Below, one piece after another: positions 1 to 32,134 of a stretch of DNA of 32,134 nt. A model generated the notes under the pieces. That model was not told the DNA's origin and did not search any database. It worked only from the letters and a program-made list of their open reading frames with translations. The stretch is from Methanocella sp. PtaU1.Bin125 (GTDB taxonomy: Archaea > Halobacteriota > Methanocellia > Methanocellales > Methanocellaceae): contig MVRA01000214.1 in the NCBI GenBank assembly GCA_002067315.1, forward strand, positions 1-32,134. Direction: 5' to 3'. Made by a program: the position numbers and the translations under genes. Every line of letters starts with the position of its first letter. Position 1 is the stretch's first letter.

Positions 1-444
1 CACGATCTTGTCCCATTTGACGTCCCGCATCAGGTGCCTGCAGAGGTCCTCCTCCCAGTAGTTGTGGATGGTCAGTACGATAGGTATGCTATACTTGCGG
101 GACAGCTCGTCCAGGCACTCCGCATGGTCCGGGATAAAATAGTGGAAGTTATGCGCGTGGATGATCTCCGGACTCTCCTTCAGGATGAACCGCTCCATCA
201 TGTCGTAAACGATATCGTATCGCCCGGAGACCGGGGCGGTCCTCTGCAGGTACTCCATGCTCATGTAATTGTCAGACGTGATTTTTATCCAGCTGTAGTC
301 GTCGTCGTTACGCGCCGGGTGCGGAGCGGTTAAAAGCGAGATCTCATGGCCTCTCCTTGCCAGCTCTTCATACAGATAGACAAGGTGTGACTCTACACCT
401 CCGACTACCGGGGGAAACGCCCAGTGCATAACAGCTATTTTCAT
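1..444 (-). CDS. Glycosyltransferase family 4 (group 1), N-terminal part
   Basis: Read from the complement, this frame opens with ATG at 444 and stays open for 148 codons to the window edge, so the C-terminal half is missing. The protein begins MKIAVMHWAFPPVVGGVESH, the typical start of the GT-B fold glycosyltransferases with the glycine-rich GGVE loop near residue 15. It continues with 'LARRGHEISLLT' (second beta strand) and 'PEIIHAHNFHYF', the IIHAH signature of group 1 enzymes. These transfer a sugar from a nucleotide-sugar donor to a lipid, glycan or protein acceptor on the cytoplasmic face of the membrane; the substrate cannot be inferred here. The catalytic E-x7-E region would lie outside the window. 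The family call is sure, the specificity unknown. Confidence 0.85.
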   Translation of the reverse strand, partial: MKIAVMHWAFPPVVGGVESHLVYLYEELARRGHEISLLTAPHPARNDDDYSWIKITSDNYMSMEYLQRTAPVSGRYDIVYDMMERFILKESPEIIHAHNFHYFIPDHAECLDELSRKYSIPIVLTIHNYWEEDLCRHLMRDVKWDKIV

Positions 445-557
445 GATATCGACCAAAACTCATTAGTCCCGGACTTTTTTAAACCTGATCAACGTAAAAA
501 ACGTCAATGGTTACGGGCATCCACCTTTTTAACAACGCCTCGCCATCGGGCGAATGC

Positions 558-851
558 TCAGCCACCGGCCATGGGCGGCATGATGGTGACGACGTCGCCG
601 TCCTTCAATATCGTATCCGGGCCCTGCAGCGACCGGGCTTCCCTGGCGTTTATAAAGACCGCAAGGTACTCGTTTATTTTACCCGTGTCCCTGTCGTAGA
701 CTTTCTCTTTATAGTCCGGCCCGGCACTGTCCGAGAGCCCGGCGAGCAGGTCCCGCAGCCGCATGCCCGGCCGGGCGTCGGCCTCACAGGACTTGCGATC
801 GAAGACTGTCGCAGCAGCGCCGATGATGTTCACCCTGATCCTGCCCGACAT
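558..851 (-). CDS. MoaD/ThiS-like ubiquitin-fold sulfur carrier
   Basis: This 97-residue protein ends in MPPMAGG, the exposed diglycine tail that is adenylated and thiocarboxylated in MoaD, ThiS and archaeal SAMP proteins. Features of the beta-grasp fold are visible: a first strand with 'IRVNIIGAA', a middle 'LRDLLAGL' helix, 'EYLAVFINAREA', and the 'LKDGDVVTIMPP' hairpin before the tail. The ATG at 851 is preceded by AAGGG. It lies 61 bp downstream of the aldehyde:ferredoxin oxidoreductase gene on the same strand. MoaD-like genes commonly accompany tungstopterin enzymes, so a role in supplying sulfur for the pyranopterin dithiolene cofactor is the best inference. A SAMP-like protein-modifier role cannot be excluded. 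Confidence 0.85.
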   Translation of the reverse strand: MSGRIRVNIIGAAATVFDRKSCEADARPGMRLRDLLAGLSDSAGPDYKEKVYDRDTGKINEYLAVFINAREARSLQGPDTILKDGDVVTIMPPMAGG

Positions 852-912
852 ATTACCCTTATGTGGTCAGCCGGGGGGATTCCATCGAGCCCATGTAACC
901 CCTATGATCTAT

Positions 913-2805
913 TCATGCTGCCCGCGCTTCTTCCCCGGCGGCGCCCTCCCCGTAAAGGATATCCACGACGAAGTCCAGGCCAAGCGATCGCAGCTTGTCC
1001 GGCGTGGGCCTGCCGTCATCGTCCCAGCCACACAGTTCATAGTACGGGCTGAGCATCTCCTCCACGCGGGCCACGTTGCCCTTCGCCAGGCCGGAGGGCA
1101 GCGGCACCGTGCTGAACCGTTCCGGCAGCCGGTCGTCCTTCCGGCCGAACCCCTCGCGAACGCTGAAAGCCCTGGCCAGGTTCACCGCCCGCTCGCCGGT
1201 CTCGATGAACTCCGGCCAGGAATAGCCGAAGCCGGTCGCGGCGTTGACCAGCGCGAGCAGGTCGCCCTTCGCCGTCAGCTCGTTGCCCACGAACCGGCAG
1301 ACGCAGACGATATCGAACAGCGCCGAGCCCTCGTTCTCCCTCTTGATCAGCGAGGGCTTGTCATTAGTGCTGAACGGGTCGGTCCGTTCCTCTGAAGTCA
1401 GCCATTCCTTATTGAACACCCACGGCTTCAGGTGGTCGGCGCCCCGCTCGCAGCGGGCGTAGGACAGCGCCGTGCCCTGGCCGCTGCGCGGGTCATATGC
1501 CGGGATCTCCTGTCCCTTGACGTTCGCGGCGAACTCCGCGGTGCCCTGTCCTATCTCTGCCGCGGCTCTCATGCTGCCATTGGCGACCAGCCTGCCCAGG
1601 TCTCCCTCGCCCCGGCCGGCGGCGTGTATGGCGGCGAACCAGGCCTCTTTGTCGCCGAACCGGAGGTCGATCCCGTTGGTCCGGTCCCTGCCGATGATGC
1701 CGCGCTCGTAGCACTCCATGAGGAACGCGATAGTGCCCCCCACCCCGATCGTGTCCAGGCCGTAGCCGTCGATGATATAGTCCGCCAGCGATATGGCCTT
1801 CGGGTCGTCGATGCCGCAGTTGGAGCCGATGAGCGCCGTCGTCTCGTACTCGGGGCCGTCGTCGATCCGGCCCTCGTAGCCCGGCTGTTCGAGCACGTGG
1901 AAGTGGGTGCACTTGATGATACAGTTCCAGCAGGGATGCCAGTTCTTGCCGTCGTTCCATAGTTCCTTCTGCATGGCCTCGCCGCTGATCCGATCGGCGC
2001 CCTCGAACTGGCCTGTCTGGAAATTCTTCGTGGGCAGGGCGCCGGCGGCGTTCACGCCGGTCAGGATGTTCGGCGTGCCCCGGTGCCTTAGCGCGTCACC
2101 GGTCACCGGATTGTGGTTGAGCCGCTTGTTCTGCTCCCGGACCAGTGTCATGAAGGTCTGACGGTCGGCGAGCTCCGGACGCCCGCTGCCGTATACGGAG
2201 ACGGCCTTCAGGTTCTTGGAGCCCATGACGGCGCCCACGCCCCCGCGCGCGGCGGCCCGCGCGTCGGCGATAATGGCCGCGAGCCGGTCCATCCGTGCCC
2301 CCGAGGGACCGATGCTCAACACTTTGATCGGGTGGGGCGTCCCGCCCTGCATCTCCTTGATACGCGCCTCAGTCTCCCATGTGTCCTTCATCCAGAGGTC
2401 CGTGGCATCCGCGAATGTAATCTGACTATCGTTGATATGGATGCGCACGGGCGCCTTCGAGCGGCCTTCGAGTATGATACCGTCGTAGCCGGCGAACTTT
2501 AGCTCGGGGCCCCAGAAGCCGCCCATGTAAGAGTCCGTGAACGTGCCCGTGAGCGGCGATCGGGTCGCGGCTACCGTCCGGTTGCCGGTGGGCGCCGGTG
2601 TCCCCGTGAGCACGCCGGTGAAGAGGTAAAGGACGTTTTCGGGCGCGAGCGGGTCGGTGCCCTTTTTAATCTCCCGGATGGCGTAGTGCCCGGCCAGGGC
2701 CTTGCCGCCGGGGCATTTCCTGGCGACGTCCTCCGGGATTTGCTCTATCTCGTAGCTGTGATCCGTCAGGTTCACCCTCAACAGTCTTCCACAGAGTCCC
2801 TTCAT
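913..2805 (-). CDS. Aldehyde:ferredoxin oxidoreductase, tungsten-dependent
   Basis: The protein has 630 residues, the normal size for this family. It opens with 'MKGLCGRLLRVNLTDHSYE' and contains the N-terminal bis-pterin binding fold with 'GTPAPTGNRTVAATRSPLTG' (about 68-87) and 'ARGGVGAVMGSKNLKA' (about 186-201). Cysteines of the [4Fe-4S] cluster are seen as C292-x2-C295-x3-C299, with the fourth ligand among C501/C503. The enzyme oxidises aldehydes to carboxylic acids in the cytoplasm and passes electrons to ferredoxin; which aldehyde is unknown (AOR, FOR and GAPOR share the fold). Its ATG overlaps the stop of the upstream aldolase gene (ATGA at 2802-2805) and has an AAGGAG site inside that gene. 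A MoaD-like gene follows, so the three genes form an operon. Confidence 0.95.
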   Translation of the reverse strand: MKGLCGRLLRVNLTDHSYEIEQIPEDVARKCPGGKALAGHYAIREIKKGTDPLAPENVLYLFTGVLTGTPAPTGNRTVAATRSPLTGTFTDSYMGGFWGPELKFAGYDGIILEGRSKAPVRIHINDSQITFADATDLWMKDTWETEARIKEMQGGTPHPIKVLSIGPSGARMDRLAAIIADARAAARGGVGAVMGSKNLKAVSVYGSGRPELADRQTFMTLVREQNKRLNHNPVTGDALRHRGTPNILTGVNAAGALPTKNFQTGQFEGADRISGEAMQKELWNDGKNWHPCWNCIIKCTHFHVLEQPGYEGRIDDGPEYETTALIGSNCGIDDPKAISLADYIIDGYGLDTIGVGGTIAFLMECYERGIIGRDRTNGIDLRFGDKEAWFAAIHAAGRGEGDLGRLVANGSMRAAAEIGQGTAEFAANVKGQEIPAYDPRSGQGTALSYARCERGADHLKPWVFNKEWLTSEERTDPFSTNDKPSLIKRENEGSALFDIVCVCRFVGNELTAKGDLLALVNAATGFGYSWPEFIETGERAVNLARAFSVREGFGRKDDRLPERFSTVPLPSGLAKGNVARVEEMLSPYYELCGWDDDGRPTPDKLRSLGLDFVVDILYGEGAAGEEARAA

Positions 2806-3695
2806 AGCAACTGCTCCTTCATAATGCGGATATTTTTAAGGTGCTTCTCGACTTCCTGCCGCTGCGCGTCGTTCAGTTCCTGCAGCGGCGCCCTGACATA
2901 GCCTGCGGGATGGCCGAAGTACCCCATCGCATACTTGATCGCCGCAGGGAACGTGCCGGCCTGCATGGCCCGGATCGCGTGGTCGAGGGAGCGCTGCAGC
3001 TCGAACGCCCGGCAGTGGTTACCGCTTTTCATGGCCCGGTACATTTCGACGCAGATCTCCGGGGCAATGGATGCGCTGCCGATCGCCATGCCTTTCGCGC
3101 CCAGCGCCAGGCCGGCGCTGACCAGGCTGTCCATGCCCACCAAAACAGAAAAGCCCTCCGGGGCCCGGGCGATGAACTCGGACAGCGCCGCCGCATCGCC
3201 GCCGCTGTCCTTCAGGCCGACGATGCGACGGTCGCGGGCGAAGTCGTCCATGATGTCCGGGGTCAGCCGGTTGCCGGAAAACGACGGTATGTTGTAGGCG
3301 ATGACCGGCCCGTCCGTGGCCTCCGCGACGTCCAGGTAGTGACGGGCCATGCCCCCGGGCGCCGGATGGTAGAAGTACGGCGCCACGACGATGACTGCGC
3401 TGGCCCCGGCGTCTTTCGCGTATCTCGCGAGCGCGATCGTCTCCCGTGTGGACGCCCATCCCACGTTGAGTAGCAGCTCGAGCTTCCTTGCAGCGCCAGT
3501 GGCCACGTCGACGACCGTCCGGCGCTCGGCTTCGCTCATCATGGCAAACTCGCCGGCCGTGCCCATGACGAGCAGGCCGTTCACGCCGGTGCCCTCGAAG
3601 TATTCGATCAGTTCTCTCAACAGGCCTGCATCGAGGTCGCCGTTCCGCCTGAACGGCGTCGGCATCGCCGGATAAACGCCCTCCGGGCGGTACAC
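2802..3695 (-). CDS. DapA-family class I aldolase/lyase
   Basis: A 297-residue TIM-barrel protein of the dihydrodipicolinate synthase / N-acetylneuraminate lyase / 2-keto-3-deoxy-sugar aldolase family, close to the usual 290-300. The glycine-rich 'GTAGEF' loop (45-50, GTTGE in DapA), the catalytic tyrosine Y134 in 'AYNIPS' and the Schiff-base lysine K162 in 'VGLKDSGGD' are all present. The start is GTG at 3695, with GGAGGCG about 8 nt upstream. It is the first gene of the operon with aldehyde:ferredoxin oxidoreductase and the MoaD-like protein. That coupling suggests that the lyase releases an aldehyde which the next enzyme oxidises, rather than lysine synthesis. A true DapA cannot be excluded from sequence alone. 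Confidence 0.88.
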   Translation of the reverse strand: MYRPEGVYPAMPTPFRRNGDLDAGLLRELIEYFEGTGVNGLLVMGTAGEFAMMSEAERRTVVDVATGAARKLELLLNVGWASTRETIALARYAKDAGASAVIVVAPYFYHPAPGGMARHYLDVAEATDGPVIAYNIPSFSGNRLTPDIMDDFARDRRIVGLKDSGGDAAALSEFIARAPEGFSVLVGMDSLVSAGLALGAKGMAIGSASIAPEICVEMYRAMKSGNHCRAFELQRSLDHAIRAMQAGTFPAAIKYAMGYFGHPAGYVRAPLQELNDAQRQEVEKHLKNIRIMKEQLL

Positions 3696-4209
3696 GATGA
3701 AAACGCCTCCGCTGTTTTCATACTACACGTTTCTCCCCGCGGATGTTATACGTTAGGCGAGATCGCGGCGGAGTCCGGCAGTTACCGGGTGCCAGGGGGA
3801 ATCACAGATGCCACAGGGCACACAGAGGCCGCACGGAGGACGTTATAGTCGTTTCTAAATGCTTTTAAACAGAGGCGCATTCCTGCAGGCAGGAAAGCAT
3901 GACAGGCCGGGCCCCCGGGACGCGGGGCATGCCGTGCCCCCGATAATCGGCCCTTCCCGGTCGATCTAAGGGACCCCTCCGGGTCGATCTAAGGGACCCC
4001 TCCGGGTCGATCTAAGGGACCCCTCCGGGTCGATCTAAGGGACCCCTCCGGGTCGGTCACGCGCGCACTCGAGGCCGCCGATGCCGACGGCTACCCGTCT
4101 GAGCGATTATAGAAAATGGCACGAAAGCGCCGGCGGGACGTTTTTGGGGGTTATGTCAACTGTATGTGGCGCTTCCGTGCCGATGGCATATCGCATAATT
4201 TTGACTGGC
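3696..4209. other. Gene-free interval with repeats
   Basis: This 514-bp space separates the aldolase operon from the Nudix gene and has no credible coding frame. At 3800-3840 there is a run of degenerate 'cacag' words (cacagatgccacagggcac and following), the same type of short A/G-C word seen in other intergenic spaces here. At 3961-4052 lies a perfect tandem repeat (separate entry). The remainder, 4053-4209, is GC-rich and unremarkable. Confidence 0.6.
3961..4052. repeat. Tandem repeat, four copies of a 23-bp unit
   Basis: The unit begins 'tcgatctaaggg' and ends 'acccctccggg'; it occurs four times without a single difference at 3961-3983, 3984-4006, 4007-4029 and 4030-4052. A degenerate partial copy (ggcccttcccgg) precedes it at 3949-3960, and 'tcggtcac' follows. 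Each unit carries complementary 'cccggagg/cctccggg'-like halves, so the array could fold into short hairpins. Perfect identity between units implies recent expansion. The unit is not a multiple of three and the array lies between genes. Confidence 0.95.
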
Positions 4210-4572
4210 TTAGCGCTGTCTCGTTTTTCGAGCCGCGGCGAGCATGCGCTCGTACTCGACCAGCGGGAACGACAGGTCCTCCGGGAGGCTTTTAAAGAAT
4301 GCCGATGCCGCGATCTCTTTCTTGTCCGGCCGTACGGCGACTTCCCGGCCTACATCACCGATGTACACCAGCCCGCCCGGCTCGCGTTCGATGACGCGGA
4401 GCCCGGTCACGTCGAAGCCGGTCTCCTCGCGGAACTCCCGGACAGCGGCCGCTTCGGGTTCCTCGCCGGGATCGACCTTCCCGCCCGGCATTTCCCAGGC
4501 GCGGCGCGCATGGCGCACCATGAGGAATTCGTCGCCCCTGAACGCGATCACGTAGACGTAGCTAACTGTCAT
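4210..4572 (-). CDS. Nudix hydrolase
   Basis: A compact 120-residue Nudix protein. The Nudix box is complete at about residues 30-52: G-G-K-V-D-P-G-E-E followed by '[14 protein letters not shown]', fitting GX5EX7REUXEEXGU, so the metal-binding glutamates are intact. The N-terminal strand '[17 protein letters not shown]' and 'WEMPGGKV' are typical of MutT/ADP-ribose-type members. It hydrolyses a nucleoside diphosphate linked to another moiety; the substrate cannot be told from sequence. It starts 31 bp after the DUF2551-type gene on the same strand, so they are probably co-transcribed. Confidence 0.92.
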
Positions 4573-4603
4573 GGCGAATGGCCGGAGATATTAGCCCATC
4601 TGT

Positions 4604-4924
4604 TCAGAAGTCCATCCTTGTGTTAGACAGCGACCACTGGACCATTTCTGCGTATTTTTCCTTGATGCTGTACTCGTACTTGGAATCGTACGAGTTCTTA
4701 TGCGCGTGCAGGATGCCAAGCTTGGAGTGTATCACGCCCAGCATCGCCGTCACCTGCTTCAGCGTGATAGCGAAGTTGCGCTCGACTAAAATCCTGTGCA
4801 GGGTGTCCGCGGTCAGCTTCTTGAGCTTGACGAATGCATGAAGCACAACCCTTCGGATGCCCTTGGTATCAGTCTTTAAATACTCTTCCAGACGCTTAGT
4901 AATCTCACTCACTACAAAATCCAT
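4604..4924 (-). CDS. Small archaeal protein, DUF2551-like
   Basis: A 106-residue, largely helical, basic protein with no signal peptide or membrane segment. The pattern 'GIRRVVLHAFVKLKKLTADTL' followed by 'ITLKQVTAMLGVIHSKLGIL' looks like a winged-helix-type fold, and it resembles the DUF2551 family of euryarchaeal proteins as I remember it. The ATG at 4924 has GGTAGGG just upstream, and a TATA-like 'ttaaatact' lies about 45-50 nt upstream on the minus strand. Function is not known; a small DNA-binding regulator is a reasonable guess. Composition is more AT-rich than the neighbours, particularly upstream. Confidence 0.7.
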   Translation of the reverse strand: MDFVVSEITKRLEEYLKTDTKGIRRVVLHAFVKLKKLTADTLHRILVERNFAITLKQVTAMLGVIHSKLGILHAHKNSYDSKYEYSIKEKYAEMVQWSLSNTRMDF

Positions 4925-4965
4925 CTATACATCCCTACCTATTTACCCTAAAATAGAATACGGTA

Positions 4966-4978
4966 TGGTAGTATTTAA
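4966..4978 (-). promoter_or_regulatory. Putative TATA box for the DUF2551-like/Nudix pair
   Basis: On the minus strand the sequence 'ggttaaatacta' forms an archaeal TATA-like element roughly 45 nt upstream of the ATG at 4924. That places transcription start near 4945 and leaves room for the GGTAGGG ribosome-binding site. The assignment rests on sequence pattern and spacing only. Confidence 0.4.
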
Positions 4979-5163
4979 CCTTTTCTTCTCAAGCGTTTAA
5001 TTAATCAGCATTTATATTAAACATACTTACAAAATAATAAGCAGCAACTGCCGCTATCGCAGGGAAAAATCGCGAGAGTCATACTATCGCGGTCACTTAA
5101 AAATAATAATTAGATATTATTTTGCCGGGATTTTACGACAGGCGTTTTACGACAAAACGAAAA

Positions 5164-5235
5164 TGCGGCTACCGGGAATTGAACCCGGACTTCGAGCTTG
5201 GGAAGCTCACGTCATAGCCACTAGACCATAGCCGC
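5164..5235 (-). tRNA. tRNA-Gly, anticodon CCC
   Basis: Read from the complement, a full cloverleaf can be drawn. The acceptor stem is GCGGCTA/TAGCCGC with discriminator A. The D arm contains GGTCTAGTGGCTATGAC, and the anticodon stem TGAGC/GCTCG encloses loop TTCCCAA (anticodon CCC). The T arm is CGGG-TTCAATT-CCCG. The length is 72 nt, with no encoded CCA and no intron. A TATA-like 'atacatatag' lies about 40 nt upstream at 5271-5280. Confidence 0.95.
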
Positions 5236-5270
5236 GATCGAGTAAAGCCGATCAAGAGATACCGTTTTAC

Positions 5271-5280
5271 CTATATGTAT
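5271..5280 (-). promoter_or_regulatory. Putative TATA box of tRNA-Gly
   Basis: The minus-strand sequence 'atacatatag' sits about 36-45 nt before the first base of the tRNA. This fits an archaeal promoter with a short 5' leader. It lies just beyond the stop of the alpha/beta-hydrolase-like gene. Confidence 0.5.
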
Positions 5281-5313
5281 TTTTCTAAAAGCGGACGGCG
5301 CTCCGGGCAGGAT

Positions 5314-5952
5314 TCATCCGAGGAACCGCATGGCCTGCTCGCAGAACCGCAGCGGGTCTACGCCGCCCGGCGGGTGGCCGGACCTCCGGAACAGGGCCGT
5401 GAAGCTGTTATCGCCGGCCAACCGGCCCGTCGCAAACCGGCGAAGCGAAGTGCCGCATCCTGTCAGCCGCCACGGCCACCCGCCCGTTACCTCGTCAATG
5501 GACGGTATGCCGAGCCTGCGCTGTATCGCTTCGCGTGAAATGCTGCCACGTACCCTGATTTTCACAGCGCCGTCGGGATACGCCAGCATCACCCTGTCTG
5601 TCAGCCGCGGGGCCTCGAACGCCGCCATCAGCACGAACGGCGCTTCAACGGGGCTGGCGATAACCGATGCACTCTTCCCGATGACCTCACGTAAGAACGA
5701 TTCGATCATTTTCGCATAGTGTGAACGGCCGAACTCAAGGAGGTCCCCGGGGCCGGTGACATCGAGCGCATAGACGAGGAAAGCGCCGGCTAGGCAATCG
5801 AAGATATACCGCCAGTCGTAGGACCCCCGCCCGGCAGACAGCCCCCGGGCGATGAGCACCGGGCTCCCGCTGCCCTCCACGTTATAGGTGATCGTCGAGC
5901 CCCTGAACGCGAACGTGCCGACGTAGCCGCCCAGCGTATCTTCCCGGAGCAT
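5314..5952 (-). CDS. Alpha/beta-hydrolase-like protein, degenerate and short
   Basis: The 212-residue product aligns by eye with the N-terminal half of alpha/beta hydrolases: 'FRGSTITYNVEGSGSPVLIARGLSAG' (oxyanion region, normally HG), 'YDWRYIFDCLAGAFLVYALDVTGPG' and 'IESFLREVIGKSASVIASPVEAPF'. Where functional enzymes have G-x-S-x-G, this one reads I-A-S-P-V-E-A, so the nucleophile elbow is destroyed. The oxyanion-hole 'HG' is RG. The chain is also about 80 residues shorter than usual and lacks a recognisable acid/His C-terminal part. The ATG at 5952 has TGAGC upstream and the frame is clean. I read it as a catalytically dead paralogue or a decaying gene rather than an active hydrolase. Confidence 0.65.
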   Translation of the reverse strand: MLREDTLGGYVGTFAFRGSTITYNVEGSGSPVLIARGLSAGRGSYDWRYIFDCLAGAFLVYALDVTGPGDLLEFGRSHYAKMIESFLREVIGKSASVIASPVEAPFVLMAAFEAPRLTDRVMLAYPDGAVKIRVRGSISREAIQRRLGIPSIDEVTGGWPWRLTGCGTSLRRFATGRLAGDNSFTALFRRSGHPPGGVDPLRFCEQAMRFLG

Positions 5953-6010
5953 GATCAGCTCATTACGGCCGCGCCTATAAAAATTTACAGCGCAGCCCCG
6001 GCGACATCGA

Positions 6011-6664
6011 TCAGTCCCTGCGCTTTATGACGCGCCGCTCCATGAGCAGCGCTTTCGTCCGGAGGTGAAAAACGGGTGACGAGAGACGGCCGAACGGCCG
6101 GGTGCGGTGCCCGAGGAGGGCCTCCCGCAGATCGTCGCCTTCTTCGATCAGCGTGCAGGCGTTGCCGATCTCCCCTCCGAAGTGCGCGTCGCTGCCGCCC
6201 GTCTTCGCCCGGTCGAACCGGCCGGCATAGATGTCGGCCGCGGCGTTCGACCGCCGGAAGACACACCGGGCGTTAACCACTTCGACGCCGTCGATCAGCC
6301 GGGCGTCGCGGTCCGTGAGCCAGAACGCCGATCCCCGGATGCTGTCGAAGGGATGCGGCACCACCGCCACCCCTCCCTGCGCATGTATCTCCTCGATCAC
6401 GGACGCATGGTCTTTCGACTTTATCTCTTCTGTCAGGAAGAGACCGATCACGTCGCCCCGGTCCGTGTTCACCTCGCAGCCGCAGATGACGTCCAGTCCT
6501 TCCGGCTTCAGCTTCAGGGCTTCGAGCCCTCCCCTGACCGTGTCGTGATCGGTGATCGCGATGCCGTCCAGGCCGCGTTTTTTAGCGATGCGGAAGATGT
6601 CACGGACATCCAGCGTGCCGTCAGGCGAATAGCGCGAGTGGAGGTGAAGGTCGTATTTTAACAT
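6011..6664 (-). CDS. PHP-domain metal-dependent phosphoesterase
   Basis: This 217-residue protein has the four PHP motifs: 'DLHLHSRYSPDG' (motif I, 5-16), 'AITDHDTVRG' (motif II, near 37-46), 'GGVAVVPHPFD' (motif III) and 'TGGSDAHFGGEIG' (motif IV). The metal-binding His and Asp residues are intact. Members act as nucleoside 3',5'-bisphosphate or other phosphoesterases in the cytoplasm; the exact substrate is open. The ATG at 6664 follows AAAGGTAAGCTC, a clear ribosome-binding site. The C-terminus is basic (RRVIKRRD). It lies 58 bp upstream of the degenerate hydrolase gene on the same strand and may be co-transcribed with it. Confidence 0.9.
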   Translation of the reverse strand: MLKYDLHLHSRYSPDGTLDVRDIFRIAKKRGLDGIAITDHDTVRGGLEALKLKPEGLDVICGCEVNTDRGDVIGLFLTEEIKSKDHASVIEEIHAQGGVAVVPHPFDSIRGSAFWLTDRDARLIDGVEVVNARCVFRRSNAAADIYAGRFDRAKTGGSDAHFGGEIGNACTLIEEGDDLREALLGHRTRPFGRLSSPVFHLRTKALLMERRVIKRRD

Positions 6665-6862
6665 GAGCTTACCTTTATGAAGAGTGATAGATACCTATCC
6701 GCTGCTATTCTAAATATTTTAGGGCTCCTGCCGGGGTAATTCCGTGCTGGATACCTGCGGTAATCACAGGGCTACAGAGAGCACAACGGACATAATGTGG
6801 CAGATTATAGGATTGGCCCCATAGCCATATTTAATGGGTAATCAATGCACCTCTGTGCTCTC

Positions 6863-6984
6863 ATGAAACGCTGATGTGCCTGATGCACAGGCATTTACGA
6901 TGAAAATCTTTAAAGTCTTTAGTATGAAAAACGTTCAGAATTTTCATTGTATATGCCTGTGCATCAGGCACATTAGCGTTTCAT
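6863..6984. repeat. Long inverted repeat, 32-bp arms
   Basis: Left arm 6863-6894 (atgaaacgctgatgtgcctg...) and right arm 6953-6984 are reverse complements at 31 of 32 positions. The single difference would be a G-U pair in RNA. Inside the 58-nt loop, 'atgaaaat' (6900-6907) and 'attttcat' (6940-6947) extend the pairing. The right arm runs directly into copy A of the dispersed element. Confidence 0.95.
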
Positions 6985-7168
6985 ACGAAAAATTCGTCGG
7001 ATTTGCGCGCCGGGATTTGTCTTTTGCCGCCTTCGGCGGGCCCTTCGTACTACCCTCCCTCCCGCCCCTGGCGCGCTGGCACGCGCGACTACGTTTCTGG
7101 CGACAGGGCTTACCCGTTTTTCATCATCTATACCTGACCAAAATCCCGGTCATCGACTGACTCTCTAT
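6982..7168 (+). repeat. Dispersed intergenic element, copy A
   Basis: This stretch is homologous to 31699-31884. Over 7025-7076 versus 31740-31791 there are only 3 substitutions in 52 positions. Over 7118-7165 versus 31835-31882 about 40 of 48 positions agree. The middle parts (41 and 43 bp) have diverged. Both copies contain the hairpin 'gccgccttcggcggg' and a 'tgacc-N8-ggtca' palindrome. A one-base indel near 'tcgtcg(g)attt' breaks any shared reading frame, so the element is probably noncoding. The strand is arbitrary. Confidence 0.9.
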
Positions 7169-7185
7169 GGCCCCTGTAGTTTTAT

Positions 7186-7200
7186 AGTAAAATAAAAAAA
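7186..7200 (-). terminator. T-rich terminator after the thermosome gene
   Basis: On the minus strand, 'tttttttattttactat' begins about 15 nt after the TAA of the thermosome gene. Oligo-T runs are the usual transcription stop signal in Euryarchaeota. No strong hairpin precedes it. Confidence 0.6.
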
Positions 7201-7215
7201 GATGGAGGGCCGGGT

Positions 7216-8907
7216 TTAGAACCCGCCCATGCCGCCCATGCCGCCCATGGCGCCCGGGCCTCCGCGGCGCATGTGGGCGAGCGACTGCTGAGCCGATGCC
7301 TGTGCAGCCGCGATCTCCTGCTCGCTGAAGCCGCCCGACGCGATGACATCGTCGATGCGCAGGATCATGACCGCGGCTTCGGCCGCCGAGCTGACGACCT
7401 GCGTCTTGACCCGCAGCGGCTCGATGACGCCCTGCTTGAGCATGTCCACGGGCTTGCCTTCATAGACGTTCAGGCCGAAGTTTTTGCCGTCCTTCTTTTC
7501 GTGCCTGCTACGGAGCGCGACCAGCATGTCGATGGGATCCAGGCCCGCGTTTTCGGCTATCGTGCGCGGGATGACGTCCAGCGCGCTGGCGAACGCCTCG
7601 ACGGCCATCTGCTCCCGGCCGCCCACCGTCGCCGCAAATGCGCGCAGCCGCAGGCCGACCTCGATTTCCGGGGCGCCGCCGCCGGCCACGATCTTGCCGT
7701 CCTCGACGGCCACGCCGGTGACCCGCAGCGCGTCGTGCACCGCGCGCTCGAGCTCGTCGATCACCGTATATGTGCCGCCCCGCAGCAGGATAGTGAGCGC
7801 CTTCGGGTTTTTACAGCCTTCGACGAACATGAGCGTGTCCTCGCCCGTGACCCGGCGTTCCTCGACCAGCGCTGCGGCGCCCAGGTCTGCCGCGGTGATC
7901 TCTTCCAGCTTGGTCACGATGCGGCCGCCCGTGGCCTTCGCGAGCTTGTTCATATCCGTCTCGGAGACACTCTTGACCGCGAAGATGCCTTCCTTCACGA
8001 GGTAATTGGCCATCAGGTCTTCAATGCCCTTCTGGCAGAACACCACGTTGGCGCCGCACCCGGCAATCGCCGCGACCTTCTTCTGGAGCTGCTCGTTCTC
8101 CTGGTCCAGGAAGCTCTTCATCTGCTCGGGCTTGCGGATCTTGATCGAGGTGTCCGCGCCGATCTTGCGCACCTCCAGCGGCAGGTTGACCAGCAGGATC
8201 TTCGCGTTCCTGACCGACTTCGGCATGCCCTCGCTGGCCCGCTTCTTGTCGAACACGATACCCTTGACCAGCTCGGAGGCCATGATGCCCGGCCCGACCT
8301 TCTTCTCGACCTTGACGTTACTGACGTCCACCTTGCCGTTCTCCTCGACCGCGATCACGGCGTCGACGGCCAGGTCCGCCAGCATTTTGCCGGTCCCTTC
8401 CGCGACCTTGCCGGTCATGGCGGTCATGGCGATTTCCCTTAGCTGGGCCTTATCGGTCTTGTTCACGGAGATAGCCATGTTGCCGAGGATCTCCTTCGCC
8501 TTCTCCGCCGCCGTCCGGTAGCCGGTCGCGATCACGGTCGGGTGGATCTCCTGGTCGATGAGCTCTGATGCCTTCTTCAGCAGCTCCCCCGCGAGCACGA
8601 CGGCCGTCGTCGTCCCGTCGCCCGCCTCGTCGTCCTGGGTCTTCGCCACCTCGCAGATCATCTTGGCCGCGGGGTGCTCGATGTCGACCTCCCGCAGGAT
8701 CGTCGCGCCGTCGTTCGTGACGGTCACGTTGCCCGTCGGGTCGACCAGCATCTTGTCCATGCCCTTCGGCCCGAGCGTGGACCGGACCGCCTCGGCTACT
8801 GCCATTGCGGCCATGATATTGTAAGACTGAGCTTCTCTGCCCCGGGAGCGGGTGCTCCCTTCCTTGAGAATGTACACTGGCTGACCGCCAGCCTGTTGGT
8901 TGGCCAA
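7216..8907 (-). CDS. Thermosome subunit (group II chaperonin)
   Basis: The 563-residue protein is full length for an archaeal group II chaperonin. It has the ATP-binding '[12 protein letters not shown]' and 'NDGATILRE' near residues 45-72, the catalytic '[15 protein letters not shown]' near 95, and the C-terminal ATPase segment '[16 protein letters not shown]'. The tail ends in the typical glycine/methionine repeat GGMGGMGGF that projects into the cavity. It forms a double-ring ATP-dependent folding chamber in the cytoplasm. The start is TTG at 8907, supported by GGAGGGAT 5-12 nt upstream; no ATG is available at this position. Monocistronic with its own promoter. Whether it is the alpha or beta type cannot be decided here. 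Confidence 0.97.
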
Positions 8908-8960
8908 ATCTATCCCTCCAAAACATTACGTGTTATGCAGCATAATAGAAATGTACTTCT

Positions 8961-8968
8961 ATAAATAA
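8961..8968 (-). promoter_or_regulatory. TATA box of the thermosome gene
   Basis: On the minus strand 'ttatttat' preceded by a purine-rich BRE-like 'cggtaaa' lies about 55 nt upstream of the TTG start. This predicts a start site near 8937 and a leader of about 30 nt with the GGAGGGAT site. The upstream region 8990-9190 shows no further gene. Confidence 0.6.
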
Positions 8969-9168
8969 TTTACCGGCGTTGTTTTAATTAAATCGGTATA
9001 TGTCGACACGAAACAGACAGACGGCACGAAGGCCGCCGGGGGCACGATGCACACAAGGGCATGCTCCGTTATTGTTGACGTCATGTCCGCTGTCCGTCCT
9101 GCGATAGCACCGGGACCGTATTCCCTGCCCTTGCTACCCGGTATATCTATCGTGCCCTGTGTGTTGTA

Positions 9169-9180
9169 AAATTTAAATAA
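9169..9180 (+). promoter_or_regulatory. Putative TATA box of the lysO-like pair
   Basis: The sequence 'aaaatttaaata' lies just 12-23 nt before the first possible ATG (9192) and about 30 nt before the second ATG (9207). The spacing favours a leaderless transcript beginning at or near 9207, which argues for the second start codon. Confidence 0.4.
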
Positions 9181-9191
9181 TACCTCCTTCT

Positions 9192-9512
9192 ATGATCAGT
9201 TCCGTTATGGACGCCGAGACGATCATCTACATGGGACTTATCATCGCTTCGCTTCTCGCCGGGCTGCTCTTCGGGGTATGGAAAAAGAACTTTGTGGCCG
9301 GGCAGAAGAAAGCCGTCTCCATGGCGATCACCGGGCTGGTGTTCGTCCTCATCTTTCTCATGGGGCTCAAGACGGGCCTGAACCGGGGCGTCATGGATAA
9401 CCTGGGCAACTACGGCGTGAGCGCGCTGCTCCTGGCGCTGGGCGCGATCGCCGGCAGCCTGGTATTCGTCGTCGTCTTCGATCGCCTGTTCCTGAGGGGC
9501 GTGCCCAAATGA
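9192..9512 (+). CDS. LysO-like exporter, N-terminal subunit (small)
   Basis: A 106-residue hydrophobic protein with three predicted membrane spans: about 9-25 (IIYMGLIIASLLAGLLFGVW), 41-58 (AITGLVFVLIFLMGLK) and 73-95 (YGVSALLLALGAIAGSLVFVVV). The size and pattern match the N-terminal third of the bacterial lysine exporter LysO (DUF340, PF03956). The next gene overlaps it by ATGA at 9509-9512 and encodes the remaining part, so this archaeon appears to have a two-gene form. The start could also be the ATG at 9207. TATA-like 'aaaatttaaata' lies at about 9169-9180, so the mRNA may be leaderless or nearly so. Confidence 0.8.
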   Translation: MISSVMDAETIIYMGLIIASLLAGLLFGVWKKNFVAGQKKAVSMAITGLVFVLIFLMGLKTGLNRGVMDNLGNYGVSALLLALGAIAGSLVFVVVFDRLFLRGVPK

Positions 9513-10108
9513 TCTGGCAAATCCTCGTGGCGCTGGTCATCGGCGTCCTTGTCGGCGTCTCAGGCCTGGCCCCGGACGCGCTGCCGGCGAACCTGGACAC
9601 GCTGCTCACCGCGGTCCTGTGTCTGCTGCTGTTCGTCATCGGCATCGACCTCAGCCAGAACAGCAACGTGGTCGCCGACATCAGGCGCATGGGCGCCAGG
9701 CTGCTGCTCGTCCCCCTGCTGATCGCGGCGGGCAGCATCGCGGGCGCGGGGGCGGTAAGCCTGCTCATCGGGCTGACGCCCCAGTACGGCATGGCCATCG
9801 GCGCGGGCTTCGGCTGGTACAGCCTGTCCAGCGTCCTGCTGGCAGGCATCAGCTTCGGCGAGATCGGCATCATGGCGCTGCTCGCCAACGTATTGCGGGA
9901 GATGCTCTCCATCGTCATGCTCCCGTTCGTGGTCAAGTACCTGGGCAAGACGGCCGCAGTGGCTCCGGGCGGCGCGACCACCATGGACACCACGCTGCCG
10001 TTCGTGGTCAAGTACGCGGGCAGCGAGATGAGCATCCTCTCGCTGGTGAGCGGCGTGATACTGTCGCTGCTCGTCGTATTCCTCGTGCCCCTCATCGCCG
10101 GGCTGTGA
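9509..10108 (+). CDS. LysO-like exporter, C-terminal subunit
   Basis: A 199-residue membrane protein with about six spans, starting 'MIWQILVALVIGVLVGVSGL' and containing 'VLCLLLFVIGIDLSQN', 'GFGWYSLSSVLLAG', 'GEIGIMALLANVLREMLSIV' and a last span 'SLVSGVILSLLVVFLVPLIAGL'. The acidic/polar G-I-D-L-S-Q segment and 'AGFGWYSL' motif are characteristic of LysO (DUF340) proteins, which export L-lysine and its analogue thialysine. Together with the preceding 106-residue protein the sum (305) equals one full-length bacterial LysO of about 300. Translation is coupled through the ATGA overlap. Confidence 0.85.
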   Translation: MIWQILVALVIGVLVGVSGLAPDALPANLDTLLTAVLCLLLFVIGIDLSQNSNVVADIRRMGARLLLVPLLIAAGSIAGAGAVSLLIGLTPQYGMAIGAGFGWYSLSSVLLAGISFGEIGIMALLANVLREMLSIVMLPFVVKYLGKTAAVAPGGATTMDTTLPFVVKYAGSEMSILSLVSGVILSLLVVFLVPLIAGL

Positions 10109-10111
10109 TTT

Positions 10112-10351
10112 CCAAGACGCCAAAGATCCAAGGGAAGGGGCCAAGGCGCCACTGTAGAAAATATGAGGCGCCAAGGCACCAAGAGCTTTTTTATATTCAA
10201 GGCCCCAAGTTTCTAAGATATGGGTCTATAAATGAGATCTTGCTACCTGGCCACTTGGCCTCTTAAATATTAAAATAAATCTTGGCGCCCTGGCGTCTCA
10301 TATTTCCTACAGTGGCGTCTTGGTCCCTTCTCTTCGCCTCTTGGTCTCTTG
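10112..10351. repeat. Very long imperfect inverted repeat, about 98-bp arms
   Basis: Left arm 10112-10209 and right arm 10254-10351 can be aligned as reverse complements along their full length by eye, with a loop of about 44 nt. The best-kept part is 'atgaggcgccaaggcacc' against 'ccctggcgtctcat' together with 'ccactgtag' against 'ctacagtgg'. It fills most of the 325-bp gap between the lysO-like genes and the DHH gene and starts within a few bases of the lysO stop. The words 'gccaaggcgcc' recur in the repeats at 12548 and 31612. Confidence 0.9.
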
Positions 10352-10433
10352 AACTTTTGTGCATTGTATTGAAAATAATACTTTCACTCTGGTATCGCAA
10401 GAGCCTTAAAGGACGAGTGTCATGTAGCTATCG

Positions 10434-11819
10434 ATGGAACGATTCGACAGGGCGGCGGAGAAGTGTGCGGGCCTGATACGCGAGAGCGGCGAGTGTCTCG
10501 TGGTCTCTCACATCGACGCGGACGGGCTGACGGCGGCAGGCATTATGTGTCTCGCCCTGGGGCGGATGGGGAAATCCCATGACGTGCGCTTTGTCAAGAA
10601 GCTGGACGACGACGCGCTCGTGGATATCGCGAACCGGGCCGGGAAAAGGCTGGTCATTTTCACCGACCTGGGCAGCGGCGCCATCGACAGGATCAAATCG
10701 CTGGGCATCAACGCCATCGTTACCGATCATCATCAGCCGAAGCCCGGCGATTACGAGTATCACATGAACCCGCACCTCGTCGGCCTCAACGGGGCCACGG
10801 ACATCAGCGGGGCCGGGGTCGCGTTCCTGCTGTCCATGAAGCTGGGCCCGAACGAGGATCTGTCGGCGCTCGCCATCGTCGGCGCGGTGGGCGACCTGCA
10901 GGACATGCGGACCAACGCGCTGGTCGGCGTGAACCGCAAGATTCTGGAGCTCGGCGTGGCAAAGGGATTCCTGTCCTACGAGAAGGACCTGCGGCTGTTC
11001 GGCAGGCAGACCCGGCCGATCTTCAAGCTGTTGCAGTACAGCTCGGACCCCTACGTGCCCGGCCTGAGCGGCAGCGAGAGCGCATGCATCGCGTTTCTCG
11101 AGCAGTCGGGCGTGCCGGTCAAGGCCGAGAGCTGGCGGCGGTGGATCGACCTGGGCCGCGAGGAGAAAACGATCGTCATCTCCCGGCTGTTCCGGCACTG
11201 CCTGGCCCGGGGCATGCCGGCGAAGAAGGTGCAGCGGCTCATCGGGGAGACTTATACGCTCCTGGCCGAGCAGCCCGGCACCGAGCTGCGCGACGCCTCT
11301 GAGTTTTCCACGCTGCTCAACGCCACGGCCCGCTACGAGTACTCCGATATCGGGCTGGCCGTCTGCATGGGCGACCGGGGGGAGGCATACCACACGGCAC
11401 GGGACCTGCTCGACGTCCACCGGCGCAACCTGGTCAACGGCCTGAACTACGTGAGCGACCGCGGCGTTGTACGCCTGGCCAACATGCAGTACTTCGACGC
11501 CGGGAGCGAGATCAGAGAGACGATCGTCGGCATCATCGCCGGCATGAGCACCAGCCTCGACTGCGTGACACGGGAAGTGCCGATCATCGGCCTGGCCGCC
11601 TCGGAGCAGGGGATCAAGGTTTCGGCGCGGGGCAACCACGACCTGATCGTGCGGGGGCTGAACCTCGCGCGGGCTATATCGGAAGCGGCGGCCGCCGTCG
11701 GCGGCACCGGCGGGGGCCACGACATCGCCGCGGGCGCCACCATCCCGGCGGGCCGGGAGCAGGAGTTCCTCATATTGCTGGACAGCAAAATAGGCGAGCA
11801 GATCAACGGAAAAGCATAA
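10434..11819 (+). CDS. DHH/RecJ-like phosphoesterase (single-strand exonuclease type)
   Basis: The 461-residue protein carries the DHH motifs: motif I 'SHIDADGLTAA' (25-35), motif II 'FTDLGSG' (D78), motif III 'TDHHQ' (DHH at 98-100) and motif IV 'IVGAVGDLQDM' near 147. The C-terminal DHHA1 domain ends with 'GTGGGHDIAAGATIP', a substrate-binding glycine cluster. All metal ligands are intact. Archaeal members include the GINS-associated 5'-3' exonuclease GAN and RNA exonucleases; both fit, so I leave the substrate open. No close ribosome-binding site precedes the ATG; AAAGGA is about 26 nt away. The gene is followed 78 bp later by the DUF2150-type gene, possibly in the same transcript. Confidence 0.9.
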   Translation: MERFDRAAEKCAGLIRESGECLVVSHIDADGLTAAGIMCLALGRMGKSHDVRFVKKLDDDALVDIANRAGKRLVIFTDLGSGAIDRIKSLGINAIVTDHHQPKPGDYEYHMNPHLVGLNGATDISGAGVAFLLSMKLGPNEDLSALAIVGAVGDLQDMRTNALVGVNRKILELGVAKGFLSYEKDLRLFGRQTRPIFKLLQYSSDPYVPGLSGSESACIAFLEQSGVPVKAESWRRWIDLGREEKTIVISRLFRHCLARGMPAKKVQRLIGETYTLLAEQPGTELRDASEFSTLLNATARYEYSDIGLAVCMGDRGEAYHTARDLLDVHRRNLVNGLNYVSDRGVVRLANMQYFDAGSEIRETIVGIIAGMSTSLDCVTREVPIIGLAASEQGIKVSARGNHDLIVRGLNLARAISEAAAAVGGTGGGHDIAAGATIPAGREQEFLILLDSKIGEQINGKA

Positions 11820-11897
11820 ATACGCCTGTGTCGCAGATGTCAGGGAGCGAAAATCTTTTGATAGAGACGGTTCATGTATTGATTAAGGAGACAACGG

Positions 11898-12500
11898 ATG
11901 ATCACATTCTATACACCGGAACGATGGAATAACTGGATAAACCAGGTCAAGGAGAGTAAGTTCAAGATCGACCCGACGGCCGAAGGCCTGGGCAGGGAAG
12001 GCATCGTGTTCCTTGACATGGAGGAGGACGTTATCCTCGCGGTCTGCAAGATCACGGGCAAGCTGCAGAAGGGCATGATCCCGAAGGAAGACGCGGCGGC
12101 CCACCTCGAGGACATGAAGGCGATTGTCCTGGCCCAGGTGGAGCCCATCGAAGCGGACAAGGACGAGATGATCGAGTCCGTGCAGCGGGCTCTCGTCGCC
12201 GTGTTCGCGGCAGCCGAATGCCTGATCCAGGGCGACTTCGACACGAAGGCCGACGTGGCGAAGACCGTCATCGAAGCTTCGAAGGCCGAGGCGAGCGGCG
12301 ATATGGATAAGGCGTTCGAGCTCATGGGCCGGGCGGGCGCGCTGGTGCTGGCGGGCAAGAAGTTCGACAGCGAAAAGGTGTTCGAGCAGATCCCGGGCGA
12401 CAGCTTCGTCGCGGAAGGAGTCGACGGCCTGGACTCGATCATCGCCGTCCTCGCGGGCGGCATCGACCTCTCCGACGAGGCCGATGACGAGGAAGAGTAG
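11898..12500 (+). CDS. Conserved archaeal protein, DUF2150-like
   Basis: A 200-residue acidic soluble protein beginning 'MITFYTPERWNNWINQVKES', which I associate with the euryarchaeal DUF2150 family. Residues about 40-150 are helical and rich in Glu/Lys/Ala, and the tail is strongly acidic (DEADDEEE). No catalytic motif, signal or membrane segment is visible. The ATG is well placed behind AAGGAG (11885-11890). Function unknown; the acidic helical nature suggests a protein-binding role, but that is only a guess. It ends convergently with mfnE, separated by a large inverted repeat. Confidence 0.7.
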   Translation: MITFYTPERWNNWINQVKESKFKIDPTAEGLGREGIVFLDMEEDVILAVCKITGKLQKGMIPKEDAAAHLEDMKAIVLAQVEPIEADKDEMIESVQRALVAVFAAAECLIQGDFDTKADVAKTVIEASKAEASGDMDKAFELMGRAGALVLAGKKFDSEKVFEQIPGDSFVAEGVDGLDSIIAVLAGGIDLSDEADDEEE

Positions 12501-12522
12501 ACGCAGCCCGATCATCCGCTCC

Positions 12523-12548
12523 TTTTTTTAATTTTCCTAACGTTTTTT
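12523..12548 (+). terminator. T-rich stop after the DUF2150-like gene
   Basis: Two oligo-T runs, 'ccttttttta' and 'cgtttttta', follow 23-47 nt after the TAG and lead into the inverted repeat at 12548. Oligo-T tracts of this kind terminate transcription in Euryarchaeota. Confidence 0.6.
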
Positions 12549-12705
12549 AATATCCTTGGCGCTCTTGGCTTCCTGGCGCCCTTGGCGAGCGTGACAGGAG
12601 TCGCATTGCCCTGACAAGGTTTGCGTCGCTATTGTGGTTTCGGGTATTCGACTACTGTCACGCGCGCCAAGGGCGCCAGGAAGCCAAGAGCGCCAAGGAA
12701 TATTA
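12548..12705. repeat. Long, nearly perfect inverted repeat, about 50-bp arms
   Basis: Left arm 12548-12597 (taatatccttggcgctcttg...) and right arm 12655-12705 are reverse complements with one extra A and one or two mismatches. The loop is 57 nt. The arms are built of repeated 'cttggcg' words. The repeat lies exactly between the convergent ends of the DUF2150-like gene (+, ends 12500) and mfnE (-, ends 12725), so a role as a two-way terminator or RNA end-protecting hairpin is plausible. Confidence 0.97.
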
Positions 12706-12724
12706 AAAGAATGTCTTTTAGGTG

Positions 12725-13327
12725 CTATTTACCTTTGATAACAGTACCAGTCGTCTCTTCCCCTTTGATGGCGGCGATGACCCGCGGGACGCACCGGCCG
12801 TTGACCACGAAGGCGTCCATGCCGTGCTCGATCAGGAAGCCGGGCAGGGCCATATCGACGCACGTCTCGCCCATCGTCTGTAGCTCGCGGGCGCTGATCG
12901 TGTCGCTTAGCCGGCCGTCCTTGAAAACACCATCAACGTCCGTCGCCTTGATCAGCCGGGCCCCGGACTTCGACGCCATCCAGGCGGCTATCGTGTCCGA
13001 TGTCACGTCCCAGGAGTGCGGCAGCGCGTCGTCTTTCCGTAATATCTCATAGGCCAGGGCGATCCGGGTGCCTTTCCCGGTGATTTTATCAGACAGCGGC
13101 ACGTCGGTGCCATCCGCGAGGTAGTAGCCGTACTGGTCCATGGCCAGCAGGGCCATCCAGTGGGCGGCGTCGTCGGAGAGGCCGCCTCTGCTATAGACGT
13201 CCCTGACGGCGTCAGCGAAGGCGCCGCCTCCGGGCACCACCAGGACGTCAAGGCCCTCCGCGGCCACCTTTCTCAACAACTCCTTCGAGGAGTCGAAGAG
13301 GCTTCCCCCGATCTTCAGCACGATCAA
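12725..13327 (-). CDS. mfnE: [5-(aminomethyl)furan-3-yl]methyl phosphate kinase, methanofuran synthesis
   Basis: The 200-residue protein has the amino acid kinase fold with 'IVLKIGGSLFDS' at the N-terminus, 'VVPGGGAFADAVR' near 37 and 'IKATDVDGVFKDG' near 130. The segment 'LPHSWDVTSDTIAAWMA' is characteristic of the MfnE/archaeal kinase subgroup. MfnE phosphorylates (5-aminomethyl-3-furyl)methyl phosphate to the diphosphate for methanofuran, the C1 carrier of the first step of methanogenesis. The start is TTG at 13327, giving the conserved MIVLKIGG opening; it lies 2 bp after the stop of the TauE/SafE gene, so the two are translationally coupled. Confidence 0.9.
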   Translation of the reverse strand: MIVLKIGGSLFDSSKELLRKVAAEGLDVLVVPGGGAFADAVRDVYSRGGLSDDAAHWMALLAMDQYGYYLADGTDVPLSDKITGKGTRIALAYEILRKDDALPHSWDVTSDTIAAWMASKSGARLIKATDVDGVFKDGRLSDTISARELQTMGETCVDMALPGFLIEHGMDAFVVNGRCVPRVIAAIKGEETTGTVIKGK

Positions 13328-13329
13328 CG

Positions 13330-14124
13330 TTACCAGCCCATGCCGCTTTTAATCATGTTATAGGCAATATAGAGTAACGTAGCATAAAAAATAAATTTTA
13401 TGTAGCGCTCGGGCAGGTGCCTCTCAAACATCGTGGACGCCTTTGCCCCGATTATCGAGCCCGGGACGACCGCTGCGGCCGTGATTATCGCATCCTCCGC
13501 CGAGAACAGGCGCCCGGCACCCATGATAAAATAAAGTATGACGCCCAGGCTTGCGGACACGATGATCGTGGCCAGGGAGTTGGCGATGGCGTTCTTCAGC
13601 GGCAGCCGAAAGAGCGAATGCTGCACAGGAGTGGCCACCGTCCCTCCCCCGACGCCCAGCGTCGCGCCCAGCATGCCCATGATAAAGCCCAGCGCTGAAA
13701 GCCCGGGCACGTTGAGCTTTTCCGGCTCGTCGATCGGCCGATCGGGTTTCTTCCCGGGAACGCGCAGGATGCCCTCCAGGACAATGATCAGCAGGAAAAT
13801 GCCAAACGCTATCTTGATCAGGCTCTCCGGGCTCATAGTGGCGACGGCTGTGCCAATGATCACGCCGGCGATCGATCCCAGAGTCATGATGACCACTGTC
13901 CTCTTGTGGACGTAGCCACGGCGATTATACCCTATGGCCGCCGTGATCGAGACGAAAACATTGGACGTGAGCGAGACCGCGATGACCAGATACACCGGCA
14001 GGCCGAAGCCGAGGGTCAGCGCCGGCACGAGGATGGTCGCCCCGCCGAGGCCGAGCAGGCCGCCGAAAGCGCCCGCTACGAAGCCGGTCATCAGTAACAG
14101 GATTATGTCGACAGGTGCCAGCAT
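13330..14124 (-). CDS. TauE/SafE-family membrane permease
   Basis: With the ATG at 14124 the protein has 264 residues and about eight membrane spans. A TTG at 14151 would add nine polar residues; neither start has a good ribosome-binding site, and I prefer the ATG because the first span begins right after it (MLAPVDIILLLMTGFVAGAFGG). The two inverted half-repeats typical of TauE/SafE are seen: 'GGLLGLGGATILVPALTLGF' in the first half and 'MLGATLGVGGGTVATPVQHS' in the second. Members move sulfite, sulfoacetate, taurine or other organic anions. The gene sits 2 bp upstream of mfnE on the same strand, so it may be tied to that pathway, or the pairing may be accidental. Confidence 0.88.
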   Translation of the reverse strand: MLAPVDIILLLMTGFVAGAFGGLLGLGGATILVPALTLGFGLPVYLVIAVSLTSNVFVSITAAIGYNRRGYVHKRTVVIMTLGSIAGVIIGTAVATMSPESLIKIAFGIFLLIIVLEGILRVPGKKPDRPIDEPEKLNVPGLSALGFIMGMLGATLGVGGGTVATPVQHSLFRLPLKNAIANSLATIIVSASLGVILYFIMGAGRLFSAEDAIITAAAVVPGSIIGAKASTMFERHLPERYIKFIFYATLLYIAYNMIKSGMGW

Positions 14125-14341
14125 AGCTATACGGTGATCAGAATGTGGCAATTGGCCATAATGGTTATTCCGACAAATGACGGGGGCGTTTTCTCCCGGG
14201 TACGCGGCGGATCAGGGTGCGGCAGGCGGCGGTCGTTCAGCGAGTATCTCTTCCGGGCCGGTCACTCATGCGCGCGCGAGGCCGTCCGGCCACTGCCCGG
14301 GATCGTTTAAGCTCTTACAGGAACGATTTTAAAAGAAAGGG

Positions 14342-14414
14342 TTAAGACATAAAGATAAAAAAAGACACTAAAAGCCTATCCAGGCCTTTGTGTCTTAGTA
14401 GTCTTTGTGTCTTA
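14342..14414 (-). terminator. Hairpin plus T-run at the end of tfb
   Basis: Read on the minus strand, the tfb stop codon TAA (14414-14412) is the beginning of an inverted repeat whose arms are about 14383-14414 and 14342-14375, with the short loop 'tggata'. The inner stem is 'ggcc...ggct' and 'aagacac...gtgtctt'. A run of seven T follows the inner stem. The words 'aagacac/aaag' recur as in other intergenic repeats here. It is well placed as the transcription stop of the gar1-tfb operon. Confidence 0.75.
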
Positions 14415-15422
14415 CAGGATTATTTCGATGTCGAGCTCCTCTGCGAGCTCCTTGTACCTGTTGCGGATGGTGACTTCGGTCACGCCCGCCACGTTGGCGA
14501 CCTCGCGCTGTGTCCTGCGCTCGCCGCACAGGATGGACGAGATGTAGATGGCTGCCGCGGCCACGCCTGTCGGGCCTCTGCCGCTGGTCAGCTCCTTCTC
14601 TGCCGCCTGCCGCAGGATCTCCACGGCCTTGCTCTGCACCTCGCCTTTCAGCGACAGCCCCGAGCAGAACCGCGGGACGTAGTCGATGGGCGACGTGGGC
14701 ATCAGCTTGAGGCCGAGCTCGCGGGAGATGAACCGGTAGGTCCGGCCGATCTCTTTGCGGCTCACTCTCGACACTTCGGCGATCTCGTCCAGCGTCCTCG
14801 GCACGCCGTTCTGGCGGCACGCCGCGTACAGCGCCGCCGCGGCGACGCCCTCAATGCTCCGGCCGCGGATCAGGTTCTTGGACACGGCCTTACGGTATAC
14901 GACGGCCGAGGTCTCGCGGATATTGCGGGGCAGGCCCAGCGCGGACGCCATCCTGTCGAGTTCCGACAGCGCGAACGCGAGGTTGCGTTCCGTCGCGTTC
15001 GATACCCTGATGCGCCGCTGCCATTTTCGCAGGCGGTACAGCTGGGCCCTGTTCTTCGAGGAGATCGACTTGCCGTACGAGTCCCGGTTTCTCCAGTCGA
15101 TCATCGTCGACAGGCCCTTGTCGTGAATGGTGAACGTCATTGGTGCGCCGACCCGCGACCGCTTCATGCGCTGGTCGTGGTCGAAGGCCCTCCACTCGGG
15201 GCCCATGTCGATGAAATCCTCATCGACGACCAGGCCACACTCGTTACAGACGAGCTCGGCCCTCTCGTAGTCGTGGACAAGCTGGCGCGAGCCGCACTCG
15301 GGGCACTCGACGACCCGCTCTTCACCCTCGGGCTTCTCCGTCTCCTTTCTGGTCCGCTCGAGGGTCTTCTCCCTGGTGACTTCCTTTCTCTCTATCTCTC
15401 TTACTTTTTCTATCTCTGCCAC
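14412..15422 (-). CDS. tfb: Transcription initiation factor IIB (TFB)
   Basis: The 336-residue protein recruits RNA polymerase to the TBP-TATA complex. It has a charged N-terminal tail (1-38, rich in Glu/Lys/Arg), a zinc ribbon C40-x2-C43...C59-x2-C62 (ECPECGS, VCNECG), the B-reader/linker '[21 protein letters not shown]', and two cyclin repeats from about residue 135 to the end, with the recognition helix '[23 protein letters not shown]'. The start is GTG at 15422 with GAAGGTG about 5-11 nt upstream. It follows gar1 by 11 bp in the same operon, an association common in Euryarchaeota. The N-terminal tail is longer than in many archaeal TFBs. Confidence 0.98.
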
Positions 15423-15433
15423 GATTACACCTT

Positions 15434-15673
15434 CTAAGCTACGTATAGTCTCTCGTTTATCAAGGCCTGGACGCCGGCCCTGGCCATCTTCTTATCAAGC
15501 TTGACCGAGACATACGGGGCTGTCTCCGGTCCAAAGACGTCATAAACGGTACCGATCTTATCCATTTTTTTAGTGACGACCTTCGCGTACATTTTCGGGA
15601 GCGACGGTTCCTCAAGCCTGACGATCAGGTGCCCGTGCGGCGATAAATGCAAAACCGTGCCAAGTCGCTTCAA
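15434..15673 (-). CDS. gar1: H/ACA ribonucleoprotein protein Gar1
   Basis: A 79-residue small beta-barrel protein: '[19 protein letters not shown]', '[24 protein letters not shown]' and 'YVSVKLDK' are the Gar1 core strands, including the conserved K-K-x-D/K-I-G-x-V-x-D-V-F-G-P stretch. It binds Cbf5 in the guide-RNA pseudouridine synthase particle and helps product release. The start is TTG at 15673 with GGAAGTGA about 8-15 nt upstream. First gene of the gar1-tfb operon. Confidence 0.93.
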
Positions 15674-15692
15674 AAAACGTCACTTCCAAAAC

Positions 15693-15720
15693 TATATATA
15701 GACTTATCTAATAGTATAAA
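15693..15720 (-). promoter_or_regulatory. Promoter region of gar1-tfb
   Basis: On the minus strand two TATA-like elements are seen: 'tttttatac' at about 15712-15720 and 'tatatata' at 15693-15700. The more distal one leaves a leader long enough to contain the GGAAGTGA site; the proximal one would start transcription at the TTG. Which is used cannot be decided from sequence. Confidence 0.45.
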
Positions 15721-15932
15721 AAGTTTACGCAATACTTAATAAGCTATGCTAATAGCCGAAAGCACGAGCGCTATACGCGCATTTTCATGTAAAGTGTACA
15801 AACGTGATATATCGACCGCAGAGATAATAAAACTTTCGAAATCCGCGTAGGGCTATGCACTTGACCCGCATACCTGTCCGTTGAGGCGTGGAATGTCCGG
15901 CCGGGCGCCATCGGACTGAACAGGGCAGCCGA

Positions 15933-16592
15933 TCATTTCCTGTTTTTCAGGATTTTTGCCACGAACGCCCGGGCGTTCTCCAGTGTCAGATCGGCATCAT
16001 CCGCGCTCATCCCGGCGCCTATGGCCACTTCCCTGGCCCGCTGCACTGTGATCAGGTCCTCCGGGGCGTGGGCATCCGTGTCGACGATCATCCTGGCACC
16101 TGCCTCACTGGCGATCCGGGCGACATGGCCGTTGGTCATGTTATGGCCTTTACGGGCCGTGATCTCAAGCAAAATGTCATTAGCCGCAGCAGCCCGGGCC
16201 TCCTCGGGCGTGATGAACCCCGGGTGCGCCAGCACGTCCACGTCTCTGCTGGCTAAGGCCGCCGCGTTAGTGCCGGGCGCGACCGGCTCGGCCGGCGTCT
16301 CGCCGTGGACGACGACAATTTCGGCGCCTAGCTGTTTGGCGATCTTCGCCAGCGGCCCGATGTGAGCGGGCGGCACGTGGGTAAGCTCGACCCCCGGGAT
16401 AACCGTGATGCCGCACGGCTGTTCCAGGTAACGGGCCTTCTTCGCGGCCGCCACCAGCTCTTCCAGGTTGGTGTAGTCGGCATGATCAGTGATCGCGATG
16501 GCCTCATAGCCGAGTACCTTCGCCCGCCGCACCTGCTCGCTGGGCAAAAGCTCGCCGTCGCTGAAAATCGTATGCGTGTGGAGGTCGATCAT
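15933..16592 (-). CDS. PHP-domain phosphatase (histidinol-phosphatase-like)
   Basis: With the ATG at 16592 the product has 219 residues; a TTG one codon earlier is possible but adds nothing. PHP motifs are intact: 'IDLHTHTIFSDGELLP' (motif I), 'AITDHADY' (motif II), 'VVVHGET' and 'VLAHPGFI' (motif III), and 'IVDTDAHAPEDL' (motif IV). The 'E-L-T-H-V-P-P' insertion is common in the archaeal group annotated as histidinol phosphate phosphatase domain proteins. It is distinct from the other PHP gene of this window in length and motif context. Substrate unknown. No strong ribosome-binding site is visible. Confidence 0.88.
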   Translation of the reverse strand: MIDLHTHTIFSDGELLPSEQVRRAKVLGYEAIAITDHADYTNLEELVAAAKKARYLEQPCGITVIPGVELTHVPPAHIGPLAKIAKQLGAEIVVVHGETPAEPVAPGTNAAALASRDVDVLAHPGFITPEEARAAAANDILLEITARKGHNMTNGHVARIASEAGARMIVDTDAHAPEDLITVQRAREVAIGAGMSADDADLTLENARAFVAKILKNRK

Positions 16593-16737
16593 CAATCAGA
16601 GTAAGCTACTGTGGTATTAAACATTTTCGAGCACTGGACACGATAGTCACAAAGGTCACCGGGCCGATCATGTCGGGCTATATAATGAAAACAATTGGTT
16701 TTATTGCCAATGCGTTTTAATTACATGTCATTACAGT

Positions 16738-16863
16738 ACATTTAAATTAAAAAGAGAAACTAACGGTTGCACTACAATGGCAGGGCATATTCATTCGCCG
16801 ACCGCTAAAACAGGCAATTCTAGAGGCCCAAATAGATAAAAAACCCCTATTTGCCGTTTTTTT
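16738..16863 (+). ncRNA. Candidate small transcript or 20-codon leaderless ORF
   Basis: The intergenic space between the PHP gene and SRP19 (both minus) holds a plus-strand arrangement of three signals. First, a TATA-like 'tttaaatta' at 16741-16749. Second, about 30 nt later, an ATG (16777) opening a 20-codon frame that ends TAA at 16839. Third, a hairpin 'caaatag'/'ctattTG' (16829-16835 with 16847-16853) followed by seven T at 16857-16863. This could be a small RNA of about 90 nt, a mini-protein (starts MAGHIHSPTA) or simply the reverse side of the SRP19 terminator. The evidence is pattern-based only. Confidence 0.3.
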
Positions 16864-16892
16864 GATAATGTTTTACGACACTGTTTTGCGCG

Positions 16893-17201
16893 CTATTGCC
16901 TGCCGCCCCGTATCCGGATGATCTCAGCGCCGATCTTCCGTATGATCTCCGACTTCGGGCCCCTGTTATCCACCACGACCATGCCGCTCCTGTCCGTCCA
17001 GGCGGCCGGATGCGCCTTATCCTTCACCAGCTCCGGGTGCAGCCCGAGCTTCTCGGCGGCCCGGTATATTTCGGAGGCCTTCGGCGCCTTCACCGAACAC
17101 TCCGCCGGCGCGAGCCGGCCCTCGTTCCGGGCTTTTCCCGCGTCGAGGTAGACAGGCCATATGACGATCTGCTTCTTTTCCTGCATCTCTTCTTTCTGCA
17201 T
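16893..17201 (-). CDS. srp19: Signal recognition particle protein SRP19
   Basis: A 102-residue basic protein that binds the tips of helices 6 and 8 of 7S RNA and allows SRP54 assembly. The family hallmark 'IVIWPVYLDAGKARNEGRLAP' lies at about 11-32, followed by 'CSVKAPKASEIYRAAEKLGL', and the C-terminus 'KIGAEIIRIRGGRQ' matches the archaeal form. Length is usual. Two ATG codons are possible (17201 and 17186); neither has a strong ribosome-binding site. The first gives a polar MQKEE start; the second would begin MQEKKQIVI. It appears to be monocistronic. Confidence 0.93.
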   Translation of the reverse strand: MQKEEMQEKKQIVIWPVYLDAGKARNEGRLAPAECSVKAPKASEIYRAAEKLGLHPELVKDKAHPAAWTDRSGMVVVDNRGPKSEIIRKIGAEIIRIRGGRQ

Positions 17202-17548
17202 CGGCTAATAGTTCGCCTCATGGACTATTTACTTTTTGTGCCGGAAACCCGCGTCCAAGCCGCCAGGCGGCCAGCAAGCGTCGTCAGGTGCAGGCGGATG
17301 ATCGGAACAATGGCCCGGCAATAACGATGAAAAACAGGCAGGTCTGTCGTCGCTCCCCCGGGCGACCGCGCCTGCGCGTGCGTGACCGCAACGCAGGTTG
17401 CTCGTGTGTACAACGCAGGTTGCTCGTGTGTACAACGCAGGTTGCTCGTGTGTACAACGCAGGTTGCTCGTGTGTACGGCGCAGGTTGCCCGTCTCTACG
17501 TCCGCCCGATGATTGCTGATTTGGTTGATTTTTTCATAGGGCGGCCTA
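17202..17548. other. Gene-free interval with a 22-bp tandem repeat
   Basis: The 347 bp between SRP19 and the response regulator gene hold no credible gene; short open frames here are created by the tandem repeat at 17390-17499. The segment 17225-17390 is GC-rich and otherwise unremarkable. Plus-strand oligo-T at 17520-17537 (tttggttgattttttcat) lies near the end of the regulator gene but on the opposite side of its transcript. Confidence 0.55.
17390..17499. repeat. Tandem repeat, five copies of a 22-bp unit
   Basis: The unit starts 'aacgcaggttg' and ends 'ctcgtgtgtac'. Copies at 17390-17411, 17412-17433, 17434-17455 and 17456-17477 are identical; the fifth (17478-17499) has four to five changes (ggcgcaggttgcccgtctctac). 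The graded decay at one edge is usual for an array expanding from the inside. The unit is not a multiple of three. Confidence 0.95.
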
Positions 17549-20014
17549 TCAGTCAGGGGTTTCGGGCCCGGCAGGGACAGGCGGCAGCAGGAGCTTTTCG
17601 AAGTCTTCCATCTCGCTCATGAGAATGTGGAGCTGGCGTTCGTCGATCGTCTGGGTGTCGATGCAGAAGATGGCCCGGCTGTTGCTCTGCATGATCCGGT
17701 CGTTCAGGTAGTGCACGAACTTCAGCAGCGTCTCATAGCTGCTTCGCATCATCAGGTACTCCATGCCGTCCAGCAGGATGAGGCCGTCCTGGGCCTCGGC
17801 CATGAACTTGTAGACGGTGGCCGCCAGGCCGGTCATGTTGTCGGGCTTGATCGCGCTCTCGCCGGCCGAGTCTCCGCTGTTCAGCCAGATAATCGGCGTC
17901 TTTTCCAGCCCGTACCGCTCACGGATCTTCTTCGGGTGCTGCCTGGTGACGCATAAGCCCTGGATGTTGTGCATCACCTGGTCGGCGAAGATCTCCATAT
18001 AGTCCTGCCGCTTGCGCTTGTCGAACAGGTAGATCAGCCCGGGCTCGAAGTGGTATTCGGACTTGGTCTCGAGGGGGTTGCTTTCGGTGACCGGCACCAC
18101 GCGCAGGCCGCTGATCTCCGACAGGTCCTTCAGCGTGATGATGTAGCCGCCGCGGGCGCCATCCCGGTAGAGCTTCGACGTCGAGATGTTCAGCGTGACG
18201 AGCGAGCCGTCCTTGCATTTGAACTCCCGTACATAGCTCTTGCTATCGTCCGGCGCCAGGGTGCTCCCGGCGGGCAGCAGCGTGTTGATGGGCTTGCCCG
18301 CAACTTCCTCCGCAGTGTAGGCCAGCAGCCGCGAGGCGCTACGGTTAAAGGACACGATACGGCCTTCGGGGTCGGTGGTCAGCATCGCGTCCGGCGACTC
18401 GTTGATGATGCTCGCCAGGTAGTTGCTCGTGTCCTGAATCTTCTTGAACAGGCGGTGGTTCTCGATGGCGATGCCGAGCTGGGAGCCGATGCTCAGCAGC
18501 TCGCGCGATTCGTCGCGCTCGAAGCCGCCGCTCGACGTAAGGGCGATGACGCCGATGACCCGGTCCTTCACGTTGACGGGGACCGTCATGATCGTGCCCG
18601 TGCCGGGGCTGTCATGCAGGAACCGGGAGGCCTCGTTGAAGTAGACCTTGCCGGGGTCCAGGGCCGTGATCCCGGGCACAGACTGCCGGTAGCGGACGTT
18701 CTTGCCCTTCTCGAACCGGGTCACCGCGGCCCGGAGACGCATCTCCGCCGCGTCGTCCGCATCGAAGAGGTAAACGGCGCCGGAGTCAATCTCAAGCAGC
18801 TCGAGGATGTTCCGTACTACGTGGTCCAGCATGTCCCGCGTATTGTCGGAACGGTTGATCGTAGAGGTGATAGTACCGATAATCTCGAGGTGACGGTTGT
18901 TTGCCTTTAGCGCCAGCTCCGCCGATTTACGTTCCGTGATGTCCCGGGCGAAGGCGCACTGGAACTCCTTATTGTTAAAGGTGATGTAGTTCACGACGAT
19001 CTCGACAGGATACCTCTTCCCGGACCTGGTCCGGTGGACCGACTCGAAGGCCGTGTTGCCGCGGTCGCGATTCGCCCCCCATCTGGCCGGCCAGGACTGC
19101 GGTGTCTCCAGCGGATTAATGTCATAGATTTTAAGCCGCAGCAGTTCTTCCCTCGTGTATTCCAGCGCCCTGCAGGCAGCCTCGTTTACATAGCTAAAGC
19201 GGCCATCGCGGTCGATCCAGTACACTTCGTCAGCCGCCTTGTCCACCGAGAACTGGGTGAACCGCAGCGCCTCCTCGGTCCGGCGGCGCTCGGTGATGTC
19301 CCTGAACACGATCACGGACCCTGCCACGTTGTTCTTGTCGTCCCGGATGGGTGCCGCGCTGCACTCGATCACGAGCCGGACACCGTTCCTGGCCACCAGC
19401 GTGGCCTGGCTTTGCTGCCCGGGGAGGCCGGGCAGCGGGTTGCCGGTCCTCTCGTCCACGATCTTGAAGACGCCCGCGATGTCCCTCCCGAGGGACTCCT
19501 GTTCTTTCCACCCCGTGAGCGCTTCCGCGACCGGGTTCATGAGCATGACCTTCCCCGTCGTGTCCGCCGCGATGATCGCGTCGTCGACGCTCTTCAGCGT
19601 GGTCGACAGCCAGCGTTCGCTGTCCTTGAGCTTCTTCTCCATCCCGTGCTTGTATAGCGCCATCTCTATAGCCGTAAGCAGCTCCCGTTCCTCGAACGGC
19701 TTCAGGATGTAGCCGAACGGCCCGGTGATCTTGGCGCGCTCCAGCGTCTTCGGGTCGGCGAAGGCTGTGAGGAAAATGACGGGGATGTCGTATCGCGTCT
19801 TTATCTGCTCCGCGGCCTGGATGCCGTCCATGTCGCCCTTGAGAAAAATGTCCATCAGCACCAGATCGGGGCGCAGATCGCCGACCCTCTCGATGGCCCG
19901 GTCACCGTAGGCGACTACCTCGGGCACGTCGTAGCCAAGATTCCGGAGCCTGTTCTGGATGTCCTTGGCGACAATGCTCTCGTCCTCCACGACAAGTAAC
20001 CGTGCGTTGGCCAT
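17549..20014 (-). CDS. Response regulator with PAS, GAF and DUF835 domains
   Basis: An 821-residue soluble signalling protein. Domains in order: receiver (5-120; acidic pocket D11/E12 region, phospho-acceptor D55 in 'LVLMDIFL', T83-A84 and K105 of 'ILKPF'), PAS (about 133-246), PAS-PAC (about 250-370, ending 'FARDITERK'), GAF (about 385-535), PAS (about 538-640) and a C-terminal DUF835 domain (about 665-805), with 'GLCVTRQHPKKIRERYGL' and 'DGLILLDGMEYLMMRSSYET'. DUF835 is an archaeal output domain related in fold to RecA/KaiC-like modules; its action is unknown. There is no DNA-binding or kinase domain. The gene begins 14 bp after the histidine kinase gene, so they form a cognate pair. Confidence 0.92.
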   Translation of the reverse strand: MANARLLVVEDESIVAKDIQNRLRNLGYDVPEVVAYGDRAIERVGDLRPDLVLMDIFLKGDMDGIQAAEQIKTRYDIPVIFLTAFADPKTLERAKITGPFGYILKPFEERELLTAIEMALYKHGMEKKLKDSERWLSTTLKSVDDAIIAADTTGKVMLMNPVAEALTGWKEQESLGRDIAGVFKIVDERTGNPLPGLPGQQSQATLVARNGVRLVIECSAAPIRDDKNNVAGSVIVFRDITERRRTEEALRFTQFSVDKAADEVYWIDRDGRFSYVNEAACRALEYTREELLRLKIYDINPLETPQSWPARWGANRDRGNTAFESVHRTRSGKRYPVEIVVNYITFNNKEFQCAFARDITERKSAELALKANNRHLEIIGTITSTINRSDNTRDMLDHVVRNILELLEIDSGAVYLFDADDAAEMRLRAAVTRFEKGKNVRYRQSVPGITALDPGKVYFNEASRFLHDSPGTGTIMTVPVNVKDRVIGVIALTSSGGFERDESRELLSIGSQLGIAIENHRLFKKIQDTSNYLASIINESPDAMLTTDPEGRIVSFNRSASRLLAYTAEEVAGKPINTLLPAGSTLAPDDSKSYVREFKCKDGSLVTLNISTSKLYRDGARGGYIITLKDLSEISGLRVVPVTESNPLETKSEYHFEPGLIYLFDKRKRQDYMEIFADQVMHNIQGLCVTRQHPKKIRERYGLEKTPIIWLNSGDSAGESAIKPDNMTGLAATVYKFMAEAQDGLILLDGMEYLMMRSSYETLLKFVHYLNDRIMQSNSRAIFCIDTQTIDERQLHILMSEMEDFEKLLLPPVPAGPETPD

Positions 20015-20028
20015 AGGTGCTCACTCTT

Positions 20029-22368
20029 TCATTTCTTGTCCGTAAACTTGATCGTGAACCAGGTCCCGGCTGTCCGGCTCATGCTGATGCTGCCTTCCAG
20101 CTGCTCGTTCAGCGTGTCCACGAGCTGAAGGCCGAGCGATCCGGTCTTCCGGTAGTCCAGGTCCAGGGGCATCCCCACCCCGTCGTCCCCGACCACCAGC
20201 GTATACTGCCTGCCATCCCTGCGCATCGATACTGTGATGGTACCGGGCCGGCCGCCCGGGAACGCGTACTTGAGCGCGTTGGAGACCAGCTCATTGATGA
20301 TCAGGCCGCAGGGGATGGCCAGGTCGATGCCAAGGAGAATGTTGCCGACACCATTTGTGTCGACGACATCTATGTTAAGCTTTATGGTATGATCGCACGA
20401 GCTGTAAGACCGCATCAGGTAGGCGGTCAGGCTTTGCACGTACTCGCCGAAGTCGATGCGGGACAGGTCGCTGGACTGGTAGAGCTTTTCGTGGATCAGC
20501 GCCATGGACCTGATCCGGTCCTGGCTTTCCCGGAATATCCCGCTCATCCCCGGGTCGAAGTTCATCGACTGAAGGCTCAGCATGCTGGAGACGACCTGCA
20601 GGTTGTTCTTGACCCGGTGGTGGATCTCCTTCAGGAGCATCTCCTTCTCGTGCAGCGACGCGCGGAGCTTCTCGTCGGCCATCCGGCGCGCGGTGACGTC
20701 AAAGGCGGTCACCAGTACGGCGTTGTCTTCCCGGAACTGCAGCAGGCCGGCCGCCGCGTCCAGCCAGCGTTCCTCGCCCGACCGGGTTTTCACCTTCATC
20801 TCGTAGCGCACGGTCTCGCCGGCAGACATCCGGCCCATCATGTCTTTCAGGGCCTCGGAGTTGTGGTAATCCGGGGCAATCATGGCGTACGATTTCGTCG
20901 GGCCCATGGCCATGAGCTCTTCCCGGGAATATCCGGTGGCCTTTTCCGCTGCCGGGTTGGCGTATACCATGCCTTCCCGGTTCATAATCACGATGATCGA
21001 CGGCGTCGTCTCCGCCAGCACGCGGAACTTGGCCTCGCTCTCGCGCAGCGCCGTCAGGTCCCGCTTGCGCTGGATCAGGCGCCACATGCCCTGCATGAGC
21101 AGGGTGAGCTGGCGTACGTCTGACTCGTCGTATTCCTCTTCCTTGTTGCCGACGCCGGCGACGGCCACGATGCGGCTGCCGTCGAATACCGGTACGTTCA
21201 TGTGCCGGCGGATGGGCACGTGCCCCGGCGGGCACCCCCGCTTCCAGGCCCCGGGCGTCGCGTAGTCGTTCGTAATCACCGGGCGGCGCTGCCGGACGGC
21301 TTCACCCCACAGCCCGGTGGTCACGATCGGGTACTCCTTCGTCCGGTTGAGGACAGCGCATTCGGCCATGGCTGACCTGGACCACGAGTGCATTGTCAGC
21401 ACCGTCTCGTCCTCGTTCATGAACGCCAGGTAGCCGATCCGGCTCCGGGTGAGGCGGACCCCCTCCTCGAGGGCGAAGTCCGTGATCTCCTGCAGGTCGG
21501 CCTCCGTCATCTGGTTCAGGCTGAGCAATGCCACGAGCCGCTGCTCGTCAAGCCTCAGCGTGGCCTCGGTCTTCTTACGCTCGCCGATGTCCCGGATGAC
21601 GGCCATGACCCTTCCATCGCCGTTCATATTGACCTTCTTCAGGCTGACCTCTGCCAGGGTGATGCCGCCGTCTTTGCGCCTGATCTGCCACTCGAAGAGC
21701 TGCGGGCCCTCCTCCATGGCTTTTCGGATATGTTCCCGGACCTCCTCCTCTGTGTAGTCGGGTTCTCCGGTGCCGAGCCGGGAGAGCGAAAGGGCCCGGG
21801 ACTCGTCCCGGTTATAGCCGGAGAGCCTCGTCCAGGCCTCGTTAGAGTCAAGCACCTGTCCTGTGGACGCGTCCTGCACGACCATGCCGTCGCCGGTCGT
21901 ATCGAAGATGGCCCGGTAGCCGTCTAGCGATTCCGAGAGCTGGCGGTTGAGCTGTTCCTGATACTCCGACAGGACGCCGACGATGACGGTGACCACGATG
22001 AGCATGAAGCTGTCCAGGAAAAGCACCGGGGTAACCTCCCCCGAGAGCAGCAAGTTAAGCAGGATATCGATGATGCTTAGCAGCACGGCGATATACAGCG
22101 ACCTGCGGCCATACCAGAGGCCGGCGATGATCGCCGGGACATAGAAAACGTGCACGTGCTCGAAGAAGATCGGGCCGAAGAGATTATAGGCCGCTGCGAT
22201 GATGATGGAGGCCGCTATCAGCAGTAACAGGACGGGCGCTTTATACCTTTCAAATTTAGCGAAATCGACGTTTTCCGGCATCCCAACCTTCCGTACGTTT
22301 TTCAAGCGGGAGTGAAGCGATCGGTGGCGAGCGGAGATTCTCGCCAGAATAGACTTAAGACCTGACAT
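20029..22368 (-). CDS. Membrane histidine kinase with PAS, GAF and HisKA_2 domains
   Basis: The 779-residue protein has four or five membrane spans between about 46 and 140 (APVLLLLIAASIIIAAAYNL through LFLDSFMLIVVTVIVGVL), then PAS (about 150-265), a GAF-like domain (about 280-430), PAS (about 440-560), a HisKA_2 phospho-acceptor 'EIHHRVKNNLQ' (His pair at about 583-584) and an HATPase domain with N-box 'NELVSNALKYAF' (about 692) and G-box 'GDDGVGMP'. It senses an unknown signal through the membrane/PAS/GAF part and phosphorylates the neighbouring regulator. The first ATG (22368) has only GAGGT at 13 nt; the ATG at 22281 (MPENVDFAKF) has a better GGAAGGT site 4 nt upstream and could be the true start. 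Confidence 0.92.
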   Translation of the reverse strand: MSGLKSILARISARHRSLHSRLKNVRKVGMPENVDFAKFERYKAPVLLLLIAASIIIAAAYNLFGPIFFEHVHVFYVPAIIAGLWYGRRSLYIAVLLSIIDILLNLLLSGEVTPVLFLDSFMLIVVTVIVGVLSEYQEQLNRQLSESLDGYRAIFDTTGDGMVVQDASTGQVLDSNEAWTRLSGYNRDESRALSLSRLGTGEPDYTEEEVREHIRKAMEEGPQLFEWQIRRKDGGITLAEVSLKKVNMNGDGRVMAVIRDIGERKKTEATLRLDEQRLVALLSLNQMTEADLQEITDFALEEGVRLTRSRIGYLAFMNEDETVLTMHSWSRSAMAECAVLNRTKEYPIVTTGLWGEAVRQRRPVITNDYATPGAWKRGCPPGHVPIRRHMNVPVFDGSRIVAVAGVGNKEEEYDESDVRQLTLLMQGMWRLIQRKRDLTALRESEAKFRVLAETTPSIIVIMNREGMVYANPAAEKATGYSREELMAMGPTKSYAMIAPDYHNSEALKDMMGRMSAGETVRYEMKVKTRSGEERWLDAAAGLLQFREDNAVLVTAFDVTARRMADEKLRASLHEKEMLLKEIHHRVKNNLQVVSSMLSLQSMNFDPGMSGIFRESQDRIRSMALIHEKLYQSSDLSRIDFGEYVQSLTAYLMRSYSSCDHTIKLNIDVVDTNGVGNILLGIDLAIPCGLIINELVSNALKYAFPGGRPGTITVSMRRDGRQYTLVVGDDGVGMPLDLDYRKTGSLGLQLVDTLNEQLEGSISMSRTAGTWFTIKFTDKK

Positions 22369-22536
22369 CTAATAAATAAAACCTCAAAAAATTGTAATTA
22401 TAGAAATGTAAGCGAGCAGTGTCGCTCTTTCCGCCGCCAGCGTGTCAGCGAGATGCCGTCTGGCGATCAACGCGGCCTATGCAGGCGGGCCCTGGCTGCC
22501 TGCCCCATCACATGTCCGGAAGATGGGTTGCGGCGA

Positions 22537-22547
22537 CAAATATTTTA
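22537..22547 (+). promoter_or_regulatory. Putative TATA box of hypB
   Basis: The sequence 'caaatatttta' lies about 45 nt upstream of the TTG start, which predicts a start near 22568 and leaves the AAGGTGAT site in the leader. The divergent histidine kinase gene begins at 22368, so the 219-bp space holds both promoters. Confidence 0.45.
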
Positions 22548-22587
22548 CCCATCAGGCTTTCATTTATGTGGTTCCAAGGTGATATTT

Positions 22588-23235
22588 TTGCACAAGATAG
22601 AGGTAAACGTGGGCACGAGCGTGACCGAGGCGAACCGCCGGCAGGCGGACGAAAACCGCGAGCACCTCGACGAGCACGGCATCAGGGCGATCGACATCCT
22701 GGGCGCCGTGGGCTCCGGGAAGACGATGCTCATCGAGAAGCTGACGCCGGTTCTGCGGAACCGGGGCTACAAGGTCGGCGCGATTGTGGGCGACTGCTAC
22801 GGCGACGACGACTACCAGCGGATACACGCGCTGGACATCCCGACTGAAAACCTCAACACCGGCACCGAGTGCCACCTCGACGCGCATATGGTGCATCATG
22901 CATTGCATCACCTGCCGCTGGACAAGATCGACATCCTGCTGGTCGAGAACGTCGGCAACATGGTCTGCCCCACGGACTTCCCGGTCGGCAGCCACAAGCG
23001 TGTCGTAATCGTCTCCGTCACCGAGGGCGACGACGTGGTCAACAAGCACCCGGCGATGTTCCGCGAGTGCGAGATCGGCATCATCAACAAGGTCGATCTC
23101 GCCGAGGCCGTCGGCGCGAGCGTGGCGCGCATGGAAAAGGACATGAAGAGACACAACTCGAACATCAAAATTCTCAAGACAAACCTGCGAAAAGGAACGG
23201 GCGTCGATGCGCTTGCAGACATGCTTATACAGTAG
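22588..23235 (+). CDS. hypB: Hydrogenase maturation GTPase HypB (nickel insertion)
   Basis: I choose the TTG at 22588, giving 215 residues, because AAGGTGAT lies 6-13 nt upstream and the protein then begins 'LHKIEVNVGTSVTEAN' as HypB usually does. An upstream open extension to 22453 looks spurious. The P-loop 'GAVGSGKTMLIEKL', 'IVGDCYGDDD' (switch), the metal/dimer site 'GTECHLDAHMVHHAL' and 'ENVGNMVCPTDF', and the G4-like 'IINKVDLAEAVG' are all intact. HypB with HypA delivers nickel to [NiFe]-hydrogenases. No hypA or other hyp gene is in the window. No His-rich nickel-storage N-terminus is present. Confidence 0.95.
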   Translation: MHKIEVNVGTSVTEANRRQADENREHLDEHGIRAIDILGAVGSGKTMLIEKLTPVLRNRGYKVGAIVGDCYGDDDYQRIHALDIPTENLNTGTECHLDAHMVHHALHHLPLDKIDILLVENVGNMVCPTDFPVGSHKRVVIVSVTEGDDVVNKHPAMFRECEIGIINKVDLAEAVGASVARMEKDMKRHNSNIKILKTNLRKGTGVDALADMLIQ

Positions 23236-23260
23236 AAAGTTTAAGTACGAGAAGCTGTAA

Positions 23261-23289
23261 TTATATTTAAAAGCTTTAAGTGAGGTGAG
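23261..23289 (+). promoter_or_regulatory. Promoter and ribosome-binding site of the H1-like gene
   Basis: A TATA-like 'ttatattta' at 23261-23269 and a GAGGTGAG site at 23282-23289 precede the ATG at 23294. The presence of its own TATA box suggests transcription independent of hypB, which ends 58 bp upstream. The spacing between TATA and the ATG is short, so the leader would be very small. Confidence 0.45.
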
Positions 23290-23293
23290 ATGG

Positions 23294-23587
23294 ATGGCAG
23301 GTTGTGGATGTGGCTGCGGTGGTGCGGCGACGAAGCCCAAGAAGGCGGCGGCGAAGCCCGTAGCAAAAGCAGCGGCAAAGCCCGCAGTAAAAGCAGCGGC
23401 AAAGCCCGCGGTGAAGGCGGCGGCGAAGGCTCCGGCAAAGAAGACGGTAGCCAAGCCCGCAGTGAAGAAGGCCCCCGCGAAGAAGACGGTAGCCAAGCCC
23501 GCGGTGAAGGCGGCGGCGAAGGCTCCGGCCAAGAAGACCGTGGCCAAGAAGGCTCCGGCGAAGAAGGCGGCGCCCAAGAAGAAATAA
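23294..23587 (+). CDS. Histone-H1-like Ala/Lys/Pro-rich basic protein with a CxCxC head
   Basis: The 97-residue protein starts MAGCGCGCGGAATKPKK, with cysteines 4, 6 and 8 separated by single glycines. Everything after residue 13 is made of Lys, Ala, Pro, Val and Thr in repeated words such as 'KPAVKAAAK' and 'APAKKTVAK', ending KKAAPKKK. The tail resembles the C-terminal domain of eukaryotic linker histones and bacterial HC1/AlgP-type proteins and would be unfolded and DNA- or RNA-binding. The head could hold a metal or form disulfides. The ATG at 23294 is preferred over the GTG at 23285 because GAGGTGAG precedes it. Codon repeats within the gene show growth by duplication. Function unknown; I infer a nucleoid- or nucleic-acid-binding role. 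Confidence 0.75.
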   Translation: MAGCGCGCGGAATKPKKAAAKPVAKAAAKPAVKAAAKPAVKAAAKAPAKKTVAKPAVKKAPAKKTVAKPAVKAAAKAPAKKTVAKKAPAKKAAPKKK

Positions 23588-23704
23588 TTTCTTCTCATTA
23601 ACTTACAATTCGGCCGACAGGCCATTATTTTCTCTTTTATTAATCTTCGAGGTTTCAGAGGTTTGTACAATCCTGCAGACACCGTGCCATCTTCCCGTGG
23701 AAAT

Positions 23705-23816
23705 CATGGGGGGCAGAGAAACACAGAGGTACACATAGGTTTGTTTAGGAAAAGGCTGCATGAGCCATCTCCTGAAAAGTCCTCTGTATACCTCTATGTA
23801 ACTTTGTGCCCTCTGG
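23705..23816. repeat. Imperfect inverted repeat built of cacagagg-type words
   Basis: Arms of about 50 bp, 23705-23754 and 23767-23816, are reverse complements with several mismatches and a 2-nt indel; the loop is about 12 nt. Recognisable matches are 'cagaggtacacatagg' against 'cctctgtatacctct' and 'gggcag' against 'tgccctc'. It follows the H1-like gene and may end its transcript. Confidence 0.8.
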
Positions 23817-23853
23817 TATCGTGTCAAGGACCAACTATTGCACGTCTCCTGGA

Positions 23854-23926
23854 CGTTTTCAGGCAGTGTCTCTACGGGCTGCCTGCGCCACGTTTTCAGG
23901 CAGTGTCTCTACGGGCTGCCTGCGCC
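23854..23926. repeat. Direct duplication, 37-bp unit
   Basis: The unit starts 'cgttttcaggcagtg' and ends 'ctgcctgcgcca'. The copies at 23854-23890 and 23891-23926 are identical over 36 bases. Each carries 'aggcag...ctgcct', a 6-bp stem with a 12-nt loop, so the pair would form two identical hairpins in RNA. Confidence 0.95.
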
Positions 23927-24083
23927 GGGGCATCGTCGCTTCCCCGGCCTCATACGCGTGCGCGCAGGCGGCCGCGCTCCCCCGCCCCGCGTTCCCCATT
24001 CCAGGCTTACACTACGCGACAATTCTGACCTGATACGACACCAGGATTTCCGCGAGAATCCATACAGACGATGGTTCAGAAAT

Positions 24084-24141
24084 ATTTATATGATAGAACC
24101 TGTTTATTGTACCACGGTTTCGTTCGCGGGATCCGTCCCGC
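24084..24141 (+). promoter_or_regulatory. TATA box and leader hairpin of the L15e/exosome operon
   Basis: A TATA-like 'atttatatg' at about 24084-24092 predicts transcription start near 24112, leaving a leader of about 97 nt before L15e. Within it, 'gcgggatccgtcccgc' (24126-24141) is a perfect 6-bp stem with a TCCG loop. A long structured leader ahead of a ribosomal protein gene could allow autoregulation; that is an inference. Confidence 0.5.
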
Positions 24142-24208
24142 CGGGATGTGGCCGATCCGTCCGGACCGGTTGAACCACGAAACGCAAACGCACAGGAGAC
24201 ACGAAACT

Positions 24209-24799
24209 ATGGTAAAATCGATGTACAGCCACATTAGCGACGCCTGGAAGAACCCGGGCAAGTCCTATGTCGGCGACTTATTCTGGGAAAGGCTTCAGGT
24301 CTGGAGACGCGAGCCTACCGTCGTGAAGATCGACAGGCCCACCCGGCTCGACAGGGCCCGGGCACTCGGCTACAAGGCCAAGCAGGGCATCATCGTCGTC
24401 CGCGCGCACGTGCGCAGGGGCGGCAGCCGCAAGTCCCGGTACGTCAGGGGCCGCAAATCCAAGCACATGGGCCTCAGGACGCTGACCCGGCGCAAGTCCA
24501 TCCAGCGCATCGCGGAAGAGCGCACGTCCAAGCGGTTCCCCAACATGGAAGTGTTGAACTCCTACTGGGTCGGGGAGGACGGCAAGAACAAGTGGTACGA
24601 GGTCATCTTGGTGGACCCCCACCACCCGGCGATCGCCGCTGACAAGAACCTGAAATGGATCACGAAAGGAACCCACCGTGGCAGGGCCGAGAGAGGCCTG
24701 ACCAGCGCGGGCCGCAAAGGCCGCGGCATGGGCAAGAGGGGCATGGGCACCGAGAAATGCCGGCCGTCCATCCAGAGCCACGACCGCAGGGGCAAATGA
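24209..24799 (+). CDS. rpl15e: 50S ribosomal protein L15e
   Basis: A 196-residue, very basic protein, the normal length. The start '[20 protein letters not shown]' and '[27 protein letters not shown]', '[31 protein letters not shown]' and the C-terminal '[17 protein letters not shown]' are hallmarks of eL15. It is an archaeal/eukaryotic-type component of the large subunit. The ATG at 24209 has AGGAGA at 24194-24199; a longer open extension upstream overlaps the leader and is not translated in my view. First gene of the exosome superoperon; the next gene overlaps it by 4 bp (ATGA). Confidence 0.98.
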
Positions 24800-25218
24800 T
24801 CCACTACATCCTGTTCAGGACGCAGTCACACGCAACCGAGGACGTTGCGAGGGTCCGCGAGGCCCTCGCAAATGTTCTCCCGGAAGAAACGCCCGTCGAC
24901 GCCCTCGAGACCGAGGGATATTTCGGCAACCCGATCACCATTCTCACCGCCCGCCTGGACAAGAAGGCGGCGCGGAAATACCTGGACTTCCTGCGGCAGA
25001 AGCTGCCGGAGCCCGACCTGAAGGCGATGATCTCCGAACTGCCGGAGCGCGTCGACGGGGACTGTTTCTTTTACCTGCGCCTCTCGAAGCAGGATGCATA
25101 CCTCGGCGGCACAAGAGTCACGTACGCCGAAGACGCGATCAGCCTCCGGGCCAAGCTGGAGGCTTATCCCGCGAAGCAGGAAACCTGCATCAGGCAAATC
25201 ACGGAATACTTCCTATGA
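24796..25218 (+). CDS. RNA-binding protein, PF01877/COG1325 family
   Basis: The 140-residue protein begins '[20 protein letters not shown]' and contains '[19 protein letters not shown]', typical of the archaeal PF01877 family, predicted to bind RNA and linked to the exosome through gene order. There is no catalytic motif. Its ATG overlaps the L15e stop (ATGA, 24796-24799), and its own stop overlaps the Rpp30 start (ATGA, 25215-25218). The position between L15e and RNase P genes is conserved in Euryarchaeota. Confidence 0.9.
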
Positions 25219-25934
25219 AGCTTGCTTCTCAGATGGACAATGCCCTTTTCTACGACCTGAGTACCCACCCGTATCCCGAAGGCTCCAGCTCGCCGTCACG
25301 CATGCTGCTGGCCGCAAAACAGCTGGGCTATGCCGGCATCTGCGCCTCGTCCCACCAGGAGTTCTTCCGGGGACAGGAAAAGCTTCCCGGCGGCGTCTTC
25401 CGCGGCGTCGAGATCATGGCAGCCAACGCGAACGAGCTCCGCAAGGGCATCGACCGTTTCCGCGGCCGGGTGGCCGTGCTGGCGGTGCACGGGGGCGACG
25501 AGGCGATCAACCGGGCCGCCTGCGAGGACGGCAGGGTCGACGTGCTGGCCCACCCGCAGGAAGGGAGCAAGGCCGGGGGCATCAACCACATCATCGCCCG
25601 GCTGGCCGCCGACCACCGGGTCGCCATCGAGTTCAGCCTCTTCCCGGTGATCCGCAATCGCGGAGGCTCGCGGGTGCGGGCGCTCTCCGCCTATCGCGCG
25701 ACATTCGCGCTGGTCCGCAAGTACGCCGCGCCTTACGTGATCACGTCCGGCGCCATGTCCTCCTACGACCTGCGGGACGTGAGAAGCGCCGTCGCGATCG
25801 CGCGGCTCTTCGGCATGAACGAGTCCGACGCTCTCCGGGGACTGTCGGAACATCCTGCAGGCATTCTCCGGCGCAGCTCGCCGGGCTACGTCACAGAGGG
25901 CGTGGAAGTGGTGGAAGACACGAGATCAGGTTGA
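25215..25934 (+). CDS. rnp3: Ribonuclease P protein component 3 (Rpp30)
   Basis: A 239-residue TIM-barrel-like protein of the RPP30 family. Seen features are 'FYDLSTHPYPEGSSS' near the N-terminus, 'LGYAGICASSH', 'GVEIMAANANELRKGIDRFRGRV', 'VLAVHGGDEAINRAACEDGRVDVLAHPQ' and 'VAIEFSLFPVIR'. It is related in fold to PHP proteins but lacks their metal site. With Pop5 it supports the catalytic RNA of RNase P in trimming tRNA 5' leaders. The pop5 gene follows 37 bp downstream. Confidence 0.95.
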   Translation: MKLASQMDNALFYDLSTHPYPEGSSSPSRMLLAAKQLGYAGICASSHQEFFRGQEKLPGGVFRGVEIMAANANELRKGIDRFRGRVAVLAVHGGDEAINRAACEDGRVDVLAHPQEGSKAGGINHIIARLAADHRVAIEFSLFPVIRNRGGSRVRALSAYRATFALVRKYAAPYVITSGAMSSYDLRDVRSAVAIARLFGMNESDALRGLSEHPAGILRRSSPGYVTEGVEVVEDTRSG

Positions 25935-25971
25935 CGTACATTGATATATTTACGGGGCTGATGCTGTTCGT

Positions 25972-26526
25972 ATGAAAATACTCCCATCTTCGCTGCGGGA
26001 AAAAAAGCGCTATCTCGCCTTCTCGGTCGCGACCGAGGGCGGGGAGGCGGTGGACAGAAAGGCGTTGCTCGACGAGATATACTACGCCACCCAGTCGCTG
26101 CTGGGTGACGCGGGCAGCAGCGAGATCGGCTACCGGCTCATGGACTTCGATGGCCGCCGGGGCATCCTCCGGGTCAGCCTTGGCATGGTGGAACCGGCCA
26201 GGGCAGCGCTGGCGACCGTATACGCGATCAAAGGCCAGCGTGCCGTGATCACGGTAACCGGTGTATCAGGGACGATCAGGGCAGCAACAGAAAAATATAT
26301 TGCGTCAGAGGATATACCTTCCACTAATATCCTTTCTATGCAAATTAGCAGCGGAATCGCATCCGGAATCGCGGTGAGGGAGAAGGGAGATGAGATTGAC
26401 ATTGTTCCGGATGATAAGGAGGCGCTCAGGCGCGGCAACACGCGTTTTCTCGGGCTGGCCTCTTCTGACATTGACGACGTAAACGTCGTCAACGTAGTAA
26501 ATGTAATTAATCGACAACAGGAGTGA
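25972..26526 (+). CDS. rnp2: Ribonuclease P protein component 2 (Pop5), with C-terminal extension
   Basis: The core is at about residues 1-120: 'MKILPSSLREKKRYLAFSV', 'DEIYYATQSLLGDAG', 'LMDFDGRRGILRVSL', and 'VYAIKGQRAVITVTGVSGTIRAATEKYI'. At 184 residues it is longer than most Pop5 proteins. The last 60 residues hold 'ISSGIASGIAVREKGDEIDIVPDD' and the odd tail 'DDVNVVNVVNVINRQQE', encoded by a short repeat 'aacgtcgtcaacgtagtaaatg' type sequence. Pop5 pairs with Rpp30. The stop lies 8 bp before the psmA start. Confidence 0.9.
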   Translation: MKILPSSLREKKRYLAFSVATEGGEAVDRKALLDEIYYATQSLLGDAGSSEIGYRLMDFDGRRGILRVSLGMVEPARAALATVYAIKGQRAVITVTGVSGTIRAATEKYIASEDIPSTNILSMQISSGIASGIAVREKGDEIDIVPDDKEALRRGNTRFLGLASSDIDDVNVVNVVNVINRQQE

Positions 26527-26534
26527 AAAGCAAG

Positions 26535-27308
26535 ATGCAGCAGATGACACCACAGATGATGGGCTACGACCGGGCGATCACGGTCTTCAGCCCTGACGGC
26601 CGGCTTTTCCAGGTTCACTATGCGCAGGAGGCGGTACGCCGCGGCGCGACGGTCATGGGGCTCAAGTCGAAGGACGGCATTGCCCTGCTCGTCGACAAGC
26701 GCATATCGACCAAACTGCTGGAGGCCGAGTCCATCGAAAAAATATTCAAGATCGACGATCACATCGGCGCCGTGGCGTCCGGCCTGGTGGCCGACGGCCG
26801 TGCGCTGGTCGACCGGGCCCGCGTGGAGGCGCAGATCAATCACATCACCTACGGCGAGCCAATGGCGATCGAGGTCCTGGCAAAGAAGATTTCCGATCAC
26901 ATCCAGCAGCTCACCCAGTACGGCGGCATGCGGCCTTACGGCAGCGCATTACTGCTCGCGGGCGTCGACGAGACGGGCCAGCGGCTCTTCGAGACCGATC
27001 CGTCCGGGGCGCTGTACGAGTACAAGGCCGTGTCCATCGGCGCGAACCGCAACACGGTCATGGAGATGCTGGAGAACCAGTATAATCCCGAGATGAGCCT
27101 CGAGGAGGCCACCATCCTGGGCATTCGTGCGCTGTACAAGTCCATGGAAGCCAAGGGGGAGGTGCCGACGATCGAGATTAGCTTCATCGACGCGGCGACC
27201 CGCAAGTTCCGGAAGCTGAGCGAGGCCGAGGTCAAAGAATATATAGCAAAGGCTGACATTAAGAAGCCGGAAGCAGAAGCAGCCAAGAGGCCCGAGCGAG
27301 AAGAGTGA
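26535..27308 (+). CDS. psmA: Proteasome alpha subunit
   Basis: With the ATG at 26535 the protein has 257 residues and starts MQQMTPQMMGYDRAITVFSP. The ribosome-binding site GGAGTGA (26520-26526) is correctly spaced for this ATG, whereas the GTG at 26523 lies inside it. The alpha signature 'YDRAITVFSPDGRLFQVHYAQEAVRRG' and 'KDGIALLVDKRIS', 'GYRP-like GAVASGLVADGRAL' segments are present. It forms the gating rings of the 20S proteasome. The C-terminus is a charged Lys/Glu/Ala tail (KKPEAEAAKRPEREE). Confidence 0.97.
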   Translation: MQQMTPQMMGYDRAITVFSPDGRLFQVHYAQEAVRRGATVMGLKSKDGIALLVDKRISTKLLEAESIEKIFKIDDHIGAVASGLVADGRALVDRARVEAQINHITYGEPMAIEVLAKKISDHIQQLTQYGGMRPYGSALLLAGVDETGQRLFETDPSGALYEYKAVSIGANRNTVMEMLENQYNPEMSLEEATILGIRALYKSMEAKGEVPTIEISFIDAATRKFRKLSEAEVKEYIAKADIKKPEAEAAKRPEREE

Positions 27309-27313
27309 TGTGA

Positions 27314-28009
27314 ATGGTAACGCTCGACACCGCCGTAGTCGCGAGACTGAAGACGCATGGCCAGCACTTCGAGGTCCTGGTGGATCCCGACGGTGCCTAC
27401 GACATGAAGCATGGTGCGAGCATTAAAACGGAAGACATACTTGCGGTCGAGGACGTGTTCGAGAACGCGTCGCGCGGCGACCGGGTGCCCGAAGAGGACC
27501 TGATCAAGGCGTTCGGCACCACGAACGTGGTCGACATCGCCCGCAAGATCATCATGGACGGCGAGATCAACCTCACCGCCGAGCAGCGCCATCGCCTCAT
27601 GGAGGAGAAGCGCCGCCAGGTGGTCAGCTTCATCTCGCGGAACGCGATCAACCCCCAGACCATGACGCCCCACCCGCCTGCGCGCATCGAGCGCGCCATG
27701 GAGGAGGGCGGGGTCCACGTCGACCTGACAAAGACGGTCGAAGAGAACGTCAACATAGCGATGAAGGCCATCCGGCCTATCATCCCCATCCGGTTCGAGG
27801 AGGTCAAGATCGCGGTCAAGGTGCCGTCGAACTACGCGCCGAGGGCGTTCGGCGAAATAACGGCGTTCGGCAAGCTGATCCGGGACGAGTGGCAGAACAA
27901 CGGGTCCTGGATTGGCGTCATACAGATACCGGCGGGCATGCAGCCCGAGTTCTACGACCTCGTCAACAAAGTGACCAAGGGCGAGGCCGAGACCAGGCTG
28001 CTCCGCTAG
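27314..28009 (+). CDS. Ribosome maturation protein SDO1/SBDS
   Basis: A 231-residue protein of usual length with three domains: N-terminal FYSH (about 1-90, 'ARLKTHGQHFEVLVDPDGAY' and 'EDILAVEDVFENASRGDRV'), central helical (about 100-165, 'INLTAEQRHRLMEEKRRQVVSFISRNAINPQTMTPHP') and a C-terminal ferredoxin-like domain (about 170-231, 'IPIRFEEVKIAVKVP'). It acts with an EF-2-like GTPase in release of aIF6 from the 50S subunit. It lies 5 bp after psmA. Confidence 0.97.
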   Translation: MVTLDTAVVARLKTHGQHFEVLVDPDGAYDMKHGASIKTEDILAVEDVFENASRGDRVPEEDLIKAFGTTNVVDIARKIIMDGEINLTAEQRHRLMEEKRRQVVSFISRNAINPQTMTPHPPARIERAMEEGGVHVDLTKTVEENVNIAMKAIRPIIPIRFEEVKIAVKVPSNYAPRAFGEITAFGKLIRDEWQNNGSWIGVIQIPAGMQPEFYDLVNKVTKGEAETRLLR

Positions 28010-28019
28010 GGTGGTAACG

Positions 28020-28697
28020 ATGGTAGAGAGAGAAGTGGTAGTACCCGGCGATTTACTGGGCGAGGACCCGAAGCTTGCCAGCCATGGCACGTACGTGCAG
28101 GACGGCAAGGTCTATTCGGCAAACTATGGTTTAGTCGACCGCCGGAGCAACATCAAAGTCATCCCGTTATCGGGCAGATACATACCCGCAAGAGGCGATC
28201 TGGTCATCGGCAAGGTCAACGACGTGACCCGCTCCAACTGGATCGTCGACATTAACTCGCCTTACGAGGGCCTGCTGCACGTCTCCGAATTCCCGGAGCG
28301 CGTGGACCAGGACAACATGAGCAAATACCTCCACGTGGGCGAGCTGATCATTGCCAAGGTCGCGGATGTGGACCCGTCGATGAAAGTGGAGCTGACGCTG
28401 CGCGAGGAGCATCTCCGCATACTGCGGCAGGGTCGTGTCATCGACATCTCGCACGTGAAGATACCGCGGGTCATCGGGCGTAACGGCTCGATGATCTCGA
28501 TGCTTAAGAAGGAGCTGGACTGCAGCATATTCGTGGGGCAGAACGGCCGCATATGGCTCAGGGGAGACGAGAAGATGGTGGATCTGGCCATACGGACGAT
28601 CTTCAAGATCGAGCGAGAGGCGCACACGTCGGGACTGACCGATAAGATCAAGGAGTACCTTAAAAACGAGCTGGAAACGATGAGGAATCAGAAATGA
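28020..28697 (+). CDS. rrp4: Exosome RNA-binding subunit Rrp4
   Basis: With the ATG at 28020 there are 225 residues; GGGTGGT at about 28009-28015 supports it, and the upstream GTG (28011) lies inside that site. Domains are an N-terminal strand domain ('[22 protein letters not shown]'), S1 (about 60-130, '[23 protein letters not shown]', 'GLLHVSEF') and KH (about 145-205, '[15 protein letters not shown]'). It caps the exosome ring and binds RNA. Its stop overlaps the rrp41 start (ATGA, 28694-28697). Confidence 0.97.
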
Positions 28698-29452
28698 GTA
28701 AGCCAGAAAAATTAATCGTCGATGGGAAGAGGCTGGACGGAAGAGGGCCCTTTGACATGCGTCCCATCAAGTTCACGGCCGGCGTTCTCAAGAGAGCCGA
28801 CGGCTCATGCTACCTCGAGTTCGGGGGCAACAAAGTCATGGCGGCCGTCTACGGCCCGCGGGAAGTTCACCCGAGACACATGCAGAACGCGTCGCGCGCG
28901 ATCGTGCGCTACAGGTACAACATGGCCTCGTTCTCGGTCGAGGAGCGGAAGCGCCCCGGCCCGGACAGGCGCAGCATCGAGATCTCCAAGGTCAGCCGCG
29001 AGGCGCTGGAAGGCGTAGTCATGGAAGAGCTGTACCCGCGGTCGGCCATCGACGTCTTCGTGGAGATACTGCAGGCGGACGCAGGCAGCCGGGTGGCAGG
29101 CATCAACGCGGCCTCGGTCGCGCTGGCGGACGCAGGCATCCCCATGAAGTGCCTGGTCTCGGCCGTCGCCGTCGGCAAGATCGACGGTGAGGTCGTGCTC
29201 GACCTGAACAAGGACGAGGACAACTACGGCTCGGCAGACCTGCCCATCGCCATGAACCAGTTCGGCGAGATCACGCTCTGCCAGATGGACGGACACCTCA
29301 CGGAAGAGGAGTTCGGCCGGGCGCTCGATATGGCAGTCGACGGCTGTAAGAAGATCCATGAGCTGCAGAAGCAGGCGCTCATCGAGAAGTACGGCCAGGA
29401 CATCACCCCGGATGTGGCCCAGCCTATCGAAGGAGGCGAAACCAATGAGTGA
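28694..29452 (+). CDS. rrp41: Exosome catalytic subunit Rrp41
   Basis: A 252-residue RNase PH-domain protein. It contains '[18 protein letters not shown]', '[19 protein letters not shown]' and the RNA-contacting arginines '[23 protein letters not shown]'. The catalytic aspartate D182 in '[10 protein letters not shown]' is kept. Together with Rrp42 it forms the hexameric phosphorolytic ring that degrades RNA 3' to 5'. The stop overlaps the start of rrp42 by eight bases (ATGAGTGA at 29445-29452). Confidence 0.98.
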
Positions 29453-30227
29453 GGACGTCATCGCAGAGATTAAGAGAGACTACATATTCAGCCTCGCCGC
29501 CCAGGGCGACCGGGCCGACGGCCGCAAGTTCGACGAGTACCGCCCGATCTCGGTCGAGGTGGGCGTTATCGACAAGGCCGAGGGCTCGTCCCGGGTCAAG
29601 ATTGGCAACACTCAGGTCATCGTCGGCGTCAAGATGCAGCCGGGCGAACCGTTCCCGGACACGCCGGACACCGGTGTCATTATCACTAACTTAGAGCTGG
29701 TGCCGCTGGCATCGCCCACGTTCGAGAGCGGCCCCCCGAGGGAGGACGCAATCGAGCTGGCGCGCGTGACGGACAGAGGAGTCCGCGAATCAGGCGCAAT
29801 TGATTTATCTAAGTTATGTATTGAGAGTGGACAGAAAGTCTGGATGGTGTTCATCGACGTCCACGTGCTGGACCACGATGGCAACCTGATGGACGCAGCC
29901 TCGCTGGGCGCGATCGCCGCGCTCAAGAACACCAAAGTGCCGAACACCAAATTCGGCCTCGGCGAGGATGTCCCGCTGCCCCTGAACGACGTGCCCGTAG
30001 CGGTCACCGCTATCAACGTCGGCAACGCGATCCTGCTCGACCCGAGCCTGGACGAAGGAAACGTGGCGCCGTGCCGGCTAACCGTCATCACCAACAAGGA
30101 AGGCGCGCTGGCGGGTATGCAGAAGAGTGGCGTCGGCACCCTGACGCCCGATCAGATTAAGTATATTGTGCACATTGCCAGTGAAAAGGCAAACGTGCTT
30201 AGAGAAAAATTGGAGGGAATACAGTAA
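29445..30227 (+). CDS. rrp42: Exosome subunit Rrp42
   Basis: The ATG at 29445 has AAGGAGGCG 6-14 nt upstream and gives 260 residues. It shares the RNase PH fold ('[41 protein letters not shown]') but lacks the catalytic aspartate set of Rrp41, as usual; it provides structure and substrate binding. '[27 protein letters not shown]' is family-typical. An alternative longer open frame beginning within rrp41 is not used. Confidence 0.97.
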
Positions 30228-30511
30228 TGGCTGTCGGAAGCGCAAAAGGAAGGAAGACCCGCAGCGCGGGCCGGTTCGGCTGCAGGTACGGCCGGAAGGC
30301 CCGGAACCTGGTCGCCGACATCGAAGAGAACATGAAGCAGGCGCACAAGTGCCCCAAGTGCGGGCGCATGTCCGTCTGGAGAGAGGGCACCGGTATCTGG
30401 TCCTGCACCAAGTGCAAGTACACCTACACCGGCGGCACCTATTTACCGCAGACGCCGAGCGGCAAGACGATGGCACGCACCATCCGCAAAGCCGTAGAGG
30501 GGAGCGAGTAA
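30227..30511 (+). CDS. rpl37ae: 50S ribosomal protein L37Ae
   Basis: A 94-residue zinc-ribbon protein (eL43) starting '[24 protein letters not shown]'. The zinc site is C-P-K-C-G near 42-46 and C-T-K-C-K near 60-64. The ATG shares one base with the rrp42 TAA (TAATG), with GGAGGG upstream. Archaeal/eukaryotic-type large-subunit protein. Confidence 0.97.
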   Translation: MAVGSAKGRKTRSAGRFGCRYGRKARNLVADIEENMKQAHKCPKCGRMSVWREGTGIWSCTKCKYTYTGGTYLPQTPSGKTMARTIRKAVEGSE

Positions 30512-30649
30512 ATGGTCTACAAGTGTGCCCACTGCAAGCAGACCGTAGAGATCGACAAGGACCTTCAGGGAATTCGCTGCCCGTTCTGCGGGCACCGGAT
30601 CCTGGTGAAGGAGCGGCCCACGAACATCAAGCGCGTGCCGGCACAGTAG
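30512..30649 (+). CDS. rpoP: RNA polymerase subunit P (Rpo12/RpoP)
   Basis: A 45-residue protein, easily missed because of its size. It reads [20 protein letters not shown], then '[16 protein letters not shown]', ending KRVPAQ. The four zinc-binding cysteines are C5-x2-C8 and C23-x2-C26. The '[14 protein letters not shown]' stretch is the RpoP/Rpb12 signature. The ATG begins directly after the L37Ae stop (TAAATG), with AGGGGAGCGAG upstream. Universal archaeal polymerase subunit. Confidence 0.97.
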
Positions 30650-30663
30650 GGCGCATACGAGGT

Positions 30664-30912
30664 ATGCGTACGCACACGCTGTCCGTCGAGATCGATCTGG
30701 GGCCGCACGCACGGCCCGTCTACGAGTCGCTGGTGCCCGAGCTGCATGAGATCCCGTCGGAGCGCTCGAAGGTTACGCTCGGGCAGTCCGGGGGGACGCT
30801 GCGCCTGTTCGTCGCCGCCGAGGACCTGGTGTCCATGCGCGCGGCTATCAACACGTGGCTCCGCCTGATACGGATCTCTGAGGACATGCTTAATACCAAG
30901 GTGATATCATGA
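30664..30912 (+). CDS. pcc1: KEOPS complex subunit Pcc1
   Basis: An 82-residue protein with the Pcc1 pattern: 'SVEIDLGPHARPVYESLVPE' (first strand and helix), 'SKVTLGQSGGTLRLFVAAEDLVSMRAAINTWLRLIRIS'. Pcc1 is the dimerising subunit of KEOPS, which makes t6A37 in ANN-decoding tRNAs. The ATG at 30664 is preceded immediately by GAGGT, too close to work well; AGGGCG lies about 15 nt upstream. The stop overlaps the prefoldin beta start (ATGA, 30909-30912). Confidence 0.9.
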   Translation: MRTHTLSVEIDLGPHARPVYESLVPELHEIPSERSKVTLGQSGGTLRLFVAAEDLVSMRAAINTWLRLIRISEDMLNTKVIS

Positions 30913-31289
30913 ATGAATTGCCACCGCAGATACAGAACCAGCTGGCGCAGCTGCAGCAGGTGCAGCAGCAGGCGCAGGCGCTGATCCAGCAGAAGGGGCA
31001 GGTCGAGATGCTGCTTCGCGAGACGGAGCGCGCGCTCGAGGAGCTCAAGAAGAGCCCCGAGGACGCCGACGTGTACCGCGCCGCCGGCGAGCTGCTGATC
31101 AAGGCGAAGCGTGAGGACGTGCTGAAAGACCTCGAAGAGAAGAAGGACAACTTCGACGTCCGGCTCAAGTCGCTCTCCCGCCAGGAGGAGCGCGTCCAGC
31201 AGCGGTTCAACCAGCTGCAGGACCAGCTCAAGCAGGCGCTGGGCAAGATGCAGGGTGCTGGCGCAGGCGCCGGGCCCCGCGCCGAGTGA
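30909..31289 (+). CDS. pfdB: Prefoldin subunit beta
   Basis: A 126-residue protein dominated by two long coiled-coil helices, rich in Gln/Leu ('QIQNQLAQLQQVQQQAQALI' and the returning helix 'QQRFNQLQDQLKQALGKMQG'), joined by the beta hairpin 'KKSPEDADVYRAAGELLIKAKREDVL'. With prefoldin alpha it captures unfolded proteins and passes them to the thermosome. The C-terminus is short and Gly/Ala-rich. The gene has the usual place after pcc1. Confidence 0.96.
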   Translation: MNELPPQIQNQLAQLQQVQQQAQALIQQKGQVEMLLRETERALEELKKSPEDADVYRAAGELLIKAKREDVLKDLEEKKDNFDVRLKSLSRQEERVQQRFNQLQDQLKQALGKMQGAGAGAGPRAE

Positions 31290-31309
31290 ACCCGTACCGG
31301 GTTAAGTCT

Positions 31310-31546
31310 ATGAAAGACGAAGAAGTGATCGCGGCGGTCTACGATACCGCCGTCGACTACATTTATTCTGTCGTGCCCGCCAAGCGGATCGACGACCTGG
31401 ACGTTTCTGTCGGACTTGAGGATAAAGAGATCTCCATCGACATCCGGCTCATCACCGACCGCGGCGAAGAGATCGACCAGCGCACCGTCGACGAGGCTAT
31501 CAAGATCGCCTCCGAGAAGGCCGACGCGCTGCTGCAAAAACGCTGA
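31310..31546 (+). CDS. DUF3194-like small protein
   Basis: The ATG at 31310 gives a 78-residue protein (MKDEEVIAAVYDTAVDYIYS), and I prefer it to the GTG at 31286, which overlaps the prefoldin stop. The sequence 'LDVSVGLEDKEISIDIRLITDRG' followed by 'VDEAIKIASEKADALLQKR' has the alternating pattern of the archaeal DUF3194 family, found after prefoldin beta in many Euryarchaeota. It resembles a small Pcc1-like alpha/beta fold in layout, but that is only by eye. Function unknown. Last gene of the superoperon. Confidence 0.8.
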   Translation: MKDEEVIAAVYDTAVDYIYSVVPAKRIDDLDVSVGLEDKEISIDIRLITDRGEEIDQRTVDEAIKIASEKADALLQKR

Positions 31547-31556
31547 TTTTTTTACT
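31544..31556 (+). terminator. T-run terminator of the superoperon
   Basis: The stop codon of the DUF3194-like gene runs straight into 'gattttttta', a seven-T run. An oligo-T signal of this kind is the expected end of the long operon. Confidence 0.65.
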
Positions 31557-31611
31557 TAGCACGGGCTCGCTGATCAGTCTCTCTTTAAGCTATGCTTCTA
31601 TAGATGCCGCC

Positions 31612-31700
31612 AGGACGCCAGGGCACCAGGAGCATCAAGTTTTGTTTAGGTAACGGTATCCAATAGCCATATCTGAAAACCCCTGGCGCCCTGGCGTTCT
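31612..31700. repeat. Inverted repeat, about 21-bp arms
   Basis: Left arm 31612-31632 (aggacgccagggcaccagg...) and right arm 31680-31700 are reverse complements with about three mismatches; the loop is about 47 nt. The words 'gccagggcgcc' link it to the repeats at 10112 and 12548. The right arm passes directly into copy B of the dispersed element. Confidence 0.85.
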
Positions 31701-31884
31701 ATGAAAAACTCGTCGATTTGCGCGCGGGGATACGTCGTATGCCGCCTTCGGCGGGCCATTCGTACTACCCGCCCTCCCGCCCATGGCGCGCAGCGCTATT
31801 CGAATTGAAGAGACATTTGGGGGAGAGTCATCCCTTTTCATCATCGCTACTTGACCATGGCCCCGGTCATCGACCGACTCTCAT
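31699..31884 (+). repeat. Dispersed intergenic element, copy B
   Basis: Homologous to 6982-7168 in the same orientation. The two conserved blocks are 31740-31791 (49 of 52 positions identical) and 31835-31882 (about 40 of 48). It keeps the 'gccgccttcggcggg' hairpin and a 'tgacc-N8-ggtca' palindrome (tgaccatggccccggtca). It follows an inverted repeat just as copy A does. Confidence 0.9.
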
Positions 31885-32049
31885 GAAAATAACGCGCAGG
31901 CGTCCCTTGTTAACGGGGAGGGCGGGCAGCGCACAGCCTCCGCCGGAGGCGGGGATGCGACGAGGACGGGCGCACAGGCTTCGACGTAGCAGACCTGGTT
32001 GGCACATCACCACGTTTTTAATTAGACACAGGGTGCGTGCATACATCAA

Positions 32050-32059
32050 CAATTTATAC
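32050..32059 (+). promoter_or_regulatory. Putative TATA box before the right-edge gene
   Basis: The sequence 'aatttatacg' lies about 30-39 nt before the ATG at 32089. The spacing would fit a transcript that starts at or just before the ATG. Confidence 0.4.
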
Positions 32060-32088
32060 GTGCAGCACAATGATACTGCAGAAACCCG

Positions 32089-32134
32089 ATGGCTCTGTTC
32101 GTAGTCTTCACCCCCCACAAAAAGGACGAGTACC
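32089..32134 (+). CDS. Start of an unidentified gene, cut by the window edge
   Basis: An ATG at 32089 opens a frame that reads MALFVVFTPHKKDEY and is still open at the window end. A TATA-like element lies about 30 nt upstream, so the transcript may be leaderless; no ribosome-binding site is seen. Only 15 residues are available, so I do not name a family. The reality of the gene rests on promoter spacing and an open frame only. Confidence 0.4.
   Translation, partial: MALFVVFTPHKKDEY

What the first reader, a model, noticed from the sequence alone, without database searches (positions are those of the whole stretch)
6982..7168. Two-copy noncoding element, each copy directly behind an inverted repeat
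6982-7168 and 31699-31884 are clearly homologous. One block has 3 differences in 52 bp and another about 8 in 48, with a diverged 41-43 bp middle. Both carry a 'gccgccttcggcggg' hairpin and a 'tgacc-N8-ggtca' palindrome. A one-base indel makes a shared reading frame unlikely. In both places the right arm of an unrelated inverted repeat leads straight into the element, which suggests a composite mobile or structured-RNA unit rather than chance.
Basis: seen in the sequence. Interest (0 to 1): 0.55.

Follow-up and report, generated by a model that had tools for sequence, protein, structure and literature searches.

The report
Archaeal mosaic repeat with covarying hairpin
The two look-alike noncoding stretches are two of well over a hundred copies of a patchwork DNA repeat scattered between the genes of this archaeon; its tail is a small hairpin that related species also carry in many copies, each with its own matching pair of letters, which points to an undescribed family of selfish, probably mobile, DNA.

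Summary
In detail: 6982-7168 and 31699-31884 are homologous far beyond chance. They are not a two-copy unit. The same element ('A') has at least 53 BLAST places in its own genome; its 3' block ('T', ~50 nt with TGACC-N8-GGTCA) has 131 pattern places against 4 for a reversed control. Copies are intergenic, in both orientations to genes, and sit head-to-tail with other dispersed modules; the inverted repeats beside both window copies are such modules. A has no BLAST match in 59 other genomes, but T is family-wide: 24 places in the same-genus genome, 32 in another genus, 0 in the third relative, 0 in 27 further genomes. Stem pair 4 is C-G, T-A or G-C by genome; within the own genome stem changes favour G-U wobbles on one strand. 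Best reading: a non-autonomous REP/NIME-like mosaic repeat spread by recognition of the folded T hairpin. Mobility and its enzyme are inferred: no terminal repeat or target duplication, no reverse transcriptase, one IS200-type transposase. No description found in print.

The parts
6982..7168 (+). A element, copy 1 (5' block, variable middle, 3' T block)
7026..7040 (+). GCCGCC-TTC-GGCGGG hairpin of the A 5' block
   Evidence: read; first three stem pairs the same in 35 of 35 copies
7117..7166 (+). T block, the module shared with other genomes
   Evidence: covariance model R1, E 1.4e-16; this copy is one of the rows the model was built from
7135..7152 (+). covarying stem TGACC-N8-GGTCA of T
6863..6984 (.). 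module B followed by inverted module B (58-nt arms, 6-nt gap), directly left of copy 1; B is itself dispersed (36 hits in the 96 stretches)
31699..31884 (+). A element, copy 2
31741..31755 (+). GCCGCC-TTC-GGCGGG hairpin, copy 2
   Evidence: read
31834..31885 (+). T block, copy 2
   Evidence: covariance model R1, E 2.4e-13; this copy is one of the rows the model was built from
31852..31869 (+). covarying stem TGACC-N8-GGTCA, copy 2
31601..31700 (.). C-type module (GCCAGG ... CCTGGC stem) directly left of copy 2; its left arm is hit by the C model
31880..31980 (-). weak inverted partial A 5' block right of copy 2
   Evidence: 18 bits; also called

Best explanation
T-bearing modules start at a pyrimidine-rich step followed by (A)TGAAA and end in the T block, a ~50-nt sequence carrying a 5-bp hairpin with an 8-nt loop. 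The most likely mode of life is that of a non-autonomous mobile repeat: a trans-acting recombinase or single-strand transposase recognises the folded T hairpin on one strand and places new modules next to short CTC-like sites, including those at the end of older T blocks, which builds head-to-tail arrays. Shown: copy number, intergenic placement, head-to-tail order, restriction to one family of archaea among the genomes searched, genome-specific compensated stem variants, strand-specific wobble tolerance, and absence of the element at the two matching loci of the same-genus genome. Inferred: that it moves, that the hairpin is the recognition signal, and that an enzyme (not identified) acts in trans.
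For: Copies: 53 BLAST places with 40 of 134 candidates scored; 131 T-pattern places vs 4 control; all 150 scored candidates of the own genome match model R1. Intergenic: 0 of 61 A and 0 of 129 T overlap predicted genes, after 6 of 135 pattern hits inside coding-like DNA had been dropped; T orientation to co-directional neighbours is 26 sense and 26 antisense. Head-to-tail: T followed by A5 in the same orientation 25 times, opposite-orientation A5/T neighbours 3 times. T found in 3 of 4 genomes of the family, 0 of 27 others. Stem: pair 4 is CG 30, UA 14, GC 12 among 57 distinct rows; 95.8% of cells paired vs 84.7% shuffled, 30 two-sided cells vs 7.3, 0 of 500 shuffles reach either; slid controls at most 62% paired. 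Own genome: 62 wobble-making vs 15 mismatch-making transitions at equal numbers of sites, flank ratio 1.02; by distinct stems 29 vs 10. The thermosome-side gap is 551 bp here and about 175 bp without the element in G001; behind the Pcc1-like gene G001 has no A or T in the stretch read. T lies within 300 bp of a contig end 35 of 142 times vs 5.8 expected, so the assembly tends to break at these repeats.
Against: No target-site duplication (1 of 14 hand-listed A units, 2.3 expected by shuffling) and no terminal inverted repeat. Only one Y1 transposase in the genome, with no resemblance of its flanks to T by eye. No reverse transcriptase in G000 or G001. Other recombinases (IS110, tyrosine and serine types) were not searched. 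The empty-site comparison uses another species, so loss cannot be told from gain, and the breakpoints are not base-exact. Repeats could also have spread by recombination or gene conversion.
Confidence: 0.6

Rival explanations
1. The T block is a functional small RNA or RNA-level regulatory hairpin; copies have spread because transcripts or mRNA ends use it.
For: Strand-specific wobble tolerance and two-sided compensation across three genomes are what an RNA hairpin gives.
Against: No orientation preference to neighbouring genes: 26 sense, 26 antisense. The whole element folds weakly. No Rfam family reaches its gathering score in 6800-7215; the sub-threshold hits are mostly plant and animal miRNA models on the long B hairpin. 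A single-stranded DNA hairpin tolerates G-T as well (recalled).
Confidence: 0.2
2. Passive repeats: T and the other modules spread only by recombination, gene conversion and slippage between intergenic repeats, as in NIME-like arrays, with no dedicated enzyme; the palindrome may be a protein-binding or integrase target site.
For: Mosaic composition and shared junction motifs; same palindrome geometry as dRS3, ATTCCC(N8)GGGAAT (PMC3898611, passages); tandem arrays elsewhere in the window.
Against: A double-strand dyad does not predict the one-sided wobble bias (62 vs 15). Copies occur between unrelated flanking sequences, which simple conversion between arrays does not explain.
Confidence: 0.17
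3. Chance similarity or an assembly artefact.
For: Many copies lie at contig ends.
Against: Local score 149 vs shuffle maximum 30; homologous T families in two other genomes, one of them a single contig.
Confidence: 0.01

Closest known systems
Neisserial intergenic mosaic elements (RS units plus dRS3)
   Same: Intergenic mosaics of unlike short units together with a ~20-bp palindrome with an 8-base spacer (ATTCCC-N8-GGGAAT there, TGACC-N8-GGTCA here), in arrays of some hundred bases (PMC3898611, passages).
   Different: No sequence relation; an archaeal genome; here the palindrome lies at one fixed end of the module, covaries between genomes and shows strand-specific wobble; no phage integration at T was seen.
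REP / BIME / REPIN with RAYT transposases
   Same: High-copy extragenic hairpins in mosaics, with species-specific stems.
   Different: No GTAG in 135 T sequences. CGTC, the other REP tag, occurs somewhere in 48 of 135, but not at a fixed stem-flanking place by eye. Head-to-tail dimers are absent or rare in most GTAG families (PMC3733652, passages), while here head-to-tail is the rule. No transposase flanked by T was found.
MITEs of DDE or IS200/IS605 elements
   Same: Short, non-coding, dispersed, with a hairpin close to one end.
   Different: No terminal inverted repeat and no target duplication; no parent element found; a single IS200-type transposase.
Transposed non-coding satellite family of Methanocella conradii (Fam_27_37_5)
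   Same: Dispersed non-coding repeats in an archaeal genus that may be this one (PMC6749651, abstract and passages).
   Different: Listed there as tandem repeats with repeat length over 30 nt; the sequence was not seen, so whether it is related is unknown.
IS110/IS1111 elements with seekRNA or bridge RNA
   Same: Only an analogy: site-specific movement guided by a structured noncoding part (PMC11187229 and PMC11208160, search listing only).
   Different: No DEDD transposase was looked for; A has no open frame kept across copies.

Membership tests
REP/BIME | GTAG or CGTC tetranucleotide at one end of the palindrome | tested here: not met
   GTAG in 0 of 135 T sequences; CGTC in 48 of 135 but not at a fixed stem-flanking place by eye
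REP/BIME | RAYT gene flanked by the repeat | tested here: not met
   one Y1_Tnp gene in the genome, its flanks show no T block by eye
REP/BIME | high-copy extragenic palindrome | tested here: met
NIME | short units in intergenic arrays with a spaced palindrome | tested here: met
   (as architecture only)
NIME | dRS3 sequence itself | tested here: not met
   T stem is TGACC/GGTCA or its variants
MITE (DDE type) | terminal inverted repeats | tested here: not met
   end-to-end score not above shuffles, 96% of shuffles as high
MITE (DDE type) | target-site duplication | tested here: not met
   1 of 14 equal, 2.3 expected
IS200/IS605-derived element | ends related to a Y1 transposase element in the same genome | tested here: inconclusive
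   only one such element, no resemblance by eye
Retrotransposed (SINE-like) element | reverse transcriptase in the genome | tested here: not met
   no RVT_1 match in G000 or G001; control genomes ring in 3 of 14
Structured RNA family (Rfam) | match above a curated gathering score | tested here: not met
Structured hairpin under selection | two-sided compensatory changes beyond controls | tested here: met
   rival hairpin GGTC/GACC fails
Structured hairpin under selection | transcription | not testable with these tools
   no RNA data

The most novel reading that the evidence does not exclude
The T hairpin is the recognition end of an undescribed archaeal mobilisation system that acts on one folded strand. 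In each lineage of the family an enzyme (or a guide RNA) and the hairpin have shifted specificity together (C-G, T-A and G-C at stem pair 4), each time amplifying a different set of passenger modules onto the same conserved T end, so that one ancient end-signal drives independent bursts of selfish intergenic mosaics.
Probability: 0.3. Interest if true: 0.75.

Novelty: new variant of a known kind. Interest (0 to 1): 0.55.

Why it matters
Mosaic intergenic repeats with a common palindrome are well described in bacteria, but I found no description for this archaeal family. A hairpin kept by compensatory change while it amplifies separately in three genomes is a clean natural test of what recognises such repeats, and it makes the open question of how mosaic repeats without an obvious enzyme spread directly testable. 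It also offers one reason why this genome is in 219 contigs: T lies near contig ends about six times as often as expected.

Tried and rejected
Protein-coding origin: no frame kept across copies, lengths even modulo 3. Reverse-transcriptase spread: no RVT_1 in G000 and G001. DDE-type MITE: no terminal repeat or duplication. Rival hairpin GGTC-N3-GACC inside T: 71.6% paired, no better than shuffles. C/D-box RNA on the reverse strand: a weak sub-threshold sR3 hit and a UGAUGA-like string, but most G002 copies lack that string. Plasmid or phage origin: no match in 72,556 plasmid and 50,697 phage records; none in viral contigs for the exact T pattern. Other genomes in the 84,980-species collection: three single matches in bacteria, taken as chance; own and near records may be left out there. 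A strongly folded whole element: mean z -1.09 on + and -0.74 on -. The variable middle as a conserved hairpin: z 0.08 on +. RNAalifold on A beat column shuffles, but that control does not discount conserved palindromes, so I gave it no weight. My first wobble count had a register error and was replaced. Module seed E gave no hits.

Rows dropped or selected: 6 of 135 T pattern hits that lie in coding-like DNA were dropped by eye before the counts; locus L072 was left out from then on because it overlaps L033; A1 used 36 own and 8 G001 rows, A2 30 own, 15 G001 and 18 G002 rows, chosen by hand out of 129, 19 and 34 available; the 14 A units were listed by hand out of 37, and for one (L067) the script read the left site in the wrong register. 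Three G002 loci (L168, L170, L175) were printed at a wrong offset; their T blocks are correct. Gene calls come from my own dicodon script, not a standard gene finder; for G001 it was trained on only 13 open frames.

Full report
Observation. The two stretches are homologous: blocks of 77 and 48 nt at 90% and 83%, 148 of 197 aligned columns identical, local score 149 against a maximum of 30 in 2000 resampled pairs. The hairpin, the palindrome, the diverged middle and the lack of a shared frame are as described.

Copy number. Copy 1 finds 53 places in its own genome with 40 of 134 candidates scored, copy 2 finds 53 with 40 of 144 scored. The 3' block pattern with up to 3 mismatches gives 131 places against 4 for the reversed pattern. 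The covariance model R1 matches all 150 scored candidates of 2618, so the true count may be higher. The 'two-copy' element is a high-copy family.

Anatomy. I call the element A and its last ~50 nt T. A module scan of 96 own-genome stretches gave 77 A 5' blocks, 142 T, 49 D, 54 G, 36 B, 60 F1, 63 F2, 27 C and 29 H hits (some families overlap in sequence). D and G are other modules that end in the same T block. B is the inverted repeat left of copy 1, C the GCCAGG stem left of copy 2. Neighbours run head-to-tail: T is followed by A in the same orientation 25 times, while opposite-orientation A/T neighbours occur 3 times. Left ends of A, B and many members of other modules show a short pyrimidine run followed by ATGAAA, and T is followed either by such a start (56 of 119) or by other DNA, often CTCTGCG.

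Place in the genome. By a home-made dicodon gene finder, 0 of 61 A copies and 0 of 129 T copies overlap predicted genes; 6 of 135 T pattern hits in coding-like DNA had been dropped beforehand. Of 84 T copies with both neighbours predicted, 52 lie between co-directional genes (26 in sense, 26 in antisense), 20 between convergent and 12 between divergent genes; 45 lie at the edge of a stretch. Convergent over divergent is only a weak excess (P 0.06 for the own genome; 0.014 with G001 added). T lies within 300 bp of a contig end in 35 of 142 cases against 5.8 expected.

Other genomes. A BLAST match to A occurs in 0 of 59 other genomes, among them one of the same genus and two of the same family. 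T does occur: the same-genus genome G001 has the variant TGATC-N8-GATCA (17 of 19 fetched copies exact), and G002, another genus of the family, has TGAGC-N8-GCTCA (32 of 34 places). Model R1 finds 24 places in G001, 32 in G002, 0 in G003 and 0 in 27 further genomes of the phylum. R1 was built from own and G001 rows, so those match by construction; G002 is the independent find. The model rewards pairing, but the G002 palindrome is plain in the sequence, and alignment A2 was made by sequence only.

Hairpin. On A2 the stem is paired in 95.8% of cells against 84.7% in shuffles, with 30 two-sided cells against 7.3; no shuffle of 500 reaches either. Pair 4 is C-G in 30, U-A in 14 and G-C in 12 of 57 distinct rows; slid controls stay at or below 62% paired. 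The measures that count pairs or pair types do not exceed shuffles (71 and 321 of 500 as high). The pair-4 changes separate by genome, so they are few events, not 26. Within the own genome a different, finer test is possible: among 129 copies, transitions in the stem that keep a G-U wobble number 62 and those that break the pair 15, at equal numbers of sites; in the unpaired flanks together the two kinds are equal (ratio 1.02, but 0.67 upstream and 1.64 downstream taken apart; Fisher P 6e-6 for stem against flanks). Copies are related, so counts overstate independence; by distinct stem pairs the ratio is 29 to 10. The reverse strand would predict the opposite bias, so selection appears to act on the folded + strand, as RNA or as single-stranded DNA.

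Empty sites. Window copy 1 with its B modules lies between a gene at 6011-6664 and the thermosome-like gene at 7216-8877 (names recalled from the look of the sequence). In G001 the same two genes are adjacent with about 175 bp between them and no element, against 551 bp here. Behind the Pcc1-like gene (31286-31546) G001 has CTCTGTG-type repeats but no A or T in the stretch read. This shows that the copies were gained here or lost there; it does not give the direction.

How it probably works. Dispersal without orientation bias, head-to-tail joining at a common end and a strand-specific folded end suggest a non-autonomous mobile repeat recognised at T. Against a classical transposon: no terminal inverted repeat and no target duplication. 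Against reverse transcription: no RVT_1. A single-strand (HUH) or other site-specific recombinase fits best, but the one Y1 transposase seen shows no T at its flanks by eye, and other recombinases were not searched. I therefore put 0.6 on the general statement and less on any enzyme type.

Known relatives. The closest architecture is the neisserial intergenic mosaic with its dRS3 palindrome ATTCCC-N8-GGGAAT (PMC3898611, passages), the closest lifestyle that of REP elements (PMC3733652, passages), from which T differs by the missing GTAG tag and by head-to-tail order. PMC6749651 (abstract and passages) reports one transposed non-coding satellite family in Methanocella conradii; its sequence was not seen. 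PMC12306157 (passages) surveys REPs in bacteria and archaea; Methanocella occurs 0 times in it. Searches for a description of this family returned none; most subscription papers are outside that library.

Noticed in passing
window 12544-12708: Inverted repeat with 63-nt arms made of two opposed F2 modules (CTTGGCGCTC... type), another dispersed family of this genome.
   Followed up: partly
window 17323-17498: Head-to-tail copies of a 22-nt unit (CAACGCAGGTTGCTCGTGTGTA), next to a G-type module; similar tandem units occur at several other loci.
   Followed up: partly
window 3944-4058: Head-to-tail 23-nt units (TAAGGGACCCCTCCGGGTCGATC) in an intergenic gap; not placed in any module family.
   Followed up: no
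window 23853-23926: Exact 37-nt tandem duplication upstream of the eL15-Euryarchaeota ribosomal protein leader match at 24127-24181.
   Followed up: no
window 23341-23587: Gene end made of degenerate short repeats, looking like a basic, Ala-Lys-Pro-rich low-complexity tail.
   Followed up: no
L125-L142 (G001): G001 has its own mosaic of CTTGGCG-type units, CCTCCCAGACCTCC-type units and T blocks, i.e. a parallel repeat system with other passengers.
   Followed up: partly
L157-L186 (G002): In G002 some 150 nt upstream of T are also shared among most copies, and T ends sharply at TTTCGTGG before TGAAA.
   Followed up: partly
L113 158-673 (-): The only IS200-type Y1 transposase gene found in the genome, next to a gene that looks like a DNA methyltransferase or restriction enzyme (the second name recalled).
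   Followed up: partly
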